From contig CAJFGS010000009.1 of NCBI GenBank assembly GCA_904377855.1, forward strand, positions 1 to 64,000: a stretch of 64,000 nucleotides of DNA. Direction: 5' to 3'. This document shows positions 1 through 64,000 of the stretch, in pieces. A model generated the notes under the pieces. The model saw only the letters and a program-made list of their open reading frames with translations. It did no database searches and was not told where the DNA came from. The stretch comes from Candidatus Avimonas merdigallinarum. Its GTDB lineage: Bacteria > Bacillota > Clostridia > Oscillospirales > Acutalibacteraceae. Positions within the stretch are counted from its first letter, which is position 1; each line of letters begins with the position of its first letter. Both the position numbers and the translations under genes were made by a program.

Positions 1-61
1 GCTGTAAGTGCTGTCCCTTCTTGCGTTCTACCAATTCTGTGATATAATCTTGGCAGTCCAT
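1..61 (-). CDS. hypothetical protein, N-terminal fragment
   Basis: Only the first 20 codons are inside the window; the gene continues past the left edge. The ATG at 61-59 is preceded by a GGGAGG ribosome binding site about 8 bases upstream. The visible start reads MDCQDYITELVERKKGQHLQ, hydrophilic and probably helical. The family is not recognised. It lies on the same strand as all genes to its right, so it probably belongs to the same accessory block. Confidence 0.55.
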   Translation of the reverse strand, partial: MDCQDYITELVERKKGQHLQ

Positions 62-303
62 AGTGATTGCCCTCCCTTGGAAGAAGTTGTGTGCAAACTC
101 CATTCTACTATGTGGGGAAAATCACTATGGATTTTTTCTTAGGTGTCCAACTTCATTTTACAATCGACCGTTCATTTATAATATGGTGCAGTTTTTAATT
201 TTTGTCAATAGGCAAAAAATCATTGGACGAGAAAGCACTGACTAAAAATCAGACCGGTTACCATTCAGGATAAGACATCCCAAGTACAGCTTCCTGAACG
301 CTC
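62..303. other. intergenic stretch, nothing recognised
   Basis: This AT-rich stretch separates the partial gene at the left edge from the von Willebrand A gene. A 60-codon plus-strand reading frame (63-245) covers part of it, but it has no ribosome binding site and is low in coding character. No clear hairpin terminator was found. Confidence 0.4.
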
Positions 304-948
304 TTACTTTCTGTTGTTAAAATCCTCGTCGATCCTGCGGCTCCAAGTGTCGCTGATCGGTATGTCAGCACGCATTGCACATACGGTATCAGCAACCGTT
401 TCATACAGCACCTGAGTACCCCGGGAATCTGCTCTGTAATTGACTGCACGATTGCGCCCAATGCCGAATTGCGCGGCGGTTTCAACGGCATCGATATTGG
501 CGCCGATAAAGAGAAACTCCCAGCCGTACTTTTCTTTTTGCCGTTCAATCATTCTTTTTACTTCATCAACGGTGTAATTGTGACTGGCATTCTCCATTCC
601 GTCAGTCGTGATGATGAACATGGTATGCTCCGGCACATCCTCCGGCCGTGCATACTTATGGATATTTCCGATGTGGTGAATGGCACCGCCGATGGCATCG
701 ATCAGAGCGGTACACCCGCGAACGGCATAATCCCTGTCGGTCATTTTCCCGATTTCGGTAAGCTTTACCCTGTCGTGAAAAACTTCCGCAACGTTGTCAA
801 AGAGTACGGTTGACACATACGCCTCCCCCTCTTCTTTTTTCTGCTTTTCGATCATTGCGTTGAAGCCGCCGATCGTGTCGCTCTCCAGACCGGCCATAGA
901 GCCGCTCCTGTCCAGGATAAATACCAATTCTGTAATCTTGTTTCCCAT
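304..948 (-). CDS. von Willebrand factor A domain protein
   Basis: This 214-residue protein is a single VWA domain. The metal-ion-dependent adhesion site is clear: D13-R-S-G-S near the N-terminus, a central threonine in the RGCTAL segment, and TTDGMEN supplying the distal aspartate. It has no signal peptide or membrane segment, so it is probably cytoplasmic. VWA proteins of this size in bacteria, such as the TerY-like group, often act as scaffolds with kinases, phosphatases or ATPases, but no such partner is adjacent. The ATG has a GGGAGG site about 8 bases upstream. The next gene upstream encodes a macro-domain protein. The exact role is unknown. Confidence 0.85.
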   Translation of the reverse strand: MGNKITELVFILDRSGSMAGLESDTIGGFNAMIEKQKKEEGEAYVSTVLFDNVAEVFHDRVKLTEIGKMTDRDYAVRGCTALIDAIGGAIHHIGNIHKYARPEDVPEHTMFIITTDGMENASHNYTVDEVKRMIERQKEKYGWEFLFIGANIDAVETAAQFGIGRNRAVNYRADSRGTQVLYETVADTVCAMRADIPISDTWSRRIDEDFNNRK

Positions 949-1048
949 CGTCTGAATCCTCCCTGTGTTTGTTCGGGTGCTTTGAACCCTGCATCCACAT
1001 TATAGAGGAATCCTTTAGGCTTCCGGTCGCATATGAAGCGACAATTTC

Positions 1049-2062
1049 TTATGCGCCCAACAGGTTCTGATCAAAGGCAAACAGAGCTTCGTTAATTTCA
1101 AAAACGTTGTAATTTTTGTTTGTGATGAAGTATTCAATGATGATATCAAATTTATTGCTGTGTGATAGCGCGAAGCCTGCTTTCATCAACATATCTTTTG
1201 TTTCATCCAGACTTAACTCCAGGGCAATCGCGAAGGCAATGGCTGTTGTTTTGCTTGGTCTGTAATGCACATCGCTGCGAATCTTGGAAAACAGCTTGCG
1301 GTCAATGTTCGCCTTCTTATAGCACTCCGCATCGGTCATATTCTTTTCATCGATTTTGCGGAGGAGCATCTGGGAGAAACTCTCGTCGATCCGGCACATC
1401 ATATCCTCCAGGGACGCAGCCCCTGGCATCGAAGACATCTGCACGCTGGCATCATCGGGAACAGTGCCGGCTTCTTTCAAGGCCATGCTTTCTCCGCAGT
1501 CGTTCCGCCTTGTACGACGAAATGCAAAATGCGTTTCTACGCATTTATCATCGATGTAGCTTGCAATATCCGAAAAAAGCTTTTCGCTGATTTGAAACGA
1601 GGACTTGTCAAACACCACGATATAAACCGTCATATCGTGGCCGGTCAGAAAGCCGCTGATGACATCCACGGCGACCCGCAAAGCCTGATCCTTGGGATAG
1701 CCATATGTACCGCTCGAAATCAGCGGAAATGCAACAGACTCACATCCGTTTTCAAGCGCCAAGCGCAGGGATTCACGGTAACAGCTTTCCAAAAGCTCCT
1801 TCTCGCCCTGCGCCCCGCCCTTCCACCTCGGGCCTACGGTGTGTATCACATATCTGCATGGCAACCTGTAGCCCCCGGTGATTTTTGCCTGCCCCACACC
1901 GCAGCCGCCGAGCTTTCGGCATTCCAGCAAAAGCCCCCTTCCGGCGGCTTTATGGATCGCGCCGTCAACGCCGCCGCCTCCCAAAAGTGATGCGTTAGCG
2001 GCGTTGACGATGGCATCACATTTGATTTTGGTGATATCGTTGCGTATGATCTGAAGCGGCAT
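1049..2062 (-). CDS. macro-domain protein with C-terminal helical domain
   Basis: Residues 1 to about 170 form a macro domain of the YmdB/O-acetyl-ADP-ribose deacetylase type. They carry [19 protein letters not shown] (residues 19-37), which binds ADP-ribose, and an [12 protein letters not shown] loop. These enzymes remove or bind ADP-ribose groups. Residues from about 215 to 337 form a separate alpha-helical domain ([20 protein letters not shown] onward) resembling a small HTH-like regulator that recurs in clostridial accessory proteins. The start at 2062 is preferred over the in-frame TTG at 2080 because AAGGAG lies 7 bases before this ATG. It lies upstream of the VWA gene in the same direction, with about 100 bases between. 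Confidence 0.85.
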
Positions 2063-2306
2063 TCCTTTTCTCCTTGCCAAACAAATTCCTTATAAATATA
2101 GTAGCCACTTTACCGGCAAAATCATATTTAAAGTTCTCAAGTATGGATACCGACATTCTTCGTCTCCCTTGAAATCCATTTCCACCGGCGTTTTGTTGTA
2201 AGTAAGGGGCATCCAGTTGTCCCTGCCCCCCCTGATTAAATTTTTCTCTATTCGCACCCGAAATGGAGTTTACACAAATTTTGGGACACACTCTCCGACA
2301 TATATG

Positions 2307-2528
2307 TTATGAGCGTTCGCCTTCCGAACAAAAATGAACACGCAAGGAAGTTCTTCTCATCGGTGCGTCGTATGCCGGACAAGCAGAAGTGTTTCGATGT
2401 ACACATTCCTCACAAAAACATCCTAAGCTGACCGGTTCAGCATCCTTTAAAGCTTGCACTAAGTCCTTTTTCTTCCAAGCATGAAAAAGAGGATCGTTCA
2501 ATATTTTATCAACATCAACATATTTCAA
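2307..2528 (-). CDS. small cysteine-rich hypothetical protein
   Basis: A 73-residue protein if it starts at the TTG at 2528-2526, which has a GGGGGA site 5-6 bases upstream. A longer frame back to 2585 has no comparable site. It contains CFCEECVHRNTSACPAY followed by a distal VHFCSEGE. These five or so cysteines look like a small zinc-binding fold. Such CEEC...C...FCS proteins are common in clostridial prophages and elements, but no function is known to me. Confidence 0.6.
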   Translation of the reverse strand: MKYVDVDKILNDPLFHAWKKKDLVQALKDAEPVSLGCFCEECVHRNTSACPAYDAPMRRTSLRVHFCSEGERS

Positions 2529-2658
2529 AATAATCCCCCATTTTCCTACTATACTGAAGTTCATTATAACATAGAGTGTACTCAAAAGGTAACCACTTCT
2601 ATTCCTTTTTATGTACCCACTGAAGAGTCCGATATCATCGGACGCCTTTCAGCTTGTT

Positions 2659-3378
2659 TTACTTTTCAGACGTTTTTTCATCCTTTATTTCAATTGTTAA
2701 ATAGCCGTTTTCCACGAACCACATCGTTTGTATGAGCGTTTCCTTTGTACAAAAGAATTTCGAGCAATATGATTCAAACTCTTTAAAATCATTTATAACT
2801 TCAGAGCTGGTCAGGAAACGACGCAATGATCGTACATCCTTTGAAGCACAGACTCTTTCAATGGATTCGCATATACTTTCAAATTCTGAAAAGGTAAAGA
2901 GCTTCAGCCGGTTTTGATTGAAGCACATTGCCATCCGGGGACCAAGTGCCTCTCGGAATTCTCGCGGCGGGTTAATGAACTTCCCTTCGCGAAATAGCAG
3001 CGCTGTTATCAGAGATTCCGTTTCAATATATGTTTCAAAATATCTTTCTTGAAACTCTACCTGTGCCTTGATTTCTTCTGCGGTAAAGTCTATCCCCTCC
3101 GGAGCCGCGACAAGTTTATCCCCTGTGTCATTCTCGCGGTGAACAATACCGACGATTTTTGCGGTGTACGATTTTACTGGCTCTGAAACACCCAGCAGAT
3201 AAACATCAACGCATTCTCCGTCACCGCCGATTTCTCCGGGGATATACCCATAGTTGACCGGGTAGATCAAGCTGCTATTTCCTTCTTTGTGGATATATCC
3301 TATTGGACGGTCTATTTTAATCGTGACGTTTTTCCCAAGATAAGAACGAATTCGTTCTTTACGTTCCTTCAATGTCAT
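2659..3378 (-). CDS. inorganic pyrophosphatase-like protein with extra C-terminal domain
   Basis: Residues 15-95 match the soluble inorganic pyrophosphatase fold: VTIKIDRPIGYIHKEG, then YPVNYGYIPGEIGGDGE, then D58-V and RENDTGDKLVAAP. The family hydrolyses PPi, or a related phosphoanhydride, using Mg. The usual D-x-D-P-x-D signature is D-G-E-C-V-D here, as in short clostridial relatives. Residues 150-239 form an additional domain with four cysteines that I do not recognise, making the protein longer (239 residues) than these short relatives. The start at 3378 has AAAGGAG 8 bases upstream. It lies 41 bases after a metallophosphoesterase gene, so the two may act on related phosphate esters. Confidence 0.7.
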   Translation of the reverse strand: MTLKERKERIRSYLGKNVTIKIDRPIGYIHKEGNSSLIYPVNYGYIPGEIGGDGECVDVYLLGVSEPVKSYTAKIVGIVHRENDTGDKLVAAPEGIDFTAEEIKAQVEFQERYFETYIETESLITALLFREGKFINPPREFREALGPRMAMCFNQNRLKLFTFSEFESICESIERVCASKDVRSLRRFLTSSEVINDFKEFESYCSKFFCTKETLIQTMWFVENGYLTIEIKDEKTSEK

Positions 3379-3419
3379 GGTCGGGACTCCTTTGCCAATT
3401 CTATCGGTTGATGGAATTA

Positions 3420-4094
3420 TCATTCAATTCGCCGGACATCAAACCATAAGATCGTGAATTTTTCGGTTAGATCTTGGTCGTCATGCCAGTGTCCGCACCA
3501 CCAATGCTCAAATTGAGTCTCATGCATGACCCATTCCAAGAATCCGGTCAATTGCAGATCGTGTGGATCAGGATGTTTCCTGTAACGTAAAATCATCTCT
3601 CGAGGCAGCGTATGCGTAAGGATATGGTCGACTTTGAAAAGGCTTTTTTTCAGGTTTTCAGCGGCATTTTTATATTCTATCTCATTCGGCAGTTCCTCCG
3701 ACCACCAGGTAACGCCTTGGGTACGAGAAGATCGGTCAATGCTGTATGCGCCGCCGAATGTAAAAAAGGTTTTCCCTTCGATTTCATATATCTCCCCGCG
3801 CATCAGGTGAAAGATATTTTTTCTGAGCTGATGTGCCTTCCCACCATGCCATTCGATAACCGGATATGCATAAATTGCCGGAAAATTCTCGTGGTTGCCG
3901 TCCACGAAGGCAATGGTAAAGGGCAGCCTTTCCAGATCGCTTAAAAAGACCCGCTCGGATAAGCTGTTTCTAAAAAGATATCCGAAATCACCGCAGACTA
4001 TCAAATAATCGTTTGCCGTCAGTCTACTGGCGAGAGAATCTTTGCCGAAAAAGCGGTTCTGATCCCCGTGAGTATCTCCAGTGATATAAATCAT
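3420..4094 (-). CDS. calcineurin-like metallophosphoesterase
   Basis: This 224-residue protein has the full metallophosphoesterase set: GDTHGD (residues 6-11), GDFGY, GNHEN, a histidine in THTLP, and GHWHDD near the C-terminus. These residues bind two metal ions and cut phosphomono- or diesters; the substrate cannot be told from sequence. There is no signal peptide. The ATG at 4094 follows an AAGGAGAAGG site, which decides against an upstream in-frame ATG. It follows the DUF1292 gene by 13 bases and precedes the pyrophosphatase-like gene, consistent with one transcript. Confidence 0.85.
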   Translation of the reverse strand: MIYITGDTHGDQNRFFGKDSLASRLTANDYLIVCGDFGYLFRNSLSERVFLSDLERLPFTIAFVDGNHENFPAIYAYPVIEWHGGKAHQLRKNIFHLMRGEIYEIEGKTFFTFGGAYSIDRSSRTQGVTWWSEELPNEIEYKNAAENLKKSLFKVDHILTHTLPREMILRYRKHPDPHDLQLTGFLEWVMHETQFEHWWCGHWHDDQDLTEKFTILWFDVRRIE

Positions 4095-4107
4095 AACCTT
4101 CTCCTTT

Positions 4108-4446
4108 TCATTTTGCAAGAGGTTTCGCTTTATCCTTCCCGTCATCTCCGGTGAGAAGGGCTTCCATGTTTTTAATCTTGTCCACCTGTTCCCGATATTC
4201 TTCTATCGCTTGCTCAACCATAGACCATTCCTCATCCTCTTCAATAGGAAACAGCTTTATGACATCCTTATCAAGAAGATATTTGGATGCGTACAGTTTT
4301 TTGCGCCCGTCCGTATCCGTTGTGTTGTCCGTATACACGATATATTCGCTTTTGGAATCATCATACGAAAAGGTAAAGTATGTCACATATTCCGTCTCTT
4401 CCCCATTTTCATCTTTAATTGTAAAAATCATTTCCTCGATTTCCAT
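4108..4446 (-). CDS. DUF1292 (YrzB-like) protein
   Basis: A 112-residue acidic protein with the DUF1292 pattern: an MIFTIKDENGEETEYVTYFTF strand region, a repeated beta segment, then EEDEEWSMVEQAIEEYR near residues 70-90. Members are small cytoplasmic Firmicutes proteins of unknown function. AAGGAG lies 7 bases before the ATG. The start overlaps the end of the upstream gene by 19 bases, suggesting translational coupling. Confidence 0.75.
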   Translation of the reverse strand: MEIEEMIFTIKDENGEETEYVTYFTFSYDDSKSEYIVYTDNTTDTDGRKKLYASKYLLDKDVIKLFPIEEDEEWSMVEQAIEEYREQVDKIKNMEALLTGDDGKDKAKPLAK

Positions 4447-5081
4447 ATTCGTTTCTCCTTTTTCGTTTCTTTTTCTTCAATTTCATAGTATCGGAATGTT
4501 TTAGCGATGATGGTCTTCCACCGCTTCCTTTCATCCCTGCTTTTGGGGTTCCAGACAATAAATTCCGAAAAGATGTATGTTCTTAGCGCAAACTCCGAAA
4601 GATCCTTGACTTCGCAATTATACAATCCCACACAGGCAAACGGCCTGGGAGCAGGGGCACCGTCGATACGATGATTTCTCTTGACCTTCAGCATCGGCTC
4701 TAAGTCCGGCAGAGAAGCGCTTTCAAGATAAAACATCCGGCAACTGGTAAGGGCTTCAAGGAAGGATAAATTCTTCACATTTTCGCCACTTTTTATGCTG
4801 AGGTCTTTAATTTGCGGAAACTCTCGCAAAAATTCATAATCCTCAAGGGGAACATGGATATAGAGCCCCTGAATTTTGTGCCGGTTGATCTCCGCCATAA
4901 TTCTTTTATCAAACAAGTCCTCTTTTGAGATATAAATGTCAGGCATCCGCATGCCATAGGCGTTCGATACATTTTCCCACGGTACGCTTATGGCTACTTT
5001 TTCGATGCCGGATTCGGTGATCCCGAGACTAAGCCGTTCGCCACTCCATTCTTTAAGCCTTTTCCTCTGCAAATTTTGCAT
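4428..5081 (-). CDS. hypothetical protein with leucine-rich-repeat-like stretch
   Basis: A 217-residue protein not recognised as any family. Residues 75-125 have regularly spaced leucines (FLREFPQIKDLSIKSGENV, then LSFLEALTSCRMFYLESA), resembling two or three irregular leucine-rich repeats. The C-terminus is strongly basic (EKETKKEKRIWKSRK). An AGGAGGGG site precedes the ATG. It shares direction with the PcfJ-like gene upstream and overlaps the DUF1292 gene downstream. Confidence 0.6.
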   Translation of the reverse strand: MQNLQRKRLKEWSGERLSLGITESGIEKVAISVPWENVSNAYGMRMPDIYISKEDLFDKRIMAEINRHKIQGLYIHVPLEDYEFLREFPQIKDLSIKSGENVKNLSFLEALTSCRMFYLESASLPDLEPMLKVKRNHRIDGAPAPRPFACVGLYNCEVKDLSEFALRTYIFSEFIVWNPKSRDERKRWKTIIAKTFRYYEIEEKETKKEKRIWKSRK

Positions 5082-5126
5082 TCTTGTTTCCCCTCCTGCA
5101 AAGAAACCGCATCCAGGAAGTGACCG

Positions 5127-6767
5127 TCACTCATTATATGTTGAATATCTGACGTCCTTCAAATGAAACCGCACCAACCATTTGCGATATGCCAAACCTA
5201 GCCCCGGCACCTCGTATGCATCTGAATTGTCGTAACCCCAAAATTGACGGACACCGTCTTCGCCCACCTCTATGGCGGCGACAGGCTTTTTCCCCCGCTT
5301 TACAAGAACAACCGGATTATTGATGGTTTTCCAGTCGCGCAGACAGTTTTTTAAGAGCTTTCCGGCTTTGTCGTAATCACTACCGGTCCTGAGCCATGAG
5401 AAATTAAATCCGTCAAAAACGCAATCCTTGATGGATTCTACCGGTTGTTTCATCGGCATTGAAAATAAAGGGGTGGTTTTAATAGGTTCATGAACCTCAT
5501 CCGCGCCGCTGTACTTATATCTTCTCCAGCTTTGCTGTTCCGCAAGGCGCAGGGCTTTATTCATTGTGCAGTAATCAACGGCGGAGTCTATCGAAAAACT
5601 CCACTCATGCGTTATTCTCTTGATGAGCCCTTTTGCTCCTTGAAGCCGGCTGTAATCAAAGACAAACTCAAATAAGCAAGGGCGTTGATGCAGGATCGAT
5701 AAAATATGGAAAACACAGTCATGGTTCATCAGATCACAAAAGACATTGGGATCTGCAATCGCTTGCCACAGCTTTTCACACTCATCGAGATAGAATAACA
5801 GTCCTGCATTAGAAAAAAACACCCGTCTGACGGATTTGAAATCGGGCAAATCGGACTGCTTGAAAAGTTTATATGCTCCATTCATAGAATGCAGCTTTCG
5901 GGCAACGCTTTGAAACGTTCTTTCAATATCAAAGGTCCCCTTCAAATACGGGATGGAATCATAAAACCTCCGGTCAAATCCGATAAACCGGGTCATCAGT
6001 ATATATTTCTCGGGAGTTCGCTCATTTTTTTCAAAGGGGAGTTCCCTCTTAAATCGTTCAAGGAACACTCGCTTAATTGTTCTTCCAATTTGCAGGTTAT
6101 CACAAATCAGTTGATACACAACCCCACCTTTCCAGGAAAATGGATACTTGGTAATATCTCGCTTAGCGATGGATGCCGTATTGCTTTGCAGCTCAATGTA
6201 CGTACGGCCGGTTTTAAATTGAAAGGTAACCACCTCGTAGACAGGAAAATCGATGGTGAGCCTGTCTTTGGAAATCCACGGAAAAGAAAGAAATTCACCG
6301 ATTCCAAGCACCTCCGCTTCGATCACAAGACGCTTTTTGTCCCATGAAATCCTGACGTGGCGCTGCGCATTAGCGGGCATGGATTTTCGATGGCATTTGG
6401 GACAGTAATGCTCTTTTGTCATTTCAGGCAGGGGGTTGAGCATTAACTTCTCATTTTCGGGACTGAAAAGGGATAACTGATGCGTCCCCCACATTTCGAT
6501 CAGCCGTTTGGTCACATACGAATACCGATAAGCGTTGTCGCAGGAATCCGCTTCCATAAGCGTGGCGGCCGTCTCGTAATTGCAATGCGGGCATTTCCAA
6601 AGGTCTTTCCGCAGTTCAGCCGTAAAAGACCGATCATCACGGCAGGCGGATATGTATTTGCGCCGCTTGCGGGACTTCAGTATATTGACGGCTGCATCCA
6701 AATCCACGGTTGTTCTTTCCTGAAAGACGGTGTAGCCGTTAGGTATACGAAATATTAACCGATTCAT
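5127..6767 (-). CDS. PcfJ-like protein
   Basis: A 546-residue protein. The C-terminal 110 residues carry the PcfJ-like pattern YDKAGKLLKNCLRDW, then VVLVKRGKKPVAAIEV and a tryptophan-rich tail. PcfJ-type proteins occur on conjugative plasmids and integrative elements; their function is unknown. Two short zinc-ribbon motifs, CPHCNYE near residue 59 and CPKCHRK near residue 121, suggest metal binding. The ATG at 6767 has GAGGTG 7 bases upstream; a GTG three codons earlier overlaps that site and is less likely. It supports the reading of this block as mobile-element cargo. Confidence 0.7.
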   Translation of the reverse strand: MNRLIFRIPNGYTVFQERTTVDLDAAVNILKSRKRRKYISACRDDRSFTAELRKDLWKCPHCNYETAATLMEADSCDNAYRYSYVTKRLIEMWGTHQLSLFSPENEKLMLNPLPEMTKEHYCPKCHRKSMPANAQRHVRISWDKKRLVIEAEVLGIGEFLSFPWISKDRLTIDFPVYEVVTFQFKTGRTYIELQSNTASIAKRDITKYPFSWKGGVVYQLICDNLQIGRTIKRVFLERFKRELPFEKNERTPEKYILMTRFIGFDRRFYDSIPYLKGTFDIERTFQSVARKLHSMNGAYKLFKQSDLPDFKSVRRVFFSNAGLLFYLDECEKLWQAIADPNVFCDLMNHDCVFHILSILHQRPCLFEFVFDYSRLQGAKGLIKRITHEWSFSIDSAVDYCTMNKALRLAEQQSWRRYKYSGADEVHEPIKTTPLFSMPMKQPVESIKDCVFDGFNFSWLRTGSDYDKAGKLLKNCLRDWKTINNPVVLVKRGKKPVAAIEVGEDGVRQFWGYDNSDAYEVPGLGLAYRKWLVRFHLKDVRYSTYNE

Positions 6768-6850
6768 CGCGGTCACCTCTTTCCTTTCCGTCGCGCAAAA
6801 CAGCAGCGAACGATCTAAGGGCGAATGATTTAAGAGGGCAAGGGAACAGT

Positions 6851-7447
6851 TTATAGATATTTCACATTGCGCTGTTCCTTCAATATATCGTAAATTATAA
6901 CCCCATCGTTAGGGATACAAAGTAATTTTCGCGTTTTGCCTGCGTTGCTCTTGCAGGCGAGCTGATCTGCAATATTTCTCTGGTCGGAATGAGGGATAAC
7001 CACATCCTTAATGAGCCCCAGGCCATGGAAGTCTGTGACCGCCTCGTTGTTTTCCTCCAAGTTTTCTACATACTGGAGGTCAACAGTCGCCAGTTCTGCG
7101 CCGGCCGAAACACCGATATAGGTGCAGCCGTTTCCAACGGCCTTTCTCAATGCAAGCATCAGCCCCTTATTCTGAACCGCTTTGAGCAGCTTAAACGTGT
7201 TACCGCCAGGGACATATATCACGTCGTAGTTTAGACGCGTCAGAGTATGTAAATCTTCGCAGATAAAAATATTTTCAGGCGAATAGCCAAACCGGACAAG
7301 CCCCTCGCTCTCGTGTTCGGCGCAGGCTTTTATATTGACTCCGGCAAAAGGGAGAATAAGCACTGTTTTGCCTTTTACAGGCAATACGCCTGAAAGCTTT
7401 CCTCTGATAAGGGGACTCCTGAAACCAAATGATGTAAGTACAAGCAT
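6851..7447 (-). CDS. peptidase S51 (dipeptidase E)-like protein
   Basis: A 198-residue protein of the class I glutamine-amidotransferase-like superfamily, S51 branch. It has VPGGNTFKLL for the oxyanion region and a nucleophile elbow G-V-S-A-G-A around residue 115. S51 enzymes cleave aspartyl dipeptides in the cytoplasm or act on cyanophycin-type dipeptides. The later histidine (VVIPHSDQRN) is in the expected place. AAGGGAGATG precedes the ATG. The neighbours give no substrate. Confidence 0.75.
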   Translation of the reverse strand: MLVLTSFGFRSPLIRGKLSGVLPVKGKTVLILPFAGVNIKACAEHESEGLVRFGYSPENIFICEDLHTLTRLNYDVIYVPGGNTFKLLKAVQNKGLMLALRKAVGNGCTYIGVSAGAELATVDLQYVENLEENNEAVTDFHGLGLIKDVVIPHSDQRNIADQLACKSNAGKTRKLLCIPNDGVIIYDILKEQRNVKYL

Positions 7448-7528
7448 TCCTACATCTCCCTTTTAATACAAAGCAGGCGGTAGTAAAGTTAAAGTTTTGC
7501 TTTGTTTGCTGCAACATTCAGCAGTCTT

Positions 7529-7954
7529 TCAATCTCTGGCAAGCACACGATCTTCCCCACATTTCAAGAGCTTTCCAAGCGTTTCAACAGAACAGATGCG
7601 ATCGTTTTTTCCTCTTTTATCCATATAGATAAGGTGATCTTCATGGATATACAAAAAGGAGCCGTTATCATCAATAACGCCTTTGAGCGTTATTCGTATA
7701 TCGTCAAAAAGCACAGCGTAAACCCAAGACTCGCCATCAAAAAAATCCTGCCGCTTTACATGCCAGACTCCGCTCTCGTCTCCCGCAAAAAACAGGACAT
7801 CGTCGCCCAGGCCACAGGAAGCGCCGGAGTGCATATCCAGGCATAAAGATCTGTCTTCTTGTAGAGACACTTCCCCAAGCGGAACCGATACCGCATCAAT
7901 TGTTGTAAACGAAATTTGGAAGAGATAAAATCGTTTTCGCAATACGTTCAACAT
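7529..7954 (-). CDS. hypothetical protein
   Basis: A 141-residue protein, predicted mostly beta-strand, with no recognised motif, signal peptide or membrane span. Its ATG overlaps the end of the upstream membrane-protein gene by 7 bases (7948-7954), so it is probably translated by coupling and may work with it. Confidence 0.5.
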   Translation of the reverse strand: MLNVLRKRFYLFQISFTTIDAVSVPLGEVSLQEDRSLCLDMHSGASCGLGDDVLFFAGDESGVWHVKRQDFFDGESWVYAVLFDDIRITLKGVIDDNGSFLYIHEDHLIYMDKRGKNDRICSVETLGKLLKCGEDRVLARD

Positions 7955-8649
7955 TGACTTTCCTCATTCGTCGTGCCGTTTTCATCACGAGGCGTTTGCG
8001 CACTGGAGCCTCTCTCCGCTTGCATCCTTTTCCTTGCCGACCAAGCTTCAACATATTCGCCCCATATTTCATCGAGTTCCTCTTGCGTGAGAGATCTTCC
8101 GTAAAACTTTAAAAAAATGCGGTAAAAAAGCATACGCATTGAATTGTTTTCCTTTTTACGGATACGGTTTAGGAGAAGTTTCTTGATTGGTGCCGCTATA
8201 CAGCGGAAGAATATGATACATCCGCATAATCCAAGTAAAATAAGGAAAATTACATGATATTTCGGGTTGCCCGTTTTGATATAGGCCTCTATGCCCAAGG
8301 CTGCCATGTCGATCGTGTGCATATGCGGCTCCGCCCACCCGAACATTACATTCCAGCATAGGCTTTGATAAAAGCTATTCACCGCCACGACAAAAGCAAG
8401 ATATGCGGCAGTAACAAACACCGCGGCACAAAGCTTGGTAACGATATATTTTAGCTTCGTTTCAATAAAAGCGAATGCGGTCACGGCCAGCACTGCATCC
8501 AGTCCGTAGAGGCACAATTCAAGCGTAATGCCGGTCATGTCTTCAAAAAAATACTGCCACAAATTATCCGTATAAATCAGATACGCTAGCAACGCTTTTC
8601 CGCCGAGTGACAGTACCAATAAGAAAATCGTCATCCATATCTTGTGCAT
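7948..8649 (-). CDS. membrane protein, about four spans
   Basis: A 233-residue protein with hydrophobic segments near residues 5-25, 48-65, 70-95 and 130-150, followed by a charged cytoplasmic-looking tail (KKLLLNRIRKKEN and SLTQEELDEIWGEYVEAW). The family is not recognised. GAGGGG precedes the ATG. It begins 3 bases after the DnaA-like ATPase gene, so the two are almost certainly co-transcribed and may form a membrane-linked ATPase pair. Confidence 0.6.
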   Translation of the reverse strand: MHKIWMTIFLLVLSLGGKALLAYLIYTDNLWQYFFEDMTGITLELCLYGLDAVLAVTAFAFIETKLKYIVTKLCAAVFVTAAYLAFVVAVNSFYQSLCWNVMFGWAEPHMHTIDMAALGIEAYIKTGNPKYHVIFLILLGLCGCIIFFRCIAAPIKKLLLNRIRKKENNSMRMLFYRIFLKFYGRSLTQEELDEIWGEYVEAWSARKRMQAERGSSAQTPRDENGTTNEESQC

Positions 8650-8652
8650 TAT

Positions 8653-9129
8653 TTACACCCCTCGGATGTCACATATCAACGAATCCGTGAATTCTGATAG
8701 AAAACGATTTTTAAACATGTCAAACCCATCGATGAAGTGGTTGGTAGCCAATACAACCTGTATTCCCGCAGAGTCAAGCCCTCTAATAAAAGCGAATAAT
8801 CGGTTCTGTCCATTCTGGTCCCCTCGGAGTTCATCTAGGGAATCGATTAAAACGACCTCATAGTCATATCGGCTATATGCTTCTGCTGTTTCCGCTCTCG
8901 CGTTTTCTGCTAAGTCTTTTGCGAGGAAATATCCGACGGTTTTTCCACTTCCGCTTTTGATCGCTAAGAGAAGATGCGTTTTTCCACATTTTGATGGCCC
9001 ATATATGAGCAGGGGATGGCACCTGCAGCGGCCCTGCGCGATAGATTTGCACATAGTATAAGCAAGCTCGTTGGAGGAATCGGGAACAAAATTGCCAAAG
9101 GTTTTGTCTTTGTAATTGCAGCAAGGCAT
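8653..9129 (-). CDS. DnaA-like AAA+ ATPase domain, standalone
   Basis: A 158-residue protein resembling the ATPase domain of DnaA. It begins TFGNFVPDSSNELAY, has Walker A GPSKCGKT (44-51), Walker B VVLIDSLDEL (92-101), sensor I VVLATN (125-130) and an RF...LICDI segment like DnaA box VII. It stops there: the lid subdomain and the DNA-binding domain IV are absent, so it cannot be a full initiator. It may be a Hda- or DnaC-like regulator or loader of a mobile element. GAGAGGAGG precedes the ATG. The 5' end lies directly on the break in the neighbouring ABC exporter. Confidence 0.7.
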   Translation of the reverse strand: MPCCNYKDKTFGNFVPDSSNELAYTMCKSIAQGRCRCHPLLIYGPSKCGKTHLLLAIKSGSGKTVGYFLAKDLAENARAETAEAYSRYDYEVVLIDSLDELRGDQNGQNRLFAFIRGLDSAGIQVVLATNHFIDGFDMFKNRFLSEFTDSLICDIRGV

Positions 9130-9869
9130 CTTACGTTCCTCCTCTCCTGGTATTCGCTGCTTTTTCTGTCACTATATCGGCTAATATTTAGAATACTCGG
9201 AAGAAGTCTCTTCTTTTCATATTCCTCCGCATTCATTCCTCTAATCAGTTCGAGGTTGGAGATTGACTGACAAATTTGTCCATCCAATGCGTTCTTCTGA
9301 CCAACAATGCTTTCACGAATGCCGTTTTGTGACCGTATTTGGAATGCAGAAATAATGATTGTTAGCACAAGATAAAAAGACATGATTCCAACCATAATTT
9401 TCGGCGCATTAAGAAATACCTGAATGAGAGTGCAAACGGCTGTCAATATAGTGGAAAATACATCATTACATATGATTTTTATAAGCTGGCCAAATCCTGC
9501 TACTCCCTGATTCAATTGAGCTGTCTTTTCTCCACTTAAGCCTCCCGAATAATAAGAAACAGGCATTTTTAAGAGTTTTTCTACACTATTTGTACGGATT
9601 TCAGATTCATGAGGGGCAACGATATTTTCTAGTGCAATTCTACGAACGATAGTAATACATTCGGCAGAAAGATAAAATAACCCAAAAACAACTACAGACA
9701 GCGTGCCTTTAGCAATAGTGTCAATAGAGCCATTAGAAATTCTTGTATATATTTCTCCTAGTTTTACCGGCCAAATAGATGCAAGCAAAGACCCCACGAA
9801 AGCAAGCATCATTACCACAATGCACTTTAACTTCGTTTTTTTGCTAATAATAGAGAGGTATTTTTTCAT
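9130..9869 (-). pseudogene. truncated ABC exporter, transmembrane part only
   Basis: From the ATG at 9869 (AAGGGG upstream) about 245 residues match the N-terminal half of an ABC-exporter membrane domain: several hydrophobic spans and a coupling region LELIRGMNAEEYEKKRLLP. The similarity stops around 9140. The frame runs on out of register through the DnaA-like gene to a stop at 8964. The last membrane helices and the whole ATPase domain are missing, so it cannot work as an exporter. The break marks an insertion, deletion or element edge. Confidence 0.7.
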
Positions 9870-10029
9870 CGATATTTTCCCCTTTAAGAATTATGCTTTA
9901 AACGAAACCACCTTATTTAGTTATTTCATCTTATTCCGAATCGATAATCTATGGCTCCCCGCGAGCATAGCAGATGTAAAATCTACCATGCTTTCGGCCA
10001 AACGCCACTTGGCACTCATCAGGCGGGAT

Positions 10030-10275
10030 TTAGCTGTGCCTGTCATCTGGTGCTTTTCCGTATTCATCCGGTCCATTGTAATAATAGTGATCATAGTGAC
10101 CGCTGTCGTCTCCACGTCCCCAAACATCAATACGGGAATCGCTTTCTCGATAAAGGCCAGATGTACTTGTCTCCCAAATACCGCAGCCGGCATTTAGAAT
10201 ATCAGTTTCAAGCGTCCCGTCATTGTACCTTGACGATTCATAGGTTCCATCAAACCTTCCATCCCATTTGCTCAT
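10030..10275 (-). CDS. small acidic, aromatic-rich hypothetical protein
   Basis: An 81-residue protein with a strong AAGGAGG site 8 bases before the ATG. It is rich in Asp, Gly and Tyr (DDSGHYDHYYYNGPDEYG near the C-terminus) and has one cysteine in NAGCGIWETS. No family is recognised and there is no signal peptide. It lies about 160 bases upstream of the broken ABC exporter on the same strand. A link to that exporter, for instance as an exported peptide, is only a guess. Confidence 0.55.
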   Translation of the reverse strand: MSKWDGRFDGTYESSRYNDGTLETDILNAGCGIWETSTSGLYRESDSRIDVWGRGDDSGHYDHYYYNGPDEYGKAPDDRHS

Positions 10276-10741
10276 GATATTGACCTCCTTGAATTTAGTA
10301 TATGTGGGTTTCCCACGACAACAATTGTTGCTGTTTCGGTCGGTGACCAACCGACTCTCGTCAGGTGGGTGAATAGGATCCCCCCCGGGTGCACTTAAAA
10401 CATAGCACAACAGCTATCTAAAGAACATACGTTTTTGTTCTATTCATCATCTCCTATCACAAACGCTTCGCTTGATGCCCCTCTTTTTCTTTTCCTTCAT
10501 CCATGTTCAAATAATTTATTTTTACTTGCAAGAACAGCATAAAAGAAACGCTATCTAAAAAAGTGTCAGCGATATGCAAGATAAGCATCTGGATTTGAGC
10601 GGCAGGGTACGCAGAATAGGACGATACGACTGCCAGCACATAAAGGCGAAGAAAAAGGGCCTGCTGTCCACAATCACGGACAGCAGGCCCTTTGGTTGTT
10701 TTTATTATATTTAGTTTCACGTCTTGGGGTGAAATTTTCGT
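10276..10741. other. intergenic region between kinase operon and 81-residue gene
   Basis: The right end holds the terminator of the kinase operon (10654-10693). The rest should contain the promoter of the 81-residue gene, but no consensus promoter was identified with confidence. There is an unusual C/G homopolymer near 10380 and an imperfect inverted repeat at about 10335-10360. An 87-codon minus frame at 10457-10720 runs through the terminator and is not accepted as a gene. Confidence 0.45.
10654..10693 (-). terminator. intrinsic terminator of the NTPase-kinase operon
   Basis: A perfect 16-base inverted repeat (left arm 10654-10669, loop of 8, right arm 10678-10693). On the minus strand the stem ends in TTTTTC. 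It lies about 50 bases after the kinase stop codon. A T-rich stretch also follows on the plus side, so it may work in both directions. Confidence 0.85.
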
Positions 10742-12070
10742 TCAGTAGGCATCGTCTGCTTCCACAACCGTTGGGAACCATTCCTGAACAAAAAGATGGT
10801 CGTTAGCCACGGGATCACCCTCAAATTCCACGTTGGCATTTCTTAAAATCTTTTCAAACTGTTTCCGGCTTTGCGCTGCCACCACTTCCGGATGGATTCC
10901 CTTTTGCTCAAGGATCTCCAGGATGACGTCAATGTCTGCAGCAAAGGTCTCACAATCGGTATATCTGTTTTGAAGCAGCTCCTTTTCATCGGCAGAGAAA
11001 TACAGAGCCCTTGCCAGCATATCGCTGATCCTATCCACCAAATAAGGGTAATCGGCTTGCAGCCTTGTTGATACCTGCGCCCGAATCAATTTGGCTTTTT
11101 TATTTGGAGCGTATTCTTCCTGTATTTTCTCCCAAACCAGCGTGCTGGGATGTAAATTAGCAAGGATGTTTATGGCATCTTCTCCTTTTTCTTCCCTTAT
11201 TTCTTCCTGTATCTCTTCCCAAAGCTCTGGATTAAAGGCGTCCCGCATGATCAGCCGATAGGCGATAGCGCCAACGGAATACAAATCCGTATGCACTCCT
11301 ATCAGCGCACGGTACTTTTGTGCGGCCGCTTCATTTATTACCGTTTCTGTGTATGCTTTTAATAATTGAATTTCTTTTGCCGCATAGCCCTCGCTGATAG
11401 AAAACCTGGCTGATGCAGAAATATGATCAATGCTTTGGGCGCCGGCGCTATCCAAAATAATAGCAAAGGTCTCCTCAGGTGATAGCTGATCGGGGAAGAA
11501 CAGGTTATCGTCCTTTAAATCCAGGTGCAGCATTCGCTTCGGCTCGCTGTGCATCTCCCGCAGCGAGTATAATATCTTCTTTGTATAAAGCAACGCCTGC
11601 TTTAAGGAGATGTCATCCGCCTCACGGATCTCTCCCAAAGTTCGTCCGGACACGGTGGCAATCGTCATATACCTGGCAATGGAGCCGTGAAACTCCGGGT
11701 CTTCCAGCGCCTCATCGGTTATATCGCGGCATTCAAAGTGAAAAATGGAGTTGGTATCGCCTGAGGAACAGAGGATATCCGCATTATGGCATTCCTCCGC
11801 AAATTTCGCCACGGTCTCGCTTAATTCATCCTTGAAGGCATCGGATTCCTCTTCCACAACAATGCGGTATCCGTCTCTGAAGAGTGGCACTGTGGTGTAA
11901 AGCGGATAGGTTTCTTTTACAACGACCGTTCGATTGTGATCGTCTTTAGCTATGTAGGTTAAGGAAGTTCCACCGCAATCACTGAGAAGCCGTTCGATTG
12001 TCAGCCTTGCCGTCAACTTGGTCTTTGGCGGTAATGGGATGCGATGATTTTCAACCTTTTCTTGAGCCAA
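10742..12070 (-). CDS. atypical Ser/Thr protein kinase
   Basis: A 442-residue protein with a eukaryotic-type kinase fold. A glycine loop SDCGGTSLTY (30-39) is followed by the ATP-binding lysine in VVVKE (K52). The catalytic loop is HLDLKDDN (182-189), with Asp184 and Asn189 kept. The metal-binding segment is D207-S-A-G rather than DFG, and an APE-like site follows (YAAKEIQ). The C-terminal 200 residues are helical and unrecognised. It is the last gene of a five-gene operon. It starts at a TTG with GGAGGTGA upstream and overlaps the previous gene by 20 bases, indicating coupled translation. It is probably active and may be the output or switch of the NTPase sensors, which is inference. Confidence 0.8.
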   Translation of the reverse strand: MAQEKVENHRIPLPPKTKLTARLTIERLLSDCGGTSLTYIAKDDHNRTVVVKETYPLYTTVPLFRDGYRIVVEEESDAFKDELSETVAKFAEECHNADILCSSGDTNSIFHFECRDITDEALEDPEFHGSIARYMTIATVSGRTLGEIREADDISLKQALLYTKKILYSLREMHSEPKRMLHLDLKDDNLFFPDQLSPEETFAIILDSAGAQSIDHISASARFSISEGYAAKEIQLLKAYTETVINEAAAQKYRALIGVHTDLYSVGAIAYRLIMRDAFNPELWEEIQEEIREEKGEDAINILANLHPSTLVWEKIQEEYAPNKKAKLIRAQVSTRLQADYPYLVDRISDMLARALYFSADEKELLQNRYTDCETFAADIDVILEILEQKGIHPEVVAAQSRKQFEKILRNANVEFEGDPVANDHLFVQEWFPTVVEADDAY

Positions 12071-13589
12071 CTGGTTTCACCTCCCGAAGAATTCTCTTGC
12101 GCCGCTCTTTGGCCGATATGTCCGCCACTTCGAACGGAATCGGACTATACCCGTGTTCTTCGACAAAATCACCGATTTCGTCACTCAAAGCATCTAACGC
12201 TATTGGAGCTTCGGAGGGAGTTGAAAAGACCTTAATATACAATTTGTCAACTTCACTTTCCGCTTCACTTGCCACATTGTCCCCAAGGTTTACATACCCC
12301 ATGCGTTTGAGCATGTTATTCACACTTGTCAGATCTAAAACCGAATCTTTGCCAAACACAAGATTATACTCTTCCATAAACCTTTCTACGTTGAATAATG
12401 CTCCCCTTACAGAAGCCAGGTACATCAAAACGGCAGAGCGGGACATATCGTATTTGCCGTCCAGTACTCCCTTGATGAAATTCTTTCCGTCCTCGCTTTG
12501 GGTATCCTCTTCATCAAACCAGGTTTCCTTTTTGGAGATGAGCAGTTCAAACAGCAAATGATAGAGCTTACTGAAATTGATCGCATAACCGTAAAAATCC
12601 GATATTTGCATATTTTCAATGATACGTCTGTATTCCGCATGCTTGACGGCATCGGTTGCCTCTGCAAAGACCGACGTTTTATTTGTCAGCATACAGAGCT
12701 GCTCGCCCGTCGACAGCAATGGAAACCCATTGCCAGACGACGCGGCGCCCATTAGCACAAAATTATTCCGTACCGCACGCAATAATTCTTTAGACAGCTG
12801 TTTTTCGTCGGAGTAGTCATCTATTTCGATATCCCTCCTCAGGCCCGTGAGGAGGGACCAGCGGTAATCGTCCCACGATTTCTCCCAGATGCTTTCTAGC
12901 ATGGCTTTTGGAGCCGTTGAGCTGAATTGGAGGAGAAGTTCCTTCAGTTCGAGGACCTGATGACATATCAGATAGTACACATATTTGGCAAAGTAGAACC
13001 GGACGGACTGGGCCGAGTCTCTAAACGTGCGAGCGTACTCCTGAAAGATGCGGTTGAATTTTTCTCCCGCATCCGCCTGTGTCACGTCCAGCGTTTGCAT
13101 CCTGTTTGCAATTTCAAGGGTGATTTGGGTGATTTGCGCCGTGGCGGTATTCCCAGCGGAAGCACTTCCTCCCTTTGACGAATTTAAAACGAACTCCCGC
13201 AATGAACCGAAGGTCACCACGCTTTTTGTTTTACCGATTTGCTCTTTGCGTATAGCAAGATCCACAGAGACGGCGTCATCATATTTAAGCGCCTTCCACA
13301 ATACCATAAAAGCTTTTTGATCGTATTTTTGATACGCCCCATCGGTATCGTTGCACAAGAAGCAGTGCTCGAGGACAAATTCAATGGGGTTCCTGACATA
13401 CAGCTTCCTCAGTTTCTCGGAACGCAGCTTTTCAGATACCCACCTCAAGCCCTTTTGCTCCCGCAAGGCCTGAACCAGGATCGCGATTCTGCGCTCTTCC
13501 TCGGTTGGCTGGACGGTTTCGTCAGGATCTGGCGAAAAATCCGCAATCAAAAGGTCCTGGAACAAATTTGCATAATCATCAAAGGTCAT
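12051..13589 (-). CDS. hypothetical 512-residue operon protein
   Basis: I do not recognise this protein. It is soluble and largely alpha-helical, with long amphipathic stretches and a low-complexity SSKGGSASAGNTATAQ linker near residue 140 that divides an N-terminal from a larger C-terminal part. It has no visible P-loop, nuclease or protease motif and no membrane span. It sits between a STAND NTPase (27 bases upstream) and a kinase (20-base overlap). That placement suggests a subunit that couples the two, such as an adaptor, substrate or effector. It is the main unknown of the operon. Confidence 0.75.
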   Translation of the reverse strand: MTFDDYANLFQDLLIADFSPDPDETVQPTEEERRIAILVQALREQKGLRWVSEKLRSEKLRKLYVRNPIEFVLEHCFLCNDTDGAYQKYDQKAFMVLWKALKYDDAVSVDLAIRKEQIGKTKSVVTFGSLREFVLNSSKGGSASAGNTATAQITQITLEIANRMQTLDVTQADAGEKFNRIFQEYARTFRDSAQSVRFYFAKYVYYLICHQVLELKELLLQFSSTAPKAMLESIWEKSWDDYRWSLLTGLRRDIEIDDYSDEKQLSKELLRAVRNNFVLMGAASSGNGFPLLSTGEQLCMLTNKTSVFAEATDAVKHAEYRRIIENMQISDFYGYAINFSKLYHLLFELLISKKETWFDEEDTQSEDGKNFIKGVLDGKYDMSRSAVLMYLASVRGALFNVERFMEEYNLVFGKDSVLDLTSVNNMLKRMGYVNLGDNVASEAESEVDKLYIKVFSTPSEAPIALDALSDEIGDFVEEHGYSPIPFEVADISAKERRKRILREVKPVGSRKG

Positions 13590-13615
13590 GATGATATTCC
13601 TCCTCCATATATTTA

Positions 13616-16600
13616 TTACACTTCTGCTGCCCCATACTGCTTTAGTACCTCACGATCCATATCGGATATGCCCTCAACCCCCTTAAAACTTGATCCCGTC
13701 ACCTCATGGGTAAATGCGTAATATGTATCCAGGACCTTCCCAGTGAAGTTACGCCGCTCCATGCATGCCGCGCTTATAGACGCCAAATACTCTTTATCAG
13801 ACAAGACGTTCTCCATTACGGTTCCAGGCTTCACGTCCAAAGAAAACCATTTTTTTAATTCCATTTCCTCCACAATTTCAGATAACGCCCCGGATTCCGG
13901 CATTTCACATATTTTCCAGAAATCATACGTTATCGTTTGGTTGTAGTCACCCTCATTGCTCTCGTCAGAACAAACAGAATAAAATGCGTTGCTTGTGGAG
14001 TTCCAGAATAGGTGTTTCTCTTGAAATCGCACGAGAGCGAGCTTTCCCGTGGATATATCCAGCGCATACAAATGATCCGTTGTTGCCTTATCTTTGGGTA
14101 CGCAGTACAGCATCTGCTTATCTCGGTAAAAGGAAGCATTTTTAAAGTCCAGAGAGACATCCATCGTCAAGCGCAGGTTCCCATCCAATGTAAAAATCGA
14201 GATATTATCCGCAGTGAACGCCACAATTTCATCATCGATAAACAAAACATCTATATAAAAATCTCTGTTCGGAAGATAAAACCGTTCTTCCGCCCATGAG
14301 AACGCTTCGTTTGCTTCTGTCCACTGCTCCAGTCTCGGCCCTTTCAGCAGAGAAACAACATCGAAGTTTCTGCCATAATTGCTATCCTGCCACTCCTTTT
14401 GATAAGCATAAAGAACAATCCGATTACCAAACACCGTCAGTTTCTGTTTTTTCACAGAGGCTATCCAACTATTCTCCAGCTGAACCGGTTCAAAAATTCT
14501 ATCGCGGAATATTCTTCCAAATCTTGTAAGCTCTTGATAAGAAAAATCAGTTTTCGAGAACTTGTAAATAGCCCCACCCTGTCCGTCCATCTTTATTGCA
14601 AGAGTTTCCTCATGTGGCAGGTGTGTAAAATCCGAAAAAAACGGCCGATTCATCCTCATTTTCCCGGATTTACCAAAGAAAAAATACGCCTTGTTTGTCA
14701 GGTGATCTTCATCCAATCCCCAATAGGTTATTTCAAACATCAAATTCCCGTCCTGGACACCCTTAAAGGATAACTGGGGACATATGATACGTTTTATCCA
14801 CTTCGCTCCCTGCCCATACCCAACAATCCTTTTCTTTGTCAGTATAATCAGATAATTTTCAGAGCATAGAACATTCCAAATGTCGTCCTGACCAGACAGC
14901 AACCAAACCACAGTATTGGCTTCCGGCGAATACTGTATCACATCGGAATCTGTATATACAATGAGCAAGCCTCTGCAAAGAACAAACCCCTTTGTATTCG
15001 CCGGCACCTCCCAATCCAGTTTCCGGAAGTCGGAGTTGTCCGGATCCCATGTCCCCAAAAACCGTTCTTCATGGTTAGCACCTAAAACATACAGAATGTC
15101 CTTTTCTCCGTCGTACTGAATATTCACTATATTGATTGGTTCTTTACTTGCGGCAGAGTTCCACCCAAAAGGCAATCCGGCACGAGCGTTTATCATAGCG
15201 TATCGCAACAATGACGTTTTCATTTCGGCGTCTGTCCTGCTGTAAAAGGAGTCCTTCTCCACCGGCAATATGTATACGCTCTCAGGTTCCACCATTACTT
15301 GATAAAGAGATAATTTTTTTGATGGGAAAGGGAATGTCAGCAAAATTTCAGATTTATAAACGTAAAGTACATCCTGTACAATGCCAAAGAAATAATCTCT
15401 TGGAATAGAGATTTCCGTGCATTCTCCGGTGTCAATCGAGAAGGCCATCCCTTTATTGCCTTCAGCGCTGTATTTCAAAATAAAATGATTTCTATAAAAT
15501 ACGATGCCGTCAACAAGATGAATTTCTGCGATGTTTTCGGAATGCTGCACATGTGTTTCCGCATATGTTGTCACATCTACCAGACTGATCCCGCCGCTAT
15601 GTGTATACCAGAAGGTATGATCGTCATATTTTCCCCCATTTTGGTTGAGATAAAGACTGGCCGTCAGAAAATCTCTCCGCACCAACAAATTTCCCGTTGC
15701 CATATCCAGAATCATATAAAAGTTTTTGCTGAATATTACAAGCACATTTTGTTTTTCGAATACAATATAATTATGCGCTATCAGGCTGTCCAAGCAGCTT
15801 TCCGCTTCTGAAACAGACTGCATATAATTCATAACGGAAAAACTTGGAAGCGAAAACGTATCCGCGCCAAACTGCGAGCCTGCAAAATTTACATGGAGCA
15901 GCCTTGCAAATTTATCAAAGTTCGCCAGCCGCAGATCCCGATTGGACAAATCCACGTCCCGCAGAGTATTCCCGCACAATGCGTACATATCGACCAAATT
16001 TTTCTGCAGGAGCCCGCACTTCCGGCAAGCAACGTCCTGGGAAAGGATATGGTTCATTTTGTTTACAGCGTCCAGGAATTTTCCAGTCGAGCCAGCAAAA
16101 GACATCGCGAAGAATTCCAAAACAATGGAATTGATGTGTTCCGACAGGGCACGCGCCAAAAGGCTGCTGTTATATTGACAGATTTCATAACCGGAAGACA
16201 ATAGCTTGGAGGCAAAGTAGTCCCTGAACAGCTGGTGGCTGATTCGATAAAGTCCGTGTTTACTAGATATCACATAGCCCATCGGTACAAGGATTTTTTC
16301 CAGAATACTGTGCAGCTCAATCGGCATATCGTCAAGCAACCAAGAGACGACAGACTTGACAAACTCCTCGTCATATCTTGAAAAGACCATCTGCTTTTTA
16401 CAGGACGATGCAAAGCAGAGAGCAGGCAAAAATACCTCCGTTGCATATTTCGCACAGACGGCGTAGGTATCCAGTTGAAAGCGTACAGCGCTGTTGGCCT
16501 TTATTTGCTTTTGCAGCGTCCATTCCGCAAAAGCATCCATCAGCGTGGTCGGGTTTATCACTTCTCCCATAGGATATCCGCTTTCCGTCAATTGCCGGTA

Positions 16601-17176
16601 TTTAGACAGGTAAAATGGGAGCGCCATGGCGCGTTTCATTTCTCCGTCCAGCGCTGCTTGCCGAAAAACTTTGTCCACAATATCGGAATGCAAGCGGTTC
16701 AGCCTATATGTTTTCCAATTGCTGAAATATCGGTTAGGCGTTCTGCTTGAAAGAACGACACAGGCGTTTTGATATGAGGAAATGTGCTCGATTTCCGACA
16801 CCAAAGCATCCCCAGAAAAGTGTTCGTTTACGGCATCAAGAAGAAAGACATAGCGATATGAGGAATAGCTGCTGTCAAACAGCAGGCGCTCACTGTTGGA
16901 AATCCGTTCAGAAAAATCCTCAATATTTTCTAATCCGAGGTAATGAGCCACAGCATAACGCCGGACAGCAAAACGATCGGATTCACATTCTGCAAGAGGG
17001 ACATAGATAGGCACGAGTTTCCTTCCGTCGCTGGATGTCGGATCGGCCAGCAATCTCCGGTAAATCTCGATCAAGCCCACGGTTTTCCCCAATCCGCCCT
17101 CAGCCACCACCATCAGGTTCTGCTTCCCGCTTCGTAAAAGCCGGGTAACCTTTTCCGGAAAATCACTGCTACTCAT
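13616..17176 (-). CDS. NACHT/STAND NTPase with beta-propeller-like sensor
   Basis: An 1186-residue protein. The NTPase comes first: Walker A AEGGLGKT (25-32), Walker B FLLDAVNE (D114), sensor VVLSSRT (140-146), then LPFYLSKY and a helical region ending ISHQLFRDYFASKLL. Next is a short pentapeptide-like piece (DVDLSNRDLRLANFD). From about residue 450 to the end come repeated beta strands resembling WD40 or PQQ propeller blades. STAND proteins are signal switches that oligomerise on ligand binding. There is no effector domain before the P-loop. AAGGGGG precedes the ATG. The N-terminal core is paralogous to the NTPase at 17921-20281. Confidence 0.85.
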   Translation of the reverse strand: MSSSDFPEKVTRLLRSGKQNLMVVAEGGLGKTVGLIEIYRRLLADPTSSDGRKLVPIYVPLAECESDRFAVRRYAVAHYLGLENIEDFSERISNSERLLFDSSYSSYRYVFLLDAVNEHFSGDALVSEIEHISSYQNACVVLSSRTPNRYFSNWKTYRLNRLHSDIVDKVFRQAALDGEMKRAMALPFYLSKYRQLTESGYPMGEVINPTTLMDAFAEWTLQKQIKANSAVRFQLDTYAVCAKYATEVFLPALCFASSCKKQMVFSRYDEEFVKSVVSWLLDDMPIELHSILEKILVPMGYVISSKHGLYRISHQLFRDYFASKLLSSGYEICQYNSSLLARALSEHINSIVLEFFAMSFAGSTGKFLDAVNKMNHILSQDVACRKCGLLQKNLVDMYALCGNTLRDVDLSNRDLRLANFDKFARLLHVNFAGSQFGADTFSLPSFSVMNYMQSVSEAESCLDSLIAHNYIVFEKQNVLVIFSKNFYMILDMATGNLLVRRDFLTASLYLNQNGGKYDDHTFWYTHSGGISLVDVTTYAETHVQHSENIAEIHLVDGIVFYRNHFILKYSAEGNKGMAFSIDTGECTEISIPRDYFFGIVQDVLYVYKSEILLTFPFPSKKLSLYQVMVEPESVYILPVEKDSFYSRTDAEMKTSLLRYAMINARAGLPFGWNSAASKEPINIVNIQYDGEKDILYVLGANHEERFLGTWDPDNSDFRKLDWEVPANTKGFVLCRGLLIVYTDSDVIQYSPEANTVVWLLSGQDDIWNVLCSENYLIILTKKRIVGYGQGAKWIKRIICPQLSFKGVQDGNLMFEITYWGLDEDHLTNKAYFFFGKSGKMRMNRPFFSDFTHLPHEETLAIKMDGQGGAIYKFSKTDFSYQELTRFGRIFRDRIFEPVQLENSWIASVKKQKLTVFGNRIVLYAYQKEWQDSNYGRNFDVVSLLKGPRLEQWTEANEAFSWAEERFYLPNRDFYIDVLFIDDEIVAFTADNISIFTLDGNLRLTMDVSLDFKNASFYRDKQMLYCVPKDKATTDHLYALDISTGKLALVRFQEKHLFWNSTSNAFYSVCSDESNEGDYNQTITYDFWKICEMPESGALSEIVEEMELKKWFSLDVKPGTVMENVLSDKEYLASISAACMERRNFTGKVLDTYYAFTHEVTGSSFKGVEGISDMDREVLKQYGAAEV

Positions 17177-17311
17177 TACGGATTCCCCCTTGTTTGCCGC
17201 CTACGACCGTTGACCTGTCACACTGTGTTTTTTCAAGTGATTTCAATCGGCGCCAATAAATATCCCTTTTGTATTCAATAAAGAAATAGTACCAGATGCC
17301 TTATCTAAAAA

Positions 17312-17917
17312 TCAGGAGAGACTCAAATCTCCCTTTACCGCATACTTTCCGATTCGTTCCAGTTCCTGCATCACTCTTATTTTAGATGCCTCTTCTTTCC
17401 ACCAGCAGTCAGCTCCGATGTTTTTGCCCTGCTTATCAACCAGGCCGTAATAGTGTACTTTTTCCAGAGGGTAATGCAGAGAAGAAGCGGCCATCTGAGT
17501 TCTTCTCAACATAAAGGCTTTGCCGACAAAAAGGATCGTGTTAAACCTTTCAAACCCGCCGAGTTTTGCAATAATTTCCTTGCTGTACTCTAAATTTTCA
17601 CGGGCATTTGCGGCCCTGTCTTCCACCAAAAACATAGATGAAGGTAGCCCGCGTTTCAGCGCCTCTTCATACATCCTTTTGGCCTCGCTCTCTTTGCCTG
17701 CATTCAATCCCCCTGTGGCCCCCGAAAGGATAACACGGCTATCCATGCAAATAACTGTATGGCTCATTAGCAGTTCGATAGCATCAATTGTACCTTGAAT
17801 GAACTCGCTTCCAAAGGCGACAACCAAATCTGCCTTCGGTAAGGAAGTTATAGGTTCTTCAATAAAAAGAAATTCCGTAATGATTCTAATAGCATCTGAA
17901 GGATACCGTGTATTCAT
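17312..17917 (-). CDS. DUF218 (YdcF/SanA-like) protein
   Basis: A 201-residue protein with the DUF218 pattern: LVVAFGS near residue 31, ILSGATGGLNAGKESEAKRM around 63-82, then VEDRAANARENLEYSKEII and ILFVGKAFMLRRTQ. The family includes YdcF, reported to bind S-adenosylmethionine, and envelope proteins such as SanA and ElyC. This one has no membrane anchor and is likely cytoplasmic. It starts 3 bases after the upstream NTPase gene with GAGAGGAG as ribosome site. Its place inside the STAND-kinase operon suggests a role in small-molecule handling, which is untested. Confidence 0.8.
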   Translation of the reverse strand: MNTRYPSDAIRIITEFLFIEEPITSLPKADLVVAFGSEFIQGTIDAIELLMSHTVICMDSRVILSGATGGLNAGKESEAKRMYEEALKRGLPSSMFLVEDRAANARENLEYSKEIIAKLGGFERFNTILFVGKAFMLRRTQMAASSLHYPLEKVHYYGLVDKQGKNIGADCWWKEEASKIRVMQELERIGKYAVKGDLSLS

Positions 17918-17920
17918 ATG

Positions 17921-20281
17921 TCAAGCTCCTCTCAGATTTAGAGACAATAACCGACTCACCGCTTCACAATAGGGTTTTGAATATTCGGCTCCATTACAAA
18001 GAAACATATCCCACATGACTTTCATATCTTCTTGTATATATATCGCATCAAAGGAGTCCGGAGTCCTATTTTGTGCCCTTTTTTCAAGGGCATTGCTAAT
18101 ATCGTCAATCACAGAGGCATCGTTATCCTTACCGAGCAACGAATTCATAAAAATGGAAAGAGGCTGGTCTTTGGACTTTTCCAAATAAGGTAACAGCTCG
18201 CTTCTATCGGTTATTCCTTGTAACAGAAGCATTTTTGCGTATAAGCAATACAGGATTTGTGCATTCTTTTTCTGCATCAAATAACAGAGCAGCTTTTGTG
18301 CGAGCAGCAGGGAGATTTCCCTCTTTTCTGTGCAAAAATCTCCAAACCGTAAGATATCGCCTGAAATCAAGTCTTCAGTATCAAAGAGTTCGATATCTTC
18401 TTTTTTGTTGTAGCATGAAACATCTTCGTGCAGCAATGCTGTGATACATTGAAGCATTGGATAATGATACTGTACAGCGTCTGTACTTTTTTTATATTCC
18501 GCCACCATCGATTTCAGGTTGGTTTCAAAAGCCGTTTTTCTTCTCTGCCGCACATTCGCTTTTTCGCAGTAAATAGAAACAAATCTCTCAGATATCGCAT
18601 CGGGATAAGCCAATAGCATAGCATATAGGTTCGCGGAGGGAGGATAGCCCTCCTCCGTAAGGTCACGCAATTCATACAGGGCTTTCGTATAGCTGTTTGC
18701 AATTTGGTCATCAGCGGTCTTTCTTTTGGCTTGATCGAAAGCTGCATAAATACTGCACTTAATTTTAATGTGCCTTGTTTCCATCAGATAATCAATTTCC
18801 AGCGCCGTATCACGAATGCATTGTATGAGGTATTCTGACACATCAACCGCTTCATCATATAAAGCAATTCGACGTAATATTTCTGCATGTATGCGTATAA
18901 TTTCCAGATGATTTTTCTTCACTTCCAGTCGTTTCGCGCCAAGGCATATTTTCAGCTTTGTGAAAAAAGCCCGGCTGATATCCAGAAATTGCTGACAGAA
19001 TACTTCTTTCTCGTTTGAACCGTTTCTGAAGCTTTCCAGGAGGTTGTAAACGATGAAACAGTAGTTGAAAAATCCATGCTGTACTCCTTCGGGGGTGTCG
19101 ATAGGAAAAAATACCTGCAGCATTTCTTTGGACGTGGTCATCACTATTCCATTTTTATCGGCGAAACACGCTTTTCCCATACAGGCGTTGGCGATCATAT
19201 TCAGAACATCTTCACTGCATCTAAAATTCGAATTAGAGATACTTTCTGCGTTCTGTATATGTTCAGCCATATATTTCGCACACAGAAAATCCCGATAAAT
19301 TTCGTGGGTGATTTTATACCTTCCGTCGACGGCTGTGATGGGCCCCAACGGAACAATAAAACTGTCAATGAGATGTTCCATTCCATACTCAGAAATCAGT
19401 CTTACAAGGACTTCCGAATTTTTTCCTTTTTTCAGCCTTTTGGAAACTTCATTGCGGATTTTCAGATCGTTCCAGTCAAGAAACATTTTCTGGTGACTGC
19501 TTGCTGCGAAGCAAAGAAGTGGCAGCAGCGTTTCGCAGACCGCGGTTTCTTGCTTTGCAAAGGGCACTGCCGTATCCGTTGCAAGCGTTCTGTTTGCCGA
19601 AATTTGCTTGTCAACCAGCCATCTGTAATAGGTGGCAAGAAGAGAATAAGCGTTCATGTGCTGTAAAAATCCATCATCCACACCGGCCATTTTGAGCTTG
19701 TGATATTTTGATAGATAAAAAGGAGTCTTTAGAAGTTTAAGGATGCTCTCGCCCAATCGGGTACTCTCCACTTCGGATTCAACAACAGAATCGGAAAGAG
19801 CTTCCAGTTTGATTTTCATCCAGTCCTTAAACGGAGCAAGAATAGTCCGGCTCGTCAATATCACGCGGACATTACAAAGCTTTGATAGCGTCCGTATTTC
19901 TTCTGTCAGATTTTCTCCAAAATAATTTTCATTGATTGCATCCAGCATCAACAGATAGCAAAAAGCCGTGTCCTGCTTATCAAAAATATTTGTTTCATAT
20001 CTTGTCCAAAAAGATTTTATTGAATCACAGGGCAAGCTATCAGCAGCACCGTAATGAAGAATGATATACTCTCGTATAGTATAGTCATCATGAGAACGAC
20101 ATTCAGCAAGGGGAACATAGAGGGGAATAATCCTTTTGCCACGGCAAAACTGTGGATTCGAGTGGAAATAGCGGAACGATTCCAAAAGAGATGTTGTTTT
20201 TCCTGAACCGCCTTCTGAAATCAAAAGGCAATTCTTTGCCTGCTCCATCAACGCTTGATTCAAAAACTCTCTCAAATTCAT
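17921..20281 (-). CDS. NACHT/STAND NTPase with TPR-like C-terminus
   Basis: A 786-residue protein and the first gene of the operon. It has Walker A SEGGSGKT (22-29), Walker B MLDAINE (D114), sensor VILTSRT (140-146), TPFYLSKYHKLK and a helical module ending ITHEIYRDFLCAKYM. From about residue 400 to the end it is all helical, with TPR-like spacing. The core parallels the other NTPase of the operon nearly residue for residue, but the C-terminal half is unrelated. The ATG at 20281 is preferred because AAAAGGG lies 9 bases upstream; an ATG three codons earlier sits directly on that site. Confidence 0.85.
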   Translation of the reverse strand: MNLREFLNQALMEQAKNCLLISEGGSGKTTSLLESFRYFHSNPQFCRGKRIIPLYVPLAECRSHDDYTIREYIILHYGAADSLPCDSIKSFWTRYETNIFDKQDTAFCYLLMLDAINENYFGENLTEEIRTLSKLCNVRVILTSRTILAPFKDWMKIKLEALSDSVVESEVESTRLGESILKLLKTPFYLSKYHKLKMAGVDDGFLQHMNAYSLLATYYRWLVDKQISANRTLATDTAVPFAKQETAVCETLLPLLCFAASSHQKMFLDWNDLKIRNEVSKRLKKGKNSEVLVRLISEYGMEHLIDSFIVPLGPITAVDGRYKITHEIYRDFLCAKYMAEHIQNAESISNSNFRCSEDVLNMIANACMGKACFADKNGIVMTTSKEMLQVFFPIDTPEGVQHGFFNYCFIVYNLLESFRNGSNEKEVFCQQFLDISRAFFTKLKICLGAKRLEVKKNHLEIIRIHAEILRRIALYDEAVDVSEYLIQCIRDTALEIDYLMETRHIKIKCSIYAAFDQAKRKTADDQIANSYTKALYELRDLTEEGYPPSANLYAMLLAYPDAISERFVSIYCEKANVRQRRKTAFETNLKSMVAEYKKSTDAVQYHYPMLQCITALLHEDVSCYNKKEDIELFDTEDLISGDILRFGDFCTEKREISLLLAQKLLCYLMQKKNAQILYCLYAKMLLLQGITDRSELLPYLEKSKDQPLSIFMNSLLGKDNDASVIDDISNALEKRAQNRTPDSFDAIYIQEDMKVMWDMFLCNGAEYSKPYCEAVSRLLSLNLRGA

Positions 20282-20340
20282 AGATGACATCCCTTTTATT
20301 TGCATTGCTTGCAGATTCAATTAAAATGCTCCATATTACT

Positions 20341-20369
20341 ATTATATTTAGACCTTATAAGTCCGTCAA
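20341..20369 (-). promoter_or_regulatory. promoter of the NTPase-kinase operon
   Basis: On the minus strand TTGACG (20369-20364) is followed by 17 bases and a perfect TATAAT (20346-20341). This is a near-consensus vegetative promoter about 60 bases before the first start codon, so the operon is probably transcribed constitutively. No operator-like repeat was seen next to it. Confidence 0.8.
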
Positions 20370-20398
20370 CAGGATACTCTCCTGTCTAATCTAATAGC

Positions 20399-20438
20399 AA
20401 AAACGCCGAACCAGAATCAACTCTGGCTCAGCGTTTTT
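20399..20438 (-). terminator. intrinsic terminator between small-gene cluster and NTPase operon
   Basis: A hairpin with arms of about 16 bases (some G-U type pairs and one mismatch) flanked by A and T runs on both sides. On the minus strand it ends the small-gene cluster upstream of the NTPase operon promoter. It may also act on the plus strand. Confidence 0.7.
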
Positions 20439-20512
20439 TCTTTTCGGTACAGCTCAGATCTACACATAAATCGTCCGATCTACTGCCGTGATTACCGGCC
20501 GTAGACCAACTG

Positions 20513-20719
20513 CTAGAAAAGCGTTCCAGACGGCATCACCATAATCGATTGCTGATTCATTCTCTTTATTTTCTGATGAATACACTTCGAGTAACTCATC
20601 CAGTTTTTTGCTGCCTTCTCGATCAACTCATCATCGGTATCGTCGGGATAACAGTCGTTGTATGAACCGTAATCGCCGTATGCGTCGTGCAATAGCAACC
20701 GTTCAGAACAATATAGCAT
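20513..20719 (-). CDS. small hypothetical protein, 68 residues
   Basis: The ATG overlaps the stop codon of the 38-residue gene upstream in a TAATG arrangement, which argues for coupled translation. The sequence is tyrosine- and aspartate-rich at the start (HDAYGDYGSYNDCYPDDTDD) and basic in the middle. No family is recognised. It is the last gene of the small-gene cluster. Confidence 0.45.
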   Translation of the reverse strand: MLYCSERLLLHDAYGDYGSYNDCYPDDTDDELIEKAAKNWMSYSKCIHQKIKRMNQQSIMVMPSGTLF

Positions 20720-20835
20720 TAATCTGCTGATCGACTTTCAACATAGGTCGCTTCCCGGTCATAATCTATGTTTTCTTCATCCTCAATAAGAACGGTTATA
20801 TCTTCTGGAGAAACATCATCAATCCAAGTATTCAC
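20719..20835 (-). CDS. small acidic hypothetical protein, 38 residues
   Basis: A short frame with a GTG start, beginning MNTWIDDVSPEDITVLIEDE and ending YVESRSAD. It is strongly acidic. It overlaps the end of the 108-residue gene by 17 bases and the next gene by one base, so all three are likely translated as a coupled series. There is no clear independent ribosome site. No function is known. Confidence 0.4.
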   Translation of the reverse strand: MNTWIDDVSPEDITVLIEDEENIDYDREATYVESRSAD

Positions 20836-21145
20836 GTTTTTCCGTTTCGATTTCCTCTTGCATTATACGCTGTGCAGTCTTTAAATTCTGAGTCACTCCC
20901 AGTACGGCGATTCCTCCTTCATAATCTTTTACCCAGTCACAGGTCACCACATACCTCGGTAGTGGGGGAGAAAAATGGCGTTGGCTATTTAAGAATGGAG
21001 ATTGCATGGAAGAGAAAGCATTGATACTATATCCGTCCGATCCGAGCATTTCGATATAGGCGCCGGATTCCACAAACGGCGCTATCGTTTTCAAAACAAT
21101 AAGATCGTCGTATCCCAATGTATCACAGCAAAAGGTAATTCCCAT
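20819..21145 (-). CDS. hypothetical protein, 108 residues
   Basis: Begins MGITFCCDTLGYDDLIVLKT. It has a mixed alpha/beta composition, a conserved-looking YVVTCDWVKDYEGGIAVLG segment near residue 65 and a charged C-terminal helix. It overlaps the upstream 81-residue gene by 23 bases. It is of the type of small proteins carried by clostridial conjugative elements, with no assigned function. Confidence 0.55.
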   Translation of the reverse strand: MGITFCCDTLGYDDLIVLKTIAPFVESGAYIEMLGSDGYSINAFSSMQSPFLNSQRHFSPPLPRYVVTCDWVKDYEGGIAVLGVTQNLKTAQRIMQEEIETEKREYLD

Positions 21146-21368
21146 TTATCCCTTCCTCATTACTTTCGCACTCCCAGCCGCATACTCTCATGGCCGCAAA
21201 TAGATCTTGTCTTTCGCAGGTTGATAGGACTTCCTTAATATCTATTCCGTTAAGCTGTTGATGGCTTTTTGCCATATCGCCCAGCGCTTTGCAAGCTGGT
21301 TCGAAATCTGCAAAGTGAATCATAAATTTTGCATCTGTCTGTTTTACACCATACCCCATAATTTCCAC
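21123..21368 (-). CDS. hypothetical protein, 81 residues
   Basis: A small soluble protein beginning MEIMGYGVKQTDAKFMIHFA, with a GAGAGGTGG ribosome site 7 bases before the ATG. A strand-helix pattern and a C-terminal CGWECESNEEGI stretch are visible. Function unknown. It overlaps the next gene downstream. Confidence 0.55.
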   Translation of the reverse strand: MEIMGYGVKQTDAKFMIHFADFEPACKALGDMAKSHQQLNGIDIKEVLSTCERQDLFAAMRVCGWECESNEEGINGNYLLL

Positions 21369-21381
21369 CTCTCAGTTCGTT

Positions 21382-21515
21382 TTATTCAAAATAATGCACC
21401 AGATCTTTTGTGCTATAAATCCTGCGCTCTTCTCTTTTTATGCCATCACAAATAATGCTTTCCATAAGCACGACAATATAGGGATACCGTAATGGTTGCT
21501 CTAAAACTTACCCAT
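21382..21515 (-). pseudogene. small gene broken by a probable frameshift
   Basis: An ATG 2 bases after the stop of the neighbouring gene gives only MGKF before a stop. If one T is restored in the TTTT run just after it, the frame reads on as LEQPLRYPYIVVLMESIICD and then a charged tail ending VHYFE, about 43 residues, with a stop just before the next gene's ribosome site. This suggests a one-base loss. A sequencing error cannot be excluded. Confidence 0.4.
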
Positions 21516-21517
21516 TC

Positions 21518-22075
21518 TTATTTATCTTCAAGCATCCGATATTCTCCCCAACGCCCACAGTTTGGACAATAAGTTCGATTGTTCGTATCATATGCGAGCC
21601 GTTCCTGTGTCACTATGCCTTCTTTTTTGCAGCAAAGAAAGAAAACGCGAATAAGATTAGCCTTATCCAAAATTCCCGGGCGATACTGTTGGTTAAACGG
21701 TATAAAGTCCACCCAAATCGGGTCATCAAAGATTCTGGCGGCATATAGCTCCAAGGTGAATTGTTTCAATTCCTCTTTGTTGCGTTCCGGTCTTTCCTTT
21801 GCCGTCCACTCTTTCAGCCAACCGAACAGTTTTTCCTCGCCATTGCGTTGAACCAGTTCCAGTACAAGCTCCTGCTATAACGACCGTTCTATATCTCCGA
21901 TATTTGTACCGATGCCGTTTCGGTAGGCATGTGTTTTATTCCATCCTGTACCTTTTGTCAAGGCTACTCCTGTTCCGTAATGCGCCCGCAGATCAATAGA
22001 TGTCGGTTGAATATTACCGAGCTGCTCTCTTTTGTCTATCCGCGTGTTGTTAAAAATTGTCTTGTATTTCTCCAC
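21518..22075 (-). pseudogene. hypothetical zinc-ribbon gene interrupted by an amber codon
   Basis: Two parts lie in the same frame. The first 66 codons run from the ATG at 22075 to IGDIERSL. A single TAG at 21877-21875 follows. The frame then continues for 118 codons from QELVLELVQRNGEEKLFGWL, through an FFLCCKKEGI segment, to a CPNCGRW knuckle and the end. The continuity makes a single gene of about 185 codons with a CAG-to-TAG change likely. Alternatively the second part is a separate gene using a CTG start behind CAGGAG. Function unknown; the type is that of mobile-element accessory proteins. Confidence 0.55.
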
Positions 22076-22090
22076 TGTTATTCACCTTCC

Positions 22091-22125
22091 AGGAACGACA
22101 GGGGGCCTCTCCCCCTGTCGTTCCT
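22091..22125. repeat. perfect 15-base inverted repeat
   Basis: The arms at 22091-22105 and 22111-22125 pair perfectly around a 5-base loop, giving a very stable GC-rich hairpin between two minus-strand genes. On the minus strand no T-run follows; on the plus strand a short mixed T-rich stretch does. It may stabilise or process mRNA rather than terminate it. Confidence 0.6.
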
Positions 22126-22133
22126 CTTTTCTT

Positions 22134-22298
22134 TTATTCGATGACAGATACCTGGATCTGAAAATCCGTGTCGGTCGCCGGATTACGGATGATAACACAG
22201 TCTGCGTCACCATCCAAAATGCGGAACCCTGCCGCCGCAAGCGCGTATTCCACCCGTTCAAAGATTTCTTTCTTCTGCTTGTCTTCCGTCTGCATCAT
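22134..22298 (-). CDS. small hypothetical protein, 54 residues
   Basis: Begins MMQTEDKQKKEIFERVEYAL and continues as a small alpha/beta protein with strands DADCVIIRN and FQIQVSVIE. Its ATG overlaps the upstream stop in an ATGA arrangement. Compact coupled small genes of this type are usual in mobile elements. Function unknown. Confidence 0.5.
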   Translation of the reverse strand: MMQTEDKQKKEIFERVEYALAAAGFRILDGDADCVIIRNPATDTDFQIQVSVIE

Positions 22299-22573
22299 AA
22301 GCCTTCTCCCATAAAACAGGTCGTCTCCGGCTCGGCGTCCAAATCATCCACCTTCGGATACAAATGCGCCTGCAATCCTTTCTTTTCATTATCGGCACCG
22401 TTGTATTCGATTATCGCTACCAGTACTGGATGCTCGTCTATCGGGCGTTTCAAATAGATATTGATACCCGGAAAGTCCTCCCCGTCCTGCGACTCGGTTG
22501 CGTACAATACACCGATTGGTGTTTGGACACCGGCTCCATCACGATCTTTGAGCATATCATCATATGTAGTCAC
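22295..22573 (-). CDS. hypothetical protein, 92 residues
   Basis: A GTG start inside GTGTGA overlaps the stop of the upstream gene. The protein begins MTTYDDMLKDRDGAGVQTPI. It has a beta-rich middle (GVLYATESQDGEDFPGINIY) and is acidic. It is not recognised. Confidence 0.55.
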   Translation of the reverse strand: MTTYDDMLKDRDGAGVQTPIGVLYATESQDGEDFPGINIYLKRPIDEHPVLVAIIEYNGADNEKKGLQAHLYPKVDDLDAEPETTCFMGEGL

Positions 22574-22728
22574 ACTTTATTCCTCGTCTTTGTAATTTTT
22601 AGCATATACAGTTGATATTCCCTGCAAATTTGTTTCAGTTCAGCAATTCCGGCTTCCGCCTGCTGCTCGTTTAAATTACAATTTGAAATGGCTTTGCCGT
22701 TACTCAGTGTCATCATAACCCGAATCAT
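22570..22728 (-). CDS. small hypothetical protein, 52 residues
   Basis: Begins MIRVMMTLSNGKAISNCNLN, followed by an amphipathic helix (EQQAEAGIAELKQICREY) and a basic tail. GGGGAG lies just before the ATG. It overlaps the gene on each side by a few bases. Its position in a tightly packed minus-strand series supports it being real. Confidence 0.5.
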   Translation of the reverse strand: MIRVMMTLSNGKAISNCNLNEQQAEAGIAELKQICREYQLYMLKITKTRNKV

Positions 22729-23047
22729 ACTGCTCCCCCTTTTTTCTTACATACACAAGCAGAAAATCAGCCCCGTCTGGGAGGCGGTATTTGCCGGATT
22801 TGTTTTCGTTTCGTGCATCCTCCAAAATCGGAACAACATCTATTTCAAAAGATGTAGGATCAAAATTGTGCTGTTCATAATAATCTGCTTCCACAAAGCC
22901 ATATGCTGAGGTATTGTTGCCATGATATTCAATCGGCATGTACTCTTTATCCGCAGGCAAGTGTTCGAGCAGGGACCGGTATTCCACCGCAGTCAATCCT
23001 CTGCAAAGTTCAGTCATTCCGAGTGCCATAATCAGTTGTTCCATCAT
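22700..23047 (-). CDS. hypothetical protein, 115 residues
   Basis: Preceded by GGAGGAGAAAT. The N-terminal half is helical (MTELCRGLTAVEYRSLLEHL); the C-terminal half has strands FEIDVVPILEDA and DFLLVYVRKKGE. No family is recognised. It starts 12 bases after the acyltransferase-like gene. Confidence 0.6.
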   Translation of the reverse strand: MMEQLIMALGMTELCRGLTAVEYRSLLEHLPADKEYMPIEYHGNNTSAYGFVEADYYEQHNFDPTSFEIDVVPILEDARNENKSGKYRLPDGADFLLVYVRKKGEQYDSGYDDTE

Positions 23048-23059
23048 ATTTCTCCTCCA

Positions 23060-23923
23060 TCATAAATCTAATACCCATCTCTTCTTTGGTCCGCTAGGGT
23101 ACTTTTCAGTACATCGGGGCCTGCTTTGCGAATTCCAGCCCTGTGGGGCATTCTCCGTAACTCCGTCCAGCTGGAAACCCGCCGCTTTTATCCCGACACC
23201 GTCTTCCTCTGCCAGCGTGTAGGTGAGAAACCGACAATATCCCATGTTTCTGCTGGCTTTCACTACCAGTGAATACAGCTTGCTGCACACATCCGCATAT
23301 CGGACATCAGAACACACCCGGTTGATTTCGAGCGTTTTACCATCCATCTGTATCCGAGCTTTCGGTGTGCTGGCAACAGCGATACCCACAGGTTCCTCTT
23401 CTCCTGCGACCACAAGCGCTACCGAAAACTTATGGAATTTAGGCGGACCACAGTGCCGATGATGTTTCCTGATGTATTGCTGCGCTTCCTTCAGGCTGAT
23501 CGGACATATTTTCAGTTCGGTAACAATGCTGCGCCGCTTACCATCCACCTGAAAGAACACATCGCTGATTTTCCCTTCGCACAGGACAAAATCGCCGTAT
23601 TTGCGTTTAATCATCAGGGTTCTTGCCCGCGTCTTATCCTTCAGCTTCATCGGCTGCAGCGGTTTAGCTGTAAACAGAGCTTTAACCGAAACCGACAGCA
23701 CTGGCATCATACGTTCAACGACCGGGTTAAGCAGCAGCTGATCCACACCCGTGGAATGATAAGCACGGATTCCGCTGGGCAGACATCCACCATTCAGGCG
23801 AATAATCTCCTCAAACTCTTCGTCGCGCATCACATGCGGCACCTTATAGTCCTTTCCGTCGATCCGCACAATGAAAATATGGTACGGCGAAAAAGTCGAT
23901 GCCCTCATAGAATCTTTTCCCAT
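23060..23923 (-). CDS. XF1762-like N-acyltransferase-fold protein
   Basis: A 287-residue protein. The C-terminal 130 residues match the XF1762 type, a GNAT-like fold found in phages and elements: a YIRKHHRHCGPPKFHKFSVA segment, then LVVAGEEEPVGIAVAS, INRVCSDV, NMGYCRFLTYTL and AAGFQLDG. The N-terminal 150 residues are unrecognised. The acceptor is unknown. The start at 23923 is chosen because GGGGGATATC lies 8 bases upstream; an open frame extends back to 24091 without such a site. It is the first gene of the cluster running to 20513. Confidence 0.7.
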   Translation of the reverse strand: MGKDSMRASTFSPYHIFIVRIDGKDYKVPHVMRDEEFEEIIRLNGGCLPSGIRAYHSTGVDQLLLNPVVERMMPVLSVSVKALFTAKPLQPMKLKDKTRARTLMIKRKYGDFVLCEGKISDVFFQVDGKRRSIVTELKICPISLKEAQQYIRKHHRHCGPPKFHKFSVALVVAGEEEPVGIAVASTPKARIQMDGKTLEINRVCSDVRYADVCSKLYSLVVKASRNMGYCRFLTYTLAEEDGVGIKAAGFQLDGVTENAPQGWNSQSRPRCTEKYPSGPKKRWVLDL

Positions 23924-24118
23924 TTCGATATCCCCCTGTTTCACACTTCTTTGAAGCGAAGCCACCTCGCTATCCATCCCTCCAATAAAACCATGTTGCT
24001 TTTCTCGTTGCCATGTGAATTTCCCCTTCCTTATTAAAAAATTCATATATAATGTACGGCGATAGTTGTTTTCGTTACAAGAAAACTTCAAAGGTCACCC
24101 AGTATCAAGAAAAAATAA

Positions 24119-24156
24119 AAGCGACAGCAGGAGATTTGCTCTCTCTGCTGTCGCTT
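24119..24156 (-). terminator. intrinsic terminator after the HIT gene
   Basis: A stem of 15-16 pairs around a short loop. On the minus strand it is followed by TTATTTTTTC. It lies about 20 bases after the stop codon of the HIT-family gene and separates it from the small-gene cluster. Confidence 0.8.
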
Positions 24157-24174
24157 GTTATTCGTTTACTGTTT

Positions 24175-24489
24175 TTAACCCTCACTGATCATGTGAATAT
24201 GCAAATGAAACACCATTTGCCCGGCTGACAAGCCATTGTTACAAACCATCTTGTACCCCTGTAGTTTTTTATCGCAGGCGATCTTTGCTGCCACTTCATA
24301 GATTTTTGCAATATACTCACTATTTGCGCTGGTAATATCAAACCCGGTCTTGATAAGCTCAAACATGTCATCGTCATCAAACACATAGTACGGATGGTTT
24401 GGAAAATCGTCAATCAACTGAATACTGATTTTTCCTGTCACAGACGCCAAGGGGGCAGTCTGTCCTTTTTGCATTTTCTCCACTGTCAT
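24175..24489 (-). CDS. HIT-family (histidine triad) protein with divergent N-terminus
   Basis: A 104-residue protein. Residues 55-104 match the second half of HIT nucleotide hydrolases: a helix YIAKIYEVAAKIACDK, then GYKMVCNNGLSAGQMVFHLH and the catalytic HLHIHMI triad, which ends the protein. HIT proteins hydrolyse nucleoside phosphoramidates or dinucleotides. The first 50 residues lack the usual CIFC and IPKxH segments and look unrelated. AAGGAAGG before the ATG supports the start, so this may be a reduced HIT protein or a recombinant one. Confidence 0.65.
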   Translation of the reverse strand: MTVEKMQKGQTAPLASVTGKISIQLIDDFPNHPYYVFDDDDMFELIKTGFDITSANSEYIAKIYEVAAKIACDKKLQGYKMVCNNGLSAGQMVFHLHIHMISEG

Positions 24490-24520
24490 ATCGCACCTTC
24501 CTTTTCAAATTTTAGGCAAA

Positions 24521-24567
24521 AGAAAAAGCGCCTTTCTTTTACCCGAATGGGAGTAAAGGAAAGACGC
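24521..24567 (-). terminator. hairpin with T-run, terminator
   Basis: Arms 24528-24542 and 24553-24567 pair with two G-U type positions. On the minus strand the stem runs into TTTTTCTTTT. It lies between the tRNA genes and the HIT gene and would end the tRNA transcript. Confidence 0.65.
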
Positions 24568-24685
24568 TCAAATTCACCCTTAATTCAATTTCCAGTGCTT
24601 TTCTCCGGTTCAAGTCCGTGTTGACCGGAGAATCAGGCAAATGTTTGTCGTCTGTTGACATTCCTTGTTTTGCCCTGAAAACACT

Positions 24686-24712
24686 GAAAACCCGCTTAAA
24701 CAGCGGGTTTTC
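24686..24712 (-). terminator. hairpin directly after tRNA-Thr
   Basis: A perfect 11-pair stem (24686-24696 with 24702-24712) about 30 bases downstream of the tRNA-Thr 3' end. On the minus strand AGTGTTTTC follows, which is a weak T-run, so it may be a first terminator or processing hairpin. Confidence 0.55.
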
Positions 24713-24741
24713 GATGTGTGTTCCATATTGTGGAACAATTC

Positions 24742-24817
<76 letters not shown>

Positions 24818-24820
24818 AAA

Positions 24821-24897
24821 TGGCGACCCGGAACGGGCTCGAACCGTCGACCTCTAGCGTGACAGGCTAGCGTTCTAACCAGCTGAACTACCGGGCC
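24821..24897 (-). tRNA. tRNA-Asp (anticodon GTC)
   Basis: The minus strand shows acceptor GGCCCGG with CCGGGTC-like pairing, a D-arm, anticodon loop CCTGTCACG with anticodon GTC, a T-arm with GGTTCGAGCCC, and an encoded CCA. It lies 3 bases upstream of tRNA-Thr, and both share the promoter at 24941-24969. Confidence 0.95.
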
Positions 24898-24940
24898 ATT
24901 TGTCTGTTTCCCACAGCTCTGTGCCGTGGCAACGGAGTGT

Positions 24941-24969
24941 ATTATACTGGATATCCATAAGATTGTCAA
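24941..24969 (-). promoter_or_regulatory. promoter of the tRNA-Asp/tRNA-Thr unit
   Basis: A fully consensus promoter on the minus strand: TTGACA-like sequence (24969-24964), 17-base spacer, TATAAT (24946-24941). It lies about 44 bases before the 5' end of tRNA-Asp. Confidence 0.85.
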
Positions 24970-25119
24970 GTGCTTTTCATGGATTTTCCGGCAGGAATTT
25001 TTGCCGCCCGGTTTTTGAGGCGGGAGTAAATTTTGCTATTTCTGGTCTTGTACAGGCAGGTTTTCCCGTATACATGGATATCTCCATAGCGGAATCCAGC
25101 CGAAAGGAAGATTGCTTTG

Positions 25120-25665
25120 ATGAACAGCTCGATGAATCCATTCCCCGGAAATTACGGCAAAGATCTTGTGGTCACTTCACCGGGAGAATATCCTCCAATC
25201 GCCGTTGAACGCCCCTATCTGCCTTACGCACGGATGCTGATGAAGGACCTTGCGAGCGCGCAGAGCGAGATGACCGCGGTATATCAGTACCTGTACCAGC
25301 AATGGCGGCTTGCTGCGCAGCATCCGGAACTGGCGGCCGCCCTGCGGAAAATTTCCAAGGTGGAAATGCACCACATCGATATTTTAGGGCAGCTGATCCT
25401 CCTTCTCGGGGGCGATCCCCGCTGCCAGGCGGTACCTGGGAATCGGCGCAGCGCCTGGAATGGAAATTTCCTGAACTACAGCCCTGCGATCCCGGCGATA
25501 CTTCAAAACAACATCCACAGTGAGCAGCATGCGCGCAACGCTTACCTGTCGCAAGCCAATATGGTACAGGATATCAAACTGGCCGTCGTTCTCCGCAAGA
25601 TGGCCGCGGACGAAGACGTCCATGTCGGCATTTTTCAGCGCTTTCTGACGCAATATCAACAATGA
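25120..25665 (+). CDS. ferritin-like four-helix protein
   Basis: A 181-residue protein with the diiron pattern of the ferritin/rubrerythrin superfamily: E in SAQSEMTAVYQYLY, ExxH in KVEMHHIDILG, E in NIHSEQHARNAY, and DExxH-like DEDVHVGIFQ. An LGGDPRC segment typical of clostridial ferritin-like proteins follows the second helix. It probably binds iron or manganese and may detoxify peroxide in the cytoplasm. The ATG has AAAGGAAG upstream; the TTG one codon earlier is less likely. It is transcribed away from the tRNAs. Confidence 0.8.
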   Translation: MNSSMNPFPGNYGKDLVVTSPGEYPPIAVERPYLPYARMLMKDLASAQSEMTAVYQYLYQQWRLAAQHPELAAALRKISKVEMHHIDILGQLILLLGGDPRCQAVPGNRRSAWNGNFLNYSPAIPAILQNNIHSEQHARNAYLSQANMVQDIKLAVVLRKMAADEDVHVGIFQRFLTQYQQ

Positions 25666-26058
25666 AAAAGCGGGCAAAATGTTTTCGCGGATGTTCCGAA
25701 AGCCCTCCCCCGCTTTGCCGGTTTTCCGTTAGCGATTAGGGCACCGCGGGGAGAATCAGCGCAGGGAAACAGTAACCGGCTGCTTTGGAAAGCTGCTCCC
25801 AATAACCGGAAGCGGCGCCGAGAATCATCAAAAGTGCAGATGGAAACATTCCTAGACGGAGGCATCTTGCAGGATTCACTCAGCGGACATTTTCCCTTCC
25901 ATGTCCTGAGCCTGCCGATAGAAAGCCGGGCTTGCAATCAAGGCCGCCTGTTGAACGGGTGGCTTCGTCACATTTCCCTTCACAATACACTTGCGCCCAT
26001 AGATGTAGCCCCACCAGTTTTGCTGGTGGGGCCCTTTTACCACTGCACTTTCTTTCCT
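25666..26058. other. intergenic region between ferritin-like and oxidoreductase genes
   Basis: 393 bases between convergent genes. It contains a clear hairpin at 26008-26032. A 124-codon plus-strand frame over 25834-26208 overlaps the end of the oxidoreductase gene and lacks a good ribosome site, so it is not called. No other structure was recognised. Confidence 0.4.
26008..26032 (+). terminator. intrinsic terminator, plus strand
   Basis: A perfect 10-pair GC-rich stem with a 5-base loop, followed on the plus strand by CCTTTTACC. It lies 340 bases after the ferritin-like gene and just before the 3' end of the convergent oxidoreductase gene. Confidence 0.55.
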
Positions 26059-27543
26059 TTATTTATTTTTTATCACCCCGTTTGCGAGCGCAGTCCGGCG
26101 ATTCACATTCCCGTGCCGGGCGGGAGCATCCAGCAGGCGTCCCCGGAAATCGAAACGGGAACCATGGCATGGGCAGTCCCACGTCTTTTCTTCCGGATTC
26201 CATTTTAACTCGCAGCCCAAATGCGGGCAGCGGGTGGAGACCAAAAACACCTGCCCCTTTTCGTCCTTGTATGCCCCTACCTTTCTGCCGTCGTACCGCA
26301 CTACGCCGCCTTGTCCAGGGGAAAGATTATCCAGCGTACGGCTCGGCAGATGCAGCATCTGCTCTCCCAAGCCCATCACCGCCTGGGCGCTGTCCGCTGT
26401 CAGGTTCCCCGCAGAAGCCCGGACCGGGAAGCGCCGGGGCGAGAAAACCGGCGCATAGGCATTCTCTTTCCCGGTAATCTTATCGGACAAAAGGGAAGCC
26501 GCCACCATTGCGCCGGTCATCCCCCATTTGTTAAATCCCGTCGCGACAAATACACGCGACATAGAGGAGGCGTATTCTCCAATAAAGGGGACGCCGTCCG
26601 CCGTGATGCAGTCTTGCGCCGACCACATGGCGCGCACGGATGCCTGCGGGTATAAAATACCGGCGTTACGGATTAACCGTCCGTAATTCCCGCCCTCGGT
26701 ATTTTTTCCCGTCCGGTGGCCCGCGCCGCCAAGGAGGAGAAGGCCGTCCGCCTCCCGGAAGCTCAGCCCACTCTCCTTTTCGTCAAGGTACATTCCCTCG
26801 AGCGGCGGCGTCCCGGACAAGGCCACGACATAGGAGCGCTTCTGGTGCATCCGGAGGAAATAATAGCCGGGGGAGTTCACGATGGGATAATGCGTTGCCA
26901 CCACCACCGCCTGCGCCCGGAGCTTCCCGCCCCGGAAAGAAACGGTGTTTCCTTCGATATTCCATACCGGCGTATTTTCATAGATGGTCAGTTCCCGCGC
27001 CAGGGCATACAGAAACCGAAGCGGGTTGAACTGCGCCTGCTCCGGGAAGCAAAGCGCGCCCGCAACGGAAAACGGAAGCTCCGTCCGATCCGTCAGTGTG
27101 GCGGGAATTCCCAGCCGCACCGCCGCCCGCATCTCCCGTTCCAGCTTTTCCGTATCGCCCCGTGCATACACAAAAGCCGGACGGCGCTCGAAATCGCAGT
27201 CGATCTTTTTGGATTTTACCAGCGCCGCGTATTGACGGATCGCCCGTTGGTTGGCTTGCGCATACTGCGCGGCTTTTTCCACGCCGAAGCCGGAAATCAA
27301 ACGGTCGTAAATCAAACGGTGCTGAGAGGTAATTTTTGCCGTCGTCCCCGCCGTTACGCCGTTTCCGATCCTGCCTCGCTCCAGTACGACAACTTTCGCC
27401 CCTCGGCTCTGCAATTCATATGCGGTCAATACCCCCGCCATTCCTGCGCCAATCACTGCCACATCCGCCCGGTTCATCCCCCGCAGCGGTTCCGGCTTCG
27501 AAACGGGTGGGACCGTTTCGGTCTGCCAGATGGATTTCATCAT
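26059..27543 (-). CDS. FAD-dependent oxidoreductase with C-terminal Rieske domain
   Basis: A 494-residue protein. The N-terminal part is a DAO-type flavoprotein: dinucleotide-binding VAVIGAGMAGVLTAYELQSR near residue 30, a later ATGFNKWGMTGAM FAD contact near 345. Residues 410-494 form a Rieske [2Fe-2S] domain with CPHLGC and CPCHGS supplying the two Cys-His pairs. Such fused proteins are found in several Bacillota and cyanobacteria; the substrate is not known. GGAGGG precedes the double ATG. No signal peptide, so cytoplasmic. Confidence 0.88.
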   Translation of the reverse strand: MMKSIWQTETVPPVSKPEPLRGMNRADVAVIGAGMAGVLTAYELQSRGAKVVVLERGRIGNGVTAGTTAKITSQHRLIYDRLISGFGVEKAAQYAQANQRAIRQYAALVKSKKIDCDFERRPAFVYARGDTEKLEREMRAAVRLGIPATLTDRTELPFSVAGALCFPEQAQFNPLRFLYALARELTIYENTPVWNIEGNTVSFRGGKLRAQAVVVATHYPIVNSPGYYFLRMHQKRSYVVALSGTPPLEGMYLDEKESGLSFREADGLLLLGGAGHRTGKNTEGGNYGRLIRNAGILYPQASVRAMWSAQDCITADGVPFIGEYASSMSRVFVATGFNKWGMTGAMVAASLLSDKITGKENAYAPVFSPRRFPVRASAGNLTADSAQAVMGLGEQMLHLPSRTLDNLSPGQGGVVRYDGRKVGAYKDEKGQVFLVSTRCPHLGCELKWNPEEKTWDCPCHGSRFDFRGRLLDAPARHGNVNRRTALANGVIKNK

Positions 27544-27787
27544 TTTCTTTCCCTCCGCTGAATTTGAGCTTGTCTATCCGTCTGTTCCGTCTCCTGGTCC
27601 AAACGTTTGCTTTTTCCTTTTCATTATCCCCCGTCAGAAAGCAAAAACAGCACGAAAGAGGACGAATGAATCAGATAATTTCCTATCAAAAGCTGGAACT
27701 TACCAAGACATCGGCCTCCGCCCGTATGGACGCAGCTTTTCCAAAAAGACTGGAAAATTCCTCTTGTCATGCATTCGGGCAAGCAAA
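27544..27787. other. intergenic region upstream of the oxidoreductase
   Basis: Together with the following terminator this makes a 334-base gap. It should hold the promoter of the oxidoreductase, but no convincing -35/-10 pair with normal spacing was found. Plus-strand frames of 90-170 codons cross it and overlap the genes on both sides; they are regarded as chance. Confidence 0.35.
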
Positions 27788-27828
27788 AAAGGGAAGTGGA
27801 AAGGCGTCTAACCTCCCCTCTTCCCTTT
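27788..27828 (-). terminator. intrinsic terminator of the carA-carB/dapF-dapL operon
   Basis: A long stem (9 pairs, one mismatch, then 7 pairs including G-U) around a 7-base loop. On the minus strand it is followed by seven T residues. It lies about 50 bases after the dapL stop codon. Confidence 0.85.
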
Positions 27829-27877
27829 CAACATTTCATGAAGGATAAGAACAGAATGTCGGGACCGTCGCTGCGGC

Positions 27878-29053
27878 TCAAATCCGGGCGATCCGCCGGA
27901 CCGCTTCCTCGGTATTGGCGCGGTCCCCGAAAGCGGTCAGCCGGAAGAACCCTTCGCCGTTTTTCCCGAACCCTTCGCCGGGGGTGCCCACCACATTGGC
28001 TTCTTCCAGCAGCCGGTCGAAATATTCCCAGGATCCCATCCCGTCCGGGCACCGGAGCCAGATATAGGGGGAATTTTCCCCGCCGGTGAACCACACGCCC
28101 CGCTCCCTTAGGGCGGAAGCGATGATCCGGGCGTTTTCCCGATAATAATCGATGTTTTCCCGGATCTGCCGCTGCCCCTCCGGGGTGAAGACCGCCGCCG
28201 CGCCCCGCTGGACGATATAGGGCACGCCGTTGAATTTGGTGGTCTGCCGGCGCAGCCACATTGCGTTGAGGGACATGCCGCCCCGCTGGAGCTCCTGCGG
28301 GACGATGGTATACCCGCAGCGGGTGCCGGTGAAGCCCGCCGTCTTGGAGAAGGAGCAGAATTCGATGGCGCACCGCCGGGCCCCTTCGATCTCAAAAATC
28401 GAGCGCGGCAGGGCGGGATCCCGCACAAACGCTTCGTATGCCGCGTCAAACAGGATGACGGCGTCGTTTTCCAGCGCGTACTCCACCCAGCGTTTCAGCT
28501 GCTCCCGGCTGTATACCGCGCCGGTCGGGTTGTTGGGGGAACAGAGGTAGATGAGGTCAGCCTTAACCCCCTCGTCCGGCAGGGGCAGGAAGCCGTTTTC
28601 CGCGTTGGCGTCCATATACCGGATTGTGCGGCCCGCCATGATGTTGGTATCCACATAGACCGGGTAGACGGGATCGGGGATAAGGACGGTATTGTCCTTA
28701 TCAAACAGGTCGAGGATATTGCCGAGGTCGCTTTTCGCCCCGTCGCTGACGAAAGCCTCCGACCGGTCGAGCAGGATCCCGCGCTCCCGGTAATAGGCGA
28801 CGATCGCGTCCGCCAGGAAATCATACCCCTGTTCCGGGCCGTAGCCGCGGAAGGTTTCCTTCCTTCCCATTTCCGCCACCGCCGCCTGCATGGCTTCTAC
28901 CACCGCCGGGCAGAGGGGGAGGGTCACGTCCCCGATCCCCAGGCGGATGACGGATTTGTCCGGGTGCGCGGCGGTGTAGGCCGACACCTTATGGGCGATG
29001 GTGGAAAACAGATAGCTGTCCTTTAACTCCTGATAATGCCGATTGATTTTCAT
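27878..29053 (-). CDS. dapL: LL-diaminopimelate aminotransferase
   Basis: A 391-residue PLP enzyme that converts tetrahydrodipicolinate to LL-diaminopimelate in one step in lysine and peptidoglycan synthesis. It has the DapL N-terminus ([20 protein letters not shown]), the substrate loop [23 protein letters not shown], and the PLP lysine in [15 protein letters not shown]. Length is normal for the family. AAAGGAG before the ATG at 29053 decides the start. It lies 37 bases after the carB-dapF fusion, whose DapF half acts on its product, so two consecutive steps are co-expressed. Confidence 0.95.
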
Positions 29054-29090
29054 AGCGGGCTCTCCTTTCAAAAAGCGGTCTGGCGGTGCC

Positions 29091-32000
29091 TTAAATCTCT
29101 ACGTCCCCTTCGAACACCTTGGCGGCCTTACCGGTCATGTATACCGTATCCCCCGTGTAGCGGATCATCAAATCGCCGCCTTTGAGTTTCACCGTAATTT
29201 CCTCGTCCGGCAGGCAGTAGCCGTTGAGCACCGCCGCAACCGCCGCCGCGCAGGCGCCGGTGCCGCAGGCCCAGGTTTCGCCGCTGCCCCGTTCCCATAC
29301 CCGCATCTTGAGGGAAGTGCGGCCCAGCACCGTGATAAATTCGGTGTTCACCCGCTCCGGGAAAAGGGGATGAAACTCAAACTGCGGGCCGAGTTCTTCC
29401 AGCTTCAAGGTGTCCAGCGGGATTTTGGGGTCGCAGAACACCACGCAGTGCGGGTTGCCCATCGATACGCAGGTGACGGCGTATTCCTTCCCGCCGATGG
29501 AAACGGTCCGGTTGACCACCCGGTCGCCGTCCAGGCTGACCGGGATTTTCGAGGGTTCGAGTTCGGCAGGCCCCATGTCCACCGTCACCGAATCCACCCG
29601 GCCGTTTTGCAGGTAGAGTTTGAGGGACTTAATCCCGCTCAGGGTTTCGATCGTCATGGATGTTTTTACTACCATCCCATGGTCGTAAAGGTACTTGCCC
29701 ACGCAGCGGATGGCGTTGCCGCACATTTTCCCTTCGCTGCCGTCGAGATTGAACATCCGCATCTTGGCGTCCGCTACGTCGGAGGGGCAAATCATCACCA
29801 CGCCGTCCCCGCCGATGCCGAAATGCCGGTCGGAGAGATAGACTGCCAGCGACTCGGGGCTGATCATCTCCTGCTGGAAGCAGTTGAAATAAATGTAGTC
29901 GTTGCCGCAGCCCTGCATCTTGGTGAAATGGAGGACGCGGCGTTCGGTGCGCATGTGGTTGATGTCCACCAGTTCGGTGCTGAGCTGGGTATACCGGCTG
30001 CGCAGGGAATTGGCCAGCGCGTTCGCCGTGTCGATGGACGTCAGGCAGGGGATGGCGAGTTCCACCGCTTTCCGGCGGATTTTCACGCTGTCCCGTCCGG
30101 GCAGCCGTCCTTTGGAGGAGGTGGAAATGATATACTGCAGCTTCCCGCTTTCCAGCAGTTCCATGATATTCTCGTCCTGCCCGTCCGTCTCGTGCAGCTT
30201 GCTGACCGGGACGGACGGGATCCCCGCCTCCTGCAGGGCGGCGGCGGTACCGTGGGTGGCGTAAATGGTAAAGCCAAGTTCCGCATACCGGCGGGCGGTG
30301 TCGGTGATTTCCACCTTGTCGGTATCCCGCACCGTAATCAGGATACCGCCGCTTTTCTGCATCCTGTACCCGGCAGCTACCAGCCCCTTGTACAGCGCTT
30401 CGTCCAGCGTTTTGCCGATGCCGAGCACCTCGCCGGTGGACTTCATCTCGGGACCGAGATGGGTGTCCACGTCAATCAGCTTTTCAAACGAGAAAACCGG
30501 CACCTTTACCGCTACATAGGGAGGCACCCGGTATAGCCCGGTGCCGTAGCCCATGTCCGCCAGCTTCTCCCCCAGCATCGCGCGGGTGGCCAGGTCCACC
30601 ATCGGCACCCCGGTCACTTTGCTGATATAGGGGATGGTGCGGGAGGAGCGGGGGTTGACTTCAATGACGTAAATCTCGTTTTCATGAACCACATACTGGA
30701 TGTTCACCAGGCCCTGCGTGTGCAGGGAGACGGCCAGCTTTTTGGTGTAGTCAATCAGCTTTTCGGTCAGCGCGCCGCTGATGTTCCAGGCCGGATACAC
30801 CGCAATGGAGTCGCCGGAGTGGATGCCCGCCCGCTCAATATGCTCCATGATGCCGGGGATAAGGATATCCTCCCCGTCGCAGATTGCGTCCACTTCCACC
30901 TCAATGCCCATCAGGTATTTGTCGATGAGCACCGGGTTTTTGATGGAATGGGAAAGGATGATCGCCATGTATTCGCGGATATCCTCGTCGCAGAAGGCGA
31001 TGATCATATTCTGCCCGCCCAGCACGTAGGACGGGCGGAGGAGAACCGGATACCCCAGCTCGTTCGCGGCGGCCAGGGCGTCCTGCATGCACATAACCGT
31101 AGTTCCCTTCGGCCGCTTGATGCCGTGGCTTTCCAACAGGGCGTCGAACCGCTCCCTGTCCTCCGCCGCGTCGATGCTGTCCGCCGGGGTGCCGAGGATG
31201 CGCACCCCCTGCGCATCCAGGAAGTTGGCGAGCTTGATGGCCGTCTGCCCGCCGAAGGCGACCACCACCCCCCAGGGCTTTTCGGTGCGGATGACCTGCA
31301 TCACATCCTCCGGGGTGAGGGGTTCGAAATACAGCCGGTCGGCCGTATCGAAATCGGTGGAAACGGTTTCGGGGTTGTTGTTGACGATGACCACCTCGTA
31401 TCCCGCCTGCTTGAGCGCCCAGACGCAGTGGACCGAGGCGTAGTCGAACTCGATCCCCTGCCCGATCCGGATAGGCCCGGAACCAAAGACGATGACGGTC
31501 TTTTTGCCGCTGCGGTGTTCCTCGATAAACTGAGCGGCCTCGTTCTCCTCGTCATAGGTGGAGTAGAAATATGGGGTTTCCGCGGCAAATTCCGCGGCGC
31601 AGGTGTCCACCATCTTGAATACCGCCGGGCGGGGATTCTGGATCTTTTCGCCGGAAATCCGCTCGATGACCTTATCGGGATATCCGTATTTCTTCGCGTC
31701 CGCATATAGCTCGTCCGTCAGCCCGCGTGCCATCTGCCGCTCCATTTCGGCCAGGTGGCGGAGCTTGTACAGGAACCACTCGTCGATTTTGGTGATATCG
31801 TGGATTTCCTCGCAGGAAACGCCCCGCTTTATCGCTTCGAACACCACGAACAGCCGCTCGTCGTTGCAGTCATGCAGCTTTTTGCGCACCTCGGCGGTGC
31901 TCAGGGCGGTGAGGGCGGGCAGGTTCAGGGAATCCAGGGAGATCTCCGCCCCCCTCACCGCCTTCATAATCGCCTGTTCGAAGCTGTCGCCGATGGCCAT

Positions 32001-33152
32001 TACCTCGCCGGTCGCCTTCATCTGGGTGCCAAGGGTGCGCTTGGCGTACACAAATTTATCAAACGGCCATTTGGGCAGCTTGACCACCACGTAATCGAGC
32101 GCCGGCTCAAAGCAGGCGCAGGTCTTGCCGGTGACCGCGTTCTTGATTTCGTCCAGGGTGTAGCCGATGGCGATTTTGGCCGCCACCTTCGCAATGGGAT
32201 ACCCGGTGGCCTTGGAGGCCAGGGCGGAGGAGCGGGAGACGCGGGGGTTGACCTCGATGACGGCGTATTCGAAGCTGTCGGGATTGAGGGCGAACTGGCA
32301 GTTGCATCCGCCTTCGATTTTCAGCGCCGAGATGATGTTCAGCGCGGCGGAACGGAGCATCTGGTATTCCTTGTCCGCGAGGGTGACCGCCGGGGCGATG
32401 ACGATGCTGTCCCCGGTGTGGACGCCGACGGGGTCGAAATTTTCCATCGAACAGACGGTGATGACATTCCCGGCCCCGTCCCGCATGACCTCAAACTCGA
32501 TTTCCTTCCAGCCGGCGATGCATTTTTCCACCAGAATCTGAGTGATGGGCGAGAGGCGCAGCCCGTTGGCAGCGATCTCCCGCAGCTCGGCCTCGTTGTT
32601 GACGATGCCGCCGCCGCTGCCGCCCAGTGTGAACGCAGGGCGGATGATCAGCGGGTAACCGATGCCCGGCTGGTTGGCGAAGTCTACCGCATCCTCCACC
32701 GTGTTGACCACCAGCGAGGGGATCACCGGCTCGCCGATTTGGAGCATGGTGTCCTTGAACATCTGCCGATCTTCGGCTTTGTCGATGGTTTCGGGGTTCG
32801 CGCCAAGAAGCTGGACCTCCTGTTCGGCCAGAAAGCCTTCCTTGGCCAGCTGCATGGAAAGGGTCAGCCCGGTCTGGCCGCCCAGAGTGGAGAGCACGCT
32901 GTCCGGCTTTTCCTCCCGGATAATCCGCTTAACGGTGTCCAGCGTCAGCGGCTCGATGTAGATTTTGTCCGCCATGGCGTTGTCCGTCATGATGGTGGCG
33001 GGGTTGGAGTTGATCAGGACGACCTCCAGCCCTTCTTCCTTCAGGGCGCGGCAGGCCTGGGTCCCGGCGTAGTCGAACTCGGCGGCCTGGCCGATGACAA
33101 TCGGCCCTGAGCCGATGACGAGGATTTTATGAATTGAGGGGTTGAGCGGCAT
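29091..33152 (-). CDS. carB-dapF: carbamoyl-phosphate synthase large subunit fused to diaminopimelate epimerase
   Basis: One uninterrupted frame of 1353 residues. Residues 1 to about 1066 are a complete Car[21 protein letters not shown], then a second ATP-grasp half starting [20 protein letters not shown] near residue 560, and a C-terminal MGS-type domain ending [20 protein letters not shown]. Residues 1067-1353 are a complete DapF, with [15 protein letters not shown] and both catalytic cysteines (MCGN, Cys1144; ACGTG, Cys1296). CarB makes carbamoyl phosphate with CarA; DapF makes meso-diaminopimelate from the DapL product. An internal ATG at 29954 has only a weak upstream site. Confidence 0.93.
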
Positions 33153-33205
33153 TGGATACCATCCCTTTCTATGTCGTCAAAATGCGGTTGGCGCGGAACT
33201 TTTCG

Positions 33206-34297
33206 TCAGCGGCTCCGATGCTGGTCCATGGCTTCCACAAAACGGTCGAAAAGGAAGCCGGTGTCCAGCGGGCCGGCGGACGCCTCGGGGTGAAACTGGA
33301 CGGAAAAGGCCGGCATATTGCGGTAAACGATCCCTTCGGCGGTGCCGTCGTTGGCGTTGACAAAGCTCATCCGGGCGTTATCGGGGAGGGAGTCGGCCAG
33401 CACCGCGTACCCATGGTTCTGGCTGGTGATGTATACCCGCCCGGTTTCGGTGTCCCGCACCGGCTGGTTGGCTCCGCGGTGGCCGTACTTCAGCTTGGCG
33501 GTCTTCGCCCCTTGGGACAGGGCGAGAAGCTGGTGGCCGAGGCAGATGCCGAACAGCGGGATTTTGTATTCGCACACCTTGCGCAGCTCTTTGATGATGG
33601 CGGTGTTCTCGGCGGGGTCGCCCGGGCCGTTCGACAGCATCACCCCGTCCGGGTTCATCCCGGCGATCTCCGCCGCCGTTGTGCCGGCCGGGACAGTGGT
33701 GACCGCACAGCCCCGCTTTTCCAGTTCCCGCCGGATATTGGCCTTCGCCCCAAAATCCCAAAGCACGACCTTCCGCACCCCTTCGCCGGACGGCGGAATG
33801 GGACGGCGGCAGGTGACGGCGTCCACTGCTCCCTCCACTTTATATTCCCTAAGAGCGGGGAGGCAGGCGTCCGCCTCCTCTAGGGAGGAAACGATCCGCG
33901 CGTTCATCACCCCGTATTCCCGGATAATCCGGGTCAGGGCGCGGGTATCCAGCCCGTACAGGCCGACGATTCCAGCGGATTCTAAAAAAGCGCCAAGAAC
34001 ACCCTCGCTCCGGAAATTGGAGGGCTCCTGACACCATTCTCTCACAATATATGCTTTCAACGCGGGGGACGCGCTTTCGAAATCCGAAGGAATTACCCCA
34101 TAGTTGCCGATCAGAGGAAAAGTCTGAACCACAATCTGTCCGTAATAGCTCGGATCGGTCAACGTCTCAAGATAGCCGGTCATGGCGGTGGTAAATACGA
34201 TTTCGCCCGTAATATCGCCCGTCGCTCCGAATCGTCTGCCTTCGAACACCTTCCCGTTTTCCAGGACCAGGTAAGCCTTCTGCCCGGTTCTTTCCAT
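33206..34297 (-). CDS. carA: carbamoyl-phosphate synthase small subunit
   Basis: A 363-residue glutamine amidotransferase subunit that supplies ammonia to CarB. It has YLVLENGKVFEG at the N-terminus, FTTAMTGYLETLTDPSYYGQ, and the catalytic nucleophile in GICLGHQ with the distal FHPEAS. Length is normal. The ATG at 34297 is taken, though ATG four codons earlier is possible; the AAAGGG site lies between the two preferences. It is the first gene of the operon, 53 bases before carB-dapF. Confidence 0.92.
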   Translation of the reverse strand: MERTGQKAYLVLENGKVFEGRRFGATGDITGEIVFTTAMTGYLETLTDPSYYGQIVVQTFPLIGNYGVIPSDFESASPALKAYIVREWCQEPSNFRSEGVLGAFLESAGIVGLYGLDTRALTRIIREYGVMNARIVSSLEEADACLPALREYKVEGAVDAVTCRRPIPPSGEGVRKVVLWDFGAKANIRRELEKRGCAVTTVPAGTTAAEIAGMNPDGVMLSNGPGDPAENTAIIKELRKVCEYKIPLFGICLGHQLLALSQGAKTAKLKYGHRGANQPVRDTETGRVYITSQNHGYAVLADSLPDNARMSFVNANDGTAEGIVYRNMPAFSVQFHPEASAGPLDTGFLFDRFVEAMDQHRSR

Positions 34298-34348
34298 TCT
34301 CGCAATCATCCCTTTCACCCAAAGGCGCAGTTCGTTTTCTAATCGAAA

Positions 34349-34377
34349 ATTATACCCTAAGAATGCAGGATTGTAAA
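34349..34377 (-). promoter_or_regulatory. promoter of the carA operon
   Basis: On the minus strand TTTACA (34377-34372), 17-base spacer and TATAAT (34354-34349). It lies about 50 bases before the carA start. No PyrR-type attenuator or arginine-type operator was recognised in the short leader. Confidence 0.8.
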
Positions 34378-34561
34378 TAGCAAATTGCAGAAAATGAGAA
34401 AAAATTTCTGCAAACGCCCAAAAAGCGGGATTTTTTAACACTGAGGCGCTCCAAAAATGCTTGATGAGCCTTTCGGATCTGAGTAATACGTGAGGCAGTC
34501 GAAAACCGCTGCCAGTCCGCGTGCTAAAACATACACAGCAGCTTCCTGCTATTGGCGCGAT

Positions 34562-35305
34562 TTACTGGACAAAGCGGCTTATCAGGCGAGATAGCTCTTC
34601 TTGAGTCAGGCCGCAGGCGCGCAGATACCCCGCCGCTCCCCCATATTCCCGGTACAGGAGGGACAGGGTCTGTTCCATATCCTCCGGCTTCGAGCCGAAC
34701 ACATGCGCCGGGATTGCCAGGCCCTGCTGCGCATAAAAGGCGCGCTGGCGGATCTCCTGCTCCCGCAGATTTCCCTCGCTGGCCGCATAATCCGCCGCGA
34801 TGGTTTCCTCCGGCACCCCGGCCAGCTGGAGCAGGAGCATGGCGACCACACCGGTACGATCCTTGCCCGCTGTGCAATGAAAGAGGGATACGCCGTCGTT
34901 TTCCAGGAAAAGGCGGAATACCCGGGCATATTCCACCCCCGCATTGTGAAGCAGCTGTGCGTACAGCGCCGCCATGCTTTTGGGGAAATCGTCCTGAAGC
35001 AGGGCCGAATGCATCCGGTCGAACATCGACACGTTTTCATACCGGATCCCCTCCTGCCCCGCCAGGCGGGAGGGCTGCCTCCGCACTTCCTCCGGCGAGC
35101 GGAGATCCACCGCCAGCGTCACTCCCCGCTCCCGCAGGCTTTCCACATCCCGCGCGGAGAGATTGTGCGTCCCGTCCGCCCGCAGGAAAACCCCTTTCCG
35201 GGTCATCCGCCCGTCCCTTGTGGGATATCCGCCCAGTTCCCGGATGTTCCACGCCCCCTCCAGGGGAAGAGGCGGATTCACCGGCACGGTATTTTTCTTT
35301 CCCAT
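34562..35305 (-). CDS. tyrosine-protein phosphatase, Y_phosphatase3 family
   Basis: A 247-residue phosphatase. It starts with NIRELGGYPTRDGR, typical of the family, and has the active-site CX5R in HCTAGKDRTG near residue 145. DLRSPEEVRRQP in between fits the fold. Relatives dephosphorylate phosphotyrosine or phosphoinositides. No signal peptide. AAAGGAGGG precedes the ATG. It follows the helicase gene by 43 bases upstream and lies before the carA promoter region. Confidence 0.88.
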   Translation of the reverse strand: MGKKNTVPVNPPLPLEGAWNIRELGGYPTRDGRMTRKGVFLRADGTHNLSARDVESLRERGVTLAVDLRSPEEVRRQPSRLAGQEGIRYENVSMFDRMHSALLQDDFPKSMAALYAQLLHNAGVEYARVFRLFLENDGVSLFHCTAGKDRTGVVAMLLLQLAGVPEETIAADYAASEGNLREQEIRQRAFYAQQGLAIPAHVFGSKPEDMEQTLSLLYREYGGAAGYLRACGLTQEELSRLISRFVQ

Positions 35306-35348
35306 AATCGCCCTCCTTTGGCTTGTATCATGTTCGGCCCCGCTGTTT

Positions 35349-37724
35349 TCACGCTTTCATTGACGGTTCCGGCGGTTCCCGCCAGAAGGCCCGGAGCTCT
35401 TTCTCCAGCGCTTCCGGGGTATGGACCAGACGGCAGCCCCGCCAGTGCTCCGGGAAAAGCCGCAGGTAGGACGGGGTGTTGAACCGATCGTCAATGAGCA
35501 CAACGACGCCGCGGTCCCGCTCCCCGCGGATGACCCGGCCGGCTGCCTGCATCACCTTGTTCATCCCCGGATACTGGTAGGCAAATTCGTAGCCTGTCCC
35601 TCCATTGCGGTTGTAATAATCACGGATGCGATCCTGCTCCCTCCCGATTTGGGGCAGGCCTACCCCAACCACAAGGGTGCCTATGAGCCGATCGCCCTTC
35701 AGGTCGATCCCCTCGGAATAAATGCCTCCAAGCACGCCGAAGCCTACCAGCGTCCGTTCGTTGGCCGAATCGAACCGGGCGAGGAAGGCTTCCCTCTCCG
35801 TCTCGCTGACGCCGCTCTGCTGCAGCACGGTTTCTATATCGGGGTATCGGGCGGAAAAAGTCTCGTACACGTCGTTCATGTACTGATACGACGGGAAATA
35901 CACCAGGTAATTGCCGTCCTTCGCCTGCACGGTGCGGGCGATCAGCTCCGCAATGGGAATCCGGCTGTTCTCCCGGTCCTTATACCGGGTGCTTACCCGG
36001 TCGGCAATGAGCAGCTTGAGGTGATCCCGCTCAAACGGCGAAGGAAGGGCGATGCGCCGGGATTCCTCGTCCCCGCCCAGAACGGCGGAAAAATAGTCGA
36101 GCGGCGTGAGGGTGGCAGAAAAAAAGACCGCCGCCCGCCCCCGATCAAGGGCCGAACGGAGAAGCCCGGAAGGATCCAGGCAGCAAAGCTTTACCCGGAC
36201 TTCGCTCCCCCACACCTCCACTGCCGTGAGGAATTTTTCGTCGTATAGTTCCAGAATCTTGAGATAGAGCAAAGCGTCAAAATACAGTTGGAGCAGATCC
36301 GGCGCGTCCGGCGAGTCGGCGTGCCGCTTAAGAAAGCGCTCGCACTGTTCGGTAAAACGCGCCAGCGCCCGGCCCAGTTCCTCTGGCGGGAGAAGCTGCT
36401 CCACATACCGTTCCTCCCCGCACTGCTTGCGCAGAGTGATGAACTCCCGATTCACCGCGCCGAGCGCTTTGGCCATCGCCCCATCCTCCGCGGCAACCCG
36501 GCGCTTCAACTCCAAAAACATCGCCTTTTCCAGCCCGGCGGAATACATCTCCCGCGCCCGATCCACCAGATTGTGGGCTTCATCGATCAAAAACGCATAC
36601 TCGCCCCGCCCCTCCGCAAAAAAGCGCTTGAGGTACATCACCGGGTCAAACAGGTAATTGTAGTCCCCGATTACACAGTCGCACCAGAGGGTCAGATCCA
36701 GCGTCAGCTCAAACGGGCAGACGCGGTTCTCCCGCGCCGCCCGTTCAATCCGCTCCCGCGTCATGTGGTCGTCGGTCTGGAGCAGTTCGAATATCACGTC
36801 GTTCACCCGGTCGTAATGGCCGTCCGCATAGGGGCACTGTTCGGGATTGCAGGTGGTTTCGTCCAGAAAACAGATTTTATCCTTGGCGGTCAGGGTGACG
36901 GTTTTGAACGCTAGGCCCTTTTCCCTCATGCGGCAAAACGCCTCTTCCGCCACCTGGCGGGTAATGGTCTTGGCGGTGAGGTAGAAAATCTTCGTAATAT
37001 ACCCTTCCCCCATTGCCTTGACGGCCGGGAACAGGGTGGAAATCGTCTTGCCGATGCCCGTAGGGGCCTGACAGAAAGCGGTCCCTTCTTCCACAATGGT
37101 GCGGTAGGCTGTGACCGCCAGGGAGCGCTGCCCCTGCCGGTAGGAAGGAAAGGGAAAGGGCAGGGCGGCAATCGAGGCGTCCCGCTTTTGCTCCCATTCG
37201 CAGGAAAAATCCGCCCACCTTTTATAGCGGGCCAGCAAATCAAGGAAATCTGCCGCCAATTCCTCCCGGGAATAGGAACGGGTGAAGCGTTTGGTCCCGT
37301 CGGCGTCGCCGAATTCATTCACATGGACATAGGTGAGCTGGACGTTCATCCTTTTCTGCTCGTTCTGAAGGGCGTAAAAATACGCGTAGCACGCTGCCTG
37401 CGCCCAGTGAAGGCGGTTGAAATCCTCTCCCACCGCCGACAGTTCCAGCCGGGTGGTCTTGATTTCGTCCACCGTCACGCCATCCTCTTGGGCGATGATG
37501 CCGTCTGCCCGGCCTTCAACTGTAAAGGCAATCCCCTTGTATTCTTCGATGTGGCGAAAAAACACCTCCGCCTGATAGTTTTCACCGCCCGCTTTTTGTA
37601 ACCGGCGGTGAATGCGGCTGCCCTCCTGTGCACGGTCCATCCCGCCCGAACGGTTGTCGATGCTGCCGCCGCGCAGAACAAATTCCACCAGCTGCCGCAC
37701 CGACAGCCGGACACTTTTTTCCAC
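35349..37724 (-). CDS. Rad3/DinG-type helicase with N-terminal nuclease-like domain
   Basis: A 791-residue protein. Residues 50-130 carry a PD-(D/E)xK-like set (VEGRADGI, then DEIKTT: E70, D74, E87, K89), suggesting a nuclease or its remnant. The helicase follows: Walker A APTGIGKT (220-227), four cysteines in CFLDETTCNPEQC and CPF for a 4Fe-4S cluster, DEAH in LIDEAHNLVD, and FFSATLTPLDYF, GVGLPQIGREQD, QAAGRVIRGERD as later motifs. It probably unwinds DNA 5' to 3' in repair. The GTG at 37724 is chosen because GGAAGGGAGG lies 7 bases upstream. Confidence 0.88.
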   Translation of the reverse strand: MEKSVRLSVRQLVEFVLRGGSIDNRSGGMDRAQEGSRIHRRLQKAGGENYQAEVFFRHIEEYKGIAFTVEGRADGIIAQEDGVTVDEIKTTRLELSAVGEDFNRLHWAQAACYAYFYALQNEQKRMNVQLTYVHVNEFGDADGTKRFTRSYSREELAADFLDLLARYKRWADFSCEWEQKRDASIAALPFPFPSYRQGQRSLAVTAYRTIVEEGTAFCQAPTGIGKTISTLFPAVKAMGEGYITKIFYLTAKTITRQVAEEAFCRMREKGLAFKTVTLTAKDKICFLDETTCNPEQCPYADGHYDRVNDVIFELLQTDDHMTRERIERAARENRVCPFELTLDLTLWCDCVIGDYNYLFDPVMYLKRFFAEGRGEYAFLIDEAHNLVDRAREMYSAGLEKAMFLELKRRVAAEDGAMAKALGAVNREFITLRKQCGEERYVEQLLPPEELGRALARFTEQCERFLKRHADSPDAPDLLQLYFDALLYLKILELYDEKFLTAVEVWGSEVRVKLCCLDPSGLLRSALDRGRAAVFFSATLTPLDYFSAVLGGDEESRRIALPSPFERDHLKLLIADRVSTRYKDRENSRIPIAELIARTVQAKDGNYLVYFPSYQYMNDVYETFSARYPDIETVLQQSGVSETEREAFLARFDSANERTLVGFGVLGGIYSEGIDLKGDRLIGTLVVGVGLPQIGREQDRIRDYYNRNGGTGYEFAYQYPGMNKVMQAAGRVIRGERDRGVVVLIDDRFNTPSYLRLFPEHWRGCRLVHTPEALEKELRAFWREPPEPSMKA

Positions 37725-37939
37725 AAGACGGCCTCCCTTCCATTTGGCATGCGCTGCCCCTCGAACGCGCGGTACTTTTTGCGGGGGGCGGCGCGCTTTT
37801 CTATGGATCGGGGCTCGCGCCGTCCTATCCCTCCCGGATATCATACCACAAAGGATGCAAAAAGAACAATAGTTTTCTTTCGGGAGCCGGCTGCTGCTCC
37901 TTTACCAAAGGGCGACGCCGCCACGCAAGGCAGTGCGCT

Positions 37940-38713
37940 TTACAGAAGAAGCCGAACCGATTGCCCACGCTTTTCCAGAATCCGCAGCCGTTCCCGATAG
38001 GGCGCCAGCGCCGGCGCTGCTTTCAGCCATTCCAGCCAGGCCGCATCCTCCCAGCAATGCATCGGGACGGCAAAGCGAGGGCGAACGGTATCCAGAAAAT
38101 AGAGCAGCCCGCGCAGGCCGTCCTCCCCCTGCCGAGGATCGGCGGGCAGGAAGGCGAGATCCACCTGTACCCCTTTCAGCCGGTCGATTTGCGCCTTGTA
38201 CTTTTGTTCCATGCGGCGGTTGTCCTCTTCCGGCTCCCCGTCCCAATGCCACCAGTTGAGATCCCCGGCGTGATAAAGGGTGAGCCCATCCGCCTGAACC
38301 AGGAATGCCACGCCTTCGTCCGTGGATTTCAGCGTGCGTACCTGAACACGGCCTATGTCCCGGCTCTCCCCGGGCTTCATGCGCAGCGCATCTTCCCTGG
38401 TCCACACGTCGGAGGAAAGGACATAGTGGATGGAAGGGCAGGCTTTCCGCCAGGAGAAAACGGCGGGATTCCAATGATCGTGGTGATGGTGGGAGACAAA
38501 AACGAAAATCTCCCGTTCCTCCCGAAGTCCCTCTTTCTCTCCCCCGGCCGATTGATTTCCTCCAGCCGCCCAGGCGGACAGTTCCGCTGGATCCACCACC
38601 CCGTCGGCAAAAGAACCGCCTTTCGGCTCATCCTGAAAATAGTCAAAAATGCAGGCGGTGTGCTCCGTAAATACCGCAAAGCCGCTGTGGGCAAGGTACC
38701 GCACTTCCAGCAT
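37940..38713 (-). CDS. MBL-fold metallohydrolase
   Basis: A 257-residue metallo-beta-lactamase-fold protein of the UlaG/YtnP-like group, with SHHHHDHWNP as metal site, YHAGDLNWWHW and a distal VPMHCWED histidine. It is cytoplasmic; the substrate is unknown. A run of extra residues (DPAELSAWAAGGNQSAGGEK) interrupts the region before the metal site. GGGGATGGAG lies before the ATG at 38713. Confidence 0.85.
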   Translation of the reverse strand: MLEVRYLAHSGFAVFTEHTACIFDYFQDEPKGGSFADGVVDPAELSAWAAGGNQSAGGEKEGLREEREIFVFVSHHHHDHWNPAVFSWRKACPSIHYVLSSDVWTREDALRMKPGESRDIGRVQVRTLKSTDEGVAFLVQADGLTLYHAGDLNWWHWDGEPEEDNRRMEQKYKAQIDRLKGVQVDLAFLPADPRQGEDGLRGLLYFLDTVRPRFAVPMHCWEDAAWLEWLKAAPALAPYRERLRILEKRGQSVRLLL

Positions 38714-38769
38714 ATCTCCATCCCCTTGATAAAATATCCTCATCGGCATTGCCCGGTATTCCCTGGCCT

Positions 38770-39105
38770 TTATTCCCAGGTCTTCCAGATTTCCGGGCGG
38801 TATCCGACGGTAGCCTGCCGGCCGTTTCTCACAATCGGGGTGCGGAGCAGTTTCGGATTTTCCAGCAGCTTTGCCTCTTTGTCCTCCTCATAGGCAAGAT
38901 ACCGCAAAAGGGCCGCATCCGGCGCTTTCTCGTCGATTAAGGCATCCAGTCCGCCCACGGCGGCTTTCACGCTGGCAAGTTCCCCCTTGCTCATGCCGAA
39001 TTTTGCCACATCAATGCTCTGAAAACGGATCCCCCGTTCCTTAAAATACCGCTCCGCTTTTTTGGTGTCAAAGCATTTGGATTTCCCAAATATCTGAATA
39101 TTCAT
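38770..39105 (-). CDS. ArsC/Spx-family protein
   Basis: A 111-residue protein starting MNIQIFGKSKCFDTKKAERY. It has the single cysteine of the ArsC-related thioredoxin-fold family and the conserved RTPIVRNGRQATVGY near residue 90. Relatives are annotated arsenate reductase or YffB/Spx-like. The missing second cysteine after C11 (CFDT rather than CxxC) and the lack of ars genes make arsenate reduction unlikely to be the main role. GGAGG precedes the ATG. Confidence 0.85.
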   Translation of the reverse strand: MNIQIFGKSKCFDTKKAERYFKERGIRFQSIDVAKFGMSKGELASVKAAVGGLDALIDEKAPDAALLRYLAYEEDKEAKLLENPKLLRTPIVRNGRQATVGYRPEIWKTWE

Positions 39106-39150
39106 ATTATCCTGCCTCCTAATCCACCGCCGATGACGGCCAATCAAAAA

Positions 39151-39186
39151 GAGGTACTGCAAAGCAGCCCGTCTCTGCAGTACCTC
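39151..39186 (-). terminator. intrinsic terminator after putP
   Basis: An 11-pair perfect stem with further pairing inside. On the minus strand it is followed by TTTTTGATT. It lies 27 bases after the putP stop codon. Confidence 0.85.
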
Positions 39187-39213
39187 CGTATGCCTACTGA
39201 AATGATTCGGCGT

Positions 39214-40749
39214 TTATTCCACCGGCTGGCTGGAAGCCGCCAGTTCAAATTCTTCCTCAATCTCCTTGGAGGGTTTCTTTCCAAGCAGGCTGACCACCAC
39301 GATGGCCGCACAGGCTACCAGGAACGACGGCAGCAGTTCGTAGATCTCCCAAATGCCGCCCAGGGGGTTAAGCAGGAACTTCCAGACAAATACCATCACC
39401 CCGCCGGAAAGCATCCCGGCAAACGCGCCCCAAAGGGTGGTGCGCTTCCAGAAAAGGGAGAACAGGATGACCGGGCCAAACGCCGCGCCGAAGCCGGCCC
39501 AGGCAAAGGAGACGATTTCGAAAATCGAGCTGTTCGGATCCAGCGCGATAATCGCGCCGATCACCGCAATGACAATCACGGTGATGCGGGAAATCCACAT
39601 CACGGTCTTATCGCTCGCCTTTTTGTAAATCAGGCCTTTGACGAAATTCTGCGAAATGCTGGAGGAGGCCACCAGCAGCTGGGAATCCGAGGTGGACATG
39701 GTGGCCGCCAGGATCCCTGCCAGGATAAGGCCCGCAATCAGGGCGGTGACAACGCCGTTGCTTCCCAGAATCTCCGCAATTTTGATAAAGATGGTTTCCG
39801 CTTCGGCGCTGGTGGTAAATTCGCCGGGGAGCATTGCCGAGCCGACCACGCCGATAGTTACCGCTGCCGCCAGGGAAATCACCACCCAGACCGTCGCGAT
39901 CCGGCGGGACAGCTTTAATTCATGCGGGTCGCGGATTGCCATAAACCGGAGCAGGACATGGGGCATGCCGAAGTAGCCGAGCCCCCAGGCGATCATGGAG
40001 CAGATTTTCAGCGCGCCGTAAGGCTCCGCTTCGCCGCTGGCCGGGTTGTAGGTCTGAATCATGCTCAGGAATCCGGGCATGGACTGCGCGTTGTCCACGA
40101 CCGCGCCGACGCCGCCGGCCGAAACCACACCGAAAATCAGGATAGCTACCAGCGCGCCGGACATCAGGAACCCCTGGATGGTATCCGTGGTGCTCTCCGC
40201 CAGGAACCCGCCGATCGCCGTATACAGGACGATGACCAGGGCGCTTATCAGCATCGCCGCCGTATAGTTGAGGCCGAAAATGCTCTGGAACAGGCGGCCG
40301 CAAGCGGCAAAGCCCGAAGCGGTGTAGGGGACGAAAAACACCAGGATAACAATGGCCGATATGCACATCAGCACCTTGTTTTTATCATGGAACCGGTTGG
40401 AAAAAAAGTCCGGGATAGTGATGGAATTTTTCGCCACCACCGTATACCTACGAAGCCGCCTGGCGACAATCAGCCAGTTCACATAGGTGCCGACCGCCAG
40501 CCCGATCGCCGTCCAGCCCGCGTCTGCGATACCGGTCAGATAGGCAAGGCCGGGCAAACCCATGAGCAGCCAGCTGCTCATATCCGAGGCTTCCGCGCTC
40601 ATGGCGGTCACCAGCGGGCTCAAGCCCCTTCCGCCCAGATAGAACTCTCCCGTTGTTTTGCTTTTCCGGGCATACAAAACGCCAATTCCCAGGACCAGAA
40701 TCATATACAGCACCATGGCAATCAGCATAAAAATATGCTCTGTCGTCAT
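39214..40749 (-). CDS. putP: sodium/proline symporter
   Basis: A 511-residue membrane protein of the sodium:solute symporter family with about 13 spans. It has GEFYLGGRGLSPLVTAMSAE, SDMSSWLLMGLPG and STSDSQLLVASSSISQNF, which match PutP. It imports L-proline with Na+. The C-terminal tail is charged and cytoplasmic. A GGAGGAGA site precedes the ATG. It is a single gene followed by its own terminator. Confidence 0.92.
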   Translation of the reverse strand: MTTEHIFMLIAMVLYMILVLGIGVLYARKSKTTGEFYLGGRGLSPLVTAMSAEASDMSSWLLMGLPGLAYLTGIADAGWTAIGLAVGTYVNWLIVARRLRRYTVVAKNSITIPDFFSNRFHDKNKVLMCISAIVILVFFVPYTASGFAACGRLFQSIFGLNYTAAMLISALVIVLYTAIGGFLAESTTDTIQGFLMSGALVAILIFGVVSAGGVGAVVDNAQSMPGFLSMIQTYNPASGEAEPYGALKICSMIAWGLGYFGMPHVLLRFMAIRDPHELKLSRRIATVWVVISLAAAVTIGVVGSAMLPGEFTTSAEAETIFIKIAEILGSNGVVTALIAGLILAGILAATMSTSDSQLLVASSSISQNFVKGLIYKKASDKTVMWISRITVIVIAVIGAIIALDPNSSIFEIVSFAWAGFGAAFGPVILFSLFWKRTTLWGAFAGMLSGGVMVFVWKFLLNPLGGIWEIYELLPSFLVACAAIVVVSLLGKKPSKEIEEEFELAASSQPVE

Positions 40750-40795
40750 ATCGTCTCCTCCTCAATATTGGTAATGAAAACCGCCGCAAGAGCCT

Positions 40796-42085
40796 TCACT
40801 TTTCCGGGGGTTGCCTCCCCTGCTTCTTAATCGCATCCCAATACGCCTTATATGCCTGCTCATTTTTGTTATCCCCCGGCACGTAATACACCTTGTCCTT
40901 AATCGCGTCGGGAAGATACTGCTGAGGGACCCAATTTCCGGGGAAATTGTGGGGATACAGATAAAACTGTCCTTTCCTCTCCGCGTCTTCCCCGTCGAAG
41001 TGCTTGTTTTGGAGCTGGCGGGGGATCGGCCCCGAAATCCCCGCCTGCACATCCGCCATGGCCGCATGGAACGCCTCCGCCGCCGCATTGGATTTGGGCG
41101 CGTTGCACACCATGATCACGGCGCAGGCCAGCGGGTGCAGCGCTTCCGGCAGGCCGACCTGCATCGCCGCGTCCACCGCCGCCTTGACAATGGGGATAAT
41201 CATGGGATAGGCCAGCCCCACGTCTTCGCACGCACAGACCATCAGCCGGCGGCAGGCGGAGGGCAGATCCCCCGCATTGAGCAGCCGCGCCAGGTAATGG
41301 ATCGCCGCGTTCGGATCGGATCCGCGCATCGATTTCTGGTAGGCGGAAAGAATGTCGTAGTGCTCGTCTCCCTCCCGATCGTACCGCATCGCACTGCGCT
41401 GGGCCAGCTGAGCGGCAATATCCGCGGTGATATGGAGCGCCCCCTCCCCGTCCGGGGACGCGGCCAGCACGCACAGTTCCACCGCGTTGATCGCCTTGCG
41501 CACATCCCCGCCGCAGGCCGTGGAGATATGCCGGACCGCTTCCGGCTCAACCGAAATGGCCAGGGACTGTTCCTGCTCCAGGAAGCGGAAGGCACGCTCC
41601 ACCGCCCGTTCGATATCCGCCGGCTCCACCGGCTTGAATTCAAACACGGTGGAACGGCTGAGAATGGCGCCGTATACATAAAAATACGGATTCTCGGTTG
41701 TGGAAGCAATCAGGGTAATCCGGCCGTTCTCAATATGTTCCAGCAGGGTCTGCTGCTGCTTTTTGTTAAAATACTGGATCTCGTCCAGATAGAGCAGCAC
41801 CCCGTTCACCGCAGCGAGGGTATCCAGTTCGTCCACCACCGCCTTGATGTCCGCGGTGGTGGCTGTGGTGCCGTTCAGCCGGTGAAGGCGCATATCGGTT
41901 TTTTTGGCAATAATCCGGGCCAGCGTGGTCTTTCCCACGCCGGACGGCCCGTAAAAAATGAGATTGGGAATGTGCCCCGAATCGATAATCCCCCGCAGCG
42001 CCTTCCCGGGCGCGAGCAGGTGGCGCTGGCCTACCACGTCGTCCAGCGTTTCGGGGCGCAGCCGATCAGCAAGCGGCGCAGCCAA
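40796..42085 (-). CDS. rarA: replication-associated recombination protein A (AAA ATPase)
   Basis: A 429-residue MgsA/RarA/WRNIP1-type clamp-loader-like ATPase acting at stalled replication forks. It has PLADRLRPETLDDVVGQRHL at the N-terminus, Walker A GPSGVGKT, Walker B LLYLDEIQYF, sensor STTENP, and the RarA C-terminal tail with YLYPHNFPGNWVPQQYLPD. The start is a TTG at 42085 with AGGGAGG 7 bases upstream, giving MAAPLADRLRP, the expected N-terminus; an ATG nine codons earlier has no site. Confidence 0.92.
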   Translation of the reverse strand: MAAPLADRLRPETLDDVVGQRHLLAPGKALRGIIDSGHIPNLIFYGPSGVGKTTLARIIAKKTDMRLHRLNGTTATTADIKAVVDELDTLAAVNGVLLYLDEIQYFNKKQQQTLLEHIENGRITLIASTTENPYFYVYGAILSRSTVFEFKPVEPADIERAVERAFRFLEQEQSLAISVEPEAVRHISTACGGDVRKAINAVELCVLAASPDGEGALHITADIAAQLAQRSAMRYDREGDEHYDILSAYQKSMRGSDPNAAIHYLARLLNAGDLPSACRRLMVCACEDVGLAYPMIIPIVKAAVDAAMQVGLPEALHPLACAVIMVCNAPKSNAAAEAFHAAMADVQAGISGPIPRQLQNKHFDGEDAERKGQFYLYPHNFPGNWVPQQYLPDAIKDKVYYVPGDNKNEQAYKAYWDAIKKQGRQPPEK

Positions 42086-42205
42086 ATGGGACCCTCCCTT
42101 TACAAAATGCAAAACTTCCGCGTTCCGGGATACCGTATGGGAAACCCGGCCGGGCGCCTGTTTGCCGGCGCCGCTTCAAAGGCCGTCTTCCCGCATCCTC
42201 CCCCT

Positions 42206-42973
42206 TTATGCCGGCGTCTGTGCGGCGGCGCGGGTCACCGTGAAGAACTCAAAGGCGCGGCGGATGCTTTCGTCCCAGAAATCCCAGTCGTGTCCGCCCG
42301 GCCATTCCTCGTAAGTATGCGCTGCCCCTACCGCTTCCAGATGCTTGCGGAAGCGCTGATGGTCGTCATACATAAAGTCGGATTTCCCGCAGGTGATGTA
42401 CAGCGGCGGGCAGTTCCCACCGGCGGCGGCGCGGGCGGCCAGCGGGAACAAATCGTCTTCCTCTTCCAGCTTCCCGCCGCTGATCCCGAAGACCTCCTGC
42501 GGATCCATCCTCCCCGCTTCCAATCGGGAACGGATGTCCACCGCCCCCGAAAAGCTGGCGGCTCCGGCGTAAGCCTCCGGATGGCGGAAGGCCGTCTTCA
42601 GCGCGCCGTACCCGCCCATTGACAGCCCGGCGATAAAATTGTCCTCCCGCTTTTCCGAAAAGCGGAACATCTGCCGGCAAAGGGCCGGCAGTTCCTCCGC
42701 AATATACGTATAATACCGCTGGCCATACGCCATATCGCAGTAAAAGCTGCGCTGCACCTCCGGCATCACGACGGCGAAGCCCGCCTGTTCGGCATAGTGA
42801 TCCACCCGGCTGCGGCGAAGCCAGGCCGAATGGTTGTCCGACAGCCCGTGCAGGAGATACAGCACCGGCATCTCCCCCTCCGGGCCGCCGGCTTTCCCTG
42901 TGGGAAGCGTCACGGTCAGGGAAGTCATCATCTTCAGGGAATCTGCATAAATCGTCCCTTCGAAAACGGCCAT
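42206..42973 (-). CDS. alpha/beta-hydrolase esterase (tributyrin esterase/EstA-like)
   Basis: A 255-residue cytoplasmic esterase of the esterase D/S-formylglutathione hydrolase superfamily. It has LYLLHGLSDNHSAWLRRS, the nucleophile in GLSMGGYGA near residue 118, a later aspartate and GGHDWDFWDE with the catalytic histidine. It probably hydrolyses short acyl or acetyl esters. GGAAGGGG precedes the ATG. Confidence 0.87.
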   Translation of the reverse strand: MAVFEGTIYADSLKMMTSLTVTLPTGKAGGPEGEMPVLYLLHGLSDNHSAWLRRSRVDHYAEQAGFAVVMPEVQRSFYCDMAYGQRYYTYIAEELPALCRQMFRFSEKREDNFIAGLSMGGYGALKTAFRHPEAYAGAASFSGAVDIRSRLEAGRMDPQEVFGISGGKLEEEDDLFPLAARAAAGGNCPPLYITCGKSDFMYDDHQRFRKHLEAVGAAHTYEEWPGGHDWDFWDESIRRAFEFFTVTRAAAQTPA

Positions 42974-42998
42974 ATGGAAAGCCCCTTCCTGTCGCGAA

Positions 42999-44249
42999 TC
43001 AATACAGCGGATAACGGCTGCACAGCTCGTTTACCCCGGCGCGGATCGCGTCGGCCTTGGCGTCGAAATCCGTCACTGCATCGGCAATAAAGCCGGCAAT
43101 GCGGTCCATATCCGCTTCCTTCAGCCCGCGGCTGGTCACGGCCGGGGTCCCGATGCGGATCCCGCTGGTGACAAACGGGGAAAGCGGCTCGTTCGGGATA
43201 GTGTTCTTATTGACGGTGATGAACACCTCGTCCAGCCGATGCTCCAGCTCTTTGCCGGTGATGCCGGTCTCCCGCAGATCCATCAGCATCAGGTGGTTGT
43301 CGGTGCCGCCGGAGACCAGCTTCATCCCGCGATCGGTCAGGCCCTTGGCCAGCGCCGCGGCATTCAGACGGATCTGGTGCTGGTAGGCCTTGAATTCGTC
43401 GGTGAGCGCTTCCCCAAAGCAGACCGCCTTCGCCGCGATCACATGCATGAGCGGCCCGCCCTGGGAGCCCGGGAACACCGCCTTGTCAATCGCCTTGGCG
43501 TATTCTTCCTTGCAGAGGATCATGCCGCCGCGGGGACCGCGCAGGGTCTTGTGGGTGGTGGTGGTCACCACGTCGCAGTAAGGGACCGGATTCATGTGCT
43601 CCCCGGCCGCGACCAGGCCGGCGATATGCGCCATGTCCACCATGAGCAGCGCGCCGCAGGCGTCCGCGATTTCGCGCAGCCTGTCGAAGCGGATTTCCCG
43701 GGCGTAGGCGCTCGCCCCCGCGACAATCAGCTTGGGCTTGACCTCCATCGCCTGGGCCATCAGCTTATCATAATCGATGTAACCGGTCTCCTCGTCCACG
43801 CCGTAGGCCACGAAATTGTACAGCGCGCCGGAGAAATTCACCGGGGAGCCGTGGGTCAGGTGCCCGCCGTGGGCCAGGTTCATCCCCAGCACGGTATCCC
43901 CCGGCTTAATGAGTGCGAAATATGCCGCCTGGTTTGCCTGCGCGCCGGAGTGAGGCTGGACGTTCGCATGCTCGGCGCCGAAGAGCCGGCAGGCGCGCTC
44001 CCGCGCGATATTCTCCACCACGTCCACGCACTGGCAGCCGCCGTAATACCGCTTGCCGGGATAGCCTTCCGCGTATTTGTTGGTCAGCACGCTGCCCATG
44101 GCGGCCATCACCGCCGGGGAAACGATGTTTTCCGAAGCGATAAGCTCCAGGTTGCGGCGCTGGCGGAACAGTTCCTGTTCCATAGCCTGTCCGATTTCCG
44201 GATCAGCCGCCTTGACAAAGCCGATGGTATCCATCATATTGGAGTACAT
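42999..44249 (-). CDS. glyA: serine hydroxymethyltransferase
   Basis: A 416-residue PLP enzyme interconverting serine and glycine with tetrahydrofolate. It has [42 protein letters not shown] and the PLP lysine in [14 protein letters not shown]. Length is normal. AAGGAG before the ATG at 44249 decides the start. It lies 25 bases upstream of the esterase gene, and a TATAAT-like box lies about 50 bases upstream of the start. Confidence 0.95.
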
Positions 44250-44332
44250 AAACCTATCTCCTTTTCCTGTTTTGGGATAAAACAACAATTATATCTAATA
44301 TAACACTTTGGAAGGGTCTTCCGCAATAGAAA

Positions 44333-44355
44333 AGCCGGAACTTTTTGTTCCGGCT
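44333..44355 (-). terminator. intrinsic terminator after the DNA glycosylase gene
   Basis: A perfect 9-pair stem with a short loop. On the minus strand it is followed by TTTTC. It lies 10 bases after the stop of the glycosylase gene. Confidence 0.75.
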
Positions 44356-44365
44356 GAAAATTTCC

Positions 44366-44914
44366 TTATCTCCTGATCCCTTTTCCACCCTCTTCACGCG
44401 TTGGCGGCACGGCTTTCGAAGGCCCGTTTTCCAGCCAGCCCCGCAGGGGAAACCAGCAGGCCCGTTTTTCCTCAAACTTCATTGCCCGCGCCGGGCTGGT
44501 GGAGGGCAGCGCCGTTTTAGGGAGGTGGGCCAGCGGATCCGGCCGTACCAGCCGTTCATACAGGCGGGCGGCTCCTTGGGAATTGAAGAACACCGCCTCC
44601 AGCTTCGGGCAGCGGACGGCCAGGGCCGCAAAGTCGTTCGGCTCGGGTTTTCGGATGGAGGCGTCCGCGCTCCCCTCCCGCTCGCATTCCCGCAGGACGT
44701 CCCACAGGGCGATCCGTTTTTCCTGTACAAAGGCGATCCGTTTCCCGTAGTCCGCCGGCAGCGGCCGATCCCACAGGCTGAACAGGATCCGCCAGAAGGC
44801 GTTGAGCGGATTGCCGTAGTACTGCGCCTTTTCCAGCGAGAGTACTGACGGCATGGTGCCGAGGATCAGCACCCGCGCATCCTCCGCCGCGACCGGCGGA
44901 AAGCTTTCCGGCAT
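44366..44914 (-). CDS. uracil/hypoxanthine-DNA glycosylase-like protein
   Basis: A 182-residue protein of the uracil-DNA-glycosylase superfamily, closest in pattern to the hypoxanthine-DNA glycosylase branch: FPPVAAEDARVLILGTMPSV, then SLEKAQYYGNPLNAFWRILF and a distal ALPSTSPARA. It would remove deaminated bases in base-excision repair. AAAGGAGGG precedes the ATG. It starts 18 bases after the phosphotransferase gene upstream. Confidence 0.82.
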   Translation of the reverse strand: MPESFPPVAAEDARVLILGTMPSVLSLEKAQYYGNPLNAFWRILFSLWDRPLPADYGKRIAFVQEKRIALWDVLRECEREGSADASIRKPEPNDFAALAVRCPKLEAVFFNSQGAARLYERLVRPDPLAHLPKTALPSTSPARAMKFEEKRACWFPLRGWLENGPSKAVPPTREEGGKGIRR

Positions 44915-44932
44915 GGCGATTCCCTCCTTTCT

Positions 44933-45883
44933 TTAGGAATCCTGTATTTCGTACATCGCCAGCAGAGAAGCCGCCAGATGCACCGTCTCCTCCATGGCGG
45001 GATATTCTCCCGCCGGCGCGCCGTCCTCCACCGACCAGCATAGCCCCATCACCGTATCCACGTAAAAGCTGCGGGCGACGTCAGCCGGCGGGTACCCGGT
45101 CCGCCCTGCCAAAAAATCCACCGCCGCCCACAGGTGTTCTTCCGGATGTGGAAAAGCCGCGTACGGCTCATTGCGCAGAAATCGCGGTAAATCGAACAGA
45201 GTGGGACCGATCACCCCTTTGGGGTCGATCACCCGGTAACGGCCGTCGGCGCAGTGCAGGATATTGTCGTGGTGCAGGTCCCCATGCAGAAGCAGCCGGT
45301 CGGGGTACCGTTCCCATAACTGGCGGCAAAGCGCCTGCGCGCGCTCCATCGCCAGGGACAGCGCCGGAAATACGGCCAGCCGGCGCATGGTATGGGCGGC
45401 CTTTTCTACCCACTCGCTATACGTAGGGTATCGGGTGTTGTCCGCCGCCAGGATATGCAGCCCCGTATATACCCGGCAGAATATCTTCCAGCGCTCCTGG
45501 GGCGCCTCCACCGCGCGCAGCGGCGTTCCCGGCTGCAGGCGCTCCAGCAGCAGCGCGCCGTGTTCCGGTTCCGACTCATACAAGCGGCAGAACCGCCGCC
45601 CATTGTATTCCCGCAGAGCACGGCATTCCGTAAACATCTCTCTGCACGGGCGGCCAAGCTTGAGCACCACGTCCCCGTATTCCACAGACCGCCCGGCAAA
45701 CAGGACGTTGACCGAGTAGTACGGGATAAACCGAAGGCCGTGCAGCCCCCAGCGTTTTCCGTATCGGCTCAACCCGGCCCTGACCGCCCAGGCCGTCTTC
45801 TCCCCGAAATTGGTACGCAGCGCTTCCCATTCACCGGGCGTGAAGGCGGACGGCGTCGTTTCCTTTTCCCGCTGGTCTGCCAT
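44933..45883 (-). CDS. aminoglycoside phosphotransferase-like kinase
   Basis: A 316-residue kinase-fold protein of the APH/streptomycin 6-kinase type. It has the catalytic loop LLHGDLHHDNILH and the metal-binding VIDPKGVIGPTLFDLPRFLR, closely like APH(6). These enzymes phosphorylate antibiotics, but chromosomal relatives often have metabolic substrates, so resistance cannot be claimed. AGGGGACGG lies before the ATG. Confidence 0.82.
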   Translation of the reverse strand: MADQREKETTPSAFTPGEWEALRTNFGEKTAWAVRAGLSRYGKRWGLHGLRFIPYYSVNVLFAGRSVEYGDVVLKLGRPCREMFTECRALREYNGRRFCRLYESEPEHGALLLERLQPGTPLRAVEAPQERWKIFCRVYTGLHILAADNTRYPTYSEWVEKAAHTMRRLAVFPALSLAMERAQALCRQLWERYPDRLLLHGDLHHDNILHCADGRYRVIDPKGVIGPTLFDLPRFLRNEPYAAFPHPEEHLWAAVDFLAGRTGYPPADVARSFYVDTVMGLCWSVEDGAPAGEYPAMEETVHLAASLLAMYEIQDS

Positions 45884-46018
45884 CGCGCCGTCCCCCTATC
45901 CGCATTTTTCCGCATTATACCACAGAGATTCCCCACCGGCAATCCCATTCCAGGCGGTCTGCCGGAATTGCACAAAAAGGCGGCGGCGTTTTCGGGATAT
46001 TCCGGCCTTCCCAGGAGA

Positions 46019-46047
46019 AGACAACCGGCGGAAAATATGCTACAATA
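46019..46047 (+). promoter_or_regulatory. probable promoter of nth
   Basis: AAGACA (46019-46024), 17-base spacer, TACAAT (46042-46047), about 65 bases before the nth start. The -35 hexamer matches the consensus at four positions. Confidence 0.5.
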
Positions 46048-46110
46048 ATCGACAGATACGACGCTTTTCCGACAGGGCCCCTGTGTGGAAAGTGGATGGG
46101 AGGAACCGCT

Positions 46111-46806
46111 ATGAAGCCGAACAAGCCGGGGAAAGATACCGAAAAAAAAGAATTGGAAAAGCGCAGGGCCGCCGCGCAGCGGGCGGTGGACGCCCTGAAA
46201 GAACGCTATCCGGAGGGGATTTGCTCCCTGCAATACCAAGATCCGCTGCAGCTGCTGATCGCCACCCGCCTTTCCGCCCAATGCACCGACGCGCGGGTAA
46301 ACATGGTCACCCCCGCCCTGTTCGAACGGTTTCCGACGCTGGACGCCTTTGCCGACGCCGACCCGGAGGAGGTCGGGGAATATATCCGCTCCTGCGGCCT
46401 GTATAAAACCAAGGCACGGGATATCGTCGCCATGGCGGGGATGCTCCGGGACGTATACGGCGGCGTGGTACCAGATACGGTGGAAGAGCTGACCAAGCTC
46501 CCTGGCGTCGGGCGGAAAACCGCCAACCTGGTCTGCGGGGACATCTACGGCAAGCCGGCGGTGGTTGCTGACACCCACTGCATCCGGATTACCAACCGCT
46601 TGGGACTGACCGATTCCAAGGATCCGTATAAGGTGGAAATGCAGCTGCGCGCGATTCTCCCGCCGGAGGAAAGCAACGCTTTCTGCCACCGGCTGGTGCT
46701 GTTCGGCCGGGACGTCTGTTCCGCCCGTTCCCCCCGCTGCGGGGACTGCCCGCTGGCGGACGGATGCCCGGGGAAAGCGGAGGATGCGGTCGGAAAGGAA
46801 GCATAG
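46111..46806 (+). CDS. nth: endonuclease III
   Basis: A 231-residue DNA glycosylase/AP lyase removing oxidised pyrimidines. It has ATRLSAQCTDARVN, the helix-hairpin-helix LPGVGRKTAN with the catalytic lysine, the aspartate in VVADTHCIRI, and the C-terminal 4Fe-4S cysteines in C-SARSPRCGDCPLADGC. A basic N-terminal extension of about 15 residues precedes the core. GGGAGG before the ATG at 46111 decides the start. Confidence 0.93.
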   Translation: MKPNKPGKDTEKKELEKRRAAAQRAVDALKERYPEGICSLQYQDPLQLLIATRLSAQCTDARVNMVTPALFERFPTLDAFADADPEEVGEYIRSCGLYKTKARDIVAMAGMLRDVYGGVVPDTVEELTKLPGVGRKTANLVCGDIYGKPAVVADTHCIRITNRLGLTDSKDPYKVEMQLRAILPPEESNAFCHRLVLFGRDVCSARSPRCGDCPLADGCPGKAEDAVGKEA

Positions 46807-46824
46807 GAGCAACGCGGTTTTCAT

Positions 46825-46863
46825 AAAAAAACAGCCGTCTTTTTCAAAGACGGCTGTTTTTTT
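46825..46863. terminator. bidirectional intrinsic terminator
   Basis: A long stem with A-run and T-run ends (GACGGCTGTTTTTTT on one side). It lies between the convergent nth gene and the PF06541-like gene and fits both. Confidence 0.9.
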
Positions 46864-46882
46864 ATAGGCCCCTTGCAAACAT

Positions 46883-47362
46883 TCACTTGGCAATATCCAG
46901 TTCCTGCCGCTTTCCGCCGGTAATCACCCGCAGTTCCGGCGTTTTGGATTCGCCGCCGGCAAGCCGGGTACGGCAGCGGGAATACACGGGCGCGGCAATC
47001 AGGCTGAGAAATCCCCAGAGCACGCTATACAGCAGGCATACTTGGCCCTTGATATTGAGGAACATCCCGGAATAGTCCCATACGTTCATCTTCATTTTCA
47101 GATTGAACAGGCAGCCGCTGAAAAATTCCACCAAAGTCACAGCCAGAGCGCACAGGGTGCAGCGCTGGAACAGCCCTTTCCGGCAGAACGTATGGATCCG
47201 CCCCATCAGGTTGAAACAGGCTCCTCCCACGAAAAACATGGTCCAGTGGGAATATCCCCGCCAGAGTGCTTCTATAATGTTATATAAAAAACCGCCTACA
47301 CAAAACAGGCAGATACCGCACTTAAGCTCCTTTAGCATGCTCTTCCCGGCAATTTTCGTCAT
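46883..47362 (-). CDS. PF06541-like membrane protein
   Basis: A 159-residue protein with four or five membrane spans. It resembles the family called putative ABC-transporter type IV: a NIIEALWRGYSHW start, EFFSGCLFNLKMKMNVWDYS and a WGFLSLIAAPVY segment. Despite the family name, no ATPase partner is present, and the function is unknown. The ATG at 47362 has a GGGGGG run upstream. The similarity to the gene at 47751 suggests two members of one family side by side. Confidence 0.72.
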   Translation of the reverse strand: MTKIAGKSMLKELKCGICLFCVGGFLYNIIEALWRGYSHWTMFFVGGACFNLMGRIHTFCRKGLFQRCTLCALAVTLVEFFSGCLFNLKMKMNVWDYSGMFLNIKGQVCLLYSVLWGFLSLIAAPVYSRCRTRLAGGESKTPELRVITGGKRQELDIAK

Positions 47363-47402
47363 AATTGTCAGCCCCCCGCGCATTTCACAAAGCTGGCCGG
47401 CA

Positions 47403-47432
47403 TTGACAGGCCGGCCGTTTCTCTGTTAGAAT
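47403..47432 (+). promoter_or_regulatory. candidate promoter with a long leader
   Basis: TTGACA (47403-47408), 18-base spacer, TAGAAT (47427-47432) on the plus strand. The next start codon is at 47751, so a transcript from here would have a leader of about 310 bases. Apart from a short GC stem near 47441-47456 and AT-rich sequence, nothing recognised lies in that 47363-47750 gap. Confidence 0.45.
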
Positions 47433-47750
47433 ACCCGGGAAAGCCCGGATTTCCCCCGTAAGTTTTTGCCACCGAATGAATGGATATAACGCTATTCTAC
47501 CCCTCGAATTTACGAGTTTCCATTTTTTTGCCTTTTTATTTCATTGGAATCGCTTAAAATTTTAATCAAAAATTTGTTTTCTCTCCTTTGCATTTCCTTG
47601 ATTTTATGATAGGATTGTTTCCACACAAAGCAAAGGCGGCATATTTTTGCTATTGGTATTCAAAGCAGTGGGCGAATCCGCCAATGCCTGTTTCACTGCA
47701 AGCATCGATGCCCTCCCCTTGAAACGAACAAAACTCTATGGCGGAAAGGT

Positions 47751-48545
47751 ATGAGCACAGCAATGGAAGATACGCTGAAAAAGCAAAAGGAAACTGTGGC
47801 GTCTTCTGCGGCGCCGGAGGACGCCGTTGCTTTGGAAGAAAAAAAGAAAATGAAATGGCTTTTCCAAACGAGGACAAAAAAGAGCCGGAAACCTACGTCC
47901 CAAATCAAGCTGACCTATTATACCCTATTTTGGGTTTTCTTCATCGGCTGTATTATGGGCGTTTTGCTGGAAACCGTCTGGTGCCTGCTGACCAGCCACC
48001 GCCTCGAAAACCGCGTCGGCTTAGTTTACGGCCCGTTCAATCCGGTATACGGGTTCGGCGCTGTGCTTATGACCGTCGCCCTGAAATGGTTAAGTGAAAA
48101 ACGGGATTTGTGGATTTTCCTTGGCAGCATGGTCATTGGCGGCGGGTTTGAATATTTGTGCAGCCTGGTGATGGAGCTGTCTTTCGGCACCGTTTCCTGG
48201 GAATACAGCGGGACGCCTCTTAACCTGGACGGGCGTACCAACATCATGTATTCATTTTATTGGGGGCTGCTCGGATTAATCTGGGTTAAGGAACTGTTCC
48301 CCCGTTTAAATGCCCTCATTGAAAAAATCCCGAAAAAGCTGGGAGTTATCCTGACGGTGGTGCTGACGGCCTTCATGGTTTTTGATATGCTGATTTCCGC
48401 CATGGCCCTGGAACGGCAAAGCCAGCGCCGCGCCGGGATCCCCGCGTCCAACGCGGTCAGCCAGTTCCTTGACGAGAATTATCCGGACGAATTTTTGAAA
48501 AAAATCTATCCGAATATGCTCGTGGTCGACGAACTGCCGGAGTAA
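47751..48545 (+). CDS. PF06541 putative ABC-transporter-type-IV membrane protein
   Basis: A 264-residue protein. About 60 charged residues are followed by five or six spans with the family signature: FFIGCIMGVLLETVWCLL, RVGLVYGPFNPVYGFGAVLM, FEYLCSLVMELSFGTVSWEY and TPLNLDGRTNIMYSFYWG. The C-terminal 50 residues are outside the membrane. The function is not established. A GGAAAGG stretch sits close to the ATG, a rather short spacing. Confidence 0.82.
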   Translation: MSTAMEDTLKKQKETVASSAAPEDAVALEEKKKMKWLFQTRTKKSRKPTSQIKLTYYTLFWVFFIGCIMGVLLETVWCLLTSHRLENRVGLVYGPFNPVYGFGAVLMTVALKWLSEKRDLWIFLGSMVIGGGFEYLCSLVMELSFGTVSWEYSGTPLNLDGRTNIMYSFYWGLLGLIWVKELFPRLNALIEKIPKKLGVILTVVLTAFMVFDMLISAMALERQSQRRAGIPASNAVSQFLDENYPDEFLKKIYPNMLVVDELPE

Positions 48546-48584
48546 AATACAGCGCCGCCGGGAGTCCCGGCGGCGCTGTATTTT
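48544..48584 (+). terminator. intrinsic terminator
   Basis: A near-perfect stem of about 19 pairs, very GC-rich at the tip, followed by seven T residues. It begins at the stop codon of the PF06541 gene. Confidence 0.92.
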
Positions 48585-48718
48585 TTTCAAAGAAATAGAC
48601 GAAGAAGGATGGAACGGGAGGCCTGTATGCCTCTCGGTACAGCATGGCCGATACGGCAAAATCTGCCGCGCTATCCAGAAAAATGCGGCCTATGCCCCAT
48701 AGAAAATGTCGGATATCG

Positions 48719-48747
48719 TTGCGGACAGGCGGAAAACGTGGTATACT
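48719..48747 (+). promoter_or_regulatory. promoter of the SGNH hydrolase gene
   Basis: TTGCGG (48719-48724), 17-base spacer, TATACT (48742-48747), about 54 bases before the GTG start at 48801. Confidence 0.65.
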
Positions 48748-48758
48748 AAACTACATTG

Positions 48759-48773
48759 TCATGACGGTCATGA
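48759..48773. promoter_or_regulatory. palindromic operator candidate
   Basis: A perfect 7-1-7 palindrome, TCATGAC-G-GTCATGA, starts 11 bases after the -10 box of the preceding promoter and covers the expected transcription start. Its position suits a repressor site. No matching regulator gene is in the window. Confidence 0.45.
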
Positions 48774-48800
48774 ATAATCACCGGGAATCCGGATAAGGTC

Positions 48801-49622
48801 GTGTTCCTTTTGTCCAAAACCGTCCCTCAAACTACCAAACGAAAAAAGCGGAGCCATACGGCGCTGAAGGCCTTTTTCACCGCGCTGGTTGCCGGGCTGG
48901 CCATCTGCTGCCTGGTCTTTGCGCTGAATCTGGAGCGCTTCTTTGAAGTCGGAAACCCACTCGCCCCTTTCTGGGGCGGACAGGGCGGAACAGCGGATGG
49001 CGATTCTTCCGCCAGCCGGCCGATCGATACGAATCAGACATTCGAGGAGTACCTCAACGATACTATCTTTATTGGGGACTCCCGCACCAACGGAATGGCC
49101 AATTATAACTTCGCCCCGCGCGACAGGGTATACGCCATTGACGGGGCAAACCATCAGACCGCCCGCACCGAAAAGTTCCTGATCCTCAGCAGCACAGGAA
49201 GAAAGCTGACCATAGCGGAAGCCATCGGCGTGGTAAAGCCGGTGCGGATGATCGTTTCTTTCGGCATAAACGGGGTGGCGTTTATGGGCGAAGATACGTT
49301 TATGGACGAATATTCCGCTTTTTTGGACGAGCTAAAAGCCGCCTCCCCTGACACCATCCTGGTGGTACAGTCCATCCTTCCGGTTTCTTCCGCGCAGGAA
49401 GCGGAGGATCCCCGGATGACAAACGAAGTGATCGATTCCTATAACCAGAAGCTACAAGCGCTCACCCTGGAGAAAGGCGGCCGCTGGCTGGACACGGCAG
49501 GGCTTTTGAAAAACGCGTGGGGGGAGCTTGACGCGGCTTACGACGCGGGGGACGGCCTGCATTTCAACCAGGATGCCTACGAGGTTCTTTTTAACTATTA
49601 CGATCAAAACCGCATCTATTGA
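48801..49622 (+). CDS. membrane-anchored SGNH/GDSL hydrolase
   Basis: A 273-residue protein. A basic N-terminus and one span (ALKAFFTALVAGLAICCLVF, residues 21-40) suggest an uncleaved anchor with the catalytic domain outside. The SGNH domain has IFIGDSRTNGM with the serine, IVSFGINGVAF with the asparagine, and DGLHFNQDAYEVL with Asp and His. It may deacetylate cell-wall or glycan substrates. The GTG start has only a weak AAGG upstream. Confidence 0.8.
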   Translation: MFLLSKTVPQTTKRKKRSHTALKAFFTALVAGLAICCLVFALNLERFFEVGNPLAPFWGGQGGTADGDSSASRPIDTNQTFEEYLNDTIFIGDSRTNGMANYNFAPRDRVYAIDGANHQTARTEKFLILSSTGRKLTIAEAIGVVKPVRMIVSFGINGVAFMGEDTFMDEYSAFLDELKAASPDTILVVQSILPVSSAQEAEDPRMTNEVIDSYNQKLQALTLEKGGRWLDTAGLLKNAWGELDAAYDAGDGLHFNQDAYEVLFNYYDQNRIY

Positions 49623-49778
49623 ACCGCATGGCCGGCAAACAACTTCTGGAAGCTGGAATTTCGTTCGGAAGGCTTTGGCTCCTTTCGGCTTTGCGCTTTG
49701 TGTCAAAGCCCGGATCTTGGGATATGCATGAAATAAGGGGAAAGCCTCTTCGCGCATACGAAAGGATGGGATGTTGCT

Positions 49779-50207
49779 ATGAAAGTCGCCGTCATCGGCA
49801 CCCGGCGGGCGCCAAGCACCATTGCGGCGCGGATTCTCCCCTACCTTCCGGCAAGTACAACCGAACTTGTCAGCGGCGGAGCGGAAGGAGTGGACCGTGC
49901 GGCGGAAGAAATTGCCTCCGCGCTGTCTTTGCCGATCCGGCGCTTCCTTCCGGATTATGAGAAATATGGCCGGCGTGCCCCCTTAATCCGCAATTTAGAG
50001 ATTATTCAATACGCGGACGAAGTGATTGCTTTCTGGGACGGTACTTCCCGCGGGACCATGCACAGCGTAGCGGAATGTATCCGGCTTGGGAAGCCTGTCC
50101 GGGTAGTGCCGCTGAAAGCCCTTTCTCCCGCAGGTTCCCCTCTCCCCTACGATACTTCCGAAAGGCTGGAACAAACAAACCATGAGCGTTGTAAAAGGCA
50201 GAATTGA
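49779..50207 (+). CDS. SLOG-domain protein
   Basis: A 142-residue Rossmann-like protein of the SLOG/DprA-A-like group: MKVAVIGTRRAPS, then SGGAEGVDRAAEEIA, then FWDGTSRGTMHSVAE. These domains bind nucleotides or nucleic acids; small single-domain members have no settled role. AAGGATGGG precedes the ATG. It overlaps the following gene by 26 bases. Confidence 0.8.
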   Translation: MKVAVIGTRRAPSTIAARILPYLPASTTELVSGGAEGVDRAAEEIASALSLPIRRFLPDYEKYGRRAPLIRNLEIIQYADEVIAFWDGTSRGTMHSVAECIRLGKPVRVVPLKALSPAGSPLPYDTSERLEQTNHERCKRQN

Positions 50208-50598
50208 AGCAGGCATCGCATTGAGCCGGTCCACCTGTTATTTCATGCGAACCGGAAAATGTTCGCTGGATATCGTTACGGATTATTACATAGCCACATC
50301 CACCCGTACAGCCGCAAACGATTTGCTGTACTGCCCACGGCTTTACCGTGCGATGTGCAACCGTGAACGCATGAAGCCGATCGCGATTACCCCCTGTGAA
50401 TGCGGGCACGCAGAAGTGATTTCCGGTCATCAAAGGGCCTGCATTGCCAGCCGGAAAAACCTGGAATTGACTATCCAGCCGGCCGGCCCGGAAGTTAAGG
50501 CTGCCTGCCCCATCTGTACAGGACAGATTACTTTCGAAGAGAACAGCGGCGGCAGTCGCTTGGTCACCCTGCGCGTCCGGGCGGAAAACGACGAGTGA
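50182..50598 (+). CDS. cysteine-rich hypothetical protein
   Basis: A 138-residue protein overlapping the SLOG gene. It contains CECGH near residue 72 and CPICTG near residue 110, as in a split zinc ribbon, plus further cysteines in LYCPRLYRAMC. The ribosome site is weak (AAAGG), so translation may be coupled to the SLOG gene. The family is not recognised. Confidence 0.6.
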   Translation: MSVVKGRIEAGIALSRSTCYFMRTGKCSLDIVTDYYIATSTRTAANDLLYCPRLYRAMCNRERMKPIAITPCECGHAEVISGHQRACIASRKNLELTIQPAGPEVKAACPICTGQITFEENSGGSRLVTLRVRAENDE

Positions 50599-50681
50599 CC
50601 GGTGACAAGCGGACTGCATCCTCCTTCTCATACTCCCTTAGCCGAAAGGAATGCGGCGGGATACTTTTGAAAAACATGGGC

Positions 50682-50738
50682 ATAAAAAATACGTCCCAAA
50701 TCAGTGGCTGCAATGCTGATTTGGGACGTATTTTTTAT
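50682..50738. terminator. long bidirectional terminator hairpin
   Basis: A perfect 23-pair stem (50682-50704 with 50716-50738) with A and T runs at its base. It lies between the plus-strand SLOG unit and the convergent ktrA gene and serves both. Confidence 0.9.
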
Positions 50739-50796
50739 ATCATACTTTTATTTGCCGCTTTTTATCAAACGACCATTTCAGCAGCCATTCCATGAC

Positions 50797-51468
50797 TTAT
50801 TGCATATCGTTTTCAAACCGTTCAACATTCCCCGTTTGCCCGATTACGCAGATGACATCCCCCTGCTGAAAACGATATTCCGATGGAAAATCCACCTCTG
50901 TACGATGATCGTGCTCGATCGCGATAATATTCAGGTTGTATTTTCGCCGGGTATCGGCCTCACGGACGGTGACGCCAATCAGCGGCTCGGTCACTTGGAT
51001 CCTCCGAACTTCGACATTCCCTTCCAAAGTAACAAAGTCGAGGAAGCTATTATTATAAATCAGCCCTTTTCCCAGGCGGATGGCCATATCCCTTTCCGGA
51101 TATACCACCTTGGCTCCCAGCTGTTTGAGTACCTCCCCGTGCATAAAGCTATTCGCTTTGGATATAACGTGCGGCACTTTCATGTTTAAAACCGTCATTG
51201 TGGTCAGGATACTGGTGTCCATTTGCTCGCCAATACAGATGACGACGGTATCGCAGTTCTGAATGCCGGCTTCCTCCAGGGATTCCTGATCCAAAGACTC
51301 TACAACCATAGCAAAATCGGTATACCGCCGCGCTTCTTTTACACGCGCTTCATCTTTGTCAATGGCAACCACTTCTTTATCCGCTTTTGACAAACATTCT
51401 ACCAGTGCTGAACCAAATCGGCCTAGCCCAATGACTCCAAAAGTTGCAGAAGTTTCTCTCTTTTTCAT
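50797..51468 (-). CDS. ktrA: potassium uptake regulatory subunit KtrA
   Basis: A 223-residue RCK protein. The N-terminal nucleotide-binding domain has GVIGLGRFGSALVECL and acidic VVAIDKDE; the C-terminal RCK_C domain starts near residue 135 (VTLEGNVEVRRIQV). It forms a cytoplasmic ring gating KtrB with ATP/ADP and, in many Bacillota, c-di-AMP. It follows ktrB by 28 bases with GGAG before the ATG. Confidence 0.93.
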   Translation of the reverse strand: MKKRETSATFGVIGLGRFGSALVECLSKADKEVVAIDKDEARVKEARRYTDFAMVVESLDQESLEEAGIQNCDTVVICIGEQMDTSILTTMTVLNMKVPHVISKANSFMHGEVLKQLGAKVVYPERDMAIRLGKGLIYNNSFLDFVTLEGNVEVRRIQVTEPLIGVTVREADTRRKYNLNIIAIEHDHRTEVDFPSEYRFQQGDVICVIGQTGNVERFENDMQ

Positions 51469-51496
51469 TTCCGCTTCTCCTATCTTCTCCTCTTTA

Positions 51497-52801
51497 TTAT
51501 CCGACTGTGATTGATTCTTCCGTATAATGAGCGCTGGGGGCGGGCCGGTCTATCCACATCGAAAGCAATGTAAATGTTCCTACCCTGCCGGCAAACATGG
51601 TGAAAATCAGAATGATTTTGCTCCCTTCGCACAATGAAGGCGTAATTCCCGTAGAAAGGCCTACGGTGCCGAACGCCGATACTTCTTCAAACAACAGCTG
51701 AACAAAGCTGCGTTCCGGCTCCAATATGCAAAGGAGGAATGTCCCAATACAAACCAGCAATACGGAAAGCAGGGATATCATCGAAGCTTTTGAGAGAATT
51801 TCTACGGAAATACTGCGGTGAAAGGCGCCAACATGCTTTTTGGTAAACAGGCTCCTCACCTGCTGGAGTAGGACAAAGAACGTACTGGTTTTGATACCGC
51901 CGCCTGTGGAGCCTGGCGAAGCGCCTATAAACATTAGGATAATCAACGTAAATAGGCCCGCATTGGTAAATTCGCCAATCGGATATGTGGAAAATCCGGC
52001 CGTTCTTGCGGAGACGCTATGGAAAAAGGCGCCCAGCCACGAAATATCTTCCGTAGCCTTTAGCAGCAGCGTGCCGACGACCAGCAGGATGCCTGTTGTC
52101 GTGAGCACCACCTTGGAATGCAGGCTGAGCTTTCTAAAGGAACGCTTTTTTAGAATATCCAGGATAACGAGAAAGCCCAAACCGCCAAAAATGATTAGGC
52201 CGCAGGTGGTCAAGTTCAGCAAAACATTGGACTGATACGGGATTAGGTTACGCAATCCGCCAAGAATGTCAAAGCCGGAGTTATTAAACGCGGCAATAGA
52301 ATGGAAGGCGCTGATTCCCAGGGCATGCAAAGGCGGATAATCCTGAACAAAGACTATAAAGCTGAGCGCCATTCCCACCAATTCAAAGCACAAGGTCATC
52401 AGCAGCACGGATTTGACCAGGCGGACCATTCCCTTAAAGCCGTCTACATTAAGCGCTTCCTTAACCAGGACGCGCCCTTTTATACCGACCCGTTTTCTCG
52501 CGGCAAGGATCAGCCCTACCCCAATCGACGTAACGCCGAGTCCCCCGATCTGTATAAGCGCCGCTACAATTGCCTGCCCAAACGCTGTAAAATGATCTGC
52601 GGTATCAATCGCAATCAGCCCGGTGACACAGACTGCGCTTGTTGAGGTAAATAAGGCGTCAATAAAGCTGACATTTACGCCGTCCCTGACAGAGATAGGC
52701 AGCAGGAGCAGCCCTGTGCCCAGTAAAATAACCAACGCAAACCCTACAACAATCAATCTTCCTGGAGGTTGCCGTTTGATTGAAAAAAGAAAGTGTTTCA
52801 C
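51497..52801 (-). CDS. ktrB: potassium uptake channel KtrB (TrkH/KtrB family)
   Basis: A 434-residue membrane protein with four pore-loop repeats typical of the family: STSAVCVTGLIAIDTA, AFNNSGFDILGG, VSARTAGFSTYP and VSAFGTVGLSTGITP. It takes up K+ with Na+ dependence. The start is GTG at 52801; a TAG in frame lies just upstream, and the ribosome site is weak. It is preceded by a leader with an apparent attenuator (52802-53068). Confidence 0.93.
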   Translation of the reverse strand: MKHFLFSIKRQPPGRLIVVGFALVILLGTGLLLLPISVRDGVNVSFIDALFTSTSAVCVTGLIAIDTADHFTAFGQAIVAALIQIGGLGVTSIGVGLILAARKRVGIKGRVLVKEALNVDGFKGMVRLVKSVLLMTLCFELVGMALSFIVFVQDYPPLHALGISAFHSIAAFNNSGFDILGGLRNLIPYQSNVLLNLTTCGLIIFGGLGFLVILDILKKRSFRKLSLHSKVVLTTTGILLVVGTLLLKATEDISWLGAFFHSVSARTAGFSTYPIGEFTNAGLFTLIILMFIGASPGSTGGGIKTSTFFVLLQQVRSLFTKKHVGAFHRSISVEILSKASMISLLSVLLVCIGTFLLCILEPERSFVQLLFEEVSAFGTVGLSTGITPSLCEGSKIILIFTMFAGRVGTFTLLSMWIDRPAPSAHYTEESITVG

Positions 52802-53068
52802 TTTACACTACTGGCATACAAAACGTATTGGCCAGTTCTTTTTCATCCTTTCCTACCGTGTATTTTCATCCTGCACCTTTTATCCGGTCGCTGTTCTTTG
52901 CCGGTTGGCTGCATAAAAAAGGCAGAACTTCCATGGCGGAAGTCTGCCCCTTTCCATTTCAAAGCGATAGTCAACCAATCCGCCTTGACACCAAAAGGTA
53001 CGCTTGTAAACAGATAGAGAGACAACGCCTCTCTATGGCAGACTCCACCACTTATTCCGGCACAGCAT
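52802..53068 (-). promoter_or_regulatory. structured ktrB leader, candidate riboswitch or attenuator
   Basis: Transcripts from the promoter at 53069-53097 cross about 265 bases before ktrB. They contain an 8-pair hairpin (53014-53036), a GAGTCTGCC segment (53045-53037) complementary to the left arm of the downstream terminator, and the terminator itself (52914-52948). This is the layout of a terminator/antiterminator switch. The sequence does not match a consensus I can recall for the c-di-AMP (ydaO) class or the M-box. Confidence 0.55.
52914..52948 (-). terminator. attenuator terminator in the ktrB leader
   Basis: Arms GGCAGACTTCC and GGAAGTTCTGCC on the minus strand pair around a 5-base loop and are followed by TTTTTT. 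It lies 112 bases upstream of the ktrB start and after the ktrB promoter, so it would stop transcription before the gene. Confidence 0.8.
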
Positions 53069-53097
53069 AGTATAAGGTTTGTACGGAGATAAGTCAA
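53069..53097 (-). promoter_or_regulatory. promoter of the ktrB leader
   Basis: TTGACT (53097-53092), 17-base spacer, TATACT (53074-53069) on the minus strand, a strong vegetative-type promoter. Confidence 0.8.
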
Positions 53098-53186
53098 TAG
53101 GCTTCTGCGAATTTTAAACAAACCAGAACATTCGATCCGGGTAAGCGTCCAAGGATTATTTTCTCTGCCAAAATGTGCTGCAGCAC

Positions 53187-53828
53187 TTACTGTTTTCCCC
53201 TTGGGCAGGCAACATACAGCAGCGCGTTGATAATTGCCGCCGCCACATTGCTGCCGCCCTTTCGCCCTTTGGCCACAATATACGGTACGCCGCTCTCCAT
53301 AATGATTTCCTTGGATTCGCAGACATGGACAAAGCCTACCGGCACCCCCACGACAAACGCCGGCCGGATTTCCCCCGCTTTAATCAGCCGGTCCAGTTCC
53401 AGCAGCGCAGTCGGAGCGTTCCCTATCGCAAAAATTGTCGGCTTATTCAGCGTCCGGGCCGCTTTCCTCATACTGACCGACGCGCGGGTAATCCCTTCCG
53501 CCTTGGCTTCCTCTGCCACATCCTCGTCCGAGACAAAGCAATGCACCCGGCCGCCCAGCTTTTCCAGCGTCGGCTTATTGATCCCTGCCAGCGCCATTTT
53601 GGTATCCGTCACAATATCCGCGCCGCTTTTCAAAGCGTCCAGCGCTATCTGCACCGCATTTTCGGAAAAACAAAGCGTATTTACATAATCAAAATCCGCC
53701 GTGGTATGGATGACGCGCTTGATGATCGGCGCCTTTTCCTCCTCCAGTACAACGTCCCCCAGTTCCCGGGTGATGATAGCAAAACTCCGTTCCTCAATTT
53801 CCATCGGCTTAAGCGTTTCCATATTCAT
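53187..53828 (-). CDS. cbiC: cobalt-precorrin-8 methylmutase
   Basis: A 213-residue enzyme that moves a methyl group from C-11 to C-12 to form cobyrinic acid. It has IEERSFAIITREL, the catalytic histidine in VIHTTADFDY, SGADIVTDTKMALAGI and GNAPTALLELDRLI. Length is usual. The ATG at 53828 is chosen; the frame extends upstream in a different phase inside cobQ without family similarity. It is the last gene of the cobalamin operon in this direction. Confidence 0.93.
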   Translation of the reverse strand: MNMETLKPMEIEERSFAIITRELGDVVLEEEKAPIIKRVIHTTADFDYVNTLCFSENAVQIALDALKSGADIVTDTKMALAGINKPTLEKLGGRVHCFVSDEDVAEEAKAEGITRASVSMRKAARTLNKPTIFAIGNAPTALLELDRLIKAGEIRPAFVVGVPVGFVHVCESKEIIMESGVPYIVAKGRKGGSNVAAAIINALLYVACPRGKQ

Positions 53829-53877
53829 GACCACCATTCCTTTCCCAATCCGCAAGGCGGTTGATGCCGTCCATTCT

Positions 53878-55380
53878 TCATTTGCGGATGCCTTCGTCCA
53901 AAATCGCATATATCTTGTCCATATCCAGCGATTTTCGCAAGGCATCTGCCAGCAAATCGTACTGCCGCTCTTTATATGCTTTCCGGTCAATTGCCTGGCC
54001 GTCAGCCGGAGCAATCCCCTTGCGCGCCGACAAAGCGCTGGCGAGGGCCTGCAGTACCTCGTTGGAATCGAACAGGCCGTGGACATAGCTTCCATAGACG
54101 CTGACGCCATCCGATATCCCGTCCGTTTTCCGCTTCCCGTCCGCGTCGCATAAAATCGAAAGCCGGGTCTCCCCCGCCGTCGTTCCCATATGGATTTCAT
54201 ATCCCTCGAACCGCGCGCCGCTGAGGGCGGAAAGCACGCCCGGCACCTCTTCAAACCGCCCTTCAACCCTGGTGCGGGTTTTCTCCTGCTCAAACACCGT
54301 CTGCGCATCGATTAGGCCGAGGCCATCGATTTCGCCGCCCTCCTCCACGCCGTATGGGTCGCGGATTGTCCGGCAGAGCATCTGATAGCCGCCGCAGATG
54401 CCGATCAGGGGATTGCCCGCCCCGGCATATCGCTGGATTTTTGCCGCCAGTCCGCTTTCCTTCAGCCACTGCAAGTCAGCAATCGTGTTTTTGGTGCCCG
54501 GCAGAATCACCAGATCCGGCGTTCCAAACTCTTCCGGCCGGCGGATATACCGCACGGAGAACGCGTCCACGCAGGAAAGCGCGCCGAAGTCCGTGAAATT
54601 CGAGATTTTCGGCAGGCGGACAACCGCGATATCGATGGCCCCGCCGCCGTTCCGGGTGGTCAGGCGTTCCGAAAGGCTGTCCTCGTCGTCGATATCCAGC
54701 GATAGGTAGGGCACCACACCGAGCACCGGCACGTGGACAAGCTCCTCCAGCATGGTCAGCCCCGGCTTCAGGATTTCCACATCCCCCCGGAACTTATTGA
54801 TCACCGTGCCCTTGATGTAATCGCGATCCTTTTCCAGAAGCTTCACCGTGCCGTACAGGGAGGCGAACACTCCCCCGCGGTCGATATCGCCCACAATCAA
54901 CACGGGGGCCTCCGCCATGCGCGCCATCCCCATGTTGACGATATCGTCCTGCAACAGGTTGATTTCTGCCGGGCTTCCGGCCCCTTCGATGACCAGGATG
55001 TCGTTTTCCGCAGCAAGGCTGTCGAATGCCTGCATAATCGCGGGCTTAAGCGAGCTTTTCATGCGGAAATAATCAGCGGCGCGTTTATTGCCGAGCACTT
55101 TGCCGCCGACGATCACCTGGGAGCCTTTGTCGCTGGTGGGCTTGAGAAGGATAGGGTTCATCCGCACATCCGGTTCTTTGCCTGCCGCTTCCGCCTGCAC
55201 CACCTGGGCGCGCCCCATCTCCAGCCCGTCCCGGGTGATAAAGGAATTGAGCGCCATATTCTGGGATTTAAAGGGAGCCACGCGGTAGCCGTCCTGCATA
55301 AAGATGCGGCAGAGCCCCGCGGTAATCAGGCTTTTTCCCGCATTGGAGGTAGTGCCCTGGATCATAATTCTCTTTGCCAT
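53878..55380 (-). CDS. cobQ: cobyric acid synthase
   Basis: A 500-residue amidotransferase that amidates side chains b, d, e and g of adenosylcobyrinic diamide. It has the P-loop-like [43 protein letters not shown], and the glutaminase nucleophile in GICGGYQML with a distal YVHGLFD. It lies 49 bases upstream of cbiC and 4 bases after the decarboxylase gene. Confidence 0.95.
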
Positions 55381-55384
55381 ACCG

Positions 55385-56452
55385 CTATCTCCTTTCCTTG
55401 AAATCGATCTCCCGCAGCGCTGCCATCAGCTGCCCGTTATCCTCCGCCGACTTGACCGCTACACGGAAATAGCCCTCCCGGAGCCCCCGGTAATTGCTGC
55501 AGCTGCGGATGAGGATCCCTTTTTCCAGCAGGCGTTCCTTCAGATCCGACCGGTCGGTTTTCAAAAGAAAATAGTTTGCTGCGCTGGGATACACCTTTAC
55601 AGGGAGTTCGGAAAGCTGTTTATAAAGCGCTTCCCCCAGTTCCGGCAGAAGCCGCTTGGTTTCCATAATATACGCCGTATCCGTCAGCGCCGCCAAGCCG
55701 CATCTTTGCGCCGGGACGGAAACGCTCCACGGCTGTCCCGCGCTTTCCACCCGCATGCGGACGGTTTCCGCTCCGCTGAACAGATATCCCAGCCGCAGGC
55801 CCGCCATCGCAAAGAATTTCGTAAACGCCTTGAGTACAAGCAGCTGCGGATAGCGCGACAGCTCCGTTTTCATACTGCAGGCCTCCCCGCCTGCGGCCAT
55901 ATCCAGAAAGCACTCGTCCACAATCAGAAACGCGCCGTGGGCCTGGCAATAATCCGCTATCTGCATCAACAGGCCTTTGGGAATCAGCCGGCCGGTCGGA
56001 TTGTTGGGGTTGCAAAGGAAGACCATATCCGGCTGATGCTGCCGCAGGGCATCCAGGAAGCGTTTGTCCAGGGAAAAACCGTCCTCCTCGAGCAGCGGAT
56101 GATAGGCGATTTCCGCCCCCACCTGAACAGCCGCCGCCTCATATTCGGAAAAGGTGGGAGCGGGCAGCAGAACTTTCTTAGGCCGCAGGCCGTAAGCGAT
56201 CCGATAGATTAAATCCGCTGCGCCGTTGCCAAAAAGGATGCATTCCTCTGCAATCCCTTCGTGCTTTGCCAGGGCATGTTTCAGTTCCCGGCAAAAGGGG
56301 TCGGGATATGCCTCGCATTCCTCCGCCAATGTGCCGAAAACCGCCTTCACCTTCGGCGGGATGCCGAGAGGGTTCAGGTTTACGGAAAAATCCAGCAGCG
56401 CTTTCTCTTTCAGGGAAGGCGCATAGATATCGCCGCCGTGTCCATATTCCAT
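55385..56452 (-). CDS. cobD: threonine-phosphate decarboxylase
   Basis: A 355-residue PLP enzyme of the aminotransferase class I/II fold that makes aminopropanol phosphate for the corrin side chain. It starts [10 protein letters not shown], typical of CobD, and has [25 protein letters not shown] and the PLP lysine in [17 protein letters not shown]. Because HisC-like enzymes look similar, the operon context strengthens the call. GGAGGAGGG before the ATG at 56452 decides the start. Confidence 0.9.
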
Positions 56453-56472
56453 TAAGGTTCCCTCCTCCCGAT

Positions 56473-57441
56473 TTACCGAAGGATCAGCCAGAAGCCAAGC
56501 CAAACAAGCGCTGCCGTCGCAACCGCCAACGCCGACGTGGTCATCATCAGCCGGTTGGCGCGCGGGATATCCTGCGCTTCTGTTTTTCTTCCTTCATCGC
56601 CAATGGTCGGTTTTTCATAAAGCTTGCCGAAATAATACGCATTGCCCGCGAGCTGAATTCCCAACGCGCCGGCACAGACGCTCTCGGTCTGGGCGCTATT
56701 GGGGCTGGCATGCTTCCGCCGGTCCCGCCGATATATCCGGGCGGCATTCTTCCCATCGAAGCCGCACAGAAACGAGGCCGCAATCATGAACAGACCGCTC
56801 AGCCTGGCCGGAATCCAGTTGGCCACATCGTCCAGCTTGGCTGCGAACCGCCCGAAATACAGATATTTCTCATTTTTATAGCCTATCATCGAATCCAGCG
56901 TGTTGACGGCTTTATAGGCAAACGCCAGGGGCGCCCCGCCGATCGCCATGTAAAGCAGGGGCGCCACCACCCCGTCAGAGGTGTTTTCCGCCACGGTCTC
57001 TACCGCGGCCTTGGCCACCGCTTCCTCCGAAAGCGCCTGCGTATCCCTCCCCACGATATAGGAAAGGTATTTTCTTGCATCCGCTAGGTTTCCGCTTTTT
57101 AAAGCGGTGTAAACCTTCATGCTCTCGGTTTTCAGGGAACGGACCGCAAAGATCTGATAGCAGCACCAGACCTGAACCACAACCGCCAGCGCGATATGAA
57201 TCTTCGCTAAGCCCCATAAAATGAGGAACGGCACGATAAAGCACAGCAGGACGATGGCAATGCTCATGGCCATGCCGCCGAGGAATTCTCCTTTCGGCGT
57301 TTTCTTAAAGACCCTGCGCGCCATTTTTTCCCCTTTGGAAATCATTTTTCCTATCAGGCAGATGGGGTGCGGCAGCCAATAGGGATCGCCAAACAGCAAA
57401 TCCAGGATAAACGCGGACACCAGAATGCCTGCCATTATCAT
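56473..57441 (-). CDS. cbiB: adenosylcobinamide-phosphate synthase
   Basis: A 322-residue membrane enzyme joining adenosylcobyric acid with the aminopropanol side chain. It has LDLLFGDPYWLPHPICLIGK, KAAVETVAENTSDGVVAPLL, FAYKAVNTLDSMIGYKNEKY and LDDVANWIPARLSG, all typical. It has several membrane spans. It works directly with the CobD-type product of the next gene, 20 bases away. Confidence 0.94.
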   Translation of the reverse strand: MIMAGILVSAFILDLLFGDPYWLPHPICLIGKMISKGEKMARRVFKKTPKGEFLGGMAMSIAIVLLCFIVPFLILWGLAKIHIALAVVVQVWCCYQIFAVRSLKTESMKVYTALKSGNLADARKYLSYIVGRDTQALSEEAVAKAAVETVAENTSDGVVAPLLYMAIGGAPLAFAYKAVNTLDSMIGYKNEKYLYFGRFAAKLDDVANWIPARLSGLFMIAASFLCGFDGKNAARIYRRDRRKHASPNSAQTESVCAGALGIQLAGNAYYFGKLYEKPTIGDEGRKTEAQDIPRANRLMMTTSALAVATAALVWLGFWLILR

Positions 57442-57496
57442 ACCGATTCCTCCTTTCTGACTCTTTTACAGTAAAGTAAATCGCCCTTATATTCCT

Positions 57497-58870
57497 TTAA
57501 GTGCGCTTTTTTCGGTAATCCGCGCAGGCGCGGAGGAACCGCTCGGCAAAATCCGGCGCACCGTAAAAATGCAGATGCGGATAGCCGGCGAGCAGGTTGC
57601 CCTGAGCAACCATACAGGGGTAGGCGGCACCAGTACTCTCTTTTTTGGCCAGGAACGCATCGCCGTTCTCGTCGCTGTCCGCATAATGGAACTCGTGTGC
57701 TGGAATCCGGCCGCCCGCAGCGGAGAGAAGGGTATCCTTCTGAGCGGTAAGGGTTACATATCCAAACCGGCAGAGCTTTCCCGTCATGCGGGAGGTGGAT
57801 TTTACCAACCCCGCCAAGGGATAAGAAACGCCGTCTTCCCCGACAAACGCCTCCTGCAGATACTGGAAGCCTCCGCATTCTCCGTAAATGGGCATTCCCG
57901 CCCGCCATGCCGAGCGGATGCTTTGGAGCATCCCGGTATTCCCGCTCAGCTCCTCCAAGTACAGTTCCGGATATCCCCCGCCGAAGAGAAGCCCGTCCAC
58001 CCCGTCGGGCAGTTCCCGGTCGGACAACGGGGAAAACGGGAGAAGTTCCGCCCCCATTTCCGTGAGCAGATCCAGCGCGTCCGAATAATAAAAGCAGAAC
58101 GCCTTGTCCTTCGCCACCCCAATCCGCACGGGATGATGATAGTTCGGGCATAGTTCTTCATACGTGAAGGGATCGGACTCGTCAGCCAGTTCCAGCAAGC
58201 CGTCCAGATCCAGCGTCTGTTCCGCCTGTCGGGACAGGAGGCGTATCATCTCTTTTAAGCTGCCGACTTCCGCTGCTGTTACCAGCCCCAAATGCCGGCT
58301 TTCCAGCTTCACTGCCGGCATGGGCGGCAAATAGCCGTAAAACCGCAGCCCGGTATGGGTTTCCACCATCTCGCGATATATCTCCGCCATCCGCGGGCTG
58401 CCGACATGATTCATAATCACGCCCCGAATGTGGTTGGGGGCAAAATCCTGCAGGCCTTTCAAAAGCGCGCAGGCAGTCAGAGACATCCCCTTTGCGTTGA
58501 TTACCAGCACAACCGGGGTTTTTGTTTCATTGGCAAGATCACAGCTGGAATACCGCATGGTCTGCCCCGCGCCGTCGTAAAACCCCATGACCCCTTCTAT
58601 AATGGAAACACGGCTCCCTTGGCTGTTTTTTGCCAGGGAATACAATACGCCGTTTTGTCCCATCAGGAACAAATCCAGGTTGCGGGAATGCGCGCCGAGG
58701 ATTTCCGAATGGAACATCGGGTCGATATAGTCCGGCCCGGATTTAAAGGAGGAAAGAGCCAGGCCGCGTTCCTTCAGCGCGCCCAGGACGGCGCAGGTCA
58801 CGGTGGTCTTTCCGCAGCCGCTTCCGATCCCGGCAATCATGAGCCGCGGCGGGTTGGAAGAATGTTTCAT
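57497..58870 (-). CDS. cbiA: cobyrinate a,c-diamide synthase
   Basis: A 457-residue ATP-dependent amidotransferase acting on side chains a and c. It has MIAGIGSGCGKTTVTCAVLG, FKSGPDYIDPMFH, EGVMGFYDGAG and the glutaminase GECGGFQYLQE with a late histidine. Its start overlaps the end of cbiE by 4 bases (ATGA), so the two are coupled. Confidence 0.95.
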   Translation of the reverse strand: MKHSSNPPRLMIAGIGSGCGKTTVTCAVLGALKERGLALSSFKSGPDYIDPMFHSEILGAHSRNLDLFLMGQNGVLYSLAKNSQGSRVSIIEGVMGFYDGAGQTMRYSSCDLANETKTPVVLVINAKGMSLTACALLKGLQDFAPNHIRGVIMNHVGSPRMAEIYREMVETHTGLRFYGYLPPMPAVKLESRHLGLVTAAEVGSLKEMIRLLSRQAEQTLDLDGLLELADESDPFTYEELCPNYHHPVRIGVAKDKAFCFYYSDALDLLTEMGAELLPFSPLSDRELPDGVDGLLFGGGYPELYLEELSGNTGMLQSIRSAWRAGMPIYGECGGFQYLQEAFVGEDGVSYPLAGLVKSTSRMTGKLCRFGYVTLTAQKDTLLSAAGGRIPAHEFHYADSDENGDAFLAKKESTGAAYPCMVAQGNLLAGYPHLHFYGAPDFAERFLRACADYRKKRT

Positions 58871-59958
58871 GCTTGTTGCCCTTTCTTATGGAAAATATAC
58901 GTGCTTTCCACCGGAGAGAAAGCGGCATTCAGGCGGCTGTGGCAGGATATATCAAAGAGGATAGACAGCTGCTGCAGCCGCATTGCAGCGCGCCGGGCCT
59001 GTCCCTTGTCCCGGACAGCCAGCGCGAACCGCAGTTCCGGATTCCTTTTCAGAAGGGCAAACAAAGCCTCCATCCCGCTGCCTTCCGCATATGCGGCGGT
59101 GATCCCAGCATCCCCGCCGCCCTCCGGTACGGGTTTTATATTGTAGCGGCTGTATTTCCGGCAGATCCGCCGCAGTCCTTCTGCGTCCTTCGTCCGGCAG
59201 AGTACGTCCCCGCCCACTTTCCCGGCGATCGCCGCTGCGATTTCGCCGCCGCTGAGATCGATGCAGCAATCCTCCGGCACAAGCTTCAGGCAGTTCAGGG
59301 CGGCCAGTTTATCTTCCTCGAAAAAGCGCTTCTTTGCCGCCTGTGGATTTTCCACCAGCAAAACCGTAAGGTTTCCAAAAGTGAGTTTCATAAGTTCTTC
59401 TGCCGTCCCGCGGAGTATCCGCTCTCCCGTCCCGCCGAGATTTTCCCCCGCGGAAACCGGGAGGGAACCGCCGCCCCGTTCCCACAGCAAGCGGCAGACG
59501 TCCTGCGCACGGTATTCCCCGCCGGTCAGGACAAACGTATACCGGCGGCCGGATATGGTGGAGAGGAGGTTTCCGCTTCTGCCGTGCATGCTGACCGCCG
59601 CCATATCCTCATAACTCAAATGCAGCTTTGCGCAGAAATACTGCATGCTGCCAACGCCGCATATTACCTCGGCTTCTATATCGGCGGGAAGCTTTGACAG
59701 CAGGTATTTGGTATAAGAATAAAAGCCGGTGTCCCCCGAAACGAGGACGCAGATACGCTGTTTTTCGCAGTTTTCTTCGATATAGGCCACTGCCTCCCGC
59801 AGGTTCTTATCCAGCGCCATCTGCGGCTTATCAGGGTATCCGGCGAGCAGGCGCCGACCCCCTATCAGAAAATCGGCGGAAGAAATGGCTTCTTCCGCCC
59901 GCTTGGTAAGGGTCTTCCCATCCGCCATTCCCACGCCGGCAATCACCAGTCTTTTCAT
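58867..59958 (-). CDS. cbiE: precorrin-6Y C5,15-methyltransferase CbiE with degenerate CbiT-like tail
   Basis: A 363-residue protein. Residues 1-200 are CbiE: KRLVIAGVGMADGKTLTKRA, IGGRRLLAGYPD, LVSGDTGFYSYTKYLL and CGVGSMQYFCAKL. Residues 210-363 follow the outline of CbiT, but the S-adenosylmethionine motif (DxGxGTG) is replaced by DLSGGEIAAAIAG, so the decarboxylating half appears inactive. Fused CbiET (CobL) proteins are known; this one would need a separate CbiT for carbon-12 decarboxylation and C-15 methylation. It lies 18 bases upstream from cbiD's end. Confidence 0.87.
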   Translation of the reverse strand: MKRLVIAGVGMADGKTLTKRAEEAISSADFLIGGRRLLAGYPDKPQMALDKNLREAVAYIEENCEKQRICVLVSGDTGFYSYTKYLLSKLPADIEAEVICGVGSMQYFCAKLHLSYEDMAAVSMHGRSGNLLSTISGRRYTFVLTGGEYRAQDVCRLLWERGGGSLPVSAGENLGGTGERILRGTAEELMKLTFGNLTVLLVENPQAAKKRFFEEDKLAALNCLKLVPEDCCIDLSGGEIAAAIAGKVGGDVLCRTKDAEGLRRICRKYSRYNIKPVPEGGGDAGITAAYAEGSGMEALFALLKRNPELRFALAVRDKGQARRAAMRLQQLSILFDISCHSRLNAAFSPVESTYIFHKKGQQA

Positions 59959-59976
59959 TCCGCCGCCCCCTTTACG

Positions 59977-61080
59977 CTATAACCTGAGTTCGGCACAAAG
60001 TGCTTGCGCTTCCTTGCTTTGCGCCAACAACCGGCCGTCATCCGTGTATACCATCGTTTCGACCGCCAAGGCCTCCCGCACATACTGCTCGGCGCGTTCC
60101 TTTATCCGTTCCGCCAGCCGGCAATATACGGTTTGCAGGCCGCTTTCATCCAGAATCTGTACGGCCAGCGCGGTGGTCGGGCATTGGTAAATAGCCGTTA
60201 CCGTTTCCCTGCCGGCCCCTTCCATTGCCGCAAATGCCGCCAGCGTTTCCATACGGGCGTCCGCAACCCGGGAATGGGTGTGGAAGACACCGGCCGCCAC
60301 TTTGCACAGCTTGCCGATCTGCCCGAGAAGCAGGATCTTTTCCATGCCGCGGTACGCGGCGTAATCGAGCATATATCCCAGGAAATTGGAGGTGACGAGG
60401 CAGCGGCTTTCCGGGATGCCGGCCGCTGCCGCAAGCTGCTTCCCCTGCTCCCCGAAAACGAATACGGCGCTTTTATAATGTACACGGAGCATATCCAGTT
60501 CAAGGGCGAGGCTTTCCTTATAAGCATCCTCGCTCATTGGCCGCACAATGCCGCTGGTTCCCAGAATCGATATGCCGCCCACGATCCCCAGCCGGGGGTT
60601 AAATGTTTTCGCCGCGATCTCTTCCCCTCTGGGGACGAAAATCAAAACGTCTGCGCCCATGCCTTCGGGAAGGACGCTTTTTACCTCGCTCCCGATCATT
60701 TTCAGCGGGACAGGGTTGATCGCCGCCGAACCGACCGGGGTTTTCAGCCCTTCCTTCGTAACACGGCCGACCCCTTCTCCGCCGTCGATGACAATACACG
60801 GATCCTGTGTAATGCGTACCCGCGCGCATACTTCGATGCCGTTAGTCACATCGGGATCGTCGCCGCTGTCCTTGATCACCGTACAGACAGCATACTCCTT
60901 CTCCCGTTCCGTCCGGGCTATCGGGATGGAAAGCGGGCCTTTACCTGTTTGAACGGAGACCTGAGCCGGCGCGTCGCCCAGCAAAGCCAGCACCGCCGCT
61001 TTCGCCGCCGCTGCCGCGCAGCTTCCGGTGGTGTAGCCCTCCCGCAGCCGTTTTCCCTGATAAAACACGCCGTCCTCCAA
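59977..61080 (-). CDS. cbiD: cobalt-precorrin-5B C1-methyltransferase
   Basis: A 367-residue enzyme of the anaerobic pathway. It has LREGYTTGSCAAAAAKAA, IKDSGDDPDVTNGIEV, GVGRVTKEGLKTPVGSAAIN and GTSGIVRPMSEDAYKESL. The start is a TTG at 61080 with GGGGAG 8 bases upstream, which places it 13 bases after cbiJ; an upstream in-frame ATG at 61158 would lie inside cbiJ. Confidence 0.94.
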   Translation of the reverse strand: MEDGVFYQGKRLREGYTTGSCAAAAAKAAVLALLGDAPAQVSVQTGKGPLSIPIARTEREKEYAVCTVIKDSGDDPDVTNGIEVCARVRITQDPCIVIDGGEGVGRVTKEGLKTPVGSAAINPVPLKMIGSEVKSVLPEGMGADVLIFVPRGEEIAAKTFNPRLGIVGGISILGTSGIVRPMSEDAYKESLALELDMLRVHYKSAVFVFGEQGKQLAAAAGIPESRCLVTSNFLGYMLDYAAYRGMEKILLLGQIGKLCKVAAGVFHTHSRVADARMETLAAFAAMEGAGRETVTAIYQCPTTALAVQILDESGLQTVYCRLAERIKERAEQYVREALAVETMVYTDDGRLLAQSKEAQALCAELRL

Positions 61081-61093
61081 GCGGATTTCTCCC

Positions 61094-61852
61094 CTACCCA
61101 AGAATTTTATCGGTTTGCTCGCAAATGGCGTCCAGCGAATCGTAGGAAACGCCCTCATATACCGGAGAGCAGATGAGCACCGTAGAAATCCCCAGTTCTT
61201 CGGCCGCCTCGATCTTCTCCGCCGTACCTCCGGCCGCTCCGCTGTCTTTGCTCACGACTACGCCGACCGGATACCGGGAAAAATCCGCCAGGTTTTCCTC
61301 TTTGGAAAAGGGGCCGCACTTGGCGATCACCTGCGCGTCCGGAACGCCGTTTGCCTTGCAGATTTCCAGCGACGCAGGACGGTCCAGAACCCGCGCGACA
61401 AGCTGTTCCGGCGAAATCGCCGCCGCAAAATCCGCCAGATGGTTGGAGCCGGTCGACAGGAACACTTTTTTGTCCCCGCAAAGTTCTTTGGCCTTCTCGA
61501 CCGCTTCCTGGAAGCTGAAGACCCGGACGATGTGCTGCCCCGGATAGGAAACTTCCTTGCGGCGATAACGCAGGAGCGGCGTCCCGGTCTGTTCGCAGGC
61601 CGCGGCGATTTCGCGGGACACATTTTCCGCAAACGGGTGGGAACAGTCAATCGCCAGTTTATAGCGGCCGTCCTGCAAAAGCTGCCGGAAATCCTCCGCG
61701 TCTTTATTGCCGCAAAGGATTGTATACCGGCTGTCCGCCGCCAGTTCCGCCCCGTATTCGGTTGCCATCGATAACGTTACTTGATAGGTCTCGCTCAGCC
61801 TTTTGCAAAGAGTCCGGGCTTCCGAAATACCGCCGATTACCAAAATCATCAT
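61094..61852 (-). CDS. cbiJ: cobalt-precorrin-6A reductase
   Basis: A 252-residue CbiJ/CobK family reductase. It has MILVIGGISEARTLCKRLSE, LAIDCSHPFAENVSREI, STGSNHLADF and VVVSKDSGAAGGTAEKIEAA. It overlaps the upstream ATPase gene by 4 bases, so it is translated in coupling with the transporter. Confidence 0.93.
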   Translation of the reverse strand: MMILVIGGISEARTLCKRLSETYQVTLSMATEYGAELAADSRYTILCGNKDAEDFRQLLQDGRYKLAIDCSHPFAENVSREIAAACEQTGTPLLRYRRKEVSYPGQHIVRVFSFQEAVEKAKELCGDKKVFLSTGSNHLADFAAAISPEQLVARVLDRPASLEICKANGVPDAQVIAKCGPFSKEENLADFSRYPVGVVVSKDSGAAGGTAEKIEAAEELGISTVLICSPVYEGVSYDSLDAICEQTDKILG

Positions 61853-63012
61853 GCTTCCTCCTTTTTTCTTCGGCAGAGGGCTTCCATCTCCGCCGCAATT
61901 CCATCTTTTGTAAAGTTTAAAACCGGTTTTCCCAGTGCCAGCAGGCGTTCCGCCAGCAGGCGGTTTTTTTCATTCAGCGCACAGGTTTCGCTCCGGCTGA
62001 CCACAAGGAAACGGTAATCCTTGGCCTGCCGGAAGGCTTCTTCCACCGCCGCGTCGGTGACCGGGGTATAGGCCTTGACCGAAACCGCCGGCGCGTTCAT
62101 AGTGCAGGCGACAGAATAAATCACATCGTTTTGATGAAGAACGCCGATCCCGAACCCCAGCGAAAACTTATTCAGGTTGCGCACGAGCATCGCCGTGTGT
62201 TCGTCGCTGCCGACGATATACACGTCCTTATCGGAACAGTTCGGGAACTCCACCAGCCCCAAATCCGGGTTGAACTGATGGGCGGAAAAGCCGTACAAAG
62301 TATCCAGCATCCCGCTTTCCAGCACCTTTTCGGTGGAATCGCTGATGAGCACCCGATCGTCCTTGACCAATACCAGCCAATCGCAGCATTTCACCGCCAG
62401 ATCCGGCTCATGAAGGGTGCAGATAATGGTTTTCCCCTCCCGCAGGCAGAGCCCGCGCAGAAGATGCAGCACATCCAGCTTATGCTTAATATCCAGATGG
62501 CTGGTCGGCTCGTCCAGCAGGAGGATATCCGCGTCCTGCGCCAGGCCGCGGACCAGCATGATTTTCTGCTTTTCCCCGTCGCTCATCTCAAAAAAATAGG
62601 CGTCCTTCAGATAGGAGGCGGAACAAAGCTCCATATATTTTTCTACCACGGCGATGTCCTCGCTGGACAGCTTGCAGAAAAAGCCTGTGTGAGGATACCG
62701 CCCCATGGAGGCGACCTGCATGCCGGTCAGGTTGCTGACGTCGATTTTCTGAGTGAGAACCACCGACATCTCCCGCGCCAAATCCGCTGCGCGCACCGTT
62801 TGCAGCGGCCTCCCGTTGAGCTGCACTTCGCCCGACAGCTTGGGGATAATGCGGGACATCGTTTTGAGCATGGTGGTTTTCCCCGCGCCGTTCGCCCCCA
62901 GGATGCAGATCATCTTCCCTTTGATGAAATCGGCGTTGATGTTATCCACAATCACCTTCCCGTCATAACCGACGGAAAGGTTTTCCAGCTGGATGGCCTT
63001 TTCCGCTTCCAT
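61849..63012 (-). CDS. FecE/BtuD-type ABC transporter ATP-binding protein with C-terminal extension
   Basis: A 387-residue protein. Residues 1-255 are an ABC ATPase of the iron-siderophore/cobalamin group: Walker A GANGAGKTTM, signature MSDGEKQKIMLVRG and Walker B ILLLDEPTSHLD. Residues 260-387 are an additional alpha/beta domain (YIVGSDEHTAMLVRNLNKF onward) that is not part of normal ATPases and not recognised. It pairs with the FecCD-type permease upstream. Cobalamin-operon context points to corrinoid import, but siderophore or cobalt chelates are possible. Start chosen at the ATG at 63012. Confidence 0.87.
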   Translation of the reverse strand: MEAEKAIQLENLSVGYDGKVIVDNINADFIKGKMICILGANGAGKTTMLKTMSRIIPKLSGEVQLNGRPLQTVRAADLAREMSVVLTQKIDVSNLTGMQVASMGRYPHTGFFCKLSSEDIAVVEKYMELCSASYLKDAYFFEMSDGEKQKIMLVRGLAQDADILLLDEPTSHLDIKHKLDVLHLLRGLCLREGKTIICTLHEPDLAVKCCDWLVLVKDDRVLISDSTEKVLESGMLDTLYGFSAHQFNPDLGLVEFPNCSDKDVYIVGSDEHTAMLVRNLNKFSLGFGIGVLHQNDVIYSVACTMNAPAVSVKAYTPVTDAAVEEAFRQAKDYRFLVVSRSETCALNEKNRLLAERLLALGKPVLNFTKDGIAAEMEALCRRKKEEA

Positions 63013-63149
63013 AATTTGGACCATTTCCTTTCTTGCGGCCATGCCGCGGCGTTTGTGCAGTTTCCAGCCGGTCCTGCCGGCAGCGCTTTACTGGAAAAAG
63101 CATACAGCCTCAGCGTCACACCGTTCCAGACGCTTGTGCCGAAAAATCT

Positions 63150-64000
63150 TCAATACCGGCCGCTTTTGTTTTTCCGGAGCAGCAGGAACAAAACCAGCGG
63201 CGCCCCGACGCAGGAGGTGATATTCCCCACCGCCAGTTCGCCGGGCGCGGCAACAGTCCTTGCCAGCAGGTCGCAGACCACCCCGAACACCGCCCCCAGC
63301 AGGAGGCTGGTCGGGATCAAAATCCGCGAATCCTCCGACTTGAGAAGGAGGCGGGACATATGGGGGACGCTCATCCCCACAAAGGCGACAGGTCCCGCAA
63401 AAGCGGTCACCACCGCCGTCAGCACCCCCGAGAACAGGATAATTAGGAAGCGCAGAAGCTTTGTGCTTACCCCCATGGTTTTGGCGTAGGATTCCCCCAG
63501 CAGATACAAGTTTAGGTTTTTGGATAATAGGAAGGACAGCACAAAAAAGACTATGCAGACAACGGCCAGGACCCGGACGTTGTCCCAGGTCATCAGGCTG
63601 AAGGAGCCCATCCCCCAGCGGGTGAAATCCGCCACCGCGTCGTTATCGGAGAGCGAGGTCAGAATCCCCACCACCGCGGAGCAGAGATAGCTCAGCATCA
63701 TCCCCACAATCAACAAGGTGGTGACGCTTTTGATTTTTTGCGCAAAGGCCAGGATTATCGCCATCATCGCCATGGAGCCGATAAAGCCGCCGACAAACAA
63801 AAACCAGGAATTATCCGTGGGCAGGCCGAAGGTAACCCCGCCCAGAACCGCCAGACCGACAAAAAGCCGCGCGCCGGAGGAAATCCCCAGCACATAGGGG
63901 TCCGCAATGGGGTTATTGAAAAGGATCTGCAGCAAAAGGCCCGCCAGCGCCAGCGCCGCCCCGCCGAACATGCTGGCAACCACCCGGCAGAGCCGCATGT
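63150..64000 (-). CDS. FecCD-type ABC transporter permease, partial
   Basis: The gene runs past the right edge; 283 codons at its C-terminal end are visible. It has the family segments RLCRVVASMFGGAALALAGL, NNPIADPYVLGISSGA and GPVAFVGMSVPHMSR, which contacts the ATPase, and about eight membrane spans. It is a BtuC/FhuB-like importer permease, and with the ATPase gene 138 bases downstream probably forms a corrinoid or chelate importer. The binding protein should lie beyond the edge. Confidence 0.88.
   Translation of the reverse strand, partial: MRLCRVVASMFGGAALALAGLLLQILFNNPIADPYVLGISSGARLFVGLAVLGGVTFGLPTDNSWFLFVGGFIGSMAMMAIILAFAQKIKSVTTLLIVGMMLSYLCSAVVGILTSLSDNDAVADFTRWGMGSFSLMTWDNVRVLAVVCIVFFVLSFLLSKNLNLYLLGESYAKTMGVSTKLLRFLIILFSGVLTAVVTAFAGPVAFVGMSVPHMSRLLLKSEDSRILIPTSLLLGAVFGVVCDLLARTVAAPGELAVGNITSCVGAPLVLFLLLRKNKSGRY

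Follow-up and report, generated by a model that had tools for sequence, protein, structure and literature searches.

Shut-off of K+ uptake by c-di-AMP is known for ktr genes. The ydaO/yuaA c-di-AMP riboswitch (RF00379), a transcription-attenuating OFF switch, can control ktrAB, and in both respects resembles the leader described here, found upstream of ktrB in Candidatus Avimonas merdigallinarum; however, the RF00379 model spans 134 positions, whereas the present element is a two-helix structure of 62 nt. PyrR-binding attenuators (RF00515) follow the same logic of anti-antiterminator hairpin, antiterminator and terminator, but their conserved loop is a different one and the element's targets are not pyrimidine genes. 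The Na+-I riboswitch (DUF1646 motif, PMC9337991) also exerts transcription control over ion- and energy-related genes, although its family gave no Rfam match to the element, whose targets include an H+-type, K+-independent pyrophosphatase (PPase), PiT and pyruvate kinase. Fluoride (crcB) riboswitches have phosphate transporters or polyphosphate phosphatase as possible associates (PMC9971707), but here again there was no Rfam match, and neither crcB nor fluc occurred among 45 loci with an assigned target. No riboswitch is known for phosphorus status, according to reviews (PMC10043782; PMC9971707), and an ATP riboswitch is described in review as still missing.

Within the window, the whole 64,000-nucleotide stretch of DNA analysed, the locus occupies the minus strand. 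ktrB (51497..52801, GTG start) encodes a K+ uptake channel subunit of the TrkH/KtrB family (PF02386, E 4e-53; TIGR00933, E 5e-97, slightly below that model's cut-off) and is followed by ktrA (50797..51468), a TrkA-N/RCK-type gating subunit assigned from its place after ktrB and from NCBIfam TrkA-type matches that fall below cut-off. The four features that a sequence-only reading had proposed before ktrB (promoter, 8-pair hairpin, sequence complementary to a terminator arm, T-tailed terminator) were all found on this strand, although not quite in the order given, since the antiterminator strand lies immediately 5′ of the hairpin and not after it. The sigma-70-type promoter TTGACT-17-TATACT (53069..53097) matches the consensus at 10/12 positions; taken alone it is not significant (2 consensus sites found against 2.0 expected), and similar promoters are kept in relatives at equal distance from the element. 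The conserved aptamer-like element itself (53003..53064), delimited by covariance models and a 47-member alignment, comprises the 5′ strand of helix P1, GAAUAA (53052..53057), a 15-nt bulge, GUGGUGGAGUCUGCC (53037..53051), the 8-bp hairpin P2, AUAGAGAG/CUCUCUAU (53014..53036), and the 3′ strand of P1, CUGUUU (53008..53013), P1 being weak in this copy. Downstream stands an intrinsic terminator, GGCAGACUUCC-GCCAU-GGAAGUUCUGCC-UUUUUU (52915..52948), recognised by sequence, scan, duplex test and two-state folds. Its 5′ arm GGCAGACUUCC (52948-52938) is complementary to the bulge, where the matching stretch is GGAGUCUGCC (53046-53037), and the leader folds far more stably than chance (z -5.0). The DNA immediately upstream (53187-58870) carries, in the same orientation, genes for cobalamin biosynthesis (precorrin-8X methylmutase, cobyric acid synthase and others adjacent to them), and an adjacent pair of tRNA genes is found elsewhere in the window, also on the minus strand (24745-24897).

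The start of ktrB has a structure of its own. A Shine-Dalgarno-like GAAAGG (52847..52852, minus strand) is placed 45 nt before the start codon, an arrangement shared by relatives, and sequence, relatives and folding all indicate a hairpin between it and the start (52810..52836, minus strand), as in the split ribosome-binding sites known for T4 genes 38 and 25 (PMC3014915). The same order was recovered by a crude rule in 24/37 ktrB upstream regions, with L027, L028 and L030 doubtful. These hairpins (loci in the range L007-L081, from Oscillospirales-like genomes and Blautia) differ in stem sequence and are similar in spacing, and their folding beats that of shuffles in aggregate (Fisher p ~4e-9, from 15 regions of related sequence). 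A 12-codon open reading frame, MKKNWPIRFVCQ, ending in TAG, in frame with ktrB and directly upstream of it (52846-52808, minus strand), is probably non-coding and part of the spacer hairpin.

A near-identical block was present upstream of ktrB relatives in several Clostridia. DNA similarity yielded matches in only 5 of 98 near genomes, the window's own included, and because so few copies were found in this way covariance models were used, R1 being built from 14 copies and R2 from 36. In 47 aligned copies, the consensus consists of P1 (..GAAUAA / UUAUUC..), a one-sided bulge G-N-GGUGGAGUCUGUC, and P2, formed by an A-U base pair and a variable stem and loop; in most members there are no unpaired bases on the side opposite the bulge. 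The bulge core GGUGGAGUCUGUCA is near-invariant, with 12/14 positions identical in 47/47 members. The helices, by comparison, change in concert: 94.7% of pair cells pair, compared with 77.3% after shuffling; double-change cells number 129 (shuffle mean 38.8; slid-partner controls ≤31) and involve 13/15 pairs of P1 and P2; and the covariation score is 0.567, with slid partners reaching at most 0.131. All of these values come from an alignment fitted to a covariance model, which biases it towards that model's structure. Essentially the same two helices were drawn by RNAalifold on the 36-member alignment, and a MAFFT alignment of 14 members, made with no model fitting, still had 10 double-change cells against 2.9 in shuffled data. 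Members scored at least 47.9 bits, the window copy reaching 62.5 bits with R1 and 55.2 bits with R2, both of which included it in training. Conserved structure, covariation and an invariant core thus coincide in one alignment, and there is little room for doubt that the element is a conserved regulatory RNA. Covariance analysis of homologous leaders had been suggested from the window sequence as one means of checking the leader, and the pairing is indeed conserved in relatives, which, on sequence comparison, rules out a chance arrangement in the window.

Attenuation by leader peptide also employs a terminator and an antiterminator, and the leader could on that score be of this kind, or be constitutive, with the conserved block serving as a DNA or coding element. 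This is scarcely credible, given that compensatory substitutions have occurred in the stems while the bulge has stayed fixed, and that the window has no ATG anywhere between the point where the transcript should begin and ~8 nt ahead of the terminator. No conserved short open reading frame was found overlapping the switch; RNA pairs are conserved instead. Moreover, 21 viral contigs in IMG/VR contain the exact 18-base core but score ≤26 bits and lack the fold.

The element corresponds to no described family that we could find. Rfam 15 gave no family above gathering thresholds in the window or in ~25 member loci, and permissive scans returned sub-threshold matches only, so that a known Rfam family was rejected as the identity of the element. 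The RF00379 covariance model had no match in the window, where the sequence-only reading had likewise been unable to fit the c-di-AMP consensus, and 29/30 carrier genomes are without RF00379. The best score for the PyrR binding site model RF00515 was 24.4 bits (gathering threshold 54), at L097 only. Searching the literature for the core sequence, for the target genes and for phrases on K+ riboswitches turned up no description of the element, and the K+ riboswitch phrases returned nothing. The main texts of four motif papers (PMC8632094, PMC11109978, PMC6429828, PMC8040213) mention none of ktr, trk, pyrophosphatase, pyruvate kinase or potassium; an unnamed listing in the supplements of these papers is possible. 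The lack of an Rfam match together with a conserved, covarying fold apparently bears out the suggestion of a different aptamer-like class, and the element is probably a new orphan riboswitch candidate class.

Its distribution is patchy. R1 recovered copies from 26/394 genomes sampled across the order, counting the window's own, and R2 from 4/391 genomes in a sample of the class, two of them outside the order, and from 1/348 in a sample of the phylum, this being the window's own; further copies were detected with R2 in particular families. As these samples were searched with fast filters, all such frequencies are lower bounds. Of 12 genomes in the window's genus, only that of the window carries the element. 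Carriers, among them Fournierella massiliensis, Pseudoflavonifractor capillosus, Gemmiger sp. An87 and Candidatus Stoquefichus massiliensis, mostly have one copy; an exception is genome G345, whose three copies precede flippase-ktrBA, pit and hppA. Two diverged copies lie upstream of ktrB, one at L009:450-513 (R1 18.6 bits) and one near position 2180 of L012 that the models missed; perhaps these are decaying variants or variants of altered specificity. Spread by phage was considered and rejected on account of the viral contigs described above, where the core matches are, judging by their sequence, most likely coincidence. Mobile-element sequences do occur beside some copies: an IS200-like reading frame separates the element from pit at L083 and L085, and a transposase-like one follows it at L123 (all named by sequence, with no scan).

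That the leader can switch between terminator and antiterminator, as proposed from the window alone, is supported by pairing between bulge and terminator. In the window, the duplex of GGAGUCUGCC with the arm has an energy of -17.1 kcal/mol, compared with a mean of -10.2 for shuffled sequences, and none of 200 dinucleotide shuffles equalled it. For most members, when partners for GGAGUCUGUC are sought within 190 nt, the best is the 5′ arm of a hairpin (RRCAG[A/G]...) with U-runs after it, and in 43/47 the best site is followed by a U-run. Pairing was below the shuffle median at 40/45 loci (Fisher p ~1e-10, the loci being related and not independent), and at several loci (L005, L097, L104, L113 and L119) the duplex test found it no better than shuffles. 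Constraint folding of seven leaders produced an aptamer-plus-terminator state for each and, for six, an antiterminator made by pairing of the bulge with the terminator arm, with loss of P1 and retention of P2; no such antiterminator was recovered for L008. In the window the computed minimum is the antiterminator (MFE -63.5; holding the terminator 3′ arm free gives -58.2, and holding the bulge free gives -49.5), P1 being weak there (GAAUAA/CUGUUU), while in the other six leaders, of the two constrained states, the one with the bulge held free has the lower energy. By computation, then, the expression platform and the sensor fold are mutually exclusive, weakly so in some members. The terminator arms vary among members and the bulge does not, so that pairing with the arm alone fails to explain conservation of the bulge, which needs a second role, most simply that of a binding pocket.

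These features point to a transcription-attenuating riboswitch for a small ligand, of a class outside the searched libraries, and we regard this reading as likely. In the nascent RNA, P2 would form first and P1 next, leaving the 15-nt one-sided bulge GNGGUGGAGUCUGUC as putative binding pocket. A ligand holding P1 and the bulge would allow the terminator to form and transcription would end before ktrB; with no ligand, the bulge, through its GGAGUCUG strand, would pair with the terminator 5′ arm (RRCAGA...) to make the antiterminator, and ktrBA would be transcribed. The element should accordingly behave as a genetic OFF switch, the direction being inferred from the arrangement of the pairing strands; in principle, a pseudoknot combining bulge-arm pairing with an intact P1 would permit an ON switch instead. 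A hairpin this compact, exposing a single-stranded patch that hardly varies, could also be the site of a protein, which by binding the 15-nt bulge with P1 and P2 would act as anti-antiterminator and let the terminator form. PyrR sites have this antiterminator/terminator logic, and the weak PyrR model match at L097 is in the same direction. Yet the copies are dispersed before unrelated single genes, with roughly one to a genome and only 1/12 genomes of the genus carrying any, and no constant regulator gene was seen nearby, which makes protein control unlikely. A diffusible signal fits patchy distribution and about one copy per genome better than a dedicated protein would, and the predicted binder is probably a small ligand.

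The genes that the element precedes bear on the nature of this putative ligand. A recognised gene lay downstream on the element's strand at 45/50 loci (a set that includes a few near-duplicates), as expected of a 5′ leader, and was missing at 5/50. The first recognised gene was hppA at 17, pit at 12, ktrB at 8 and pyk at 4, with single loci for nptA, flippase-ktrB-ktrA, oadB and an ABC exporter; Pfam confirmed the target families for representative proteins. The pit loci often read pit-DUF47-ktrB-ktrA, and at L010 ktrBA is followed, in the same orientation, by hppA as well. The expectation of a sensor dedicated to ktr or K+ therefore proves too narrow, ktrB being among the targets but most copies preceding hppA or pit. 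In seven HppA proteins (L010, L129-L134), the motif GNTVKA(V/I)T supplies Lys 12.46 and Thr 12.49, positions assigned by motif and not by structure. These are the changes of K+-independent H+-PPases (PMC10897367), and the seven proteins checked carry, by sequence, the signature of a K+-independent H+ pump; a K+-dependent PPase was accordingly discarded as an argument for a K+ signal.

This signature speaks against simple sensing of K+ or Na+ and makes phosphate, PPi and energy the broadest common theme, to which the pit-ktr operon would leave K+ uptake tied. A riboswitch sensing K+ (or Na+) for cation-linked genes would account for ktrBA as a target in the window and elsewhere, for the pit-DUF47-ktrBA operons, and for nptA and oadB, Na+-linked by family; but the largest target set, hppA, needs neither ion, judging from the seven proteins, and pit and pyk fit K+ homeostasis poorly, so that K+ is an improbable ligand. 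Still less probable is c-di-AMP, acting through a second riboswitch class that shuts off K+ uptake. OFF logic and ktrAB targets fit such a class, RF00379 is missing from nearly all carriers, and a DAC (diadenylate cyclase) domain match was obtained in 29/30 carrier genomes, 28 of them above cut-off. The DAC domain is, however, near-universal here and so not diagnostic, and the element has no similarity to RF00379. To our knowledge, hppA, pit and pyk are not typical targets of c-di-AMP riboswitches, and as the main targets here they match that class poorly. For the small-ligand riboswitch that we favour, our guess, weakly held and somewhat short of an even chance, is a signal of phosphorus or energy status, whether Pi, PPi or an adenine nucleotide, these being taken jointly.

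An orphan class directed mainly at membrane pyrophosphatase, phosphate import, uptake of K+ and pyruvate kinase would make the phosphorus, ATP and K+ gaps among riboswitches testable with a 62-nt RNA. If the proposal is true, it would also show a way in which KtrAB can be controlled in some gut Clostridia that are without the known c-di-AMP riboswitch.
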